This document shows, one piece after another, positions 1 to 52,689 of a stretch of 52,689 bases of DNA. How positions within the stretch are numbered: the stretch's first letter is position 1; every line of letters begins with the position of its first letter. Origin of the DNA: Blastocatellia bacterium (GTDB lineage Bacteria > Acidobacteriota > Blastocatellia > HR10 > J050); contig JALSQX010000035.1 of the NCBI GenBank assembly GCA_026985075.1, positions 1 to 52,689 on the forward strand, in the 5' to 3' direction. Made by a program: the position numbers and the translations under genes. The notes under the pieces were generated by a model. It was not told where the DNA came from. It ran no database searches and worked only from the letters and a program-made list of their open reading frames with translations.

Positions 1-284
1 CTTGCCCGAAAACCCAATATTCCTTGCCCGAAAACCCAATATTCCTTGCCCGAAAACCCAATATTCTTTGGACGCTCTTGCCCGAAAACCCAATATTCCT
101 TGCCCGAAAACCCAATATTTCTTGCCCGAAAACCCAATATTCCTTGCCCGAAAACCCAATATTCTTCGGACGCTCTTGCCCGAAAACCCAATATTTCTTG
201 CCCGAAAACCCAATATTTCTTGCCCGAAAACCCAATATTTCTTGCCCGAAAACCCAATATTTCTTGCCCGAAAACCCAATATTC
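1..284. repeat. Array of twelve 22-bp direct repeats in groups of 3, 4 and 5
   Basis: The unit has the invariant core CCCGAAAACCCAATATT preceded by CTTG and followed by C or T. Copies start at 1, 23, 45, then 77, 99, 121, 143, then 175, 197, 219, 241, 263. The groups are separated by 10-bp spacers at 67-76 and 165-174 that share GGACGCT. The first copy starts at base 1, so the array probably continues to the left. Two helical turns per unit and the neighbouring parA-parB suggest iterons or a centromere-like site, but this is inference. There are no variable spacers, so it is not a CRISPR array. Confidence 0.95.
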
Positions 285-291
285 CAAGGGC

Positions 292-317
292 AAAAAATCG
301 GCCTCCAAGAGGCCGAT
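292..317 (-). terminator. Rho-independent terminator candidate downstream of parB
   Basis: A perfect 9-bp stem (ATCGGCCTC, 297-305, with GAGGCCGAT, 309-317) has a 3-nt loop. Read on the minus strand it is followed by a run of T (292-296). It lies 340 bp beyond the parB stop codon and immediately before the repeat array, so it would insulate the array from parAB transcription. Confidence 0.6.
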
Positions 318-654
318 AAGGAGGGGTGAGGAGGGCGAAAAACAGAGCTTCCACTGCTGGCGTGAACAGTGTCCCGCCCCCAAAAGGCGGGATAGAGAGA
401 GCGAAAAACAGAGGCGTCGACAGAGGCTGAATCTGGCCGCCGATTCGATCGACCGGCCCCCCGCTCTCGTGCGGGGAGACGCCGCGCAGCGTGCGGGCTC
501 ATGGTGCCCAACATGCCGTCATATGTGTTCCTCTGAGGGACGGTGGCAAAGGAGTTCCATGTCTTCATTGGCATCGTCTCTGTGGCCCGTCACCTGCGTT
601 CCCGTGAGGGATGGACGTCAAAGAGAGTGAGCAATGCCGCGCATGAAGGCATCG
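318..654. other. Gene-free stretch between repeat array and parB
   Basis: I see no supported gene. A second hairpin (TCCCGCC 372-378 with GGCGGGA 386-392) and a direct repeat of GCGAAAAACAGAG (around 338 and 401) are present. Short open frames here have no ribosome-binding site or family signature. Confidence 0.5.
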
Positions 655-1527
655 TCATTCCTCGTCGAGCGATTTCAGCGCCGCCGTCAGAGCACGAGCA
701 ATCTCGCCCTTGGAGGCCTTCTGTTTGGTGAATCGCACCCGCACGGTGAACCGGGGCGTCGTGTAGTGAAATTCGAAGGGTCGCGTCCTCGAGGAGAGTG
801 AACGGGATGAGCGAGCCACTTTTCTCATGGTTCGCACATCGTGGCCGCGATGAGCCAGCCGATCCAGTAGAGCGCGCATCCCCGTTTCCGTTTTCTGCTG
901 GGCCAGCAGGATGAGGGCCTCGCGGGCGATGATGCCTCGTTGGGCGCACAACCGCCGTACTGATGGGGGAATGCGAGTGAGGCCCAGCGTCTTGGTCACG
1001 TAGCTGCGACTCTTGGCCACCAGGTCGGCGATCTGTTGATGGGTGAGATGGAATTTATCGACCAGCACCCGGAATGCCTCGGCCTCTTCAAACGGCGTGA
1101 TGTCCTCGCGTTGAAGATTCTCCACGAGTTGATGATAAAGACGGTCTCGCTCATTCAATTCATCGAGGATGAGACAGGGCACATAGGCTAGGCCCGCTCG
1201 TTGAGCAGCCCGATAGCGGCGCGCGCCGGTGACGATGACGAATCGGTCCGACTCTCGATGATAGGTTACAGTCAGCGGCTGAAGGACGCCATGTTGCGCA
1301 ATGGAATGGGCCAATTCGCGGAGGGATTTCTCCGAGAACGCCTTTCGGGGTTGCGCCGGATCCGTTGTCAGGCGCTCGATGGGAATCAGTCGCGCTCCTT
1401 TCAGCCGCTCGGTGCCTTCAAGACCGGACGTCGACAGATCGATGGCCCTCTGGGGCGCTCTCTCTGCCACGGGAGCAGGCGCGAAGGCGGCTTCTGCCAG
1501 GCGCTTGAACGTGTGGTGCTTATCCAT
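655..1527 (-). CDS. parB: ParB/Spo0J-family DNA partition protein
   Basis: This protein binds a centromere site and stimulates the ParA ATPase during chromosome or plasmid segregation. At 290 residues it has usual ParB length. After a variable N-terminus (about 1-47) the ParB nuclease-like/CTPase domain carries QPRKAF, the arginine-rich box TGARRYRAAQRAG and ENLQREDITPFEEA. An HTH follows (about 155-180, QQIADLVAKSRSYVTKTL). The C-terminal part is basic and poorly conserved. It is the second gene of a minus-strand operon, 15 bp after parA. The window does not show whether this is the chromosomal ParB or one from a plasmid or second replicon. Confidence 0.93.
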   Translation of the reverse strand: MDKHHTFKRLAEAAFAPAPVAERAPQRAIDLSTSGLEGTERLKGARLIPIERLTTDPAQPRKAFSEKSLRELAHSIAQHGVLQPLTVTYHRESDRFVIVTGARRYRAAQRAGLAYVPCLILDELNERDRLYHQLVENLQREDITPFEEAEAFRVLVDKFHLTHQQIADLVAKSRSYVTKTLGLTRIPPSVRRLCAQRGIIAREALILLAQQKTETGMRALLDRLAHRGHDVRTMRKVARSSRSLSSRTRPFEFHYTTPRFTVRVRFTKQKASKGEIARALTAALKSLDEE

Positions 1528-1542
1528 AAGCTCTCCTCGTCA

Positions 1543-2358
1543 TCAGTCACGGCCAGAACGAGCCGCTCGCTGACGCCGATGAAAAGCCCGCTGGGAGATC
1601 TCGCGGGCGAGTTGCCGGAAGGCGTCGGCTTGAACGGACGTGGGATGATAGCTGGTCAGGGGCCGCCGCATGCTGGCCGATTCGGGATATTTCACGCTAT
1701 TGCGGATGATGGTCTGAAAAACGTCGGCACCATACCGCTCCAGAAGGACCTCCTTGTAGGTTTGTTCCAGCTTCCGCCGCCCGTCATATTTGTTGATCAC
1801 GTATCCGAGAAGGCGAAGCTGAGGATTGGCGCGACGGCGCACTCTTCGGATCATCTCCAGGACATAGGTCGTGCCACGGGCGGCCCACTCCTGGCACTCC
1901 ACGGGAATGATCACGCCGTCGGCGGCTACCAGTGCGCTCAGCGTCATCAACCCCGGGTGGGGCGGCGGATCGAGCAGAATGAGGTCGTAGTGATTGACTT
2001 CTCTGAGCTTGTCGGCAAGATAGTACTGAGCCTCGGGGTCGCCGGCCAACTGGAACTCGATGCGGCTCAGGTCGAGGTTGGCCGGCAAAATATCGATATT
2101 CGGGAAATCGGTAGGCTGAATGGCCGTGCTGGTCGGGCGATCGGGATCGATGAGAATATGATAAAGCGTGGTGGGCACGTTGTAGATGTTCTTGAGGAAC
2201 GCCGACGAGAGATTCCCCTGTTGATCGAGATCGACGACGAGCACCTTCCGTCCCCACTCGGCAAACGCGCCGGCGAGATTGTGAACGATGGTGGTCTTTC
2301 CGACGCCGCCCTTGATCGTGGCAATGGCCAGCTTATAGCTCATAGGCCCTGCTGCCAT
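1543..2358 (-). CDS. parA: ParA-family partition ATPase
   Basis: A deviant Walker ATPase that drives DNA segregation with ParB. The Walker A motif KGGVGKTT is at residues 16-23, A' is DLDQQGN and Walker B is LILLDPPP. At 271 residues it is a short ParA without an N-terminal DNA-binding extension, as in chromosomal Soj or type Ib systems. The start at 2358 has AGGA 7 nt upstream. An internal ATG at 2343 (MSYKL) would also give a typical ParA N-terminus but has a poorly spaced ribosome-binding site. It is the first gene of the parA-parB operon. Confidence 0.95.
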   Translation of the reverse strand: MAAGPMSYKLAIATIKGGVGKTTIVHNLAGAFAEWGRKVLVVDLDQQGNLSSAFLKNIYNVPTTLYHILIDPDRPTSTAIQPTDFPNIDILPANLDLSRIEFQLAGDPEAQYYLADKLREVNHYDLILLDPPPHPGLMTLSALVAADGVIIPVECQEWAARGTTYVLEMIRRVRRRANPQLRLLGYVINKYDGRRKLEQTYKEVLLERYGADVFQTIIRNSVKYPESASMRRPLTSYHPTSVQADAFRQLAREISQRAFHRRQRAARSGRD

Positions 2359-2380
2359 CAGTGAATCCTGCAGATTCCAG

Positions 2381-2407
2381 TTTATACTCGTTGCATTGAT
2401 TTGTAAA
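2381..2407 (-). promoter_or_regulatory. Possible sigma70 promoter of parAB
   Basis: On the minus strand, TTTACA (2402-2407) and TATAAA (2381-2386) are separated by 15 bp in an AT-rich island just upstream of parA. The spacing is short for sigma70, so this is tentative. Confidence 0.35.
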
Positions 2408-2465
2408 CAAAAAACTGATGGCGGGCGAAAGCATCCTGGCCTTCTGATCGATGGGGAGCGAACGA

Positions 2466-2495
2466 TTGTGCTCCAGCCGGCGCTTTTGCTAGTAT
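2466..2495 (+). promoter_or_regulatory. Possible sigma70 promoter of the O-antigen-ligase-like gene
   Basis: TTGTGC (2466-2471), an 18-bp spacer and TAGTAT (2490-2495) lie 36 bp before the chosen GTG start at 2532. Confidence 0.4.
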
Positions 2496-2531
2496 CTGCG
2501 TTTCATGGGCGCCGACAAGAGGAGGTCATTA

Positions 2532-4010
2532 GTGAGGCGGCTGGTTGATCGCGTCCCAGCGCAATCGGCGTCCGGGTGGGACGCGGCCATTCACGGATTC
2601 CTCGTGCTCTTCTGCCTGTTTGCCCCTCATTCGATTGCCCTCACTCAGGGAGCCTTCTATACGGCGCTGGCGCTCTGGCTGGTGAAGATCCTGTGGCGCC
2701 GCCAATGGCCTCGGAGTTCATCCCGGCTGGATGTTCCGATTGGATTGTTCGTGGGATTGACCGTGCTCTCATCGATTTTCTCTTATGAGCCCACCGTCAG
2801 CCTGAAGAAGCTGGGGAGCGTGAGCCTCGTGCTCATCGTCTTCCTCGTCGTTCATCAGGTGCGCTCGCTCCGTTGGGCGAAGATGCTCGTCCTCATGATG
2901 GTCGCGTCCTGCCTCATTAATGTCGGCTACGTATTCTGGGAGAAAGTCCGCGGTCGCGGCCTGCAGATCGTCCAGCTCTCGCCGAAGAGTCCGCTCGCCG
3001 AAGCGGGACTGAGACCGGGAGATGTGATCCTCGAAGTCGATGGGCGGGTGGTGCATTCGCTCGCCGAGTTGATGAACCCGTCGGCTGGCAAGCGCCGCGT
3101 CACCCTCTTTGTGTATCGCCCGGAGATCTACTTCCGACGAACGTTACCCGTTGGATCGTGGGCGACGGCCGGCGATCTGGGCGTGCAGGTTCGCCGATGG
3201 CGTCGATTTCGCGCTGCCGGATTCTACGGGTGGAACTACTTCACCTATGCCGAAGTCCTGCAGCTTCTGGCGGCGGTGGCGTTCGGCCTCCTGTTGGAGG
3301 TTCAGAGAAAGCGTTCGTGGATCTTCATCCTGTTGGCCATCGCCGTGGTGGCGATGGGAGGGGCGATCATTCTGACGGTCACGCGCGCCGTGTGGGTGGC
3401 GTTTGCGCTCGCCGTGCTGGTGATGTCGCTCCGGGCGATGCATCGTCGAGCCGTGCTTCTCGTCTTGGTGGTGGGCTTGGTGGTCGCTCCGTGGGCCGTG
3501 AAGATTCTCCACCAGACCCGGGGCCAGCCATTCTTCTCGCTTCGCGAGCCGAGCATCGCTTATCGGCTCGCCATCTGGTCTGAGGGGATCGATCTGTTGC
3601 GGCGTCGCCCCAGACATCTGCTGGTGGGCATCGGCATGGACAGTCTGAAGTATCGATGGCGCGAGTGGGGGCTCTTTGAGGGAGGGCGCTTGCCTCTCGG
3701 TCACATGCATTCGACGCCGTTACAAATCGCCCTGGAACGCGGCCTCCCGGCGCTGCTCTGTTTCGTCTGGTGGTTCGGCGTTTATCTGGCGCTGCTCTGG
3801 CGGTTGACCGATCGGCGGAGGGCCTCGCTCGACTGGGTGGGGCGGGGAATCGCGCTCGGGCTGTTTGGCGGAACGGTGGGGTTCCTGCTCAGTTCGCTCG
3901 TCCACTATAATTTTGGCGATTCGGAAGTGGTTATGGTCGTCTACTTTTTGATGGGCATCGCCGTCGTCATGGGCCGCGGTGCTGAGGAGTGTGGCGCCAC
4001 TGGAGGGTGA
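2532..4010 (+). CDS. O-antigen-ligase/polymerase-like membrane protein with an internal PDZ-like segment
   Basis: The protein is a polytopic inner-membrane protein with roughly ten to twelve hydrophobic segments. The Wzy_C/O-antigen ligase region in the C-terminal half has RLAIWSEGIDLLRRRP, a large periplasmic-type loop and GHMHSTPLQIALERG. The family joins or polymerises surface glycans. Between the N-terminal helices and the ligase core, about residues 145-210 read like a PDZ fold (SPLAEAGLRPGDVILEVDG), which the family does not normally carry. I chose the GTG at 2532 because AGGAGG lies 6 nt upstream. An in-frame ATG at 2505 has no such site. No glycan cluster surrounds it, so the substrate is unknown. 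Confidence 0.8.
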   Translation: MRRLVDRVPAQSASGWDAAIHGFLVLFCLFAPHSIALTQGAFYTALALWLVKILWRRQWPRSSSRLDVPIGLFVGLTVLSSIFSYEPTVSLKKLGSVSLVLIVFLVVHQVRSLRWAKMLVLMMVASCLINVGYVFWEKVRGRGLQIVQLSPKSPLAEAGLRPGDVILEVDGRVVHSLAELMNPSAGKRRVTLFVYRPEIYFRRTLPVGSWATAGDLGVQVRRWRRFRAAGFYGWNYFTYAEVLQLLAAVAFGLLLEVQRKRSWIFILLAIAVVAMGGAIILTVTRAVWVAFALAVLVMSLRAMHRRAVLLVLVVGLVVAPWAVKILHQTRGQPFFSLREPSIAYRLAIWSEGIDLLRRRPRHLLVGIGMDSLKYRWREWGLFEGGRLPLGHMHSTPLQIALERGLPALLCFVWWFGVYLALLWRLTDRRRASLDWVGRGIALGLFGGTVGFLLSSLVHYNFGDSEVVMVVYFLMGIAVVMGRGAEECGATGG

Positions 4011-4030
4011 GATGTGCGACGTCGCACATC
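4011..4030. promoter_or_regulatory. Perfect 20-bp palindrome, copy 1
   Basis: GATGTGCGACGTCGCACATC starts immediately after the stop codon of the preceding gene. Its inner 16 bases share TGT...ACGT...ACA with the canonical parS palindrome. It could be a ParB site, another operator or a weak terminator. There is no T run. Confidence 0.6.
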
Positions 4031-4314
4031 TTGGGCTATGGTCCTGAGATTAATGGACTTGTGGTCAAATCGGCGGCCTTCACGGAGAGCAACCTCGGTA
4101 TGCGGAGGCGAACTCGTTCGATGGGTCAGTGCACAAATTTAACTCGTTTGTCTTGAAATGGTTAGAGTGAATGTGCGACGTCGCACCTGGAGAGCGAGGG
4201 GCGGGGGAGCAAGCAGGTGACGCTGCCGCCGCCCCACCGGCTTCCTGGAGAGAATGCCGCGCTCGGCTCTCAACGGCCATCACGGCGTTCGCTGCCCATG
4301 GTGTCGCGGGCGCT
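4031..4314. other. Gene-free stretch between palindrome 1 and the protease promoter
   Basis: This holds the second palindrome at 4171-4188. I see no convincing gene. A 67-codon minus-strand frame (4080-4283) and the upstream extension of the protease frame lack ribosome-binding sites and recognisable content. Confidence 0.5.
4171..4188. promoter_or_regulatory. Palindrome copy 2 of the GTGCGACGTCGCAC family
   Basis: ATGTGCGACGTCGCACCT repeats the 14-bp core of the 4011 palindrome 160 bp away. Two copies in one intergenic region, 1.7-1.8 kb from parA, argue for a protein-binding site rather than chance. Confidence 0.6.
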
Positions 4315-4342
4315 TTGCCAGGTTGGTCAAAGGGCGTATAAT
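4315..4342 (+). promoter_or_regulatory. Sigma70 promoter of the membrane protease
   Basis: TTGCCA (4315-4320), a 16-bp spacer and a consensus TATAAT (4337-4342) lie 18 bp before the ATG at 4361. The leader would be only about 12 nt. Confidence 0.65.
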
Positions 4343-4360
4343 TGGGGGAGGGATTGGAAC

Positions 4361-5521
4361 ATGGAACAGGAGCCTCGATTCGCTAGCCGGGGAGAAACCG
4401 TGGAGCTGACGGGAGGACTTTCGTCAAAACGTCCTTCATCCCGCTCGTGGTGGGCCGGTTGGGTGAAGGCTCACAAGAGGACCTTGGCCATTGTGGGTTT
4501 GGGTATCCTGCTGGTTGGGCTGTGGCTCATCTCTGAAGTGAGAACGTATCGGGCGCTGGACGATCTCGCCAGTCAGCTTCAGCAACAGCAACATGCGCTC
4601 GCCAACCTGCGCGCGCGGATGGCTCAACTCGGCCGGGAGATCAAATCGACGCGGGCCATCTTGGAAGGGGAGACGGGCCTGATCGGCCGGATCGCCACGA
4701 CGTATAGTCCGAGCGTCTGTCTCATCGAATGCACCTATCGATTCATCGAGCGGGGGACGGGCAAGCTTCTTCGAGAGGCGCAGACGCCTCATACGGGGAT
4801 CACGCTGTTTCAGGGCGATACGAAGTTTCAGGCCAGCGTCGAAGGGATGGGGCCGCCGGTGGAGGAGACGATCATCGGCACGGGATTCTTGATTGGACGG
4901 GGTCTCATTTTGACCAACCTCCATGTCGTTCGCCCCTGGTGGAAGGATGAACTGGCCGAGCAAATTCTCAGCCGAGGATTCCTCCCGCGCCTGCGCCTGT
5001 TGAGCGCGTACTTCCCGAGCGAGAGCGAGCCGTTCCATCTGGAGATCATCGGCGCTTCGGAAGATTATGATCTGGCCGTTTGTCGCTTCAATCAGCGGAG
5101 TCTGTCGGTGCCAACCCCGCCTTTAGCGGGCCGCAATGTCAAGTTACAGGTCGGGCAATCGGTGGTGCTGCTCGGGTATCCGGCCGGGGTTGAAGCGTTA
5201 TTGGCGCGATTGGATGACAATGTAGCCCAAGCGATCATCAACTCCACCTCGCTCCAGGTGATCGAAGTCACCCGCGAGTTAGCCCTTCGGGGATTGATTC
5301 GCCCGTTGCCCACGCAGGGGCACATCACGGCTCTTCTTCCCACCCGCATCATTCACGATGCCGCGACGGCCAGCGGAAGCTCGGGCGGCCCGCTATTCAA
5401 TCGCGACGGCGTGGTCGTGGGCATCAATTATGCCATGTTCACCGAGTTCTCCGCCTCCAATTTCGCCATCCCCGTGGGGGTGATTCGTGATTTCCTTCGC
5501 CAGCAGGGCATCATGCCGTAG
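4361..5521 (+). CDS. Membrane-anchored trypsin-like serine protease
   Basis: The 386-residue product has one N-terminal transmembrane anchor (about 43-65). A glutamine-rich coiled coil follows (about 70-115), then an S1/DegP-type protease domain facing the periplasm. The triad is visible as His188 (TNLHVV), Asp235 or Asp237 (SEDYDLAV) and Ser341 (GSSGGP). No PDZ domain follows, unlike DegP/DegS. I took the ATG at 4361 because it follows a TATAAT promoter and a purine-rich ribosome-binding site. Longer frames from 4217 would run through the promoter. A role in envelope protein quality control or signalling is inferred from the family. Confidence 0.85.
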   Translation: MEQEPRFASRGETVELTGGLSSKRPSSRSWWAGWVKAHKRTLAIVGLGILLVGLWLISEVRTYRALDDLASQLQQQQHALANLRARMAQLGREIKSTRAILEGETGLIGRIATTYSPSVCLIECTYRFIERGTGKLLREAQTPHTGITLFQGDTKFQASVEGMGPPVEETIIGTGFLIGRGLILTNLHVVRPWWKDELAEQILSRGFLPRLRLLSAYFPSESEPFHLEIIGASEDYDLAVCRFNQRSLSVPTPPLAGRNVKLQVGQSVVLLGYPAGVEALLARLDDNVAQAIINSTSLQVIEVTRELALRGLIRPLPTQGHITALLPTRIIHDAATASGSSGGPLFNRDGVVVGINYAMFTEFSASNFAIPVGVIRDFLRQQGIMP

Positions 5522-5554
5522 TCGGCGGACGGGCGCGGAACGACCGGGAGATCA

Positions 5555-5583
5555 TTGGCTGGGGAAGGGAAATAGTGTACTAT
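5555..5583 (+). promoter_or_regulatory. Possible sigma70 promoter of ccsB
   Basis: TTGGCT (5555-5560), a 17-bp spacer and TACTAT (5578-5583) lie 48 bp upstream of the ccsB ATG. Confidence 0.45.
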
Positions 5584-5631
5584 TGGTGCTCGCCGGTCAG
5601 GCGTTCACAATCCACATCCGGGAGGAGATCC

Positions 5632-7119
5632 ATGAGCACACGAATTGCGGACTCAGCACTTCGAGGAGACAGCCAGCCCGCGCTCCACAGAGGGCCGGTG
5701 GGGTTCAGGCGCATTTTCCCCCTGGCGGTGCCGCTGGGGCTGGGGGCTCTGTTCGTTCTCGCTCAGTGGCAGGGGATCATTCCTCAGCTCAGCACCGAGA
5801 CCGGGCTCGTGACGCTGGCGCTCGTCAGCTACCTGGCCGCCTCGGTGCTCTCGGTGATGTTCGTCATTCAGCGAGAGCCTCTGCTGGAGAGAGTGACCAT
5901 CGTGATGGCTGCCGTGGGCTTGGGAGCGAATGTCGCGGCATGGGGGACGCGGGGTCTCATTGCGCAGCATTATCCGTTGACCAATCTCTATGATACGGCG
6001 CTGGCGCTCGGCGTGACGACGGCGGCCGCCACGCTGGTGATGGCCGCCACGTATCGGCATCGGTTCGTCAGCACGATCACGCTTCCCGTGGCCGCCATGT
6101 TTCTCATCCTGGCCAGCCTCTACGGGAATCAGCTCACCGAGATGCCCCCGGTCCTGGTCAGTTACTGGCGCCCCATTCACGTCAGCATTGCCATGACCGC
6201 CTATGGCGTCTGTGCGCTGACCTTTGCCCTGGGCCTTCTCTATCTGCTCAAAGATGGCATGAAAACGGAGACGTTGGGTCTGTTCGTGATGCTGGTGCCG
6301 TTATTGACCTACGTCTTTCTCTCCGGTGGGCGGATCCTCACCGATGGGGCGTTTGAGATCAGCCTCCTCATTCACGGGTCGCGCATCCCGGTCAATGAGG
6401 CCAACACCGAATTCCTCCGGGCCACCATCCCCTATGTGGGCCAAGTGTTCCGGCTGGCCCTGGTCGGTTCATTGGCCGTGATTCTTTGTTTCGCGGGCTA
6501 TCTCATCGCGCAGCGAGAGACACTGAAAGCAGTCGGCCATTGGCTCGTCCGGGGGCTCCTGATCATCCAAGCGGCGGGATTAGGCCTTTTGTTCTATGAG
6601 ATGAAGGTCGCCTCACCGGTCGATCTCATCGTGCCCGGCCAGCGGGCATTGATCCCGGCGGCATGGTTGAATCAGTTCGGTCCGCAGCTCGAGTTGCACT
6701 ATCGAGGGAACCCGGTGGGCATCGCCTGCATTGTCGTGGCCGTGGCCGTGACCGCTTTCCTTGCTTTCTTCGCCTGGAAGCGAGAGCGCATCCTGGAGGC
6801 CGTCCCGTCCCTGAGCACGCTCGACGACCTGACGTACAAAGCGGTGAGCGTCGCTTTTCCTCTTCTCGTGCTCATGACCATTACCGGGGCCGTGTGGGCC
6901 AACGAGTCCTGGGGGCGATACTGGGGTTGGGATCCCAAGGAGATGTGGGCGTTCATCACCTGCTTGATCTATGCCGTCTTCCTCCATACCCGCATCGTGC
7001 ACGGGTGGAAAGGGAGAAAAACGGCTCTGTTCGCCGTGGTGGGATTCATCTCCGTGATCTTCACCTATCTCGGCGTGAGCTTCATCCTGCCCGGCCTCCA
7101 TTCCTACGCCACGTTGTAG
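5632..7119 (+). CDS. ccsB: System II cytochrome c biogenesis protein CcsB/CcsA-type (haem handling)
   Basis: A polytopic CcmF/CcyK/CcsA-family protein that delivers haem to apocytochromes c. The haem-binding tryptophan signature is clear (ESWGRYWGWDPKEMW, near residue 430). A second conserved histidine region (LHTR) and a C-terminal GLHSYATL follow. GGGAGGAG precedes the ATG at 5632. At 495 residues it is longer than the usual 300-400. The extra length is a middle block of about 180 residues with added hydrophobic segments, between the first helices and the WWD core. No ResB partner is in the window. The 3' end overlaps the convergent S41 gene by 38 bp. Confidence 0.9.
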   Translation: MSTRIADSALRGDSQPALHRGPVGFRRIFPLAVPLGLGALFVLAQWQGIIPQLSTETGLVTLALVSYLAASVLSVMFVIQREPLLERVTIVMAAVGLGANVAAWGTRGLIAQHYPLTNLYDTALALGVTTAAATLVMAATYRHRFVSTITLPVAAMFLILASLYGNQLTEMPPVLVSYWRPIHVSIAMTAYGVCALTFALGLLYLLKDGMKTETLGLFVMLVPLLTYVFLSGGRILTDGAFEISLLIHGSRIPVNEANTEFLRATIPYVGQVFRLALVGSLAVILCFAGYLIAQRETLKAVGHWLVRGLLIIQAAGLGLLFYEMKVASPVDLIVPGQRALIPAAWLNQFGPQLELHYRGNPVGIACIVVAVAVTAFLAFFAWKRERILEAVPSLSTLDDLTYKAVSVAFPLLVLMTITGAVWANESWGRYWGWDPKEMWAFITCLIYAVFLHTRIVHGWKGRKTALFAVVGFISVIFTYLGVSFILPGLHSYATL

Positions 7120-8800
7120 ATGGGGCGAGGAAGCCCTGGCGGTTGTCGGAGCGGGGCGCCATCAGACGTGATGTGGCCCGCTTGGCCGTCAGGCGGGCCC
7201 GGTATTTTTCGGCCAATTCCGTCGCCTGGGGAATGGCGTCTAGTGCTTTGAGAAGCTGGAGGTCGATCTCATTGAGCGCTTGCGCGGCCGTCTCCAGTCC
7301 ATAAGCGGCGGTGGCCACCTCGAATCGAATGTACACGCGGGCGAACTCTCGATTCTTCTCGATGGTTGCTGCCGAGATGTGAAAGTCGCGCCGGTGAGCC
7401 AGGACAAACTGGGCAAAGGCGTCGAGCACGGCGTCGGTGATCCGATATTCCTGGTCGCCGAGGACGTGATGGAACTCGATCTTCTCCACCCGATAGGCCT
7501 CCAGACCCGGGATTAACCCGGCGACCAGTTCGCGGGCGAAGGCGAAAATCGCTCCTTGCAGGCGAACCTGATCCTCGGTCAACTGGGTGGCGGGAACGAT
7601 GATATCGGGTGTGATCCCTCCACCGCCGTAGAAGGTGCGGCCCGATTCGGAGTGGAAAGCGGGTCCCGATCGAGGCGGGGCCGTGGACGGCGATGGGCGC
7701 GCGCCAGGGCGATGTCGCGCGTAGTAGTCGTAAAAAGAGAGATTATCGTATGTGCGCTGAATCAATCGGCCGCTCGGCGTGAGGTATTTGGCCGTGGTCA
7801 AGGTCAATCCAGCCCCGAAGGGGAGCGGCATGATGGTTTGAACCAGGGCCTTGCCGAACGTGGGTTCTCCGACGACGAGCCCCCGATCGTGCTCCTGGAT
7901 CGCCGCCGTGACGATTTCCGAGGCCGAAGCCGTGTTCTCGTTCACCAGGACGAGCAGGGGGGTCAGATTGGGATGGGGGTTCCGCGAGGTGTAGACCTTC
8001 TGACTGGCGCGGCTCTTCTGAGTGAGAATGACCTGTCCCTGGGCGAGGAATTTCTCTGCCGTTCGCACGGCCTGATCGAGGAGACCGCCTTGATTATTCC
8101 GCAGGTCCAGGATGAGCGCCTTCATGCCCTGGGATTCCAGGCGACTCAGAGCCCGAGTGAGTTCCTCGTCAGTGGTCGTGTTGAACCCGCGTTGCAGGCT
8201 GACGTAGCCGACATCTCCCTGAAGGAGATAGGCGCTGGAGATGCTGGGCAGAGGGACGGCGTCGCGGACCAGTTTGACCGTGCGCGGCTTTTTCTCGCCG
8301 GCGCGCAGAATCTGCACTTCGACGGCCGTCCCTCGTGGGCCGCGCAGCCGCGCCGACACCTGAGCCGAGGGCCAGCCTTCGATCGACTCGCCGTTGATGG
8401 CCACGATTTGATCTCCATAGCGGAGCCCGCCGCGATAGGCCGGCGTATCGGGGAATGGAGCGAGGATATACACTTTCCCGTTCCGCGTGCCGATGGTGGC
8501 GCCGATGCCGAAGTATTGACTGGTCTGCTCGATACGAAACCGGGCGAACTCCCGCTTGTCGTAGTAGTGGGAGTGCGGGTCCAACGTATGGAGCATTCCC
8601 AGGATGGCCATCTTCGTGATCTGCTCATAGTCGAGCTTGTCGGCATAGTGCTCTTCGAGCAAAACGACGGCATCGGCGAAATCGCGCAGGATGGCACTCT
8701 CATCGGTTCGCGCCGGATCCCCGGTCGCGGGTGATGGCGATGAAGCGAGCAGGGCCCCCAGCGCCAAAAGAGCGAGGAATATCTTCGAGGCTCGTTTCAT
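7082..8800 (-). CDS. S41 C-terminal processing peptidase (CtpA type) with PDZ domain
   Basis: The order is: signal peptide (about 1-25), N-terminal helical region, PDZ domain (about 95-180, RGGLRYGDQIVAINGE), then the S41 catalytic core. The serine lies in NENTASASEIVTAA and the lysine in TFGKALVQT, the Ser/Lys dyad of tail-specific proteases. A C-terminal extension of about 180 residues follows the core. The family trims periplasmic or cell-wall-associated substrates. At 572 residues it is longer than typical CtpA (about 400-450). The final codons overlap the ccsB 3' end tail to tail, so the extreme C-terminus is constrained by two reading frames. Confidence 0.92.
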   Translation of the reverse strand: MKRASKIFLALLALGALLASSPSPATGDPARTDESAILRDFADAVVLLEEHYADKLDYEQITKMAILGMLHTLDPHSHYYDKREFARFRIEQTSQYFGIGATIGTRNGKVYILAPFPDTPAYRGGLRYGDQIVAINGESIEGWPSAQVSARLRGPRGTAVEVQILRAGEKKPRTVKLVRDAVPLPSISSAYLLQGDVGYVSLQRGFNTTTDEELTRALSRLESQGMKALILDLRNNQGGLLDQAVRTAEKFLAQGQVILTQKSRASQKVYTSRNPHPNLTPLLVLVNENTASASEIVTAAIQEHDRGLVVGEPTFGKALVQTIMPLPFGAGLTLTTAKYLTPSGRLIQRTYDNLSFYDYYARHRPGARPSPSTAPPRSGPAFHSESGRTFYGGGGITPDIIVPATQLTEDQVRLQGAIFAFARELVAGLIPGLEAYRVEKIEFHHVLGDQEYRITDAVLDAFAQFVLAHRRDFHISAATIEKNREFARVYIRFEVATAAYGLETAAQALNEIDLQLLKALDAIPQATELAEKYRARLTAKRATSRLMAPRSDNRQGFLAPSTTWRRNGGRAG

Positions 8801-8928
8801 AGGCGCACTCTATTACGGCGTTCTCCTACGGACCACCGATCTATTAAATCACACCGGGGCCAAACAGGGAAGGGACGTTTACCGGCGAGGCGATCCAAGG
8901 GCTGTGCTCCACAATGCGCACGCTCCCA

Positions 8929-9360
8929 CTACTGGGGTGGCATTTCTTCTTGAATGATGTGTTTCAGCTCCTGGCGGAGCTTCTCGATCTCCTTGATCTT
9001 GGATTCGATGCGCTCAAAGAGAGCCGCCTGGGCCTTGATCCCCTCGCTGATCAGGAAGGCGGCGCTTTCGGAACGACTCTTGAAAATACCCGTCTCGACG
9101 AGTTGATCAATGCGCTTCAGCGCTTCATCATTGACGCGCACCATGAGGGGGAAATCGCGACCGGCGAGCGCCCGTTCCACGGCCTTGGAGATGGATTCGG
9201 GGATCTTCGCGGCGAACTCCCTGACCGATGCCGCCAGGTCGTCGATCGCCGTTTCCACGCGCCCGGTGGGCTCCTCGGTCGATTCGGCTTTCCGGACCTC
9301 GATCTGGGTCTGGTCCGGTTCTTCGGGTCTTTCTTCGATAGTGACGTCGGGCTCTTTCAT
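8929..9360 (-). CDS. Ribbon-helix-helix (CopG-like) protein with coiled-coil tail
   Basis: A 143-residue protein. The N-terminal third is acidic and low in complexity. An RHH DNA-binding fold (about 77-115, LMVRVNDEALKRIDQLVETG then SRSESAAFLISEGI) is followed by a charged coiled coil. I used the ATG at 9360 (MKEPDV), which has GAGGGA upstream. The GTG at 9375 has none. The first strand (MVRV) suggests a DNA-binding regulator, and the target is unknown. It lies between the S41 protease and the nucleotidyltransferase, all on the minus strand. Confidence 0.65.
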   Translation of the reverse strand: MKEPDVTIEERPEEPDQTQIEVRKAESTEEPTGRVETAIDDLAASVREFAAKIPESISKAVERALAGRDFPLMVRVNDEALKRIDQLVETGIFKSRSESAAFLISEGIKAQAALFERIESKIKEIEKLRQELKHIIQEEMPPQ

Positions 9361-9421
9361 AGATGCTTCCCTCACCAGTGATCACATCCACCCGAACAGT
9401 GTATCACCTCCCGGAGAGAAG

Positions 9422-10177
9422 TCAATGTCCCGTTCCGGCGCGGCGCTCCCGGTGAAGCCGGGCAACGAGATTATTGGCCAGGAGTAAACTCTCGAACGTC
9501 CCCGCATCGGTCCACCAGCCATCGAGAATATCGTAGGTCATCTGGCCGCGCGCGATGTAGGTGTTGTTGACGTCGGTGATCTCCAACTCGCCTCGCTGGC
9601 TGGGCGTCAGTCCGCGGATGATGTCGAAGACCTGAGCGTCGTAAAAGTAAATCCCCGTCACGGCGTAGGGCGAGGCCGGGGTGGCCGGCTTCTCCTCGAT
9701 ACGCACGAGGCGTCCATTCTCGATGACCGGAACGCCGAATCGCTGTGGGTCGGGGACTTCCTTGAGCAAGATCTTGGCGCCCGAGCCCTGCTCGAGGAAG
9801 CTCTCCACATATCGAGAGATGGATTTCTCGATGATGTTATCGCCGAGAATGACGCAGAGCAGACCGCCATCGGCAAAGTGCTCGGCCAGACCGAGCGCCT
9901 CGGCGATGCCTCCTTCTCCCTCCTGATAGGTGTAGTGGACGTGATGAAGGCCGAATTCCTTGCCGTTTCCCAGAAGGCGCAGAAAATCGCCGGCGTTGTT
10001 CCCGCCGGTGACGATCAAAATATCTCGGATGCCCGCCTCCACCAGGGTCTGGATGGGATAGTAAATCATCGGTTTGTTATAGACCGGCAGCAGGTGCTTG
10101 TTGGTCACCTTGGTCAACGGATAGAGCCGCGTCCCCAGTCCACCGGCCAGGACGACGCCCTTGATGTGTTTCGCCAT
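9422..10177 (-). CDS. rmlA: Glucose-1-phosphate thymidylyltransferase-like nucleotidyltransferase
   Basis: The product makes NDP-sugars from sugar 1-phosphate, the first step toward dTDP-sugars such as rhamnose. The signature LAGGLGTRLYPLTKV and the KPMIYYPIQ motif are near the N-terminus. GDNIIE supplies the metal-binding aspartate. IEEKP and GWWTDAGT are also characteristic of RmlA. At 251 residues it is the short form and lacks the C-terminal allosteric helices of 290-residue RmlA. The other rml genes are not nearby, so the sugar and nucleotide remain uncertain. Confidence 0.88.
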   Translation of the reverse strand: MAKHIKGVVLAGGLGTRLYPLTKVTNKHLLPVYNKPMIYYPIQTLVEAGIRDILIVTGGNNAGDFLRLLGNGKEFGLHHVHYTYQEGEGGIAEALGLAEHFADGGLLCVILGDNIIEKSISRYVESFLEQGSGAKILLKEVPDPQRFGVPVIENGRLVRIEEKPATPASPYAVTGIYFYDAQVFDIIRGLTPSQRGELEITDVNNTYIARGQMTYDILDGWWTDAGTFESLLLANNLVARLHRERRAGTGH

Positions 10178-10265
10178 AGCCGAAGCTCCTCGGTTCCTCG
10201 CAGTGTGAGGGCGTTATTTATCACAGAGCGAGGGCGAGCGCAAGAGCGCGCGCTCGCCAGGGTGC

Positions 10266-11384
10266 TCATCTGACGGCGATGCCCGATGGACGGGCTCGGT
10301 CGTTCCCGAGGTCGAAGGGCGAGGCCTCGATCTCGACCAGTCGCCGGCGCGCGAGCCGGAGGACGTGGAGGGCGTGCTCTCTGACGTCGGCGGCGAGGGC
10401 GAACGTTCCATTCGGATCGATGGCGATGGGCCGCAGGGTCTCCCCAGCGGTGGGAAACGGCGAGCGGGGATCTCGTTGCAGACTGCCGTTGAAGCCGATG
10501 CGGTAAAGATACACGCCGGCCTCTCCGGGCGCCGTTCCCAGCAGGAATTTCCCGTTGGGAGCGATGGCCAATCCGTGCAGAGCTCCACTCGATGAGCCCG
10601 GAAAAGGGGAACCGACAAGGGGCGTCAGGTCGCCTTGCGCCGAGAGACGAAATCCGACAATCCCATCGGCCTCGGGACCCGTGGCGTAAAGAAATCGATC
10701 CTCTGGCGTGATGACCGAGGTCTGAAGCGGCCACTCGGTTGGACTCTCGGCCAGCGGCGTCACTGCCCCTTCGGGTTCGATCCGGTACACGCTCACGGCA
10801 TTCTCGCCCACGATGAACAACAGTTCGCCCGTAGAATTCACCATCAACGCCGCCGGTTCTCGTAGTGGGCGCACATCAAAGGGCGAGCCGGGAAGCGGAA
10901 GCAATCGCCCATCCGAAGCGATAGAGAAGACGCCGAGATCTCCGGAAATGAAATGGCTCACGAAGAGGAGCGTTCCTTGGGGATTGGTGGCCAGAGCCAC
11001 CGGAAGCCGACCGCCCGTCTCGAAGGGAGACCCCTCGACGAGCGTGAGCGATCCATCGGCATGGATGTCAAAGACGCTGATCGTATCGCTCGCCGTATTG
11101 CACACGAAGAGGAGATCCTTCGTGGACCAGATGGTGGCGTTGGAGAAGACTCTGAACACCGAGGCTCGCCCACCATCGCCTCCGGTGGGAAAAGGAGAGC
11201 CAGGGATGGAACTGAGCTTCCCTTCGGAATCCATCCGAAAGGCCGAGACGGTGTTCGGGCGGGTCTCGTTGTTGACGTAGATGAACGGAGCCTGAGCCGG
11301 AGCGGGCTTCATCAAGAGCCAGACCGCCAGCGACAGCAGATAACCGAACCACGGAGAAGACGTTCCCATAACTGCTGATTTCAT
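10266..11384 (-). CDS. Exported lactonase-family (YVTN-type) beta-propeller protein
   Basis: The 372-residue product has an N-terminal hydrophobic signal sequence ending near AQA. Repeated blades follow, with a recurring GSPFPTGG or SPF motif every 45-50 residues and strands such as LLFVCNTASDTISVF. This matches the 6-phosphogluconolactonase-like seven-bladed propeller. Export to the periplasm makes a pentose-pathway role unlikely. AAGGAGG precedes the ATG at 11384, and upstream in-frame ATGs lack such a site. Confidence 0.82.
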   Translation of the reverse strand: MKSAVMGTSSPWFGYLLSLAVWLLMKPAPAQAPFIYVNNETRPNTVSAFRMDSEGKLSSIPGSPFPTGGDGGRASVFRVFSNATIWSTKDLLFVCNTASDTISVFDIHADGSLTLVEGSPFETGGRLPVALATNPQGTLLFVSHFISGDLGVFSIASDGRLLPLPGSPFDVRPLREPAALMVNSTGELLFIVGENAVSVYRIEPEGAVTPLAESPTEWPLQTSVITPEDRFLYATGPEADGIVGFRLSAQGDLTPLVGSPFPGSSSGALHGLAIAPNGKFLLGTAPGEAGVYLYRIGFNGSLQRDPRSPFPTAGETLRPIAIDPNGTFALAADVREHALHVLRLARRRLVEIEASPFDLGNDRARPSGIAVR

Positions 11385-11633
11385 GACGCATCCTCCTTCA
11401 TAGCTCGTTTTCATCTTTCCAGTGTGGACCGTGGTGGCCATGAGCGACTCCCTCGAAAATGTAGCGCAAGATGGCATCTGGCGCTACTCACTCCTTTGGT
11501 GCGGTCCGCAAAGCGATGAGCGACTTCCACGAAGACGGAGCGCGGGATGGCATCTTGGGCTCCATCCTCAAACGGGGCCAAGCCAATGAGAGGGATGAAC
11601 GCCTCCCTCAAGGCCAGAGCTATGCCACCGGCC
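11385..11633. other. Gap between propeller gene and phage-like element
   Basis: No gene is firmly supported. A minus-strand frame from about 11411 to 11640 encodes a protein-like stretch (ALREAFIPLIGLAPFEDG) but lacks a good start and may be a decayed last gene of the element. The palindrome at 11461-11487 lies inside it. Confidence 0.4.
11461..11487 (-). terminator. Strong 27-nt palindrome, probable end of the mini-element operon
   Basis: GTAGCGC (11461-11467) pairs with GCGCTAC (11481-11487), and the inner AGATG (11469-11473) with CATCT (11475-11479). There is one mismatch pair and a 1-nt centre. On the minus strand it is followed by ATTTTC, a weak U tract. It may instead be an operator or element boundary. 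Confidence 0.5.
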
Positions 11634-11861
11634 TCACTCCGGATCGAAGCCGAGAAGTTCCCAGTCCTTGACTTCCACCCAGGCCACGTGCCGCTCAAAT
11701 GCCCGCAGCGCGCGCTCCAGATCGTTGTGCGCCTCATCCTCGGCGAGCTCCACATCCCCGCTCCCGTTCCTGGCGCCAAACTCGATCGTCACCCGCAACC
11801 GAGCATAGAGCGGCACATCTTTCTGGCGCCCATAGCGACTCATCATCAGCTCAGGCATCAT
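11634..11861 (-). CDS. Small hypothetical protein, last gene of phage-like operon
   Basis: A 75-residue acidic protein (MMPELMMSRYG to LLGFDPE) whose start overlaps the end of the upstream gene by 11 bp, implying translational coupling. The central part (ARLRVTIEFGARN, then AEDEAHNDLERALRAFERH) suggests a small alpha/beta fold. I do not recognise a family. Its position downstream of the Zn/NFDPVW gene is the only functional hint. Confidence 0.55.
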   Translation of the reverse strand: MMPELMMSRYGRQKDVPLYARLRVTIEFGARNGSGDVELAEDEAHNDLERALRAFERHVAWVEVKDWELLGFDPE

Positions 11862-12189
11862 CGGCCGGAAAGAATCCGCCGCACTCGTCCAACCACACCG
11901 GATCGAAGTTGAACGGCCAAAAGAACCACCCGTTTCTCACAGCATGTGGGTCGCATCGCAGCTCAAATGGTGGGTCAAGGACATGGGATTCATCGTCGCC
12001 ATCGGCTCTCACCATGTCAAGTCCCCATCGACGCCGATCGATGACGCCCGTCGCCGCCCACTCGGACACCAGCTCGCCCAACCGGCTCAACACGACGTTC
12101 GCAACGGACGGATGGACGCATCTGGAATGCACCGATCGGGGCGCCTCTTGCCGATATTTGCACTGGTAGCAGATTCCTCGTCTCTTCAT
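11851..12189 (-). CDS. Zn-finger-like phage-type protein with NFDPVW motif
   Basis: A 112-residue protein. The N-terminus has a CxxC pair and a further cysteine and histidine (CYQCKYR, then HSRCVHP) that probably bind zinc. The C-terminus has NGWFFWPFNFDPVWLDEC, a pattern I recall from uncharacterised proteins of phages and mobile elements. The ATG at 12189 overlaps the upstream stop codon as ATGA and has AAGGAGG upstream. Longer in-frame sequence to 12429 lacks a ribosome-binding site. No enzymatic role is known to me. Confidence 0.7.
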   Translation of the reverse strand: MKRRGICYQCKYRQEAPRSVHSRCVHPSVANVVLSRLGELVSEWAATGVIDRRRWGLDMVRADGDDESHVLDPPFELRCDPHAVRNGWFFWPFNFDPVWLDECGGFFPADDA

Positions 12190-12836
12190 GTTGAACCTCC
12201 TTGGGTTTCGGTCTGCCGCTTCCGCGCCAGCTTGTATCGCAGGTATCGCATGTACTCGGCCGACGACCGCACCCGCTGATAATCGGGATTGAGGATCTCG
12301 GGCACGAAATAGGCGAAACTGCGAATCGGTCTTGGCGCGCGCAAGGCGGCCATCATCATGGCCATCTGAACGCCCTCTAATGGCACGGCTCGTATCCGCT
12401 GGTAGGCCTGCTGATCCCGCTTCGTCCACCGATTTCCCGTCAGTTCGGTGTACAGATTGATGATGGTGTTTTCCGTCTCTCGACCAGAGCTCGAGTGATA
12501 CGTGGAATCACCATCATCACGATCACTAACATCATCTGCCCGCGAATGACGGCACAAGTACTCCTTGACGGCACCCTCGACCACCTCGCTGAGAGACCGG
12601 CCACGGAAGGCGCAGAATAGCTTTAACTCCATGTAAATCTCATAGTTAACCCGCACGGTCAGCTTCTGCCGCTGGACGGACGGAACCGCCCCACTGCCGT
12701 CAGAACGGTCAGTGACGGCAGCCAGCTTGCCGCCAGACGGCACGGACCCATCTGACGGCTTGCCGTTCCCGGGCCGGGGCACGGAACCCCCGCCCGTCGC
12801 TGACCGGCGTCCCTCTGGACCCACTCGCTCACTCAT
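12186..12836 (-). CDS. RHH protein with C-terminal helical domain (replication-type, mobile element)
   Basis: 216 residues. About 1-65 is disordered (Ser/Gly/Pro-rich). An RHH domain follows (about 66-100, LTVRVNYEIYMELKLFC then SLSEVVEGAVKEYL). The C-terminal helical part (INLYTELTGNRWTKRDQQAY, RSFAYFVPEIL) resembles helical domains of plasmid or phage replication and partition accessory proteins. The ATG at 12836 has AAGGAGG and overlaps the upstream gene by 8 bp. DNA binding is well supported. A role in replication or copy control is inference. Confidence 0.68.
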   Translation of the reverse strand: MSERVGPEGRRSATGGGSVPRPGNGKPSDGSVPSGGKLAAVTDRSDGSGAVPSVQRQKLTVRVNYEIYMELKLFCAFRGRSLSEVVEGAVKEYLCRHSRADDVSDRDDGDSTYHSSSGRETENTIINLYTELTGNRWTKRDQQAYQRIRAVPLEGVQMAMMMAALRAPRPIRSFAYFVPEILNPDYQRVRSSAEYMRYLRYKLARKRQTETQGGST

Positions 12837-13173
12837 CGCCACCTCCTTCAGAAAACAAGAGCGGATAACGCTCCCTGAGATCGGGGAACGTCCGCACCAT
12901 CGCTCGCGCAATGGCCAGCGTCTCATAGGCCGACCCCAGGAAATGAGAGAGGAAGCGTTCCATCTCCGCCTCCGTCCGAATGAGGAAATACCCCTTTTTG
13001 CTCCTCTTGCTCGATCCGATCGGAATCCCCGATAACCGCGCTCGCCTGACGGCCTCCCACACGGTGATCCGGTCGCAACCGAGCTGCTCGGTCAACTGCC
13101 TGGCGGTGATCGGATCGCCGGCATCGTGCGTCGAGATCAGCATGATGATCCGCTCGTACGGCGCCCGGTTCAT
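12829..13173 (-). CDS. Small HTH DNA-binding protein
   Basis: 114 residues. A winged-helix-like HTH (about 18-60, ITARQLTEQLGCDRITVWEA, then GYFLIRTEAEMERFL) resembles BirA-type or HTH_11 domains used by phage regulators and replisome organisers. The wing ends with a basic turn (GSSKRSKKGYF). The ATG at 13173 overlaps the upstream stop as ATGA with AAGGAGG in front. The longer frame to 13404 only mirrors the upstream gene. It probably binds element DNA. Confidence 0.7.
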   Translation of the reverse strand: MNRAPYERIIMLISTHDAGDPITARQLTEQLGCDRITVWEAVRRARLSGIPIGSSKRSKKGYFLIRTEAEMERFLSHFLGSAYETLAIARAMVRTFPDLRERYPLLFSEGGGDE

Positions 13174-13583
13174 ACCTCCTCCTTGGCGCGCAATACCGCC
13201 ACCACACCGGTGTGCATCCGCTTCAGGAACTCGATCTCGGCCTCTAACTTCTGCTGCTTGACTCGCAATGCCTTGATCCGCCGCGCCCGCCTCTGATAGG
13301 TGGCATTCTGATCCAGCGCGTGTTGCACCGCCTCCTGGCGCGCCTTCTCGTTGGTATACCTCAAACTCCCTTTCGCCTTCTTCTCGGCGCGTACGCTCAA
13401 ACACACGCGGAGCTTTTGCCGCTCCTGCCTGGCCAACTGATCGGTCAACTCGACCCCTACGGCGATCAGCTCCAAACGTCTCTTGCGTAACTCCAGCGGC
13501 AAACGAGTGGCCAAAAGCTCCAACTGCTGACCCTTGACCGTGCCCAACCGCTGATCCTTGGCAATCGATCGTCTGCTACTCAT
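13170..13583 (-). CDS. Basic coiled-coil phage-type protein
   Basis: 137 residues, rich in Lys/Arg/Gln and predicted almost entirely helical. The central TNEKARQEAVQHALDQNATY, followed by a leucine-rich coiled coil with EFLKR, matches my recollection of small phage proteins encoded near single-strand annealing or SSB genes. No such gene is present here. I chose the ATG at 13583 (MSSRRS), preceded by GGAGGG 7 nt upstream. The frame extends to 13898 but runs through repeat DNA. It is coupled (ATGA) to the HTH gene downstream. Confidence 0.65.
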   Translation of the reverse strand: MSSRRSIAKDQRLGTVKGQQLELLATRLPLELRKRRLELIAVGVELTDQLARQERQKLRVCLSVRAEKKAKGSLRYTNEKARQEAVQHALDQNATYQRRARRIKALRVKQQKLEAEIEFLKRMHTGVVAVLRAKEEV

Positions 13584-13636
13584 CAGCTTGCCCTCCTGCA
13601 ATCGCGGGGGAACCCGAAGGCTCCCCCGGAAAAGGC

Positions 13637-13721
13637 CGTCCGACCGTGGTGGACAACGGCGTCGCCCCTCGGACCCGAACCGTCCGCCCTCACCATGAGG
13701 TCGTCCGACCGTGGTGGACAA
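13637..13721. repeat. Two 20-bp direct repeats, 65 bp apart, inside the element
   Basis: CGTCCGACCGTGGTGGACAA occurs exactly at 13637-13656 and 13702-13721, in the 185-bp gap between the small membrane protein and the coiled-coil gene. Each has imperfect dyad symmetry (GTCC/GGAC ends). They may be operators or a replication or partition site for the RHH/HTH proteins. Confidence 0.7.
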
Positions 13722-13728
13722 TGGCCCC

Positions 13729-13768
13729 GGAGCGTGGGGCGGGGAGCAGGGAGCAGGGAGCGGCGAGC
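13729..13768. repeat. GGAGC-type heptamer repeat tract
   Basis: Degenerate tandem GGAGCAG/GGAGCGT units lie just beyond the small membrane-protein stop codon, in the same family as the tracts at 14050, 14715, 47891 and 49817. Confidence 0.65.
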
Positions 13769-13987
13769 TCAGAAGATCAACTCCACACCCCCGAGCGCCC
13801 GCTCGCCTCGCTTCTTCCGCTCGCGAGCCCCCTTGGCGGCCGCATTGATCAACGCCCCCATGGCCGCCATGACCGGCACCTTGACCACCGGCGGCCACGC
13901 CAAAGAACCGAGCGCCTCGGTCCCCATGACCGCCACCATGGCCAGCGCCTGCCCCGCTAACACCCGAAAAAATCGCTTCATGTTCAT
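13769..13987 (-). CDS. Small membrane protein of the phage-like operon
   Basis: 72 residues. A short basic N-terminus is followed by two hydrophobic stretches (about 8-30 and 34-52), the second Ala/Gly-rich, and then a basic tail (ARERKKRGER). Its ATG overlaps the holin-like gene's stop (ATGA), so the two are translationally coupled. Paired small membrane proteins at this place suggest a lysis or membrane-pore module, which is inference. Confidence 0.6.
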   Translation of the reverse strand: MNMKRFFRVLAGQALAMVAVMGTEALGSLAWPPVVKVPVMAAMGALINAAAKGARERKKRGERALGGVELIF

Positions 13988-14313
13988 TCGTTCACCTCCT
14001 CATCCGACGACGAAAAATCGGACGCCCGGCCCGACGATGGGGAAGCCGTGAGCGTGGAGCGTGGAGCATGGAGCGTGGAGCGTGGAGCATGGAGCCGGGA
14101 ACCCTCATCACCAGATGACCGGACCGAGCGCCCAACCGAACTACTAAGGAGGGTCTCGACGTGTGGAGAGCGCCTGATGACCTCGTACAACACCTCCCGG
14201 AGATTCCGAACCTCATCCCGCACCTCCGCCAGCCGCCCCTCTAACCGCAACAACACAAACGCCGCTACCGCCGCCGGAAACCCAATGTCTTTGATCGCTG
14301 TCGTGAGGTCCAT
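13984..14313 (-). CDS. UviB/BhlA-like holin-type protein with repeat-encoded tail
   Basis: 109 residues. The N-terminal transmembrane helix with DIGFPAAVAAFVLLRLEGRL, followed by a short amphipathic helix (EVRDEVRNLREVLYEVI), is the layout of UviB/BhlA-like small holins. About residues 70-88 (HAPRSTLHAPRSTL) are encoded by GGAGC heptamer repeats that have expanded in frame within the 3' end. The ATG at 14313 lies only 8 nt after a consensus -10, so the mRNA is essentially leaderless. It is the first gene of the operon. Confidence 0.68.
   Translation of the reverse strand: MDLTTAIKDIGFPAAVAAFVLLRLEGRLAEVRDEVRNLREVLYEVIRRSPHVETLLSSSVGRSVRSSGDEGSRLHAPRSTLHAPRSTLTASPSSGRASDFSSSDEEVNE
14050..14100. 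repeat. GGAGC heptamer tract inside the holin-like gene
   Basis: About seven units alternate between GGAGCGT and GGAGCAT. The tract is in frame with the gene and encodes the HAPRSTL peptide repeat. Confidence 0.85.
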
Positions 14314-14321
14314 CGAAATGT

Positions 14322-14350
14322 ATTTTACAATAATTTCATCGTACTGTCAA
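14322..14350 (-). promoter_or_regulatory. Consensus sigma70 promoter of the phage-like operon
   Basis: On the minus strand, a perfect TTGACA (14345-14350), a 17-bp spacer and TAAAAT (14322-14327) lie 8 nt before the ATG at 14313. The predicted start site falls at or 1-2 nt before the start codon. Confidence 0.8.
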
Positions 14351-14382
14351 TGAAAATAGGTTAAAATGAAAAAATTATTTTA

Positions 14383-14410
14383 TTGACATTGCTTGGAATT
14401 CATGTAGAAT
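14383..14410 (+). promoter_or_regulatory. Consensus sigma70 promoter of the divergent RHH gene
   Basis: A perfect TTGACA (14383-14388), a 16-bp spacer and TAGAAT (14405-14410) lie 10 nt before the ATG at 14421, leaving a leader of about 3-4 nt. The -35 boxes of the two divergent promoters are 32 bp apart in an AT-rich island. Confidence 0.8.
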
Positions 14411-14420
14411 TTGGGACATC

Positions 14421-14666
14421 ATGACGAAACAAATTACTATCTCATTAAAAGACGAGCTTGCCGACAAATTGGCACGCGCTGCGGAGGAGACTTGCAAAAC
14501 GGAGCCCGCAGTGATCAGAGAAGTCCTCCACTACTTTCTTGAGGCCTGGTTAGAAGCAGAGAGAGCCAAACTGGAGACGGTGCGTAAGATGACGGGACAG
14601 ACCAAGCGCGAGAGTCAGCAATCGCGTCGCGGAATCAAGAAACGGATTACGGGGTCTGGCCAATAG
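14421..14666 (+). CDS. RHH (CopG/Arc-type) regulator of the phage-like element
   Basis: 81 residues. The RHH fold (KQITISLKDELADKLARAAE, then EPAVIREVLHYFLEAWLEAE) fills the first 50 residues. A basic tail follows (TKRESQQSRRGIKKRI). It is divergent from the seven-gene operon, with back-to-back promoters between them, the classic place for a repressor that controls both directions. No toxin gene follows it, so a simple antitoxin role is less likely. The gene is more AT-rich than its surroundings, consistent with transfer. Confidence 0.78.
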   Translation: MTKQITISLKDELADKLARAAEETCKTEPAVIREVLHYFLEAWLEAERAKLETVRKMTGQTKRESQQSRRGIKKRITGSGQ

Positions 14667-14990
14667 GGAAGCGATGGCAAGGAGCACAGATGTTGGAGCG
14701 CGGGGTTGGCTCCTAGCTCCCTGCTCCGCACTCCGCGCTCCGTGCTCTATGCTTCGCGCTCCCTGCTCCGCGCTCCGTGCTCTATGCTCCGCGCTCCCTG
14801 CTCCGTGCTGGACGGAGGTGGGCTCACGGTTGAAATACTCCGTTCATCATATGAATCATTCTTTTCATGCCTGAAACTGGCGTGGAGTGGGTCGGGGGCG
14901 GTGGGGGGTGAGTCCTGCTCCGAATTAACTCTCAGATCTCTTGTCACTTACCATTGACCGGCTGGGGGTTCGGTCTCGCCGATTGGGAAG
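14667..14990. other. Gene-free stretch with heptamer repeats upstream of the flp promoter
   Basis: This holds the heptamer tract at about 14715-14810 and a short palindrome TTCATCATATGAA (14843-14855), roughly 160 bp upstream of the sigma54 core. An activator could bind there. Short open frames in the repeats are not believable genes. Confidence 0.5.
14715..14810. repeat. Long GGAGC heptamer tract (reverse orientation)
   Basis: About thirteen degenerate units, read on the plus strand as GCTCCGC, GCTCCGT, GCTCTAT and GCTCCCT. They include a larger repeated block (from about 14736 and again from about 14770). The tract sits between the RHH gene and the flp promoter. Confidence 0.85.
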
Positions 14991-15006
14991 CGGCACGCCA
15001 GTTGCA
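14991..15006 (+). promoter_or_regulatory. Sigma54 (RpoN) promoter of flp
   Basis: CGGCACGCCAGTTGCA matches the -24/-12 consensus TGGCACG-N4-TTGCW at all but the first base. GG is at 14992-14993 and GC at 15004-15005. The predicted start is near 15016, giving a leader of about 147 nt to flp. Confidence 0.8.
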
Positions 15007-15020
15007 ATCAATAAGGGGCG

Positions 15021-15139
15021 AGAAATCGCAAAGCTAATGAAGAGAGGAAGCGGAGTGATGCGACATGCAGAGGCGAGACAGTCGAACATAGGAGCGGATG
15101 CTGAAGTGGAGGTTGTGACTCGTCGGGCTTGCGATTTCT
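15021..15139 (+). ncRNA. Structured 5' leader of flp closed by an 11-bp helix
   Basis: AGAAATCGCAA (15021-15031) pairs perfectly with TTGCGATTTCT (15129-15139). After one bulged A, two more G-C pairs extend the helix. The enclosed loop of about 92 nt is purine-rich. The helix begins only about 5 nt after the predicted sigma54 start, as expected for a leader domain such as a riboswitch or stabilising element. I could not match it to a known class. Confidence 0.45.
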
Positions 15140-15162
15140 AATTACATTCTCAAGGAGGGACT

Positions 15163-15336
15163 ATGAACATGTTGAGCACACTGTATGCCTTTCTCAGAAA
15201 TGAAGAAGGGCAGAGTCTAGCCGAGTATGCGCTGATCTTGGTCTTGGTGAGCATTGCTGCGATCACCGCCTTGACCGCGCTGGGAGGCGATATTTCGAGC
15301 ACCTTCAATACGGTGAGTAATACGCTTGGTGGTTAA
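15163..15336 (+). CDS. flp: Flp-family major pilin
   Basis: 57 residues, the structural subunit of the Tad pilus. A short leader ends in glycine (RNEEG), then QSLAEYALILVLVSIAA gives the Flp signature. The predicted prepilin-peptidase cut after Gly16 puts Glu5 and Tyr6 in the mature pilin, followed by the hydrophobic helix. AAGGAGGG lies 6 nt before the ATG. It has its own sigma54 promoter and terminator, so it is expressed separately from the assembly genes. Confidence 0.93.
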   Translation: MNMLSTLYAFLRNEEGQSLAEYALILVLVSIAAITALTALGGDISSTFNTVSNTLGG

Positions 15337-15423
15337 TTCCCAGCGCAAAACGTAAGAGATAGTGCCATCGGCGGGCTCAACCCGGTGCTTGTGGCCTCTC
15401 TCCTCCTGTACCTTGATTGTGGC

Positions 15424-15460
15424 GCTGTGGTTCGTCCAGTACGGGCCACAGCTTTTTTTT
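15424..15460 (+). terminator. Rho-independent terminator downstream of flp
   Basis: GCTGTGG (15424-15430) pairs with CCACAGC (15446-15452). CGT/ACG can pair within the loop, and eight T residues follow (15453-15460). It is 87 bp after the flp stop codon, so flp is probably transcribed mostly alone. Confidence 0.85.
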
Positions 15461-15928
15461 GTCTCGCAGCCCGGGAACGTCAAGAGATGTTGGAGGACGG
15501 GCGACCGTCGGCCATCCCCCCATCCTGCTCCGCGAACTGGAGGGCGCCGAGAGGGTTTGGAGAACAAGCCCTTCTTACGACTTCTGCCGCTTCTTGGCTG
15601 AAATGATCCCTTCAGCATTTTGAAAAAGGCGTTTCACGGATGAAAAGATCGCTGCTCGGTCCGTCATCATGGATCATTGAGGGCGGCCGGATAAGTAGCG
15701 TGATCGTCACGATTTACTGTCATTGGCTGGAAATGATCGATCGACCGTCGGCGTCTGTGGTACGGGGTTTGCGTCTCAACGGGGTGGAAAAGGCAGCCAA
15801 GAAGAGATTCAGAGGCTCGGTGAGACATTGAGCGAGATGGAGAAACCGGAAGTGGGGGAACACGCAAGAAAAGGGGTGTGGACCGACATGAAGGGAAGCT
15901 CCGCGGCTCGATGCGAGGAGAAAAAGGC
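15461..15928. other. Gene-free stretch before cpaA
   Basis: No supported gene. It must contain the promoter of the cpaA-tadD operon, but I see no clear sigma70 or sigma54 match. Several open frames (for example 15640-15831) have no family features. Confidence 0.45.
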
Positions 15929-16384
15929 ATGATGTTGACCACGATCATTCTCATCATTGCCGCGCTGGTGGCCGGGTACATTGATTGGCGGACCCGCCGC
16001 ATTCCCAATTGGCTCACGGCGGGGATGGTGGGTTATGGAATAGCCTTTCATGCCTTCCGAGCGGGCTGGGAGGGCATCCTGGCGAGTCTGAGTGGATTGG
16101 CCGTGGGCCTGGGGCTCATGCTGATTCCTTATGTCCTTCGGGGATTGGGAGCGGGCGATGTGAAGTTCTTGGCTGCCGTGGGGAGTATTGTGGGGGTCAC
16201 GGGCGTTCTGATCGTCTTTGTGGCCGCCAGTGCTGTGGGAGCCGTGTTGGGCATCGTCGCCCTCGGCCGCCGGCGAAGGAGGGAGCGGGCCGAGGCGGGG
16301 GCGCCGACGCCCGTCTCCGTCCCCTATGGGGTAGCGTTGTCGTTGGGCACATTGGTACTAACCGGCGTCCTGGCCGCGTGGTGA
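15929..16384 (+). CDS. cpaA: Prepilin peptidase CpaA/TadV (A24 family)
   Basis: 151 residues, a polytopic aspartic protease that cuts the Flp leader. The two active-site aspartates lie in YIDWRTRRIPNWLT near the N-terminus and in the GLGAGDVKFLAAVG motif in the middle. There are about five to six hydrophobic segments. It is short, lacking the N-terminal methylase domain of PilD, as usual for CpaA. I used the ATG at 15929 with AGGAG upstream; ATGs at 15911 and 15878 are alternatives. It is the first gene of the assembly operon. Confidence 0.9.
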   Translation: MMLTTIILIIAALVAGYIDWRTRRIPNWLTAGMVGYGIAFHAFRAGWEGILASLSGLAVGLGLMLIPYVLRGLGAGDVKFLAAVGSIVGVTGVLIVFVAASAVGAVLGIVALGRRRRRERAEAGAPTPVSVPYGVALSLGTLVLTGVLAAW

Positions 16385-16411
16385 GGCCGGGCGTGAAGAA
16401 GGAGAGAACCT

Positions 16412-17257
16412 ATGGGTAAAAAATCGGTCATCGTACTAGCTCTGGCCCTGATCTTCGGCGCCATCACGGCGATTGCGGTCAATCGCATTCTCAAACAGCA
16501 AAAGGAGTCGGGCGACATGGGCGAATTGGCCAACATCGTGGTTGCGGTGAGCCCCATCGCCGTCGGGCAGAAGATCACTGCCGATCAGGTTCGACTGGAG
16601 AAGTGGCCCAAGAGGATTCTGCCGGAGGGAGCCATGGATGACCTCGCCGAGGTCGTCGATCGGGTAGCCTTGGCCGAAGTGGCCATTGGCGAGCCGATTC
16701 TCAAATCGCGGTTGGCGCCGGAGGGCTCGGCGGCGGGGTTGGCCGCCGTGATCCCGCCGGGCATGCGGGCTATGACGGTCAAGGTCGATGAAGTGATTGG
16801 CGTCGCCGGATTCGTCGCTCCCGGAACCTATGTGGATGTTGTGGCCACGGCGACGCCCAGTCTCGGCGAGTCGACATCCCGGATCATCCTGCAGAACGTC
16901 AAGGTGCTGGCCAGTGGCAAGCAGATCGAGAACGGGCGAGATGGTGGACCGGTGGAGGTGAAGACCGTCACCCTTCAGGTCACGCCCGAGCAGGCCGAGG
17001 CTCTGGCTCTGGCCAGCACGGCTGGGCGACTTCAACTGGTGATGCGCAGTAGCGTGGACCAGAACGAAGTGAAGACAGATGGGGTGGATACGGCGGAGTT
17101 ATTCGGAAGGCGCATTGGTCGAGGTGTCGTTCGGCGCCCTGGCCGGGCTCCTCGCCGTAAGTCGAAGTCCAAGGCGGAGAAACCGACGCCTCCGCCCCCG
17201 TCGACGACGGTGGAGTTGATTCGGGGAACGCAACGCACCACCGTCACATTCCAGTAG
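16412..17257 (+). CDS. cpaB: Flp pilus assembly protein CpaB/RcpC
   Basis: 281 residues. A single N-terminal transmembrane helix (about 5-22) is followed by an SAF domain (VVAVSPIAVGQKITADQVRLE) and the RcpC/CpaB region with VDEVIGVAGFVAPGTYVDVV. The tail is basic and proline-rich. CpaB is a periplasmic part of the Tad secretion complex that works with the secretin. It lies 27 bp after cpaA and 12 bp before cpaC. Confidence 0.92.
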   Translation: MGKKSVIVLALALIFGAITAIAVNRILKQQKESGDMGELANIVVAVSPIAVGQKITADQVRLEKWPKRILPEGAMDDLAEVVDRVALAEVAIGEPILKSRLAPEGSAAGLAAVIPPGMRAMTVKVDEVIGVAGFVAPGTYVDVVATATPSLGESTSRIILQNVKVLASGKQIENGRDGGPVEVKTVTLQVTPEQAEALALASTAGRLQLVMRSSVDQNEVKTDGVDTAELFGRRIGRGVVRRPGRAPRRKSKSKAEKPTPPPPSTTVELIRGTQRTTVTFQ

Positions 17258-17269
17258 GTGGAGGTCATC

Positions 17270-18730
17270 ATGAACACGTGGAGATTCAAAAGGCAGATGG
17301 CTCAGATGTTGACCATCGTCGTGATGGGAGGGATCGCCCTTTTGCCGCCAGCGGCTGGAGCGGAGGGGATCACCCGGTATATCAAATTCAGCGAAGCTCA
17401 GCAGCAGATGGTGGATCTCGTCGTTCACGTCAACCGGTCGGTGATGATCGCTTTTGATCAACCCCTGGCGCGGGTCTCGTTTGCTGATCCATCGATTGCC
17501 GAGGCGGTGGTCATTTCGCCCACTCAACTCCTGCTCAATGGCAAAGAAGTGGGCACATCCAGTATGCTGGCCTGGAGTGCCCGCCAACCGGATCAGCCGG
17601 TGGCTTTCACCGTGCGCGTCGTGGCCGATATTGAGCCGATCGTCGAGCAGATACGGCGACTCTTTCCCGATGAATCGCTGAACATCACCCAGCTTGGCGG
17701 GCGCGTCATTCTGTCGGGGACGGTGAGTTCCCAGGAGATCATCGACCGGATCATCCCCCTGTTTGAGGGCGTCGGCGTGAAGGTGGTGAACTTGACCTCT
17801 GTGCCCGCCGAAGCCGCGCCGGCGCAAATCATGCTCCGGGTGCGCGTGGCCGAGGTCAATCGGCGCGTCCTGAGAGATCTGGGGGCGACCTATTCCTGGT
17901 TCAATCCCTTGGCCCCGCGGACGCAGAACGAAGCCGTAGTCGGGCCCAGTGTCTTCAATCCACCAGAGGCCCGTTTCGCCAACCGCCCGGTGGGACCGGA
18001 TTTCACGTTCAGCGATGCCGTCAACCTGTTCGTCTTCAATCCGGGGACGAGTCTGGGGGCATTCATCCGGGCGCTGAAGCAGCGCAATGCCTTCCGGTCG
18101 TTGGCCGAGCCGAACATCATCGTCGTCGATGGCCAGGAAGCCAGCTTCTTGGCCGGGGGCGAATTTCCTTTCGCCGTCGTGCAACCCTCCAGCGCGGGCA
18201 CGTCCATCACCATTCAGTTCAAAGAGTTCGGCGTGCGACTCAAATTCACGCCCCACATCATCGGGGATCGCATTCGCCTCGAACTGGAACCCGAGGTCAG
18301 CGCCCTGGACTTCTCCAACGCTCTCCAATTGGCAGGCTTCGTCGTGCCCAGCCTGCGCACGCGTCGAGCCCGAACGACGGTGGAGCTGGCCGATGGGCAG
18401 AGTTTCGCCCTGGCCGGGTTGTTATCCAATGACGTGACCAAAGTGAGTTCGAGGATTCCTCTGCTGGGCGACATCCCGGTGATTGGGCATCTGTTTCGCA
18501 GCCAATCCTATATCAAGAACGAAACGGAGCTGGTGTTCCTCTGCACGGCGCGATTGGTCAAGCCGCTGGAGCCGGATGAGGTGCCTCCGTTGCCTGGCGT
18601 GGAATCCTCGTCGTCCGGTGGGTTGGAGGGCGTCTTCGGTCATCACATCCCGGCGGCCGCGTCCCAGGCAGAGGGACCGGGGGCGAAAGCTCAAAAGCCC
18701 AAGACGGAGGGCGAGAAGCCGAAGAAATAG
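17270..18730 (+). CDS. cpaC: Tad secretin CpaC/RcpA
   Basis: 486 residues. A signal peptide (about 1-28, ending AGA) precedes the N-terminal secretin domain (about 35-110, including VNRSVMIAFDQPLARVSF) and a BON-like region (about 115-180). The type II/III secretin channel follows, ending with VPLLGDIPVIGHLFRS-type sequence (here IPLLGDIPVIGHLFRS). It forms the outer-membrane pore of the pilus, so the cell has two membranes. The ATG at 17270 has GGAGG upstream; a GTG at 17258 is an alternative. A Pro/Lys-rich tail ends the protein. Confidence 0.93.
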   Translation: MNTWRFKRQMAQMLTIVVMGGIALLPPAAGAEGITRYIKFSEAQQQMVDLVVHVNRSVMIAFDQPLARVSFADPSIAEAVVISPTQLLLNGKEVGTSSMLAWSARQPDQPVAFTVRVVADIEPIVEQIRRLFPDESLNITQLGGRVILSGTVSSQEIIDRIIPLFEGVGVKVVNLTSVPAEAAPAQIMLRVRVAEVNRRVLRDLGATYSWFNPLAPRTQNEAVVGPSVFNPPEARFANRPVGPDFTFSDAVNLFVFNPGTSLGAFIRALKQRNAFRSLAEPNIIVVDGQEASFLAGGEFPFAVVQPSSAGTSITIQFKEFGVRLKFTPHIIGDRIRLELEPEVSALDFSNALQLAGFVVPSLRTRRARTTVELADGQSFALAGLLSNDVTKVSSRIPLLGDIPVIGHLFRSQSYIKNETELVFLCTARLVKPLEPDEVPPLPGVESSSSGGLEGVFGHHIPAAASQAEGPGAKAQKPKTEGEKPKK

Positions 18731-18781
18731 AAGCTCGAGGGACGCCGAAGAGCGGAGGCCGAATGGGTGGCCGTCGCTGAC

Positions 18782-18797
18782 CCACTCGGTTGAGTGG
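18782..18797. other. Short hairpin between cpaC and tadZ
   Basis: CCACTC (18782-18787) pairs with GAGTGG (18792-18797) around a 4-nt loop. There is no T run, so it is more likely an RNA-processing or stability element than a terminator. Confidence 0.3.
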
Positions 18798-18817
18798 TCA
18801 CCTGAGACGGAGGAGAT

Positions 18818-20017
18818 ATGCTCACATCGCCAATTTCCATGGTCATCATTGGTAAGGACCCACAGGAGCGCAGCCTGACGCGGGCGCAATTGCTCTCCAG
18901 TGGGAAGGTCCACGTGGTGGCCGAGAGTTCTGACTTCAGCCGGGCCACCGAGCTGATTGACCAGTTCCGGCCGCACAGTGCACTGGTCATCCTCAACGGG
19001 GACAACGAGCAGCCGTTGGAACTGATTCAGCACATTCGCCGCCAGTTTCCCTCTACCGCCGTCGTCTGCACGGGAACGGATATCCCATCTTCGGTCGTCG
19101 TCAAGTCCTTCCGCTGCGGGGCGACGGAGTTTCTCTGTCAGCCGTTGAAGCCGGAAGAGATCGAACAGGTCCTGGCCAAGATCAAAGCCCTTCAGGGCGA
19201 GGATGAACTGGAGAACCAGGTGGGACGGGTGATCGCCATCTATAGCAGTCGCGGCGGTACGGGCGTGACCACCTTGAGCGTCAACCTCGCCACGGCGATC
19301 CATCAACTGGCTCATGAGGGCGCCGTGCTGGTCGATTTGAACCTTCAATACGGAGCCGTTCCTTTGTTCTTCGGCCTCGACCCGGAGTATACCATCGCCG
19401 ACGTGGTGCGGAATCAGGATCGACTCGATGCTCAGTTGCTCAAAAGCTTCCTGTTGCGCGCCAGTGACAAGCTCTATTGCCTGCCGGCTCCACTCCGCGT
19501 GGAGGAGGCCGATGACGTTCAGCCGGGTCACGTGCAGCGGATCATTTCCATGCTGCGGACGCAGTTCCGATACGTGATCGTCGATTGTCAGCATGTGTTG
19601 GACGCCAACACGGTCACGGCGCTGGATCTGGCCGACGTGGTCCTGGTCGTCTCGCTGATGGATGTTCCGTCGATCTACTGCACCAAGCGGGTGTTGGAGG
19701 TGTTCCGGAAGATGGGCTTCACCGACGAGAAAGTCAAAGTGGTGGTCAATCGATACGATAAGCGGGACGGCGTGCCGCTGGAGAAGGTCCAGGAGGTGTT
19801 CGGAACGAAGATCGAAACGGTCTTATCGGAAGATCATCGAGCGGTTCTCGCTTCCATTAATATGGGCAATCCATTGATCGTCTCTCAACCCAAGTCGGCG
19901 TTGGTGAAGCAATTCACCGACCTGGCCGGTCAACTGGCGGGACAGGTGGGGGTGACCGCTCAGAATGGGAAGAGATTCCGTCTCTCCAACTTGTTCAGCG
20001 GTTTGTTAGGAGGATAA
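18818..20017 (+). CDS. tadZ: Pilus localisation ATPase TadZ/CpaE
   Basis: 399 residues. An atypical receiver-like domain (about 1-125) precedes a ParA/MinD-like ATPase domain (about 140-370). The P-loop reads SRGGTGVTTL, so the usual GK lysine is replaced by valine, and the signature lysine at the start of the loop is replaced by arginine. The A' motif is DLNLQYG. TadZ proteins commonly have such altered loops. It is thought to position the Tad machinery at the pole and recruit TadA. GGAGGAG precedes the ATG. Confidence 0.92.
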   Translation: MLTSPISMVIIGKDPQERSLTRAQLLSSGKVHVVAESSDFSRATELIDQFRPHSALVILNGDNEQPLELIQHIRRQFPSTAVVCTGTDIPSSVVVKSFRCGATEFLCQPLKPEEIEQVLAKIKALQGEDELENQVGRVIAIYSSRGGTGVTTLSVNLATAIHQLAHEGAVLVDLNLQYGAVPLFFGLDPEYTIADVVRNQDRLDAQLLKSFLLRASDKLYCLPAPLRVEEADDVQPGHVQRIISMLRTQFRYVIVDCQHVLDANTVTALDLADVVLVVSLMDVPSIYCTKRVLEVFRKMGFTDEKVKVVVNRYDKRDGVPLEKVQEVFGTKIETVLSEDHRAVLASINMGNPLIVSQPKSALVKQFTDLAGQLAGQVGVTAQNGKRFRLSNLFSGLLGG

Positions 20018-20188
20018 AGGCGTGTTCATACGAGCCCATCAAGAGATCTCCCGTGACCGGCGGCACGCGCACCGGGCCGGCGAGGCGGCGCGTCCGAAGG
20101 GCCGGTGGGCATCGAAGGATGATGTCGGCGGGCGCCCGCACCGGTTGACCAAAGCTCAGAGTTCGTCGCATGGAGGGGATGCACACCG

Positions 20189-21559
20189 ATGACTTCGTCG
20201 CTGCGAGAACGACTGCAAGGCAATGGGCGGGCGACATCCTCCCCGCTGGGGCGGGTGGGGGACGGTGAGCGAGCCCATCAGACCAAGCGCGTCGAGTATG
20301 AGGACTATCAGGCGTTGAAGTCCCACATTCACCGCAATCTGATTTCGCGGCTGGATCTCACTCGCTTAGATAAGATCGAGCCGTCCGTCCTGAAGGAAGA
20401 GATCACGCGCATTGCCGAGGACATGATCCTGCAGGAGGCCATCCCGCTGAGCGTGGCCGAGCGTGAGCGACTGGTCAGCGAGGTGCGCGACGAGTTGTTC
20501 GGATTGGGTCCGCTGGAGCCCTTGCTGAACGATCCCACCGTCTCCGATATCTTGGTCAATGGCTATAATCAGGTCTTCGTCGAGCGATATGGCAAGTTGG
20601 AGAAGACGAACGTCATTTTCAAGGATAATGAACACTTGCTGCAGATCATCGATCGCATTGTCTCGCGCGTTGGACGGCGCATCGATGAATCCTCGCCCAT
20701 GGTCGATGCCCGCTTGCCGGACGGGTCTCGCGTCAATGCCATCATCCCGCCGCTCAGCATTGATGGACCGTCGCTCTCCATCCGACGATTTGGCACCATC
20801 AAGATCTCCATGGACGAGTTGATTCGCTTTGGCACCCTCACGCCGGCCATGGCCTTTGTGTTGGAAGGGTGTGTCAAGGCACGATTGAATATTTTGATCT
20901 CGGGGGGCACGGGGGCCGGCAAAACCACGCTGCTGAACGTACTCTCATCCTACATCCCCGCCGACGAACGCATCATCACCATCGAAGACTCAGCCGAGCT
21001 GCAACTGCAACAAGAGCACGTGGTGCGTCTGGAAACCCGTCCCCCCAATATCGAAGGCAAAGGCGAAGTCACGCAACGCGATCTGGTGCGCAACAGCTTG
21101 CGCATGCGCCCCGACCGCATCGTGGTCGGCGAGGTCCGCGGCGAAGAGGCGTTGGACATGTTACAGGCGATGAATACCGGGCATGATGGGAGTTTGACGA
21201 CCATCCACGCCAACTCGCCGCGCGACGCCCTCGCTCGGTTAGAGACGATGATTTCGATGGCCGGGTTGAACATCTCCGACAAGGCCATGCGGCAGCAGAT
21301 CGCCTCAGCCATTAATATGGTGATCCAGGTGGCCCGACTCAGCGACGGCACGCGGAAGGTGACCAGTATCTCCGAGATCGTGGGCATGGAAGGCGATGTC
21401 GTCGCCATGCAAGATATCTTCGTGTTCGAACGGGTGGGCGTCGATGAGAATGGCCGGGTATTGGGCATTCATCGACCGACGGGCATTCGTCCCAAGTTCG
21501 CCGATCGCCTCAGGCGATACGGCTACCACCTGAATAGTTCCATCTTCGAGGTGGTATGA
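20189..21559 (+). CDS. tadA: Tad pilus ATPase TadA/CpaF
   Basis: 456 residues, the cytoplasmic hexameric ATPase that powers pilin assembly. The CpaF N-terminal domain (about 60-180) precedes the P-loop [12 protein letters not shown], the Asp box, Walker [17 protein letters not shown] and the His box ([11 protein letters not shown]). Length is typical of CpaF. GGAGGGG precedes the ATG at 20189. Its stop overlaps the next start codon as ATGA. Confidence 0.95.
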
Positions 21560-21984
21560 ACGCATCACAGAAGAAGGAGTGGGAGCGCATCATGAAACTG
21601 CACAGTCTGTACTTTTTGCTCCATGGTGATTTGGAAAAGGCGAAAAAGGACTTCCAGGAATGGGGAGGCGCCACGGGGCTCGATGCCGAGGTGAAGCTCT
21701 ACGAGTCGTTCATTCTGAAGAATCAAAAGGCCTTCTCGCAGTCGATCAACGCGCGGCTCTCTCCTCAAGCGGCCACCGGGCCCGGTCTGGGGACCAAGGA
21801 AGTGATCGATATTCTGAAAGGGTTTTCCGATAATGATCGCATCGTCGTCACCAAGTACGTGGTCACCCTGGAACTCGGCGAGAAGCCCAAGGTGATTGAG
21901 GTGGAGACGAGCCTGGAGGAGAAGGCCAACTACCTCCGCGAACTCATCCAGCAGGAGCTCGGGGTCAATGGAGAGATGCTGTAG
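21556..21984 (+). CDS. Unrecognised soluble protein coupled to tadA
   Basis: 142 residues, Lys/Glu-rich, with no signal peptide or membrane segment. The N-terminal half is helical ([20 protein letters not shown], then [13 protein letters not shown]). The C-terminal half reads as strands ([26 protein letters not shown]) followed by a helix. The start overlaps the tadA stop (ATGA), so the two are made together. No canonical Tad gene sits between TadA and TadB, so this may be an accessory factor for TadA or TadB. I do not recognise a family. Confidence 0.8.
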
Positions 21985-22056
21985 CCATCGAAGATCCGTG
22001 GCCGGAGACTCTCGTCGAACCGGGGCCGTGCGCCGCCGGCGGCGACAGGAGGAATC

Positions 22057-23019
22057 ATGATTACCATATTGACCTTCATCACGTTCGTCCTGGTGGCCTG
22101 GGCCATCTACATGTTCTTCTACAAGGAACAGCAGGCCTTGCGGGAGAAAGTCGATGAGCGGTTGGAGAGCCTGCTGCGGTCCGAAGCCGTCCAGACTGAT
22201 GAAAACCTCCAGATCTTGCGCGAGGACATTTTCAGTCAACTCTCCCCGTTCAATCGATTCATGTTGAAATCCGATCTGGGGAATCAGCTCTACCGGTTGA
22301 TCGAGCAGGCTGATGTGAACATCCGACCGCTCCAGTTCATCATGCTCTGCCTGGGCTTGGCCATCGCGGCCGGCACGCTCAGTTGGGTGTTCCGCGGCTC
22401 GTTGCTCGTGTCGGCGGTGATTGGAGCGCTGGCCATGGCGCTGCCCATCTTCTACCTCTATCGGATGCGGAAACAACGATTGAGTCTCTTTCTGGAGCAA
22501 CTGCCCGATGCGTTGGATTTGATCACCCGGGCGCTGCGCGCCGGGCACGCCTTCACCAGCTCGTTGCAGACGGTGGCCACCGAGATGCCCGATCCCATCG
22601 CCAAGGAGTTCCGGCGCACGTTCGAAGAGATCAATCTGGGCATGAGCATGAAGGCTGCCCTGGAGCACTTGGCCGAACGCGTTCCCGTGCTGGATCTGAA
22701 GCTGGCCGTCACCGCCGTGCTCATTCAGCGCGAAACGGGAGGGAACTTGGCCGAGATTCTGGAGAATATTGCCGAGGTCATCCGAGAGCGGTTCAGGATC
22801 TTGGGTCAAGTGCGCGTCTACACGGCGCAGGGGCGCATGACCGGATGGGTGATTGGATCGATTCCCTTTGCCCTGGCTTTATACATTTACATTGTCAACC
22901 CGGATTATCTGGAGTTGCTGTTCACGCACCCGCTGGGGCGGATGATGTTGATCAGCGGACTCATCATGGAGGGATTGGGTATTCTCATGATTCGCAAGAT
23001 CATCAACATCAAGGTGTGA
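22057..23019 (+). CDS. tadB: Tad inner-membrane platform protein TadB
   Basis: 320 residues. An N-terminal transmembrane segment, a pair of central segments and two C-terminal segments flank the T2SSF/GspF domain (LPDALDLITRALRAGHAFTS). TadB and TadC form the membrane platform that TadA drives. GGAGG precedes the ATG at 22057. The gene lies 72 bp after the unknown gene and 74 bp before tadC. Confidence 0.93.
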   Translation: MITILTFITFVLVAWAIYMFFYKEQQALREKVDERLESLLRSEAVQTDENLQILREDIFSQLSPFNRFMLKSDLGNQLYRLIEQADVNIRPLQFIMLCLGLAIAAGTLSWVFRGSLLVSAVIGALAMALPIFYLYRMRKQRLSLFLEQLPDALDLITRALRAGHAFTSSLQTVATEMPDPIAKEFRRTFEEINLGMSMKAALEHLAERVPVLDLKLAVTAVLIQRETGGNLAEILENIAEVIRERFRILGQVRVYTAQGRMTGWVIGSIPFALALYIYIVNPDYLELLFTHPLGRMMLISGLIMEGLGILMIRKIINIKV

Positions 23020-23093
23020 TGATCACTCCGTGACCCGCCGATGAGAGCGGGGACGATGGCCGGGAGTGGTCACCGGGTGTTGGGAGGACGCCT

Positions 23094-24044
23094 ATGATTT
23101 ACCTCATCACCATAGGAGCGTTTTTAGCGACGGCCCTTCTCGTGTTGGCCGTCTATTCGCTGTTTTCCACGCAGACGCAGCAGGTGGTCGCCGAGCGACT
23201 GACGCGCCTCCGCACGGGGGAGCGGGTGAGAGCGCCGGCCGGGAAGAAGGTCGAGAGTGCCGGAGCCAGCAAAGAAGTCGTCGATCAACTCCTCACCCGG
23301 CTCGCTCTGTCGGTGGGCCGCGTGTTTGGCCGAGCGACCAGTTCGGCCTCGGAGGCGTTGCGCCGTCGATTGATCATGGCGGGTTACTATGGTGACAACG
23401 CCGTGTTCATCTACACCGGCATTCGCGTGTTGCTCATGCTCGCTCTGCCGTTGATGGGCATGTTCGCTCTGGGATCGGCGATGCTCCGGTACATTTTCCT
23501 CTTGCCGGTCTTGGCCCTGGTCGGGTTCGTGGGTCCCTCGCTGGTGCTCTCCTCGCGGATTACGCAACGGCAGTTGGCCATTCGGAATGCTTTGGCCGAT
23601 GCCATGGACTTGATGGTCTCTTGTGTGGAAGCGGGACTGAGCTTGAACGCGGCATTGGCGCGAGTGGCTCAAGAGCTCCGAACGGTGCATCCGGACCTGG
23701 CGCGAGAATTCGAGATCACCGGCCTCGAGCTGCGCGCCGGGACGCCTCGCGAGGAAGCCCTGAGGCACCTGGGCGAGCGATCGGGCGTCAAAGATCTCAA
23801 GTCGTTCACCGCCATGCTCATTCAAACCGACAAATTCGGCACGAGCATTGCCCGGGCACTACGCGTCTTCTCCGACACCCTGCGGACGAAGCGACGCCAG
23901 CGCGCCGAAGAAGCGGCGGCGAAGACGACCATTAAGCTGGTATTTCCTCTGGTCTTCTTCATCTTCCCCGCGATCCTGATCGTGCTCTTGGGTCCGGGTC
24001 TCATTCAAGTGATGGAGATCATGCGGCCGGCCATGGGGAAGTGA
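23094..24044 (+). CDS. tadC: Tad inner-membrane platform protein TadC
   Basis: 316 residues with the same T2SSF architecture as TadB (ALADAMDLMVSCVEAGLSLN, then RTKRRQRAEEAAAKTTIKL before the last helices). The two are paralogues that act together. GGGAGGA lies upstream of the ATG. The gene runs into the DUF192 gene without a terminator. Confidence 0.93.
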   Translation: MIYLITIGAFLATALLVLAVYSLFSTQTQQVVAERLTRLRTGERVRAPAGKKVESAGASKEVVDQLLTRLALSVGRVFGRATSSASEALRRRLIMAGYYGDNAVFIYTGIRVLLMLALPLMGMFALGSAMLRYIFLLPVLALVGFVGPSLVLSSRITQRQLAIRNALADAMDLMVSCVEAGLSLNAALARVAQELRTVHPDLAREFEITGLELRAGTPREEALRHLGERSGVKDLKSFTAMLIQTDKFGTSIARALRVFSDTLRTKRRQRAEEAAAKTTIKLVFPLVFFIFPAILIVLLGPGLIQVMEIMRPAMGK

Positions 24045-24067
24045 AGGCGACCGAGCGGAGGATGGAC

Positions 24068-24514
24068 GTGAAAGCGTATAACCGGACGCGACAAACGTGG
24101 GTGGTGACCAACCTGAGGGTGGCCGATACCTTCTTCCGCCGCGCCATCGGGCTGATGGGCCGGGCGGGGTTGGATCCGGAGGAGGGGCTCTGGATCACAC
24201 CGTGTCAGAGCATCCACACGTTTGGTATGCGATTCCCCATCGATGTCCTCTTCCTGGATCGGCATGGTCGCGTGGTGAAGTCGATCCCCGAACTCAAACC
24301 CTGCCGGATGGTCCTTCCGGTGATGGCGGCTACCAGCGTGCTCGAACTCCCTGCCGGGACGATCGCCAGATCAGCAACCGTAGTGGGCGATGTGATCTCG
24401 GTGACCGCGGATGATCGAGTCCAGGAGCCAACGCCGATCTCCGCACAGCATTCTCGGAAGACGGCTCCCGAGCCGGGAAATTGGGCGCCGCGCGCCAAAG
24501 GAGGTTCGTTATGA
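24068..24514 (+). CDS. DUF192 family protein in the tad operon
   Basis: About 148 residues. The family signature is complete: RRAIGLMGR, CQSIHTFGMRFPIDVLFLD, and the C-terminal LPVMAATSVLELPAGT. The molecular role of DUF192 is unknown to me. The GTG at 24068 has GGAGG 6 nt upstream. A GTG at 24041 would overlap the tadC stop, and an ATG at 24062 touches the ribosome-binding site. Its stop overlaps the next start as ATGA, which ties it to the pilus operon. Confidence 0.85.
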   Translation: MKAYNRTRQTWVVTNLRVADTFFRRAIGLMGRAGLDPEEGLWITPCQSIHTFGMRFPIDVLFLDRHGRVVKSIPELKPCRMVLPVMAATSVLELPAGTIARSATVVGDVISVTADDRVQEPTPISAQHSRKTAPEPGNWAPRAKGGSL

Positions 24515-25584
24515 ACGCGCGTAAGAAAGTCATTACCACTGGCCTGTTGATCGTATTGTTCGGCCCCACGATGGGGTGTTCTCGTCGGCTTCTTTCTGGG
24601 ATTCGCAAGTATGTCGTCCGGCCCGCCGCTTACTCGGTCAAGAGCACGGTGGCCGGGGTTCGAACCGTCTTCCGGCGGCCGGGACGGCCGTCGCCGAATC
24701 GACTGGCCAAGCGGATGTCTGAAGAGGTGAAGCCGATCGTCATGATCGAAGACAGTGTGGGCTATCGCAGTCACGACGAGCTCATCGCCCCCGAGGAAGC
24801 GAGCCATTATCGGGAATTGGCCATCGTCAAGCCGTACGACCCGGTGGTGCGCTATAACATGGGGCGGCTCTACCTGCAGCAAGGATTACTGGAGGAAGCC
24901 AGCTACGAATTCGATATGGCCACCTCGCTGGATCCCCGATTCACCTATGGATTCATCCTCCTCGGGCGCACGTTGCGCATGCGCGGGTTGTATGACCTGG
25001 CTATTGCCAAGCTTCAGCGCGCCATCCAGCTCCGGCCCGATCTCCCCGTCGCCTATATCGAACTCGGCGTCTGCTGGGATGAACGGGGCTACCATGACAA
25101 GGCTCGCGAAGCTTACTTCAAAGCTCTGGCCCTGGCGCCGAACGATAGCCGCATTTACAACAACATCGGATACTCCTACTTCCTGGAAGAGGAGTACAAG
25201 GAGGCCATCAAGTATTACAAGAAAGCGCTCCAGTTGGATCCCGACGATCCGCGCACTCATGATAATATTGCTCTCGCCTATGCGATGCGAGAGAAGTGGG
25301 ACAAGGCCTTGTTTCACTTCACCCGGGCGTTAGGGGAGGCAGCGGCTCAGAATAATGTCGGTCATCTGTTACTGCGCGCCGGGCGGATCGACGAAGCATT
25401 GGCTCATCTGGAACGAGCCGTGCACCTGGATCCCACCTCGGTTCCGGCGTTAGGCAACCTGGAGTCGGCACTGCGGTTGAAAGGCCGCATTGACGAAGCG
25501 GAAAAAATCCATACCCGACTTCTGGAGGCCGAGCGCGCCCGCCGTCCGGTCGTCTCCACCTCGCTGGAATCGGCGAGTCGGTGA
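24511..25584 (+). CDS. tadD: TPR lipoprotein, TadD-like
   Basis: 357 residues. A lipoprotein signal with a lipobox near residue 23 (GPTMGC) is followed by a basic stretch. Then about seven TPR units run from about residue 105 to the end (for example AEASYEFDMATSLDPRF-like units at 34-residue spacing). TadD is the outer-membrane TPR lipoprotein of Tad systems, thought to help the secretin assemble. AAAGGAGG precedes the ATG at 24511, which overlaps the DUF192 stop. TadD identity is inferred from position and architecture. Confidence 0.8.
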   Translation: MNARKKVITTGLLIVLFGPTMGCSRRLLSGIRKYVVRPAAYSVKSTVAGVRTVFRRPGRPSPNRLAKRMSEEVKPIVMIEDSVGYRSHDELIAPEEASHYRELAIVKPYDPVVRYNMGRLYLQQGLLEEASYEFDMATSLDPRFTYGFILLGRTLRMRGLYDLAIAKLQRAIQLRPDLPVAYIELGVCWDERGYHDKAREAYFKALALAPNDSRIYNNIGYSYFLEEEYKEAIKYYKKALQLDPDDPRTHDNIALAYAMREKWDKALFHFTRALGEAAAQNNVGHLLLRAGRIDEALAHLERAVHLDPTSVPALGNLESALRLKGRIDEAEKIHTRLLEAERARRPVVSTSLESASR

Positions 25585-25777
25585 ACGTCGCGGCGCGAGC
25601 CCTCCTGGAAACATCGTCGATGGGGTCTCCGCTGACGGCGGAAGGCCCCTGCTGATCTCTTGTTGTGCGCCTCTTCGGTCTGTTATCTTACCCCTCTCTG
25701 GACAGGTGCATCCGCCAACGAAAACCGGTCACCCGTCGCCTGGGTGAGGACTGAGATCATTTCGTCGTTGGGGAGAC

Positions 25778-26668
25778 ATGAAACTGCTGGTCATTGCCAA
25801 TCCTCGTGCTGGACGAGGCCGATGTGCCCGGCATCTTCCCGCCATTCGCGCCGCCGTCGACGGCCTGGAAGGGGCTCAGTTCTGTGTCAGTCAGAGTGTG
25901 GACCACCTCATCTCGCTCGCCCGACAGGGCATCCGAGGGCGGGTCAACGCCATTGTTGCCTGTGGCGGCGACGGGACCATTCACCAGATTGTTCAGGCGC
26001 TTATCTTCTCGGGAGTCGCTCTGGGCGTGATTCCGGCGGGGACGGGCAATGACATCGCTCGCCATCTCGGCCTGCCCACCGATGTTCGCCTGGCCTGCGA
26101 CGTTCTCAGGCGAGGGAAGAGACGATGGATCGATGTCGCGCGCGTCAGTTCCAGAGGGGCGCCGCGCCGCCCGCGAATCTATCTGAGTGTTGCCGGAGCA
26201 GGGTTTGATGCTGAGGTCAATCGCCTGGCTCAGCGCGCGTCGAGTTGGTTGCCGAACCGGGCCGTTTATCTTCGAGCGGTGGTGGGGGCGTTGTCGCGCT
26301 TCACCTCCAAGCTCATGGAGGTGACCTGTGACGGACACCAATGGGCGGGGGAGGCGACGCTCGTCGCGGTGGGGAACGCCTCCAGCTATGGCGGTGGGCT
26401 CAAAATTGTCCCTCGCGCCCGGCTGGATGACGGGTGGCTCGACGTGTGTCTGGTGAAAAAGACGAGCCGATTCGAACTGGTGCGGCGATTCCCACAACTC
26501 TATGCGGGGACACATATTCACCACCCGGCCGTCGAGATTCGCCGGGCCCGGCGCGTGACCCTCGCTTCAACCGACCACATGGAGTTGTTCGCCGATGGCG
26601 AATATATCTGCGATTTGCCGGTGACCATCGAAATTGTCCCTCGGGCGCTTCCGGTGATCGCTCCATAA
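25778..26668 (+). CDS. Diacylglycerol/lipid kinase family protein (DagK/YegS)
   Basis: 296 residues. The nucleotide-binding motif IANPRAGRG begins the protein. The diagnostic GGDGT is in ACGGDGTIHQ (about residue 68), and PAGTGNDIARHLG follows. The C-terminal half is the beta-sandwich of the family. It phosphorylates a lipid, probably diacylglycerol or a related lipid, at the membrane. Transcription is probably separate from the tad operon, after a 193-bp gap. Confidence 0.9.
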   Translation: MKLLVIANPRAGRGRCARHLPAIRAAVDGLEGAQFCVSQSVDHLISLARQGIRGRVNAIVACGGDGTIHQIVQALIFSGVALGVIPAGTGNDIARHLGLPTDVRLACDVLRRGKRRWIDVARVSSRGAPRRPRIYLSVAGAGFDAEVNRLAQRASSWLPNRAVYLRAVVGALSRFTSKLMEVTCDGHQWAGEATLVAVGNASSYGGGLKIVPRARLDDGWLDVCLVKKTSRFELVRRFPQLYAGTHIHHPAVEIRRARRVTLASTDHMELFADGEYICDLPVTIEIVPRALPVIAP

Positions 26669-26784
26669 GGCCTCGTTCCTCAAGAGCCTGACGATGCGCT
26701 CCTCCGCGCTCCTTGACCTGCTCCACTCTCTATGGCATGTTTGCTCATCAGCGAGAATGGCTCCATTGGAGGCATGAGGTCGAG

Positions 26785-27891
26785 ATGAAAACGCCACTAT
26801 ACCAGCTTCACCAATCCCGCGGGGCGACCTTCACTGAGCACCAGGGGTGGGAGGTTCCCGATGTTTTTTCTGATCCGATCGAGGAATACTGGTCAGTCCG
26901 TCAAGGAGTGGGAGTCATTGACGTCAGCTATCGAACGACGGTGCGCGTCGGCGGGCCCGAGCGGGTCCAATTCCTCCACCGAATCCTCTCTAACGATATT
27001 CAGAATCTTCCCTCGGGCAGGGGATGCCGGGCCGCGTTGTTAACGGCCAAGGGAAAGGTTATTGCGGCGATGAACGTCGTCATAACTGATGAGGCCATCT
27101 ATCTTGAAACCGAGCCGGCGGCTGGCCGCTCGTTGCTGGAGAAGTTGGAGATGTACCGGCTGATGCAAAAAGTGGAGATCGAGGACGTTACCAGAGCGGT
27201 GGCCAAACTGCTCGTTCAGGGTCCGCGATCGAGAGAGGTGCTCCTCGCCATTTGTGGTGAGGCGCCGATGCTCGATGAAGAATTGGACCACGAGGACATT
27301 CGAGTGAGGCCCGATGGGGAAGCGGGGCATCGCGAGGCGAGAGACATCCCCGTCAGGCTCGTGCGAGTGAGCGAGACTGGGGAACAAGGGTATGAATTGA
27401 TCGCGCCAGGCGATGAGGCCGATTCGATATGGGAGCGCATCGTGCGGCTGGGTACCCCGTTGGGACTCAAGCCCATTGGTTTTCGGGCATTTCATATTCT
27501 CCGCATGGAGGCGGGCATCCCGTGGTACGGCGTTGATGTGGATGAGACGCATTTCCCGCAGGAGGCGCGGTTGGACGAGGCGTTGAACTGGAATAAGGGG
27601 TGCTTCATCGGGTATGAGCCGGTGGCCCGCATCAAGTTCCGCGGTCATGTGAACAGGGTGCTGACGGGGCTGAAATTGACTCAACGAGGGCAGCCAGAGT
27701 CGGGCAATCTCATTTTGAAGGAGGAGCGACCAATTGGCCACGTCACCAGTGTCGGTTATTCGCCGAGGCTTGATGCCGTCATTGCCCTGGGGTACGTGCG
27801 ACGGGAGTTCCTCGATCCGGGTCAGGACGTGTGCGTTCAAACCCGTGAAGGTCGCCTCCCGGCCGTGGTGAGCGACCTGCCGTTCGGCTGA
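26785..27891 (+). CDS. ygfZ: YgfZ/GcvT-family folate-binding protein
   Basis: 368 residues. The aminomethyltransferase fold is evident, and KGCFIGYEPVARIKFRGH matches the YgfZ signature (K-G-C-[FY]-x-G-x-E), with the key cysteine in place. YgfZ binds tetrahydrofolate and helps repair or assemble Fe-S enzymes. GcvT of the glycine cleavage system lacks this motif, which favours YgfZ. The ATG at 26785 has GAGG upstream. The longer frame to 26713 adds non-family sequence. Confidence 0.85.
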   Translation: MKTPLYQLHQSRGATFTEHQGWEVPDVFSDPIEEYWSVRQGVGVIDVSYRTTVRVGGPERVQFLHRILSNDIQNLPSGRGCRAALLTAKGKVIAAMNVVITDEAIYLETEPAAGRSLLEKLEMYRLMQKVEIEDVTRAVAKLLVQGPRSREVLLAICGEAPMLDEELDHEDIRVRPDGEAGHREARDIPVRLVRVSETGEQGYELIAPGDEADSIWERIVRLGTPLGLKPIGFRAFHILRMEAGIPWYGVDVDETHFPQEARLDEALNWNKGCFIGYEPVARIKFRGHVNRVLTGLKLTQRGQPESGNLILKEERPIGHVTSVGYSPRLDAVIALGYVRREFLDPGQDVCVQTREGRLPAVVSDLPFG

Positions 27892-28182
27892 GCGTCGTTG
27901 AAACCTGCGTCTGATAACGTTCAGAACAGAAGACCCTCCCCCCACAACGCAGCCCGCTTGGACCATGAGCGCTCCCCTTGGCCTGCCCTAGCCACATCGA
28001 ACTTCTGCTCCCCAGGATCGTAATCTGCTACGAGTCTATTACGTGTGCGGGAGCATGCTACAAAGTAATGAGAGCAATGAAATCGCGCTGGCGGGGTGGC
28101 TTGCGCCATCTTATTCACGGGAGTCGCCCATGGCCTCCAGGCCACACCGCAAGGATGAGAAGGGAATTCGCTGGGGGAAAGG
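27892..28182. other. Gene-free spacer upstream of the DUF4097 gene
   Basis: No supported gene. The DUF4097 frame extends upward through this region to 28043, but the signal peptide and ribosome-binding site place its real start at 28232. Confidence 0.5.
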
Positions 28183-28203
28183 AGCGCACGTTGCCAACGT
28201 GCG
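28183..28203. promoter_or_regulatory. Perfect 9-bp hairpin or operator before the DUF4097 gene
   Basis: GCGCACGTT (28183-28191) and AACGTGCGC (28195-28203) form a perfect dyad with a 3-nt centre, 28 bp before the ATG at 28232. It could be an operator or a translational hairpin. Confidence 0.5.
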
Positions 28204-28231
28204 CCACCCTCTATGTTCGAAGGAGGTATTT

Positions 28232-29278
28232 ATGATCGATCGGCGATGGGGAATCACTCTATGGGGAACTTTCCTGATGGCGATGATCATCTCCAGCCAT
28301 GCGCTGGCCCAAACCGGCGACGGTCATTTCGAGCGAGCGTTGACTGTTGGAAGTCCTGTCAATCTACGCGTTGAGACGCGCTCGGGCGATATCCTCGTCC
28401 GCACGGGACCGGAGGGTCAGGCGGTGATCCGGGGCACGATCAGGATCCGGAAGAGGAAGAGTCTGATGGCCGAGATCCGTTCCCGCGTGAGAGAAGTGGA
28501 GGAGAATCCTCCTATCGTACAGAGCGGTAATCACATCCGCATCGAGCGATTGCCAGATGAGATCCCCTGGCGTTGGATCGCGATCGATTATGAGATCGTC
28601 GTACCCCAGGCAACGAAAGTGGTCGCCAGCACGGGTTCAGGTGAGATCATCGTTGATGGCGTCAATGGTCCGGTGAGCGCTCAGACCGGGTCGGGGGAAG
28701 TGGAGATCTCCCAAGTTCATGATCAGGTTCGCGCTCGAAGTGGCTCGGGGGATATCCGAGTGACCTCGACTGAGGGAGCCGTTCATCTGCGAACGGGTAG
28801 CGGCGATATCGACGCGAAGCAGGTAGGCGGTCCTTTGGCGGCCGAGACGGGAAGCGGGGACATCCAGGTTGACCTCGTGGGCACTGAATCGGTGGAGGTG
28901 ACAAGCGGATCGGGTGATATGCGCCTCACTGGTGTGCGCGCCGCACTGCGGGCGAGCACGGGCAGTGGGAACATCGTTGTCGAAGGCATACCAGGCGATG
29001 ATTGGAGTCTTCATTCAGGCTCTGGCGATCTCACGATCCGCTTGCCAGAAGGCGCGGCCTTCGACGTGTACGTCAAAACTGGTTCGGGGCGAATCTGGAC
29101 AGATCACCCCATGACCGTTCGCGGATATGTTGGACCCCACGGACTGGAAGGCTCTGTGGGTGGCGGTAGCCCGAGAGTCGAACTCCGAACCGGGAGTGGT
29201 GACATCCGGATCGAATCGTCGAAGGGCAGACTTTACCCGACCAGAGGCCGGGCGCCACGGGGTGAGGACCCAGTATGA
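28232..29278 (+). CDS. Exported DUF4097-family beta-helix protein
   Basis: 348 residues. A signal peptide (about 1-26, ending ALAQ) precedes about ten repeats with a TGSGDI or SGSGDI core spaced roughly 20 residues apart, which would stack as a right-handed beta-helix. AAGGAGG precedes the ATG. The family is common in Acidobacteriota and Bacteroidota and its role is unknown; it probably acts at the envelope or outside. The last part (YPTRGRAPRGEDPV) is basic and low in complexity. Confidence 0.85.
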   Translation: MIDRRWGITLWGTFLMAMIISSHALAQTGDGHFERALTVGSPVNLRVETRSGDILVRTGPEGQAVIRGTIRIRKRKSLMAEIRSRVREVEENPPIVQSGNHIRIERLPDEIPWRWIAIDYEIVVPQATKVVASTGSGEIIVDGVNGPVSAQTGSGEVEISQVHDQVRARSGSGDIRVTSTEGAVHLRTGSGDIDAKQVGGPLAAETGSGDIQVDLVGTESVEVTSGSGDMRLTGVRAALRASTGSGNIVVEGIPGDDWSLHSGSGDLTIRLPEGAAFDVYVKTGSGRIWTDHPMTVRGYVGPHGLEGSVGGGSPRVELRTGSGDIRIESSKGRLYPTRGRAPRGEDPV

Positions 29279-29350
29279 TTGGTCCTCCATCAACGGTCAT
29301 GTGCCGGATGCCCGAGCGTCCATTCTCCGATGCTGTGGCAGCCCGAAGAG

Positions 29351-29698
29351 CTACCAGCGAGGGGGACGAGATGACCGGCGGCGACCACCTCCTCCCCGTC
29401 CCCGTCCGCCCCCCGGGCGATAGGGATCAGGTCCGCCGCGGGGGCGATCCGGTCGCGGCTTGGCCTCGTTGACCACGAGGTTGCGGCCTCGAAATTCCTG
29501 ACCGTGCAGCTGCTCGATGGCGGCTTGGGCGAGTTCGGCCGAGATCATCTCCACAAATCCGAATCCTCGAGATCGGCCCGTAACGCGGTCGGTTACAATA
29601 TAGCTAGAGACCACTTCGCCGACCTGACTGAACAAGTCGTCGAGTTCTTCGCTGGTGACATCATATGAGAGATTTCCGACAAAAAGTTTCGTGGACAT
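29351..29698 (-). CDS. RRM-type RNA-binding protein with RGG tail
   Basis: 115 residues. One RNA recognition motif (RNP-2 KLFVGNLSYD, RNP-1 RGFGFVEM) is followed by an Arg/Gly/Pro-rich tail. This layout matches small glycine-rich RRM proteins of bacteria and cyanobacteria, often cold- or stress-induced. AAAGGAG precedes the ATG at 29698. An in-frame ATG at 29740 lies inside an inverted repeat and lacks a ribosome-binding site. Confidence 0.9.
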   Translation of the reverse strand: MSTKLFVGNLSYDVTSEELDDLFSQVGEVVSSYIVTDRVTGRSRGFGFVEMISAELAQAAIEQLHGQEFRGRNLVVNEAKPRPDRPRGGPDPYRPGGGRGRGGGGRRRSSRPPRW

Positions 29699-29725
29699 AG
29701 AACTCCTTTCTCCGTGCCGCTGCCA

Positions 29726-29763
29726 GAGCGACTCACTCATAGCGATGCTGCGCCGAGTCGCTC
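29726..29763 (-). promoter_or_regulatory. 9-bp inverted repeat in the leader of the RRM gene
   Basis: GAGCGACTC (29726-29734) and GAGTCGCTC (29755-29763) pair perfectly across 20 nt, ending 27 nt before the RRM start codon. This is suited to an autoregulatory or temperature-dependent leader hairpin. Confidence 0.5.
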
Positions 29764-29929
29764 AGCGCAATAACTCATCTGGCGAGGGCGGTTCATACGT
29801 CCTCCTCCTCTCAGGAGAGACTCCAGTGCTGAAGCCAACAACGTCCCATTCAGTGGGGAAGAGGAACATGGGTGATCGGCAGATAGATTCATTTCCTCGA
29901 TCTGACCAGCGGCGGGTCAGTGTGCCGGA

Positions 29930-30379
29930 TCAATCAGGAGATTGAGCCGCGTCCCGAATGCCGATGAGGTCTAATTTGAAATGGACGGTTTGGCCAGCCA
30001 ATGGGTGATTCCCGTCGAGCGTGACAACCTCAGGAGTGACTTCCACAACGAGGAAATTGAACGTTGCCCCCGATGCGTCGCGGATTTTGAGCCCCATACC
30101 CGGTTGGAGCTCTTCGTCCGTCACCAGTTCGCTACGGGGAACCTGAATGATCAAGTCTTCGCGCCATTGGCCAAAGGCATTCTCTGGTGTGAGAGTAATC
30201 TCCTTCGACTCTCCGGCTCGCATTCCTATGAGAGCTTGGTTAATACCAGGGAGAACGGCCTCGTCTCCTATCACGAAGGTGTACGGCTCGGCTTCCTGAG
30301 TTGAAATAATGAGAGTTCCATCGGCCAATCGACCGGTAATGTGAATAGTCACCTCGCTTCCTATTTGGGCTGTCGTCAT
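29930..30379 (-). CDS. slyD: SlyD-like FKBP peptidyl-prolyl isomerase
   Basis: 149 residues. The FKBP fold (about 1-70 with GDEAVLPGINQALIGMRAGE) has the SlyD-type insert-in-flap domain in the second half (NFLVVEVTPEVVTLDGNHPL then AGQTVHFKLDLIGI). It lacks the His-rich metal-binding tail of Escherichia coli SlyD. It accelerates proline isomerisation and acts as a chaperone in the cytoplasm. AAGGAGA precedes the ATG. Confidence 0.92.
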   Translation of the reverse strand: MTTAQIGSEVTIHITGRLADGTLIISTQEAEPYTFVIGDEAVLPGINQALIGMRAGESKEITLTPENAFGQWREDLIIQVPRSELVTDEELQPGMGLKIRDASGATFNFLVVEVTPEVVTLDGNHPLAGQTVHFKLDLIGIRDAAQSPD

Positions 30380-30414
30380 CGTTGTTTCTCCTTACATCAT
30401 AAATGCTCGCGCCT

Positions 30415-30433
30415 GAGCCACGCGATGTGGCTC
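30415..30433. promoter_or_regulatory. Perfect 7-bp hairpin upstream of the SlyD-like gene
   Basis: GAGCCAC (30415-30421) and GTGGCTC (30427-30433) flank GCGAT, 36 bp upstream of the minus-strand start codon. Possible operator or leader hairpin. Confidence 0.4.
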
Positions 30434-31098
30434 TATGTGACGTAGGGGATACGCCGTTCTGTGTGACGGCTGGCGCGACACCCGACGCCAGATTCATACT
30501 CTACAGGGGAAACGTCACCGACCTTCACACCACACAGGGTACCTGAAGGAGCGGGTCTCACCGAAGGGGATTCCACATGCATCGATCTCACCTACGCTGG
30601 AGTGGAGGTATTGTCCCTCAACCCCAGCCCCTATGTATATCATTAAGTCTCGCTTGATGTCAAACTCTTTTGCTTTATTGGGGATGTTGCGGATGGTTTG
30701 GGTTTGTACCCTCGGCGTTGGGTCGACGCCTGTGGGTGTTGTGGCCGTTTAGTTCATAATGTTGATTATCAGACGCAGTGTTTCTAGAAAGCCTCCCGGC
30801 GAATTCGCCCGCCCCGTCCGCTCACCTTCCCTCCCTTAGAGCCCGGACCTCAGTCTGGCTGATCTATTCTCCACTTCCGAGCGTTACGATCCTCAGTAAA
30901 GAGAACCCTCTCCTGGACCGCTCTTACTTAACAGAGACTGATCCTGCTGTTCGTGCTCCTAACTATTGACGTCATATTGGATCAATCGATCAAAACAGAG
31001 GAATTCCTCAGGTCGAATGGAAGGGATGGAAGAGCGGAGTATAAAAAATGCTTGTTTTATCAGACGCCAGGTAACCTTCGCCGCGAACCCGCTCGCTG
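30434..31098. other. Long gene-free stretch, less GC-rich than its surroundings
   Basis: About 660 bp with no supported gene on either strand. Frames such as 30778-30969 lack ribosome-binding sites. It may hold promoters or an RNA, but I recognise no known RNA class. Confidence 0.5.
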
Positions 31099-31127
31099 TT
31101 GCACCACCCTCATCATCTCCCTATACT
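31099..31127 (+). promoter_or_regulatory. Sigma70 promoter of the small Cys-rich gene
   Basis: TTGCAC (31099-31104), a 17-bp spacer and TATACT (31122-31127) lie 32 bp before the ATG at 31160. Confidence 0.55.
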
Positions 31128-31159
31128 TGTCCAACGAGAACAAGACAAAGGAGGTATGT

Positions 31160-31369
31160 ATGCCCGAAGTCCCACTTTGCATTCGCTGCATGAAACCCAT
31201 CGATCGAGAACTCGAGTACTATGTGGTATTCAACAAACACAAGGCGAGCCAGGATAAGTGGCTCTATGCCCATGCCGAGTGTCAGCGTCACTACGTGGAT
31301 CGGCAGCTCGCGCAGCCGGAAAAACCGCCCACCGCTACCACCACCGATACGAGCCCTGAGGTCCCGTGA
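31160..31369 (+). CDS. Small zinc-binding-like protein
   Basis: 69 residues. CIRCMKPI and HAEC supply three cysteines and a histidine in a treble-clef-like arrangement (CxxC, then H-x-x-C about 38 residues later). A Thr/Pro-rich tail ends the protein. AAAGGAGG precedes the ATG at 31160. The longer frame to 30953 covers the promoter. It has its own promoter. Function unknown. Confidence 0.7.
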   Translation: MPEVPLCIRCMKPIDRELEYYVVFNKHKASQDKWLYAHAECQRHYVDRQLAQPEKPPTATTTDTSPEVP

Positions 31370-31667
31370 TCCATCCGGAGGTGTGAAGAGGCGATGGAGA
31401 ACGAGAGGGCGCACTCGATCGATTCGAAGGAGTGTCCCCGGAACTCATCGCGCTAGGCGTGAGCGCCCGCGAAGCGCCGAATCAACGAAGATCACAACGT
31501 GATTGTTTCATGGTGCCATTCATTTCAGGCTACAAGATATTAAGGCCCTTACGGGTTCTCCACCCCAAAATATCGAGTCAGAAATTTTCTCGCACCAAGG
31601 TTGAAACGGCCACATCACGATCTCGACCTTCGCTCTTTGATGCTCTATCCTGTGAGAAGGAGATATC
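31370..31667. other. Spacer upstream of the acyl-CoA synthetase
   Basis: About 300 bp with no gene. I found no convincing promoter match. Confidence 0.4.
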
Positions 31668-33389
31668 ATGCCAGCGCAATATCCTTACTACCCAGTAGAA
31701 CCCATCACGGATCTGAGAGATCTTCTGGAGAAGAGTTGCCGTCGCTTCTCCAAGAAGACGGCTCTCCGTTGGAAAGCCGGAGGCCAATGGCATTCCCTCA
31801 CCTACCAGGAGCTCCACCAACAGATCGAAGCCCTGGCTACTGGACTCCTGGAGCGAGGACTTCAATCGGGAGACAAGGTCGCCATTCTGTCAGAAAATCG
31901 CCCAGAGTGGGGAATCGCCTATCTGGCCACTGCGTGCCTCGGCGCGACCTGCCTTCCCATCGACAAGGATCTTCGCCACCAGGAAATCTTCCATCTCCTG
32001 CACTTCTGTCAGGCAAAATTCATCGTCACCTCACTGAAGTACATGGACGAGGTGCTCGACATGCACCCTCGCCTTCCCTCCCTTAAAGGCATCATCACTA
32101 TGGACGAAGCGAAACCCTCAGCAGAGGCTGTGGAGCGTTTAGCCGATCTCATTAAAGTGGGGAGACACCTGGTCAAAAAGGGTGATCGGCGGTTTCGAGA
32201 GGCCGCCGTTGCCCCTGATGATCTGGCGGCCATTCTGTTCAGTTCCGGCACGATGGGCACTCCCAAGGGCGTCATGTTGACCCATAAGAACATCGCCACA
32301 AACATCATGCAGACGTGTCGCTCCGTTTACGTGGACGAACGAGATCGCTTCCTCTCGGTGCTCCCGATTCATCACGCTTATGAGTGCACCTGTGGATTTC
32401 TCGTTCCCTTGTACCGAGGCAGCAGCATTGCCTATGCGGAGAGCCTTCGCCGGATCGTCGACAATATGGCCGAGACCAAAACCACGGTCATGCTCGGCGT
32501 CCCCCTCCTTTACGAAGCTCTCTATGAGCGCATTCAGGCAGCCATTGCGCAAAAGGGGAAATTCACATTCAAACTGGGGAAGGGACTGGCGTGGGGCTCG
32601 GAAAAGCTGCTGCGCCTCAATCTGAGGCGTCGGATTTTCGCCAAGGTCCATAAGCGGCTCGGCGGCCATCTCCGGCTCTTCATCTGTGGCGGCGCGCCGT
32701 TGAATCCGGAAATCTCTCGTGGCTTCCGCGCGCTCGGCATCAACTTCCTCCAAGGTTACGGGCTGACCGAAGCCTCGCCCCTGGTGGCGGTGAATCGGGA
32801 TAAGGCGTTCAAGGACGACGCCGTGGGTTTGCCACTCGATGGTATGGAGTACAAGATCGTCGACGGCGAATTGTGGGTCAAAGGGGACAACGTGATGAAA
32901 GGGTATTACCGCAATCCCGCGGCGACCGCCGAAGCGCTTCGGGACGGCTGGTTGCGAACCGGCGACCTCGGGTTCTTCGACCAGGATGGGTTCCTCCACA
33001 TTCAAGGGCGCAAGAAGGCGCTCATCGTCACACCAGGGGGAAAGAACGTTTCCCCCGAAGAGGTCGAACTCGAGCTCATGAAGAGCCCGTACATCCTCGA
33101 ATGCCTCGTGTGGGGTGGTCCTGATCCTCAGGCCGCCGAAGTCCAAGCCATCATCGTCCCCGATATCGAGCAACTCGATATCGATTTCGGGCGCCAGGGA
33201 GAAGCGCTGACCCGCGACCAGATCGAAGCGATCATTCGTCAGGAAATCAATAAATACTGCGCTCGTCTCGCCCCCTACAAACGCGTGAAGACCTTCACTC
33301 TCCGCGACGAAGAGTTCGCCAAAACGACCACCCGGAAGATCAAACGATACCTGTACACCGACACCCCGCCGCACCTCTCAGCCCGATAG
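31668..33389 (+). CDS. AMP-forming long-chain acyl-CoA synthetase
   Basis: 573 residues. It activates fatty acids to acyl-CoA through an acyl-adenylate. The AMP-binding signature is FSSGTMGTPKGVMLTHKN (about 186-203), followed by GYGLTEASPL and the hinge/adenylate motif GWLRTGDLGFFD. The C-terminal lysine region is TTTRKIKRY. GAAGGAG precedes the ATG. It resembles the FACL/FadD15-like membrane-associated branch. It is convergent with thyX, 17 bp apart. Confidence 0.92.
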   Translation: MPAQYPYYPVEPITDLRDLLEKSCRRFSKKTALRWKAGGQWHSLTYQELHQQIEALATGLLERGLQSGDKVAILSENRPEWGIAYLATACLGATCLPIDKDLRHQEIFHLLHFCQAKFIVTSLKYMDEVLDMHPRLPSLKGIITMDEAKPSAEAVERLADLIKVGRHLVKKGDRRFREAAVAPDDLAAILFSSGTMGTPKGVMLTHKNIATNIMQTCRSVYVDERDRFLSVLPIHHAYECTCGFLVPLYRGSSIAYAESLRRIVDNMAETKTTVMLGVPLLYEALYERIQAAIAQKGKFTFKLGKGLAWGSEKLLRLNLRRRIFAKVHKRLGGHLRLFICGGAPLNPEISRGFRALGINFLQGYGLTEASPLVAVNRDKAFKDDAVGLPLDGMEYKIVDGELWVKGDNVMKGYYRNPAATAEALRDGWLRTGDLGFFDQDGFLHIQGRKKALIVTPGGKNVSPEEVELELMKSPYILECLVWGGPDPQAAEVQAIIVPDIEQLDIDFGRQGEALTRDQIEAIIRQEINKYCARLAPYKRVKTFTLRDEEFAKTTTRKIKRYLYTDTPPHLSAR

Positions 33390-33406
33390 ACCGCCGAGAC
33401 GATACT

Positions 33407-34960
33407 TCAGATGAGACGGTGATATTCTGACACATCGAGGTCCCAGACGCGCACGCCGCAGTACCGATCCCCCTCGGGACAATACGGCCGCGTCCTGGAG
33501 AGCATCCGCTGAGTACAGGGAGGTAACAGATAGCGCCCAATTCGCGGATTAATTTCGCGAATCTGGAGTGCCTCCTCCAACGACGCTCGCCAGATCTCTT
33601 CTTGCGCCAGATAGCACAGCCGCATGGCATGTTTGTGATGGAGGTGGAGCAGATCGGCCGACTCGGTGAATCGGATGGAGACGGCGTTCGGCAAGAGATA
33701 CAGCGCGAATTCCTCGCTCACGCCCCGTCGCCTGAGTCGATTGATACCCTCCCAGGAACGATCCATGGTCTCGGCATACAACCGAGAGAGGCGGTCGTCG
33801 ATCTGGATCAACGCCGGAGTGATGAAATCGGGTTCGTCGGTGAGATGAGCGATCAAACAAGGCCGCGATCCCGGCGTCATACGATGACGTTGATCCTGCG
33901 AATCGGCCGTGTGGCTCAGCTTCTTGCGGAAAGTATAGGCAGGATGATGTAACGTTCGCGCCAGCTTGGAGAGCGTCGTCAAATTGAGGGATTCGCCCAG
34001 AAGCCGATTCCGCGCCGGGTTCAAGACGAGCTCGATGGCTTCGGTATCGCTCAACAGAGTGGAACTCACCCCTAACACCTCTCTCACGGCGTCGGCGAGC
34101 ACGGTTTCGTTCCGGACCTTATAATCGATCAATTTGGCGGTGCGCCCCTCTAAGCTCCGATCGAACTCCTCGATGAACGTCTTTCTCGCTTGCCGACTGG
34201 TCGCCTCCCGATGGGCGACGAAAAACGCGTGTTCGGGAGTCTCTTCGAGTTCCATGGGGCTCTCCAAAATCGCCTCATAGAGTGGATCCTGCTTGAGCAC
34301 TTCGTCGACCATCTTTTGAACGACGAGGCGCTGCTCCAGCGGCGCGTCATATTGCTGGCAAAGGCGATAGTAGCGTAGCAACGTAATGGCGCTGATCGTA
34401 TGGTAAAGATAGGCCAGCGTCGCCACAGGGAGGACATAGCGCGCCACCTCCAAGGCTCGCTTGACGACGATGCGGTGATATCTCCTCTCCCGAAGATCTC
34501 GATGGGGGAAGAGCTTTCCATACGCGCTCTCGACCACAGGAATCAACTTGTTGGTGAGCTCCCGATAGGCGTCCATCTGGCTCCTGATGGTCTCGGTATA
34601 GATGTTCAGGCTCTCCCCTCGCAGCGGCGGGATGGCGACGTTCTCGGGTTTGACCTCGACGTAGCGCTGCGATACCTGCTCTGTATTGTAGAAGGGATGG
34701 CTGTGCAGGAACGACCAGATGAATTGGCGCGAAACGTTACTCAGGGCAAATTGGAAATGCGCGTGAGTGAACACAGTGTGATGACCGGCGCGATAGATAC
34801 TCTGGGCTAACGATCTGTGTTTCTCGATGGTGATCTCATCGTCAGTGATGAGGCCCCGACTGGAGTAACACGTGCGCGCGGTGGCGAGAGCATTCTGGAA
34901 GGGGGTCTCAAACGCCTTGACTAATCGGACCTCGGGTTCGGGCGATAGAAACACTCCCAT
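33407..34960 (-). CDS. thyX: Double-length ThyX (flavin-dependent thymidylate synthase family)
   Basis: 517 residues, about twice ordinary ThyX. Two ThyX-like halves are visible. The N-terminal half (about 1-260) has the SRQFIWSFLHSHPFYNTEQV segment followed by SQRYVEV, where the RHR of the ThyX motif is replaced. The C-terminal half (about 270-517) has QDQRHRMTPGSRP, which keeps RHR. The active site could be shared between a degenerate half and an intact half. ThyX makes dTMP with FAD and folate. The ATG at 34960 (MGVFLS) is nearly leaderless; frames beyond it lack family sequence. Confidence 0.82.
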   Translation of the reverse strand: MGVFLSPEPEVRLVKAFETPFQNALATARTCYSSRGLITDDEITIEKHRSLAQSIYRAGHHTVFTHAHFQFALSNVSRQFIWSFLHSHPFYNTEQVSQRYVEVKPENVAIPPLRGESLNIYTETIRSQMDAYRELTNKLIPVVESAYGKLFPHRDLRERRYHRIVVKRALEVARYVLPVATLAYLYHTISAITLLRYYRLCQQYDAPLEQRLVVQKMVDEVLKQDPLYEAILESPMELEETPEHAFFVAHREATSRQARKTFIEEFDRSLEGRTAKLIDYKVRNETVLADAVREVLGVSSTLLSDTEAIELVLNPARNRLLGESLNLTTLSKLARTLHHPAYTFRKKLSHTADSQDQRHRMTPGSRPCLIAHLTDEPDFITPALIQIDDRLSRLYAETMDRSWEGINRLRRRGVSEEFALYLLPNAVSIRFTESADLLHLHHKHAMRLCYLAQEEIWRASLEEALQIREINPRIGRYLLPPCTQRMLSRTRPYCPEGDRYCGVRVWDLDVSEYHRLI

Positions 34961-34971
34961 GGCAATGGGAG
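34954..34971. promoter_or_regulatory. Palindrome over the thyX start codon
   Basis: CTCCCAT (34954-34960) and ATGGGAG (34965-34971) form a perfect dyad that includes the start codon and touches the -10 box. It could be an operator or a 5'-end hairpin. Confidence 0.45.
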
Positions 34972-34999
34972 TATACCCACTCCTCCGCACCGAACGCAA
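34970..34999 (-). promoter_or_regulatory. Probable leaderless promoter of thyX
   Basis: On the minus strand, TTGCGT (34994-34999), an 18-bp spacer and TATACT (34970-34975) lie 9 nt before the ATG. Confidence 0.45.
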
Positions 35000-35089
35000 C
35001 GAGATCTTGCGGGCGACCTGAGAACGCCCCCAACCGGTTGGGTGGTGGCTCGAACTGGTCGAGGCCGGGTTGGAAGACTCAACATTACG

Positions 35090-35119
35090 TTGACACCCCA
35101 CTCGACAAAGTGGTACTTT
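35090..35119 (+). promoter_or_regulatory. Sigma70 promoter of the FecR-domain gene
   Basis: A perfect TTGACA (35090-35095), an 18-bp spacer and TACTTT (35114-35119) lie 16 bp before the ATG at 35136. Confidence 0.6.
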
Positions 35120-35135
35120 AAACTGGGGGTGGATT

Positions 35136-36326
35136 ATGAAAAGGCAGGGTACACTTATGCTGAGCATTCTCGCCGGGGCCTTCATTGCGCTCGCCGGGGC
35201 ACAAGCTCCCGTTTCCGCCCAGTATGTGATTTCAGCGCGCGCTGGGGTCATCAATTATACGACCGGGCCGGTCTCTTACCGCCCGAGCAGCGATTCGAGT
35301 TGGACATCGCTTTCCAGCGCCGAAGCCATCACCTTACCGCGCCTCTCTGAGGGGGATCACCTGAAGACGGAAGCGTGGGGAAAGGCGGAAGTGCTCCTGA
35401 ATCCCGGTTCTTATCTTCGCCTCGGCCGGTCGGCCGAGATCGTGATGCAGAGCACCGACTTAGCGGCGACGGCCTTTGAGCTCCTCACCGGCTCGGCGAT
35501 CTTGGAGGTGGGCAATCTACAGAAAGGATTCTCCATCAGCGTTCGCACGCCCCACACATTAGTGAGAATTGAGAGGGACGGGCTCTACCGCATTGATGTC
35601 GACCCGGACGGGACACGACTCATCGTCCGTAAAGGAGAAGCCCGGATCCGGCAAGCCGACGGGACGTTGAAGAGGATCAAGAAGAATAAGGCGGTGATGG
35701 TGCGCGCTCAGGGCTACGAGATCGTAGCATTCTCAAAAGCACGACAAGATGAACTCGATCTCTGGAGTGCCGACCGAGCGGAATTACTCCTGGCGGCCAA
35801 TCAGGCTGTCTTGCGACGATCTCGCTACTGGAGTGGGGTGAACTTCTGGGGGAGCACCTGGATATATGATCCGTTCTTCGGTTGCTACACGTTTCTCCCC
35901 TGGGGATATCCCTTCTGGTCGGTTTACGGGTTCGGCTATTATGGCTGTCCCTACTGGAGAAACTGGGGTGGTTTCTGGTCGGGCGCCTATCCGGGAAGTT
36001 ACGGTGGGGGAACCCCATCTTCTCATCACCCACCGCGGACGAAGAAAGTCAAGCCGAATTTCTCCGTGTACAAAGGGACTCGCCACCTCAGAGGGCATCT
36101 TAGGTATGGTCGAGCAATAAACCATCCCACTGTCGGTTCCTCGCGCCGCCTTCCTCCCACTGCCGGTGTGCCTCGTGGTTCGATGAGACGTGCTCCATCG
36201 GCTGGTTATGGAGGAGGACTCAGAGGGCGATCTTACCGAGGACTCCGCACCGGACACTCGACGGGGATAGGCCGTGGATCTATTCGGGGTATCCCCGGCG
36301 GTCATCGAGCGGGGAAACCCCACTGA
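35136..36326 (+). CDS. Exported FecR-domain protein with aromatic/Gly-rich tail
   Basis: 396 residues. A signal peptide (about 1-28, ending SAQ) precedes a FecR-like beta domain (about 35-200, with RSAEIVMQSTD, FSISVRTPHTLVRIERD and VRKGEARI). After a helical linker the tail is rich in Trp/Tyr/Phe/Gly (DPFFGCYTFLPWGYPFWSVY), then Ser/Arg/Gly. This FecR-plus-tail layout is familiar to me from Acidobacteriota. It lacks the transmembrane anti-sigma part, so a FecI/FecR signalling role is unlikely. An envelope structural role is inference. Confidence 0.82.
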   Translation: MKRQGTLMLSILAGAFIALAGAQAPVSAQYVISARAGVINYTTGPVSYRPSSDSSWTSLSSAEAITLPRLSEGDHLKTEAWGKAEVLLNPGSYLRLGRSAEIVMQSTDLAATAFELLTGSAILEVGNLQKGFSISVRTPHTLVRIERDGLYRIDVDPDGTRLIVRKGEARIRQADGTLKRIKKNKAVMVRAQGYEIVAFSKARQDELDLWSADRAELLLAANQAVLRRSRYWSGVNFWGSTWIYDPFFGCYTFLPWGYPFWSVYGFGYYGCPYWRNWGGFWSGAYPGSYGGGTPSSHHPPRTKKVKPNFSVYKGTRHLRGHLRYGRAINHPTVGSSRRLPPTAGVPRGSMRRAPSAGYGGGLRGRSYRGLRTGHSTGIGRGSIRGIPGGHRAGKPH

Positions 36327-36439
36327 GCATCACTGGCCATCGGTCCTGGCGTTCTCACTGCCCTGGGAACGCCAGAGAATGTCTGTTGGCGCCACCGGGT
36401 TGAGTCACATCTGCTCCCACTTCATGAGGAGAGGGATTC

Positions 36440-37768
36440 ATGTCCCAACAGAATAGGCGCGTCAGCGTTCTTGTTGTTGACGACGAGAATTTTTTCGCCG
36501 AATGGTTAGCCGAAAATCTCCGGGAGGCGTCTCCTCCCTATGAAGCTCACTGGGTGAACTCGGGCGAACGCGCTCTGGAGTTTCTCGAACGTCACCCGGT
36601 CGACCTGGTGATTAGCGACATCAAGATGGCCGGTATCAGCGGCTTTGAATTGCTCCAACAGATCCGCACCCGTCATCCCGGACTGGGCGTCATCCTGATG
36701 ACGGGCTACGATCTCCCTGAACTGAAGGAAGAGGCCATCAAACGCGGCTCCTTGCTCTATCTGGAAAAGCCCTTCTCCATGGAGCAGTTGGAGGCGGCCA
36801 TCGAAGAAGCCCTGCTCTCTGGCCGAGCCGGCGGGATAGAAGAAGCTCCCCCAGCCACCCCCCTCAGCCTCGTCGACACGCTGCACCTGCTCCACATGAG
36901 CCGCTCCAACCACGTGGTTCGCGTGAAAGCTTCTGACGCTGAGGGCACAATCTACTTCCAGGATGGAGAGATCGTTCACGCCCTGTGCCCTCCCCTGGAA
37001 GGAGAAGCGGCCTTGGCCCGAATGCTGAGCTGGCGATCCACCAATTATGAGATCCTCCCCGCCGAATTGGTCCTCCACCGAAGCATCTTCCGGGAGTTCG
37101 ACGCGCTCCTGAATGCCGTCATTGCTCCCCGAGAAGAGGGGGCTACGCCTTCGGAACTTCAGGCATCGGGAGAAACGGCGAAGGTCGAAGCTCAACCTGT
37201 TATCCCCTCACCCCCTCCCGAAGTTCCTGAACGAGCGACCCGAGTGCCGCGCGACGCCCACCACCCTATCGAACGGGCTCCCCAACCCGAAGCGAGTGAA
37301 ATAACGGCCGGTCCGGATTCCCCTTCGTCTTCCACTCCGGCGCGTTCCCCGAAGGAGGAAACGCCCCCGATAGTCCCTCCTCAACTTTCAGAAAAACAAC
37401 AACACGATATTCGCCGAGCACTCACTTCCATGGAGCACATTGAGGGGGGGGCCGTGATCGATGAGCAGGGGCGCGTGCTCGTCTCAACGTTGCCCGAGGC
37501 AATGCTCGAACCGGCAACAATGGAGACCATCTGCACCCTGATGCAGGCCTGTCATCGGTCGACCGAGCGCCTGGGCCGAGGTCCCCATCGTCAATCACTC
37601 ATTCAAGGTGACGCCGGGCATCTCATCATCTCCGAGGTGGGAGAGTCGCTGTTCCTCCTCCTTCTCGCCTCGGCCAGAGCAAAGCTCGGTTTCGTTCTGT
37701 TGCAGGCGCGACAACGGGCTCAAGACGTGAGCAAGATCATGACACCACCAGCAACCGATGGTGCTTGA
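36440..37768 (+). CDS. Receiver-DUF4388-roadblock signalling protein
   Basis: 442 residues. A response-regulator receiver (about 8-125, acidic pair D14-D15, phospho-acceptor Asp60 in VISDIKM, lysine in LEKPF) precedes a DUF4388/PATAN-like domain (about 145-235, with GTIYFQDGEIVHA). A Pro/Glu-rich linker follows, then a C-terminal roadblock/LC7 domain (about 330-430, EGGAVIDEQGRVLVST). Roadblock domains dimerise and control small GTPases such as MglA. It has no DNA-binding domain. It lies 47 bp before the histidine kinase and is probably its partner. Confidence 0.85.
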   Translation: MSQQNRRVSVLVVDDENFFAEWLAENLREASPPYEAHWVNSGERALEFLERHPVDLVISDIKMAGISGFELLQQIRTRHPGLGVILMTGYDLPELKEEAIKRGSLLYLEKPFSMEQLEAAIEEALLSGRAGGIEEAPPATPLSLVDTLHLLHMSRSNHVVRVKASDAEGTIYFQDGEIVHALCPPLEGEAALARMLSWRSTNYEILPAELVLHRSIFREFDALLNAVIAPREEGATPSELQASGETAKVEAQPVIPSPPPEVPERATRVPRDAHHPIERAPQPEASEITAGPDSPSSSTPARSPKEETPPIVPPQLSEKQQHDIRRALTSMEHIEGGAVIDEQGRVLVSTLPEAMLEPATMETICTLMQACHRSTERLGRGPHRQSLIQGDAGHLIISEVGESLFLLLLASARAKLGFVLLQARQRAQDVSKIMTPPATDGA

Positions 37769-37815
37769 CTCGCCGTCATTCACGACGCATCATCTCGGAT
37801 GAAGAGGGTTTCAAC

Positions 37816-40800
37816 ATGGTATTGAGAAAGTGGTTCAAGGAGAAGCAGCCAGAACCCCCTCAGCGGGCGGATTCCATAGACGATGCCCTCGTCCACCAGC
37901 TCGCCCTTCGCCTTCGTGGGCCGCTCGATGTGGATGAGCTCCTTCAATGGCTCGTCGACGAGTTGGGAAAGCAATGGCGTCTGGACCATTGCCTCGCCTA
38001 TCTGTGCGATCCGACCAGTGACATTCTCCGGTGGCGAGCGGGCTATCATCGTCCCCCCCTGCCCCCGCTGCGTTGGCCTCTCCGACAATCAGATTCCCCA
38101 GACCTCTTCGCTCAACTCCAGGACGGGAAGATCGTATGCATCGATGATCCCACCAAGAGCCCGCTGGTCGCCGCCAGCCGCCCCACCTTCGAATCGGCAG
38201 ATATCCATACGCTCATCTTCGTCCCAGCCCTCAGGGAGCGATTGGAAGCCGTGCTCGTCCTGGCCACGGTGGCGCGCTCGCGCCAACTGGCGACTCGGGA
38301 ACGGCGCGTCTTAGAGACGGTGGCCACCCAGGTCGCTCTCGCTGCCCACCAGATGACGCTCAGTTCGGCGTTGCGTCAAGCAGGCAGTCAAGCCCAGAGT
38401 GCGACCGCCCAGTTGCAAGCCGAAAATCAATTCCTGCATCAACTGACCCAGCTTCTGCTCCTCCCCGCGGGCGACTTGGGACAGCTTCTCAATCATATCT
38501 GTGAGTCACTGGCCCAACTCTACGGAGTTCGAGTATGCAGTATCGAAGAGATACAGGGGGATACGGCAACCGTGCGCTCGATGTATCTCTCCGGTCGCAC
38601 GACCAATCTGGGCGTATTCCCCATCGAGCGAACGCCGCGTCAACAAGTCCTCGAGTCGGCCCAGCACAGCGTCTGCCTTCGGGCCACCGAGGCATACCCC
38701 GAAGATCAATTTCTCCGGGAAAACGCGCTGGACTTCTATGCCGGTCTGCCGATCGCTGACCGCGCGGGCAACGTCATCGGCTTGCTGAACCTGTTCCACC
38801 GGGAGCCCATCACGCTGGAGAAACGCGATGTGAAGTTCCTCACGGCGATAGCCCGACGCGTCGGCTTCGAGCTGGAGAGCGCCCTCAGCGCCAGATCGCT
38901 CCATGAACTCGAACAACTCGCGCGGCAACGACTGGAGGAGGTGACGCGACGGCAAGAACAAATGAAACTCCTTCAAGAAGCCCAGGAGCTGCTCCGTCAG
39001 GCCGACTCGCTGGAGGCGGGTCTGGAGGAACTGGTGCGATTGGCCAATCATCACCTCGCCTCGGACTTCGCCGTGCTCGCCCGATTCGACGAGGAGCACC
39101 AGATCACCTCGCTCATCGCCGCCGGCATCGAGTCGGCCGTCCTCGAAGCGATGAAGACCCTGCCGCCAGACCGCGGACTGCTGAGCCTCCTTTTGGATCG
39201 AGACGATCCCGTGCGCTCCGACAACGTGACCCACCACCCTCGATTCACTGGCTTCCCCCCTAACCATCCGGTTGTGCGCAGTTTCCTTGGAGCGCCCCTG
39301 CGCGCGCGAGGAAGGCTCATCGGCGCGCTTTATTTCGCCGATAAACGTGGTGGGGAACCCTTCTCCGAACAAGATGAATCCTTCGTCCACCAGCTGGCCG
39401 CGCTCATCGCCCTGGCCGCTGCCGCTCCCGCCGAGATCGCCTCCGTTGTTCCACTGCTCCCAGGGAACCAGCTTCTGGAGATGAGTCCCTCCTCGGCAGG
39501 GATGGAGCGCTCTCCTATCGGGTGGGACGTATTCTCCCACCTGTTCACTCTCATGGAGCGGGAGGCCACCATCGAACAGGTTGGCGAGGCGGTGGTCGAA
39601 AAACTGATCGAACCCTGGTCCACGGCGGCCGCCGGCCTCTGGGTGTTGGACCCCTCACATCAGCAGTTGGCTCTCATAGCGGGACGTGGCACTCCCATTG
39701 AGCGACTGGCCGGGCGGGGGCCCATTCTGCTCGGCGCCGGTTCGATTGGCCGAGCGGCTATCAGCGGCGAGCCGCTCATCATTGACGATCTGCATCGGAC
39801 AGAGGGCATTCCCGACGAGGTGCGATCATTGGTCGACGATGAGGAGCAATTCGTCACGGCCCTGATCGTCCCTCTCAAAACCCACGATAAGAGTCTGGGT
39901 CTCCTCGCATTGTTCACCGATGAACCGCGGACCGTCGAGAAGGATTACCAATCGTTCATCGAAGTCCTCGCCTATTGCCTGGGAAGCTTCATCGAGCAGT
40001 CGCGCATGCGGGAGGCCGTCTCGCGGCGTCACGAAGAGATGGCCATGGTCCAGTCGGTCATCGAATCGACGAGCGAGATCACCAGCATCGAGCACGTGTG
40101 GGACCAGCTGCTCCAGCGCCTCACCGAATCCCTGGAAGCCAGTCACGCTGCCCTGTTCCTTCACCAACCAGAGGAACACCAATTGCGGCTCTTCGGGCAC
40201 CGAGGACTGAATGATGCCTTGATCGATCGAGGGCGCCAGATCGCTCCCGATCAGGCGGAAGACCTCATCGTCGGGCTGGATCGAGGAGAGCCCATCATCA
40301 TCGCCGAACTGGAGGCCGAGCCCCGGATTCGACACCGCCAGCTGGTGGAAACCCTCCGAGCCGAAGGGATCCGCTCCGGCGTCATTCTCCCCCTCAGAAA
40401 GGGCGAGGGCCGTCAAACCGGAATGACCGGGCTTCTCGTCCTCGGTTCACGAGAACCCGGGCACTTCTCTCACTACTCGACGGAATTCTTCTCGATCCTC
40501 GCCCATCGCATCGCCAGCACGGTGGAACGACTGGAGCAAACCGAGGAATCCGCCGGGCGGGCGAGCCCTGATCTCACGGCCGGGGAACCTGCGGGTGACA
40601 CCTCGTCATGGCGTCTTCGCCTCCACGAGACATTGCTGGAACATCTGACGACCGGCGTCGTGGCCCTCGACCGGGACGGGCGCATCACTCTCTTCAACCC
40701 GGCGATGGAACGACTCACCGGTTATCAGCGCAGCGATGTACTCGGTCAGCGCCTCGGCGCCAATGGGTTGTCGCTCTTTTTGCAGAGTCATCCCTTTGAA

Positions 40801-41694
40801 GAAGCGCTCGCCGCGCGCCAGACGGTCACCCTGAAGGAAGCCCCCATTCGGACCAGAAGTGGAGGGCGAAAGTACGTATCCCTGACCGTCACTCCATTGA
40901 CGGATGACCAGGGAACCCTCATGGGAGCCGTGGGCGTGTTCACCGATGTGACCACGATTCGCGCCCTCGAGCACGAGCGATACCGCCTCACTCCGCTGGC
41001 CCTCATCGGTGAGATGTCCGCCCGGCTCGCCCACGAGATCAAGAACCCCCTGGCCAGCATGATGAGCGGCCTGGAACTGCTTCAACGACGCCTCCAATAC
41101 GGCGAGCGCGAAGCGCGGTATTTCGAGCGGCTGATTGCCGAATTGCGGCGATTGGATACCACCGTTCGGGAGATGCTGGCTTACTCGCGCACCGCTCCGC
41201 CCACCCTGGCGCCGACCGATCCCGTAGAGCCGGTGGAGCACGCCGTGGAGATGCTCATGCCTCAACTGGAAGCCGCTCGCGTCTCGGTCCAGCGGGATTT
41301 CCATCTCCCACTGGAACCGGTGCTCATCGATGCCAATCAGATGGAACAGGTTTTCCTCAACCTCATCCTCAATGCCATCCAGGCGATGCCTGATGGCGGT
41401 ACGCTGCGCGTCTCTGTGCGAGAAAGACCGCCCGCCGAGGGTGAGGCCACTCCCGAGGCCCCGTCCGATGTGATCCTGGAGTATGCGGTGAACGATACCG
41501 GCGTGGGCATTCCCCCGGACATCATCGGGAAGATCTTCGATCCTTTCTTCAGCACCAAGACGCACGGAACCGGCCTCGGATTGGCCTCCGTCAAGAAGAT
41601 CGTCCACGCCCACCAGGGAACCATCGACGTCCAGAGCCAGCCCGGTGAGGGCGCCACGTTCACCATTCGGTTGCCTGCTCGGCGCCCACAGTGA
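37816..41694 (+). CDS. Large multi-GAF, PAS, histidine kinase
   Basis: 1292 residues, apparently cytoplasmic. Four or five GAF-type domains occupy about 20-900. A PAS domain (about 935-1050, GVVALDRDGRITLFNPAMER) precedes a HisKA domain with phospho-acceptor His1073 (SARLAHEIKNPLASMM). The HATPase domain has N box FLNLILNAIQAMPDGG and G boxes NDTGVGIPP and GTGLGLASVKKIV. This kinase core resembles NtrB-type kinases. Multiple GAFs imply small-molecule or redox sensing. The ATG at 37816 has GAGGG upstream. The upstream REC-roadblock protein is the likely phospho-partner. Confidence 0.92.
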   Translation: MVLRKWFKEKQPEPPQRADSIDDALVHQLALRLRGPLDVDELLQWLVDELGKQWRLDHCLAYLCDPTSDILRWRAGYHRPPLPPLRWPLRQSDSPDLFAQLQDGKIVCIDDPTKSPLVAASRPTFESADIHTLIFVPALRERLEAVLVLATVARSRQLATRERRVLETVATQVALAAHQMTLSSALRQAGSQAQSATAQLQAENQFLHQLTQLLLLPAGDLGQLLNHICESLAQLYGVRVCSIEEIQGDTATVRSMYLSGRTTNLGVFPIERTPRQQVLESAQHSVCLRATEAYPEDQFLRENALDFYAGLPIADRAGNVIGLLNLFHREPITLEKRDVKFLTAIARRVGFELESALSARSLHELEQLARQRLEEVTRRQEQMKLLQEAQELLRQADSLEAGLEELVRLANHHLASDFAVLARFDEEHQITSLIAAGIESAVLEAMKTLPPDRGLLSLLLDRDDPVRSDNVTHHPRFTGFPPNHPVVRSFLGAPLRARGRLIGALYFADKRGGEPFSEQDESFVHQLAALIALAAAAPAEIASVVPLLPGNQLLEMSPSSAGMERSPIGWDVFSHLFTLMEREATIEQVGEAVVEKLIEPWSTAAAGLWVLDPSHQQLALIAGRGTPIERLAGRGPILLGAGSIGRAAISGEPLIIDDLHRTEGIPDEVRSLVDDEEQFVTALIVPLKTHDKSLGLLALFTDEPRTVEKDYQSFIEVLAYCLGSFIEQSRMREAVSRRHEEMAMVQSVIESTSEITSIEHVWDQLLQRLTESLEASHAALFLHQPEEHQLRLFGHRGLNDALIDRGRQIAPDQAEDLIVGLDRGEPIIIAELEAEPRIRHRQLVETLRAEGIRSGVILPLRKGEGRQTGMTGLLVLGSREPGHFSHYSTEFFSILAHRIASTVERLEQTEESAGRASPDLTAGEPAGDTSSWRLRLHETLLEHLTTGVVALDRDGRITLFNPAMERLTGYQRSDVLGQRLGANGLSLFLQSHPFEEALAARQTVTLKEAPIRTRSGGRKYVSLTVTPLTDDQGTLMGAVGVFTDVTTIRALEHERYRLTPLALIGEMSARLAHEIKNPLASMMSGLELLQRRLQYGEREARYFERLIAELRRLDTTVREMLAYSRTAPPTLAPTDPVEPVEHAVEMLMPQLEAARVSVQRDFHLPLEPVLIDANQMEQVFLNLILNAIQAMPDGGTLRVSVRERPPAEGEATPEAPSDVILEYAVNDTGVGIPPDIIGKIFDPFFSTKTHGTGLGLASVKKIVHAHQGTIDVQSQPGEGATFTIRLPARRPQ

Positions 41695-41756
41695 AGTCGA
41701 TGATGCCGCGGCCCCTCGACGGCCCAATGAGGGTCAATGGCCGTAACGGACTCCGC

Positions 41757-43580
41757 TCACCGCGCCTCCGGTACGATCTTGAGGACCAGCCGTCGCTCTC
41801 CCCGGAGGACTTCGATCTCTACTTCTTCGCCTGGCTGGAGTTCGCCGAGAGCGAACGTATAATCGTAGATGTTCTTGATCTGGATGTCCTTCACGCGAAC
41901 GACGATGTCCCCCGCCTGAAGGCCCGCCTTCTCGGCCGGGCTCCCCTCGCGGATGCCCGATAACTTCACGCCTTGGACCTCCTCGGCATAGTCGGGAATG
42001 GTCCCCAGTGAGACGCGAAATCCCCGACTCGGGCGCATCGCCGGCTGCGTCCTGGTGAATGCCGGGCGCGTCGGCCAGGCCTGAATCCTGAGTACCGCCT
42101 CATGGACGAACCGGACGACGCGCGCTTCGCCCTCGACATTGATTTTATCGGCATCGTCAGTCGGCTTGTGATAGTCGCTGTGGACTCCGGTGAAGAAAAA
42201 GAGCACGGGAATATCTTTCAGATAGAACGAGGTATGATCGCTGGAGCCCACGCCGCCCGAGCCCGTTCGCAGATCGAACTTCGCCGTTCGATTCAATTTC
42301 TCGATGAGCGGTTTCCAGGCCGGCGAGGTGCCCAATCCTTGAATGATGAGTCGATTCTGACGCAATCGGCCGATCATATCCAGATTGATCATGGCCACCG
42401 TCTGTTCGAGAGGAATGATGGGGTGCTTCACGTAGTAACTCGACCCCAGGAGTCCTTCCTCCTCCCCAGAGAACGCGATGAACAGCAGGCTGCGCTTCAA
42501 CGTGGATCGCTCCGCCGCCAGGGCCTCGGCCAGCTCCAGCAGCCCCGATGTTCCCGAGGCGTTATCATCGGCGCCGTTATGAATCTGGCCGACCTGCTTC
42601 GGCGCCAACGAGTGAGGTCCGCCCAATCCGAGATGATCGTAGTGAGCCCCGATGATGATGACCTCGTCTTTCAAAGCGGGGTCGCTGCCCTCCACGTACC
42701 CGACGACGTTGGCGGCCCGCTTCTCCTCCTTGACCAGATCCACCTGAAGCCGAACGCGCACGCCGGGCAAGACACGTGAACGGGGGCGTTGCGCTGTGTC
42801 GAGAGCGCGCTTGAGGTCATCCAACGTCATCCCCGCTGCGCCGACCATCTCTTCGGCGGCCTGACGGCTGAGCCCCAGCGCCAGGATACCGGAATCAGCG
42901 AAGCTGTAATCGAATTCCAATTGCGCCAACCGGCTCTTTTGGAAATCCTCCGCATCGGCGATGAACGCGATGGCCCGAGCGCCATGCTGGCGGGCCATCA
43001 ACGCCTTGGCCCGAAAACTCGCGTAGCGACCGAATCGGCCGTGAGGATCATTCCCCTCCGGCGTATACCGCAACGCCAACACGAGCCGCTCACGTACATC
43101 GACGCCCGCATAATCATCGTATCCAGCTTCCGGGGCAGAAATGCCGTAGCCGACAAAAACCGCCTCGAGCTCAGCGGCTCCTTCGGTGGAAAAGCTCATC
43201 GGCATGAAATCCTCTTTCACCCGCCAGCGTCGGAGGCGCCCATTGAGAGTGGCTTCCAGACGATTCTCCTCGCCCAGATGGACGCCGGCGATGAACGGGA
43301 AATGCTGGAAATAACTGCCCGCGTCTCCCACCGGCCGCAACCCGTAGCGGCGAAATTCGGCCGCAATGTACGCCGCCGCTTGGCGCGCGCCGGGCGTGGC
43401 CGTGAAGCGCCCCTTTAACTCATCCGATGCCAAATAGCGGATATGCCAAGCGAGATCCCGAGCCGTGATGGCCGGCGTGGAGGGTCGCCCATCGTCTCCT
43501 GTCCATGCCGCGGAGGTGAGCGCCGCCACCGACAATACAATGACAACCAGTGATCTCAGGGGGTGTTTGAAGAGCTTCAT
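41757..43580 (-). CDS. Exported M28 zinc aminopeptidase with PA and PDZ domains
   Basis: 607 residues. A signal peptide (about 1-30) precedes a protease-associated region (about 120-250) and the M28 catalytic core. Zinc ligands are in IIGAHYDHLG, NGADDNASGTSGLLELA, and FIAFSGEEEGLLG. A C-terminal PDZ domain follows (about 510-600, EGSPAEKAGLQAGDIVVRV). It hydrolyses peptides outside the cytoplasm. Three consecutive ATGs follow GGAGG; the one at 43580 has the best spacing (7 nt), with 43583 and 43586 as alternatives. Confidence 0.92.
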   Translation of the reverse strand: MKLFKHPLRSLVVIVLSVAALTSAAWTGDDGRPSTPAITARDLAWHIRYLASDELKGRFTATPGARQAAAYIAAEFRRYGLRPVGDAGSYFQHFPFIAGVHLGEENRLEATLNGRLRRWRVKEDFMPMSFSTEGAAELEAVFVGYGISAPEAGYDDYAGVDVRERLVLALRYTPEGNDPHGRFGRYASFRAKALMARQHGARAIAFIADAEDFQKSRLAQLEFDYSFADSGILALGLSRQAAEEMVGAAGMTLDDLKRALDTAQRPRSRVLPGVRVRLQVDLVKEEKRAANVVGYVEGSDPALKDEVIIIGAHYDHLGLGGPHSLAPKQVGQIHNGADDNASGTSGLLELAEALAAERSTLKRSLLFIAFSGEEEGLLGSSYYVKHPIIPLEQTVAMINLDMIGRLRQNRLIIQGLGTSPAWKPLIEKLNRTAKFDLRTGSGGVGSSDHTSFYLKDIPVLFFFTGVHSDYHKPTDDADKINVEGEARVVRFVHEAVLRIQAWPTRPAFTRTQPAMRPSRGFRVSLGTIPDYAEEVQGVKLSGIREGSPAEKAGLQAGDIVVRVKDIQIKNIYDYTFALGELQPGEEVEIEVLRGERRLVLKIVPEAR

Positions 43581-43804
43581 CATCATTCCTCCAAGTCTGT
43601 GATCTCCATCCTGCTGGCCGAATCCCACGTTCAGCCTCTGGGTCGCCTCCCCTCCATTCCCTCACCGCGCCGCTAATCATAGCCCGAGGCATTGCCAGAT
43701 TCCAACCACTGAGGCAAAATCTCCAGGTTCAACAAGGTAGAATCGGGAGATCGGGGCTCGATCCTCGATCTGTGACGGTCCATCGTCGAACCAGGGAGAG
43801 AGGA

Positions 43805-44452
43805 GTGGAAAACGTCATCATCACATCGCAGGGGGCTACCTTGGAGGGCATCCTTTGGCTGCCCTCCTCGGAAGAGGCCAGTGGAACCGAACCACTGACG
43901 CCTCGCTGGGCGGCCATCGTCTGTCATCCGCATCCTCAGTATGGAGGGACGATGCACAACAAAGTGGTCTTTCGCGCCGGGCGCGCCCTGCAAAGCCTGG
44001 GCATGGCCGTCCTCCGATTCAACTTCCGCGGCGTGGGCAAGAGCACCGGTTCCTACGACTTCGGCCAAGGGGAGAAAGAAGACGTGAGGGCGGCCATCAC
44101 GTTCCTGCAACGTCGCCTCCCCCGGGCCCGCATCGTGCTGGCGGGATATTCCTTCGGCGCATGGGTCAGCCTCCAGGTCGGCTGCACTGATGACCGCGTG
44201 TTTCACCTCATCGGCATCGGCACGCCCGTGGCGACGAACGATTTCGGCTTCCTCGCCGAATGTCGTAAACCGAAGCTGTTCATCCAAGGGACGCAAGATG
44301 AATTCGGTCCCGTCGATCAGATGGAAGCGTTGCTCCTGGCCATCCCTCAACCCAAAGAACTGGTCCTCATCGAGGGCGCTGATCATTTCTTCACCGGTAA
44401 ACTAGAGGCTCTCCATCACGCCATCTCCGACTATTTCCGAGAATTGATGTGA
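43805..44452 (+). CDS. Alpha/beta hydrolase, dienelactone-hydrolase-like
   Basis: 215 residues. The nucleophile elbow is GYSFGAW (Ser about 110). NFRGVGKSTGSYDFGQGE and HPHPQYGGTMHN are typical of a small alpha/beta hydrolase group. A late aspartate (GTQDEFGP) and histidine (GADHFF) complete the triad. I chose the GTG at 43805 after AGAGGA. A GTG at 43772 is an alternative. Substrate unknown. Confidence 0.85.
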   Translation: MENVIITSQGATLEGILWLPSSEEASGTEPLTPRWAAIVCHPHPQYGGTMHNKVVFRAGRALQSLGMAVLRFNFRGVGKSTGSYDFGQGEKEDVRAAITFLQRRLPRARIVLAGYSFGAWVSLQVGCTDDRVFHLIGIGTPVATNDFGFLAECRKPKLFIQGTQDEFGPVDQMEALLLAIPQPKELVLIEGADHFFTGKLEALHHAISDYFRELM

Positions 44453-44471
44453 CCGACCCCATGACCAGAAC

Positions 44472-45002
44472 TCACCTTCGCACCACGTGGCGCGTGCGCC
44501 GATGATGTTTGAGCCGCTCGAGCTCCTCCTCATCGAGCGGCTGAGGGCGATCGCGCTCGGCATCGACCAGGCACAGGAATCCGAAGGGTTCGTCGCTCTC
44601 ATTGATGAGCTGGTGAGGCGTCTGAGGGGCGATATAGAGCGTGTCCAGGAAATGGAGCTCATAACACTCGGTCCCGGCGACGACGCGTCCTACGCCGCGA
44701 ATCCCAATGATCACATGGGCGTGTTGATGCTTCTCGAGGCTAGTGTATCCGCCCGGCGCGATCTCGAAGTACCGGACGTGGAACGCCGTCTGCTCACCTC
44801 TGGCGCCGATCAGCACGTGGCGCACGACGCGGGCCCAGTCCTCCGATGGCGGTTTATAGGCCTGGGGCTCCACGCCCGACCAGGCGAATTGACCGTCGAA
44901 CGTGTACAGTCGCGTCTCTGCGCCTCGCTCTAGTGGAGAAGCCGGAGACGCTGGAACTTCGCACGACGCGCCATCTCGGGGTGAAGTGACCGACTTCTTC
45001 AT
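44472..45002 (-). CDS. Cupin-domain protein
   Basis: 176 residues. The single cupin core (about 65-150) has the two metal motifs, with HQHAHVIIGIRGVGRV and the downstream IAPQTPHQLINES, giving three histidines for a divalent metal. GGAGGAG precedes the ATG at 45002. It lies 41 bp downstream of an MDR dehydrogenase gene on the same strand and is probably cotranscribed. Reaction unknown; isomerase or dioxygenase-like are options. Confidence 0.85.
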   Translation of the reverse strand: MKKSVTSPRDGASCEVPASPASPLERGAETRLYTFDGQFAWSGVEPQAYKPPSEDWARVVRHVLIGARGEQTAFHVRYFEIAPGGYTSLEKHQHAHVIIGIRGVGRVVAGTECYELHFLDTLYIAPQTPHQLINESDEPFGFLCLVDAERDRPQPLDEEELERLKHHRRTRHVVRR

Positions 45003-45043
45003 TCTCCTCCTTCCGTCGAACGACTTCCATTCGGCCGCTCAAG

Positions 45044-46069
45044 CTACGGAAACGTGATAATGGCTTTGATCGTATCCTGGGCTTCGGCCATGGCGCGGTA
45101 GGCCAATGGCGTCTCTTCGATCGAGTATCGATCGGTGACCACCTTGTCTGCCGTCACCACGCCCTGCTGAATCAAGGACAAAGCCTGGCGCGTGTCATCG
45201 GGACCACACGAATAACTGGGTACCAGGCTGATTTCGTTCATGTAAAGCCGGTAAGGCTCGATCGGGAGCTTCTCTCCCGGCGGCAGGGGGGTAAAGAGCA
45301 GTACCGTGCTTCCCTTCCCGGCGGCGGCCACTGCCGTTTCGAGGGCCTCCCGGTTCCCCGGACCGACGATCACCAGATCGGCCATGATGCCTTCGGTGAT
45401 CATCGCCACCCATTCGATCACATTTTCCCGCGAGACGTTGAGAGCATAGTCGGCGCCCAGTTCGAGGGCGCGGGCACATCGAGAGGCGACTTTGTCGGCT
45501 CCGATCACCGTTCCCGCACCATACTCCCGAGCCAACAAGATGTGGATGAGCCCCATGACGCCCAATCCGATGACCAGCACAATATCTCCCGTCTGCAACC
45601 CCGCCCGCCGTAACGACTTCACCACGCACGCCGTGGGCTCAATGAGCACGCCATCGTCGTAAGAGACATTGTCAGGGAGCTTGAGCGTGTCCTGCTGAAG
45701 GTTGATCTCCGGCACGAGGAAGAATTCGGCGATGCCCCCGGGGATGAGCCGCGTCCGTCGCCAGGTCATACACATGCTGTAGTGCCCGCGCCGACAATAG
45801 CGACAGTTGAGACAGGGAGCATGATGGTGAACGAACACGCGATCGCCGACCTGAAAGTTGTCCACTTCCTCCCCCACCGCTACGATCACTCCCACCGGCT
45901 CGTGCCCGAGCACCAGCGGCGCCTTCTTCTCGATATACCAGGGGAGAATGTCCCCCGAACAAATGCCGCACGCTTTGGTCTGCACCAACGCTTCTCGGGG
46001 ACCGACCTCAGGGATGGGCATGTCTTCGATGCGGATGTCGTTGAATCGATAAAGTCGCGCGACCTTCAT
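45044..46069 (-). CDS. Zinc-dependent MDR alcohol/polyol dehydrogenase, second of pair
   Basis: 341 residues. Catalytic zinc ligands are in ACGICSGD and LGHEPVG. The structural-zinc loop has four cysteines (CLNCRYCRRGHYSMC). The Rossmann motif is GLGVMG (about 170). It resembles sorbitol/threonine dehydrogenases. It is paralogous to the gene just upstream on the same strand (66-bp gap), suggesting consecutive oxidoreduction steps on related substrates. Substrate not predictable from sequence alone. Confidence 0.88.
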   Translation of the reverse strand: MKVARLYRFNDIRIEDMPIPEVGPREALVQTKACGICSGDILPWYIEKKAPLVLGHEPVGVIVAVGEEVDNFQVGDRVFVHHHAPCLNCRYCRRGHYSMCMTWRRTRLIPGGIAEFFLVPEINLQQDTLKLPDNVSYDDGVLIEPTACVVKSLRRAGLQTGDIVLVIGLGVMGLIHILLAREYGAGTVIGADKVASRCARALELGADYALNVSRENVIEWVAMITEGIMADLVIVGPGNREALETAVAAAGKGSTVLLFTPLPPGEKLPIEPYRLYMNEISLVPSYSCGPDDTRQALSLIQQGVVTADKVVTDRYSIEETPLAYRAMAEAQDTIKAIITFP

Positions 46070-46135
46070 CTTCCCTCAAAGAGCCACGAGCATCAGCCAG
46101 TTACCCGAGCGTCGACCTTCGCGAACCGGCTCTCA

Positions 46136-47188
46136 TCACATGTCCAACGACTCGCTGCTCTGGAACGGAATCACAGCATATTTGAGGCACTCGCCCCGAC
46201 GCAACAGGGAAAAGACCTCGGGCAACCGCTCCAACGGATATTCGGCCGTGATCAACCGCCGGGCCGTGGTGAGGCCATCGGCCAGTACCTCATAGGAACG
46301 CCGCACCGCCGCCCGCGTGTAGTGAAAGGGGCTGGTGAGCGTGATCTGGTCATAATGGAGCCGCCCCGTGTCCACGGTGATTTTCGTCCCCGACGGACAC
46401 CCTCCGAACAAGACGACCTGCCCCCCCCGCCGGACCATCTGGATGGCGGACTCCCAGACTTCGGGGCGGCCTGTGCACTCGATGACCACGTCCGCTCCCC
46501 GACCGCGCGTCGCCTCCATCACCAAGGCTACGGGGTCCTCGGACGCCGCATCGATGACACGAGTTGCACCCAGTTCGCGCGCCATCCGTAACCGGTAAGC
46601 GCGGCGACCCGAGACGATGACGTTCTCCACGCCCAACGTGCGCAGAACTAACAAATGGAGCAGCCCGATGGCTCCCGCTCCAATGATGAGGACGGCATCG
46701 TCCGGCCGCAACGCGAACTGTTCGAACCCGTGCAGCACGCAAGCCAGCGGCTCCAGCAAGGCGGCTTCCTGAAACGAGAGGTGAGCCGGCTTGGGGAACA
46801 TGTTCTGCTCGACAATGTGCGCCGGGACGCGGATGTACTCGGCATACGCACCCATGACCTTGGCGCTCATCGTCATCTGACAGAGATTGTCCTGACCGCG
46901 GGCGCAAAAGTAGCAGTGCCCACAGGGAGCCGAATGCACGGACATGACTTCATCCCCCTCGCGGAACGCCGTCACGCCTTGGCCCACCCGGGCAATCTCG
47001 CCGGAGAACTCATGGCCGAACAACGTGGGCAAGGACATCTTCGGATGGCCCCGCAAGAAAGCCTTCAAGTCCGTGCCACAGGTCAAGGCCGCTCGAATCT
47101 TGACCACGACCTCGCCCGGCCCCGGCCGAGGCGTTTCCACCTCTCGCAACTCCAAGCGGCCTGGCCGCACTAACAAACTGGCTAACAT
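46136..47188 (-). CDS. Zinc-dependent MDR alcohol/polyol dehydrogenase, first of pair
   Basis: 350 residues. Zinc ligands are in TCGTDL and FGHEFSGE, the structural cysteines in CGHCYFCARGQDNLC, and the NAD(P) motif is GAGAIG. It resembles sorbitol/threonine dehydrogenase. GGGGAAGGA precedes the ATG. With its paralogue and the cupin it forms a small metabolic cluster, possibly preceded by the TPR gene. Confidence 0.88.
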   Translation of the reverse strand: MLASLLVRPGRLELREVETPRPGPGEVVVKIRAALTCGTDLKAFLRGHPKMSLPTLFGHEFSGEIARVGQGVTAFREGDEVMSVHSAPCGHCYFCARGQDNLCQMTMSAKVMGAYAEYIRVPAHIVEQNMFPKPAHLSFQEAALLEPLACVLHGFEQFALRPDDAVLIIGAGAIGLLHLLVLRTLGVENVIVSGRRAYRLRMARELGATRVIDAASEDPVALVMEATRGRGADVVIECTGRPEVWESAIQMVRRGGQVVLFGGCPSGTKITVDTGRLHYDQITLTSPFHYTRAAVRRSYEVLADGLTTARRLITAEYPLERLPEVFSLLRRGECLKYAVIPFQSSESLDM

Positions 47189-47276
47189 TCCTTCCCCTCG
47201 GAACCTTTCGTTGCAAAGATGCCCATTGTACTGAATCTCACTATTGCTGCCAAGTCGCCAAGGGCCGGTGATGCGC

Positions 47277-47765
47277 TCAATTCAGTCGGCTCTCCAGCCG
47301 CTTCAAGGCCTTATAGGCTTCGGTGTAGTTCGGCGCCTCGGCCAGAGCCTTTCGATACTCTCGCATGGCGTCAATGAGCCTTCCCTTATGTTCCCAAATG
47401 CGCCCTAGATTCATGTGGGGATAGGCACGCGCCTCATAGCGCTTGGCTTTCATCGCTCGTCGCAACCAGGGGATGGCCTCTTCCAGTTGCCCCTTCTGAA
47501 TCAGATAGGCGCCGATGTCGTTGTACGGATTCCCGAACTCCGGATCGATGGCAATCGCTTTGCGACACTCCTCGATGGCCTCGTCCAACCGGCCCATGAA
47601 ACTATACGTCCACCCGAGAAAGGTATGGGCTTCGGCGGTGGGATGGAGTTCGATGGAGCGTTGATAGAGGGCAACCGCTTCTTCCCATTCCCCGTTCATC
47701 TGCTTCTTATAGGCTCGCTCAAAATACTCTCGGGCTAACCGTCGCGCTTCTTCGCTCTCATCCAT
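47277..47765 (-). CDS. TPR-repeat protein
   Basis: 162 residues with about four TPR units from residue 8 (ARRLAREYFERAYKKQMNGE, then AEAHTFLGWTYSFMGRLDEA and similar) and no signal peptide, so it is cytoplasmic. GGGGAGG precedes the ATG at 47765 (a GTG at 47771 is in frame). TPR proteins mediate protein contacts; the partner is unknown. It is 88 bp upstream of the first dehydrogenase gene. Confidence 0.88.
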   Translation of the reverse strand: MDESEEARRLAREYFERAYKKQMNGEWEEAVALYQRSIELHPTAEAHTFLGWTYSFMGRLDEAIEECRKAIAIDPEFGNPYNDIGAYLIQKGQLEEAIPWLRRAMKAKRYEARAYPHMNLGRIWEHKGRLIDAMREYRKALAEAPNYTEAYKALKRLESRLN

Positions 47766-47890
47766 ATCCACCTCCCCTCGGTCAATTCGCAGCAGGATTC
47801 ACTCGAGTTGCCCAATCGCCCTCTTTGGGGAATCGCGTTTCCCTCAATAAGAGCGAAATTTTACAATTTGACGGCATGGAGGTAAAGCCG

Positions 47891-48050
47891 GAAGCAGGAA
47901 GCACGGAGCAGAGAGCGAGGAGCCGGGAGCGCGGAGAAAACAGCAACGAACCATTCCATCCACGCGAGAGTGAGGGCAATATATAAGCCGGGAGCGCGGA
48001 GAAAACAGTAACGAATTCCCCGCCCCATGCTCTTCGCTCCATGCTCTTCG
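47891..48050. repeat. GGAGC heptamer tracts with two 30-bp direct repeats
   Basis: Degenerate GGAGC units run at 47893-47935 and in reverse sense near 48030-48050. A 30-bp block (47921-47950) containing GGGAGCGCGGAGAAAACAG recurs at 47986-48015 with one mismatch, 65 bp apart. They lie in the gap between the binding-protein gene and the TPR gene. Confidence 0.85.
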
Positions 48051-48054
48051 CCCC

Positions 48055-49779
48055 TCACCGACGAGGGCCGATGAACAATTGCTCGGCATTCCACAACACG
48101 TAGTCGTAGAGAATGCCCGGTTGAAGGTTCCCTATCGATCGTCGGGCGGCCACCAGCAGATGCCGCGCCACCAGCGGGATGACCGGGACCTGCTCGCTCA
48201 TGATCTCCTGGACGCGATCGAAGAGTCTCTTTCGTTCGGCGCGATCGAGCGCGCTCGCCTGCTTTTTCATGAGCGCGTCGATCTCCGCTTCCCACGGCGT
48301 GGCCGGCGTTTCCTGACGAGGATACCACCAGTGAAGCGATCCGCTACTCATCAGGAAATTCGTCTTGGACGTCGGACCGACGCTCGTAGAGAGCGCCAGC
48401 AGGCAGGCCTCATAATCGAAGTCGCGCATGATCTTCCCGATGAGCGTCTTGGTCTCCACGGGCACAAACCGCACATCGATCCCCACTGCCTTCAAATCTT
48501 CCTGGATCATCAACCCCATGCGTTCCCGCATGCGATTGCCGGCATTGGTGATGAGCGTGAACCGAACCCGATGTCCGGCGGCATCTTCCCTGATTCCATC
48601 GCCATCGCGATCGACGAGTCCCATCTCGTCCAGGAGGGCCGCCGCTCTCTGAGGCTCGTGCCTGAAGACGGGAATCTTCGAGTTACACCACTCCACTTCG
48701 CCGGGCGAGACGAATCCCGACAGCGCAGTCGCTTTCCCATCGAACACGGCATCGATGATCGCCTCGCGATCAATCGCCCAGGCGATGGCCCGGCGAAATG
48801 CCGCCTGGCTGAACCACGTTCGCTTGACCGGATCGACGTAGGGCTTCCCCGTCTCCGGATGACGACCCGGGTTCAGGTTGAACCACAGCAGCTCGCTGAT
48901 CAGGCTGGGACCGAGATCGATGACATCCACTTCCCCCCGCTCGACCGGGGCCTCCAGCGCCTGGGCGTCGGCCGGCCGGAGGGGATAGATCAGATCGACT
49001 TCTCCCTGCTGGAGCTTCAAGAGACGAGTACTGCGATCGGGAATGATGAGGAAGTCGATGCCTTCCAGGTAGGGCAGCGCCTCTCCCCGCTCATCGCGTT
49101 TCCAATAGTGAGCGTTCCTCACCACCACGGTGCGCTGGCCCGGCTCGTAACTCTGCAGGCGGAAGGGCCCGGCACCGACAATCTCAGCCGGCGGCGTCGA
49201 CACCCCCCACGCGGCCTCGAACTGCCCCTCCCGATAGAGCGGCTCGAGAATGTGTCGCGGGAGGATAGGGACATTATCGAACAGGCTGAGCGCATCGGCG
49301 TAGGGTTCGGGAAACGTGAACCGAACGGTGCGCGCATCGAGCTTCTCGACCTTGAGCGGCTCGCCGCCCACGCGGAGAATATCGGCTACCGATGAGGGAA
49401 TCTCAGGATCGTAGATGACCCGAAATGTGAACACGACATCATCGGCGGTCAGCGGATGACCATCGGCGAACTGGAGGCCCGGCCGCAAGCGCATGGTGAG
49501 CTGGCGGCCATCGGGCGAAAATTCAGCCCGTTCGGCCAACTCCAGCTCCGGGCGCTGTGTGCGATGATTGAGGCGGACGAGCGTGGCATGGAGGCAATCG
49601 AGGATGGTGATGGTATTGTTATCATCGGCCACTAATGGATTGAAGGTGAGAGGCCCCGATGACTGCGCCACCACCAACCGCCCCCCACGAGCCGGACTCG
49701 ATGGGTTCTCCGCGCTCCACTGGCAGGAGAGCAGGACAACGGAGATGAGAAGCGTGAGCGCTCGGCGTGCTGGTTTCAT
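48055..49779 (-). CDS. ABC transporter substrate-binding lipoprotein, peptide/nickel (family 5) type
   Basis: 574 residues. A lipoprotein signal ends with LLSC (about residue 19). The SBP_bac_5 fold is clear: GPLTFNPLV, MRLRPGLQFADGHPLTADDV, then AFRRAIAWAIDREAIIDAVF. It binds peptides or other solutes in the periplasm for the adjacent permeases. The ATG at 49779 has AGGA upstream. The longer frame to 49881 runs through repeat DNA. It is divergent from the permease genes. Confidence 0.92.
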   Translation of the reverse strand: MKPARRALTLLISVVLLSCQWSAENPSSPARGGRLVVAQSSGPLTFNPLVADDNNTITILDCLHATLVRLNHRTQRPELELAERAEFSPDGRQLTMRLRPGLQFADGHPLTADDVVFTFRVIYDPEIPSSVADILRVGGEPLKVEKLDARTVRFTFPEPYADALSLFDNVPILPRHILEPLYREGQFEAAWGVSTPPAEIVGAGPFRLQSYEPGQRTVVVRNAHYWKRDERGEALPYLEGIDFLIIPDRSTRLLKLQQGEVDLIYPLRPADAQALEAPVERGEVDVIDLGPSLISELLWFNLNPGRHPETGKPYVDPVKRTWFSQAAFRRAIAWAIDREAIIDAVFDGKATALSGFVSPGEVEWCNSKIPVFRHEPQRAAALLDEMGLVDRDGDGIREDAAGHRVRFTLITNAGNRMRERMGLMIQEDLKAVGIDVRFVPVETKTLIGKIMRDFDYEACLLALSTSVGPTSKTNFLMSSGSLHWWYPRQETPATPWEAEIDALMKKQASALDRAERKRLFDRVQEIMSEQVPVIPLVARHLLVAARRSIGNLQPGILYDYVLWNAEQLFIGPRR

Positions 49780-49816
49780 GGTTGTTTTTCCTGTATTCTT
49801 TTCCGTCGTGCTTGGT

Positions 49817-49868
49817 TCTCGGGAGCCGGGAGCATAGAGCACGCGCCAAGCTCCACGTTCTGCGCTCC
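49817..49868. repeat. GGAGC heptamer tract between binding protein and permease
   Basis: Units GGGAGCCGGGAGCATAGAGC on the left and reverse-sense CTCCACG/GCGCTCC on the right form an imperfect inverted arrangement in the divergent promoter region. Confidence 0.6.
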
Positions 49869-49922
49869 TTTTGCGGACCAAGCACCACGAGATTATACGG
49901 CTCGTCTGAGAGAGATCAAGCC

Positions 49923-50891
49923 ATGGCCAAATTGCTCGCCAAGCGATTGGCTCAGGCCATCCCGCTGCTTTTCGGGATTTCGTTGCTCAGTTTCCTCATC
50001 GTGGCGTTGGCGCCGGGTGATCCGCTGGCTCACCTGGCCACCGATCCGCACATCTCGCCACAAACCATCGAAGCGCTGCGACACCGACTGGGATTGGACC
50101 TGCCGGCTCACGTCCGGTACTGGCGCTGGCTGGTCGGCCTGCTGCACGGCGATTGGGGAGTCTCGCTCCAGTATCGCCTCCCCGTCTCGACGCTCATCGC
50201 CACGCGAGCCCTCAACACGCTCATTCTGAGCCTGAGCGCGACGCTGGTGGCCATTCTCATCGGCGTCCCTCTCGGCATCGTCGCCGCCGTGCGCCGCCAG
50301 AGCTTCATCGATCGGGCGTGCGACTGGCTGACCACGATGTCTCTCTCCACGCCGCGGATTTTTCTCGGATTGTTGGCGCTCTTGTTGGCGGCCAAGACCG
50401 GCTGGTTCCCCATCGGCGGTCAGCATTCGGCCGCCTTCGACCGCTTGACGGGAGTGCAACGATGGCTCGATGTGTTGCATCACCTCATCCTGCCGGCGCT
50501 CATCCTGAGCCTCGCGCCTCTGGCCGTCTACCTTCGCCAGATGCGAGGACATTTGCTCGAGACGCTCGACCGGGAGTATGTGCGGACGGCGCGCGCTAAA
50601 GGACTCTCCCGATCGGCCGTGATTTTGAAGCACGCTTTGCGGCCGGCGCTCAATCCGGTCATCACTCTCTTCGGCTACTCCATCGGCAACCTGTTGAGTG
50701 GATCGGCGCTGGTGGAAACGATCATGGCGTGGCCGGGCATCGGCCAAATGACCGTTCAGGCCGTGTTCGCCCGCGACATCTATGTGCTCATGGCGGCAGT
50801 GATGATCACCTCTATGCTCCTCATCGTGGGAAATCTCGTCGCTGATCTGTTGCTGGCCGCCAACGACCCCAAGATCAAGCTGGAGGCCTGA
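49923..50891 (+). CDS. ABC importer permease, DppB/OppB type
   Basis: 322 residues, six membrane segments. The N-terminus (RLAQAIPLLFGISLLSFLIV) and the EAA-like cytoplasmic loop EYVRTARAKGLSRSAVILKHAL are diagnostic of DppB. AGAGA precedes the ATG at 49923. The frame extends to 49767 through repeat DNA. It ends 3 bp before the next gene. Confidence 0.93.
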   Translation: MAKLLAKRLAQAIPLLFGISLLSFLIVALAPGDPLAHLATDPHISPQTIEALRHRLGLDLPAHVRYWRWLVGLLHGDWGVSLQYRLPVSTLIATRALNTLILSLSATLVAILIGVPLGIVAAVRRQSFIDRACDWLTTMSLSTPRIFLGLLALLLAAKTGWFPIGGQHSAAFDRLTGVQRWLDVLHHLILPALILSLAPLAVYLRQMRGHLLETLDREYVRTARAKGLSRSAVILKHALRPALNPVITLFGYSIGNLLSGSALVETIMAWPGIGQMTVQAVFARDIYVLMAAVMITSMLLIVGNLVADLLLAANDPKIKLEA

Positions 50892-50894
50892 CCT

Positions 50895-52019
50895 GTGGGT
50901 AGAGAGGCAACCATTCACAGCCAGGAACAGCGAGGCGAACGGGTCCCGCTCCCGCCCCCCCGACGCTGGACCGGTCATTACCGAGCGATCATCCTCATCC
51001 TCGGAATGCTCAGTTTCATAGCCGGATTCGCCGAGTTCATCGCTCCCTACGATTACCGCACGCAACACCGCGCGGTCATCAATCTCCCGCCCATGCCCGT
51101 TCATTTCGTCGATGCCCGGGGCCGCTTTCATCTGCGCCCGTTCGTCTACGCCATCACCCGCGTGCCCGGAGCTCAACGCCGATATGCGGAAAATACGCGG
51201 GAACGATACGCCATTCACTTCTTTGTGCGCGGCGAGCCGTACCGCTTGTGGGGAATCATCCCCGGTTCTCGCCATCTCTTCGGCGTCTCTCCGGAGAGCC
51301 CTGTGCGCTTCCACCTGCTGGGCACCGATCAACTGGGACGGGATGTCTTCTCGCGACTGGTGTACGGTTCCCGGGTGACATTGAGCATCGCCCTGGCCAG
51401 CTTGTTGGCTTCTCTCCTGCTCGGACTGGCCGTAGGAGGCGTCTCCGGTTACTTCGGTGGCTGGATTGACGCCCTGTTCATGCGATTCGGCGAACTGGTC
51501 CAGTCCATCCCCGCCATCTTTCTCATCCTGGCGCTGCGGGCGGCCTTCCCGCTGGAGATCTCGTATGGGAACACAGTGCTCATGCTGGTGGCCATTTTCG
51601 CGCTGGCCAGCTGGCCGGAAGTCGCCCGTCTGGTCCGCAGCGATGTGCTCTCGGTCGCCGGTCGCGACTTCGTCCTCTCGGCCCGCGCTGCTGGTGCGAC
51701 CGACGGCTGGATTCTCCGGCACCACATCCTCCCTCATGCTCTCACACCGGCCATCATTCAGGCGGCCATTATCGTCCCTTCGTTCATTCTGGGCGAAGCC
51801 GCCCTCTCCTTCCTGGGCGTGGGCATTCAAGAACCACAACCGAGCTGGGGCAACATGCTGGCGGCGGCCCAGGATCTCACCATCTTGCTCACGGCGTGGT
51901 GGATGCTCATTCCCGGGTTGGCCATCTTCGTCACCGTAGCCGCCTTCACGGCCCTGGGCGACGCCATCCGCGACGCCCTCGACCCGCGCTCCAGCAGCCG
52001 TCCCCAGGGATGGGGATGA
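50895..52019 (+). CDS. ABC importer permease, DppC/OppC type
   Basis: 374 residues. An N-terminal helix is followed by a periplasmic region of about 100 residues that is longer than usual. The permease core has LLGTDQLGRDVFSRLVYGSR and the EAA loop DFVLSARAAGATDGWILRHH. It pairs with the upstream DppB. No ATPase (DppD/DppF) gene is in the window; those are probably elsewhere. The start is a GTG at 50895, 3 bp after the previous stop. Confidence 0.92.
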   Translation: MGREATIHSQEQRGERVPLPPPRRWTGHYRAIILILGMLSFIAGFAEFIAPYDYRTQHRAVINLPPMPVHFVDARGRFHLRPFVYAITRVPGAQRRYAENTRERYAIHFFVRGEPYRLWGIIPGSRHLFGVSPESPVRFHLLGTDQLGRDVFSRLVYGSRVTLSIALASLLASLLLGLAVGGVSGYFGGWIDALFMRFGELVQSIPAIFLILALRAAFPLEISYGNTVLMLVAIFALASWPEVARLVRSDVLSVAGRDFVLSARAAGATDGWILRHHILPHALTPAIIQAAIIVPSFILGEAALSFLGVGIQEPQPSWGNMLAAAQDLTILLTAWWMLIPGLAIFVTVAAFTALGDAIRDALDPRSSSRPQGWG

Positions 52020-52227
52020 ACCCTTCCGCTAGGACGGAGACCACATCACCTCCCTCACTCCGGCTTGAAGCCAGGGGAATGCAGTCCTGGATCTCCATCC
52101 CGGCTCCATGCGGCTCAAATGCCTCATACCGGGTGAACCTCTCATGACCCAAGATGACCCCCGGCGTCACATATTTTCTTTTCACAGAAATGTGGCCGGC
52201 GGTCACGCGAGCTTCTGTCACGGCAGC

Positions 52228-52275
52228 CGGTGAGGGGAAATCCCCTCGGTTGATGAGGGGGAATCCCCTCACCGG
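52228..52275. repeat. Long inverted repeat built from two GAGGGG/CCCCTC palindromes
   Basis: GAGGGGAAATCCCCTC (52232-52247) and GAGGGGGAATCCCCTC (52255-52270) are each palindromic. Together, with CCGGT/ACCGG flanks, they pair over 21 bp with few mismatches. Confidence 0.85.
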
Positions 52276-52334
52276 AGATGGGCCGTCAGGATGGGGGCCG
52301 GGCGACGGCCGTCTGCTGCCGCGAGGGGCTAGCC

Positions 52335-52350
52335 GAGGGGAAATCCCCTC
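52335..52350. promoter_or_regulatory. Third copy of the GAGGGG/CCCCTC palindrome
   Basis: GAGGGGAAATCCCCTC is identical to the copy at 52232. It lies about 100 bp upstream of the sigma54 core, a usual distance for an activator-binding enhancer site. Confidence 0.65.
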
Positions 52351-52449
52351 ATCAACCCCGCCCGTGCCGTTTGCGGCAACGATACGACCATTTCCACAAC
52401 TTCATCGTGGTGAGCGTGTTAGAGCGATGGCCGGGACAGCGGTGGGCTC

Positions 52450-52465
52450 TGGCATGCCGCTTGCA
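52450..52465 (+). promoter_or_regulatory. Sigma54 promoter at the right edge
   Basis: TGGCATGCCGCTTGCA matches TGGCACG-N4-TTGCW with one change outside GG/GC. GG is at 52451-52452 and GC at 52463-52464. The start site would be near 52475, 30 bp before the ATG at 52505. Confidence 0.8.
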
Positions 52466-52504
52466 CAAGGGAGATGGCCGACATCGGTTGAGGAGGAGCG
52501 AGTG

Positions 52505-52689
52505 ATGTGCGGCCGGTGGAGCGATGAGCCAGGACTGTGGTTGAGGACTCTTGCCGCGCTCGGGCTGACGCACAAAAGTGGCCGGTGGAGCGATGAGTCG
52601 GGGCAATGGTTGCGGGTGAGTCTGGTGGTGGCCGTCAGCTTGCTGGTCAGTCTGCCCACCGGCCCCCACGCCGCCCCTTCCGCCCCTCA
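52505..52689 (+). CDS. Partial gene running off the window, under sigma54 control
   Basis: 61 codons are open to the window end. AGGAGG lies 8 nt before the ATG (a GTG at 52502 is also possible). A 12-residue motif, GRWSDEPGLWLR, recurs as GRWSDESGQWLR 23 residues later, encoded by an 18-bp exact repeat (52511-52528 and 52580-52597). A hydrophobic segment follows (VSLVVAVSLLVSL, then PTGPHAAPSAP), like a signal peptide or membrane anchor. The true start could be the GTG at 52613. Function unknown; probably exported. Confidence 0.55.
   Translation, partial: MCGRWSDEPGLWLRTLAALGLTHKSGRWSDESGQWLRVSLVVAVSLLVSLPTGPHAAPSAP

Follow-up and report, generated by a model that had tools for sequence, protein, structure and literature searches.

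The window, a contig of 52,689 nucleotides from a Blastocatellia bacterium (Acidobacteriota), contains a block of about 3 kb with eight intact genes and links to phages and plasmids (Table 1). All eight open reading frames of the preliminary description were found in their place and orientation: seven small genes on the minus strand (14313-11634) are faced by one divergent gene for an RHH protein. The left neighbour is the gene of a lactonase-type beta-propeller (PF10282), the right neighbour is the Flp pilin gene of a Tad locus. Codon-position GC is coding-like in every gene of the block and strong AGGAGG-type ribosome sites are present in five of them. The statement that most of the minus-strand genes are joined by ATGA is half right. 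Such 4-nt overlaps connect three pairs, the genes of the two small membrane proteins, those of the coiled-coil and the HTH protein, and those of the RHH-helical and the Zn protein, whereas the other junctions are overlaps of 8 nt and 11 nt and one gap of 185 bp (13584-13768).

Table 1. Genes and sequence features of the block, in window coordinates
Feature	Position	Strand	Evidence and remarks
YvrJ-family small membrane protein, 109 aa, first gene of the operon	13984..14313	-	PF12841, E 1e-8, over cut-off; predicted near-leaderless
Small hydrophobic protein, 72 aa, ATGA-coupled to YvrJ	13769..13987	-	ORF and strong ribosome site
Basic coiled-coil protein, 137 aa	13170..13583	-	ORF
Winged-helix/HTH (wHTH) protein, 114 aa	12829..13173	-	HTH_11, 4e-6; phrog_2113, 1e-10
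RHH plus helical (DnaD/O-like) domain protein, candidate replication initiator, 216 aa, with internal iterons	12186..12836	-	
Zn/NFDPVW protein, 112 aa, CYxC...H..C...GWF-WPFNFDPVWL..C	11851..12189	-	
Small protein, 75 aa, overlapping the Zn gene by 11 nt	11634..11861	-	ORF
Divergent RHH protein, 81 aa, candidate repressor, predicted near-leaderless	14421..14666	+	PF01402, over cut-off; promoter 14383-14410
Divergent promoter/operator region, 107 bp	14314..14420		Two sigma-70 sites and inverted half-sites
Whole inserted interval	11386..14810		Absent at the same site in a same-genus genome
Iteron cluster 1, N-terminal linker codons	12696..12759		GCCGTCA at 12696 (+), 12713 (-) and 12753 (-), plus one-mismatch copies
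Iteron cluster 2, between RHH and helical-domain codons	12547..12572	-	Two GCCGTCA, 19 bp apart (12547, 12566)

The operon and the divergent gene are separated by what looks like a regulatory switch. The region contains a minus-strand promoter (TTGACA-17-TAAAAT, 14350-14322) and a plus-strand promoter (TTGACA-16-TAGAAT), both near-perfect sigma-70 sites that match at 11 of 12 positions; by chance, the 3.8 kb scanned would be expected to hold 0.9 promoter-like sites in all. The -10 boxes end 8-10 nt upstream of the ATG on both sides and, therefore, both messages are predicted to be nearly leaderless. Inverted half-sites, TGTCAATGAAAA and ATTTTATTGACA, overlap both -35 boxes. Judged from this promoter anatomy, the 81-aa RHH protein would occupy this inverted pair and thereby keep the operon off. 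The same protein gives weak matches to antitoxins (phrog_6494, 0.002; RelB-like, 0.011), as would be expected if the block were a toxin-antitoxin or host-domesticated regulator operon with the divergent RHH protein as antitoxin and the small membrane proteins as toxins. A divergent layout with seven co-transcribed genes is atypical for such an operon, however, and the phage early genes would be left unexplained; we regard this possibility as hardly credible.

The block is an insertion. In a genome of the same genus, window positions 6001-11385 and 14811-15460 align on one contig with 87.7% and 87.9% identity, respectively, and 436 bp of unrelated sequence are found where the window has 11386-14810. 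This is the empty site in a close relative by which a mobile element is recognised. Because the relative carries unrelated sequence at this position, the ends of the block cannot be drawn more sharply. No convincing att or target-site duplication flanks the block: a search of the ends gave no more than a 10-bp word shared between 11537 and 14695, at chance level and within GC-rich repeats. The strong palindrome that was thought to close the operon belongs to a dispersed intergenic repeat, of which 11437-11561 holds two copies; since copies of this repeat occur at about 33 places in the genome, in both orientations, the palindrome is no particular feature of the operon. It was also considered as an att site, as was the D4 repeat, and both were rejected because they are genome-wide. 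There is no tRNA in the window that could have served as insertion site. Arrays of the seven-base unit GGAGCNN are present at 13729-13768, 14042-14102 and 14709-14811. One of them runs through the 3' end of the YvrJ gene and, thus, encodes the C terminus of the protein. These arrays surround the divergent switch. The preliminary description mentions neither these arrays nor the empty site, nor the repeats within the RHH-helical gene that are treated below.

The block has no integrase, capsid or transposase gene, in agreement with the preliminary description, and the interval 11386-14810 contains none of the integrase/transposase, packaging or structural genes of a complete prophage. Genes typical of phage satellites of the PICI, P4 or PLE type (integrase plus helper-hijacking functions) were not found in the block either. 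An inserted, phage-related mini-block without integrase and with a divergent RHH switch is thus supported. The families had been noted as a combination not recognised as described, and no copy of the set of seven genes was detected in about 400 genomes of the phylum, in IMG/VR or in phage or plasmid collections; each of these searches was of limited reach and each collection was queried with part of the proteins. Phages gave nothing with the DNA of the whole block or in tblastn with P0002, P0004, P0007 and the YvrJ part. Plasmids gave nothing with P0009, P0004 and two RHH/wHTH-helical relatives, and scans of IMG/VR with P0009, P0002, P0001, P0007, P0005 and the helical-domain alignment gave no confirmed match. 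A lack of joint conservation of the genes had been named beforehand as an outcome that would refute the proposed element, and the set as a whole was not found conserved elsewhere. Individually, however, parts of it are members of phage or plasmid families; that of the RHH-helical gene is recurrent and mostly parA-linked.

Taken together, we consider it on balance probable that the block is a horizontally acquired module of a phage or phage-plasmid that carries replication and regulation without mobility or structural genes, probably as a remnant. Replication, repression and mobility of the block are predictions. It could also still be functional, an active satellite or phage-plasmid without integrase that is moved in trans by a helper phage or transposase. 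The insertion is absent in the sister genome, all genes are intact, and the switch as well as a candidate initiator are present; furthermore, phage satellites of the PLE type also use a RepA_N-type initiator, RepA (PMC7145576). Against this, no second copy of the gene set was found, the block has no packaging or integration gene, and the only shared word at its ends is the chance-level 10-mer. An active satellite is, therefore, improbable.

Some of the small genes have relatives that bear on the origin of the module. The first gene of the operon had been called holin-like, a label that has no other source than PF12841 (YvrJ), a family without known function; membership is by 35 bits against a curated cut-off of 29.5. 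Of 195 related genomes, 2 gave matches to YvrJ at E <= 1e-3; the match in this genome alone is over the cut-off. The 72-aa hydrophobic protein has no family match and relatives of the 75-aa protein were not found. For the coiled-coil protein, a different genome of the class holds one weak relative (32% identity), which is encoded next to an integrase. Nothing supports a domesticated membrane-acting module, one of the origins suggested earlier; a replication module is better supported.

The phrog_2113 family, which the wHTH protein matches, was found here in early regions of Mu-like prophages; judging from the ORFs in these regions, its members adjoin MuA/MuB-like genes in four other genomes of the phylum. 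This would be in line with a deletion remnant of a Mu-like transposable prophage in which semi-early genes have survived. However, this gene family is the only one shared. MuA and MuB are absent from the inserted interval, neither GemA nor Mor nor any other hallmark gene is present in the block, the gene order differs in that membrane genes lie upstream of the HTH gene, and the Mu-like prophages inspected have no RHH-helical or NFDPVW gene adjacent. A Mu remnant is, thus, very improbable.

The Zn/NFDPVW protein apparently represents an undescribed family. It has no relative in Pfam, PHROGs or the PDB, and a fold search with its model found nothing. The family is present at 56 loci in IMG/VR, compared to 3 matches in 84,980 genomes. 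An alignment of 54 sequences has twelve invariant columns, among them the cysteines of CxxC...C...C and the residues of GW..P.NFDP.W. In the viral contigs the neighbours encode SSB, RecT, YqaJ, exonuclease, DNA polymerase, DnaB, a DnaC-like loader, RNA ligase and HNH proteins; none of these neighbours matches another protein of the block. Its occurrence in over 50 diverse phage contigs, next to genes of DNA metabolism, makes the zinc protein (CYxC...WPFNFDPVWL..C) an obvious candidate for studies of structure and function.

The RHH-helical protein is of special interest with respect to replication. In its AlphaFold model two parts are predicted with confidence, the RHH (helices 65-101) and the helical domain (115-213), with linkers joining them. 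In VIA comparisons the RHH part pairs with CopASO, antitoxin, omega and other RHH folds. Among the VIA rows, the helical part aligns best with lambda P in its complex with DnaB (Z 6.4, rmsd 3.4, 78 residues) and with DnaD (Z 6.0, rmsd 4.0, 72 residues); a Z of about 6 is still within noise for helical domains and weak if taken alone. Foldseek yielded no match with E below 1 and did not recover DnaD at a useful E-value, a profile of the helical domain found no solved DnaD by sequence, and with the helical domain alone a DnaD-like PHROG was matched by only 2 of 21 members. Sequence comparison supports a replication-type domain independently of the structure: the same helical domain is the C-terminal part of proteins of the class that have a phage O-type wHTH at the N terminus (PF04492, HTH_36). 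Proteins sharing it match Phage_rep_O, phrog_678 (O-like), phrog_186 and phrog_7498 (DnaD-like loader). Since RHH and wHTH are carried on one and the same helical domain, the family swaps its DNA-binding domain. The nearest relative, L025, comes from another family of the same order and is 41-49% identical at the protein level; one genome holds 11 matches to the family, and a relative of the candidate initiator in genome G003 sits at a contig end. In about ten loci parA is directly upstream of the RHH-helical gene. No viral contig or plasmid record carrying the gene was detected in searches of IMG/VR and of the phage and plasmid collections.

Repeats are found within the gene itself. For the 12 RHH-helical genes of alignment A4, the copy number of the most frequent k-mer, counted on both strands, was compared with that in 200 synonymous-codon shuffles of each gene. 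At k=7 every one of the 12 exceeded all shuffles (0/200); the window gene has 5 copies (null maximum 4), the others have 6-12. As control, 15 of 16 other genes of the window were null at the 5% level, and the YvrJ gene, which holds a heptamer array, was marginal (5/200). The window gene and all eleven relatives tested have gene-specific iterons of 7-12 bp within their own coding sequence. The copies form two clusters, one in the linker that precedes the DNA-binding domain, the other directly behind this domain. The motif differs between the genes. GCCGTCA is common to the window gene and L025, with 5 and 11 copies compared to maxima of 4 and 7 in 5000 synonymous shuffles; the pair of cluster 2 is at homologous codons in both, the linker copies are not. 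GCTATAC is the common repeat of two further members that are closely related. In the wHTH version that is encoded elsewhere in this genome, ACGTTCA is present in 11 copies within the near-palindrome ATTGAACGTTCA. Such a pattern is as expected if the RHH reads the repeat. The window array is the weakest of the set, its origin may therefore have decayed, and this would fit an element in decay. An AT-rich melting region was looked for in the RHH-helical gene, and the trough is shallow (45% GC); neither parA nor an origin-melting region is evident in the block.

How could the module work? Upon relief of repression, the operon would produce the two small membrane proteins, the coiled-coil protein, the phage early-type wHTH protein, the RHH-helical protein, the NFDPVW zinc protein and the small protein, in this order. 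The RHH half of the candidate initiator would then bind to the GCCGTCA iterons that flank the RHH codons in the gene itself, and the helical half, which is apparently related to phage O/DnaD-like loaders, may recruit the replicative helicase or primase of the host to start replication. It is quite possible, if short of probable, that the RHH-helical genes are a new class of initiators whose reader is an RHH dimer instead of a winged helix and whose iterons flank the codons of this very reader. Since each gene has its own iteron, one parA-linked cassette would have diversified into many compatible replicons, with the window holding a phage-derived form without integrase.

With parA directly upstream in so many relatives, these iterons may have a role in partition, either in addition to replication or in its place. 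Partition via parA is the main rival reading for the family: the RHH-helical protein would be a centromere-binding, autoregulatory protein like ParG or omega, the internal iterons would be the centromere, and the gene would be an orphan here because parA is gone. The RHH does resemble ParG, omega and CopG-type proteins, most relatives have parA next to them, and short repeats of 7 bp suit RHH dimers, as known from the omega heptads. But in contrast to ParG and omega, the protein has an additional replication-type helical domain, which it has in common with wHTH proteins matching the O/DnaD families of replication; its repeats are inside the gene, whereas known centromeres usually lie outside; and the block has no parA. 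We consider partition as the sole function unlikely.

Iterons inside the gene of the initiator are not without precedent. In phage lambda, the iterons of ori lie within the O gene itself. The candidate initiator has in common with lambda O and Phage_rep_O that the iterons are in its own gene and that relatives of its helical domain carry the O-type wHTH. It differs from lambda O in that the reader is an RHH and that the block has no separate gene for a P-like loader; the helical half may itself be the loader. The second precedent is RepA_N. In pSK41 four Rep boxes are inside rep, the encoded linker is dispensable and the C-terminal part has five DnaD-like helices, and the hybrid pPR9 demonstrates that the DNA-binding part of a RepA_N initiator can be swapped (PMC5703833). 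As in the RepA_N proteins of pSK41 and pTZ2162, a DNA-binding part is combined here with a helical part, which may be DnaD-like, and the iterons are within the coding region, where they may act as an origin. By analogy, the protein may work like the initiators of pSK41 or lambda, with an RHH as reader. It is not a member of RepA_N, because the defining winged helix is absent: there is no match to PF06970 and the N-terminal DNA-binding part is an RHH. Moreover, its iterons flank the codons of the DNA-binding domain on both sides, whereas those of RepA_N are only in the centre, and the gene is part of a phage-like operon in which no copy-control RNA was identified.

An origin within the initiator gene allows the whole replicon to travel as one gene, whose specificity is swapped via one domain and its repeats. 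Repeats that the RHH-helical protein apparently binds within its own gene would hint at how the replication of small mobile elements begins. If our assumption is true, it makes a simple prediction, that the repeat of each gene is read by its own RHH, and the RHH version, of which the plasmid collection gave no relative, would extend the origin-in-gene design of RepA_N and lambda O to a different DNA-reading fold.

A second pair, consisting of parA and an initiator-like gene whose product joins a wHTH to a helical domain, is found elsewhere in the window's own genome (L024). Within this initiator-like gene, a palindrome of the TTGAACGTTCAA type occurs about ten times, its copies flanking the wHTH codons on both sides. 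The family of RHH-helical proteins, candidate replication initiators, has 11 matches in a single genome, G016 (loci L026-L034 and L043), and the iterons differ among those of its RHH-helical genes that were analysed. This suggests that several replicons or islands coexist in G016.

The window itself contains several repeats. A 28-bp direct repeat, AGGCCGTCCGACCGTGGTGGACAACGGC, whose copies are 93% identical and 65 bp apart, lies in the operon's single intergenic gap and is a possible binding site. GGAGCNN heptamers were counted 34 times, against 0.56 matches expected; their arrays are frequently arranged as inverted pairs, one array encodes part of the C terminus of the YvrJ protein, and such pairs flank a solute-binding-protein gene. 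The palindromic intergenic repeat with the core GATGGCATC is dispersed over about 33 places of the genome in both orientations.

Positions of the repeats and associated genes
Feature	Position	Remark
GGAGCNN heptamer arrays	13729-13768, 14042-14102, 14709-14811, 47891-48054, 49822-49868	
Solute-binding-protein gene	48058-49881	
Tandem array of CTTGCCCGAAAACCCAATATT	1-283	extreme contig start; 22-bp unit, higher-order period 98 bp
GATGGCATC-core repeat	11437-11561	two copies
AGGCCGTCCGACCGTGGTGGACAACGGC direct repeat	13633-13660, 13698-13725	
parA and wHTH-helical gene (L024)	8320-10231 of L024	contig C71

The NFDPVW zinc proteins (family A3), which match no Pfam or PHROGs family, are encoded on over 50 contigs of uncultivated phages (L044-L105).
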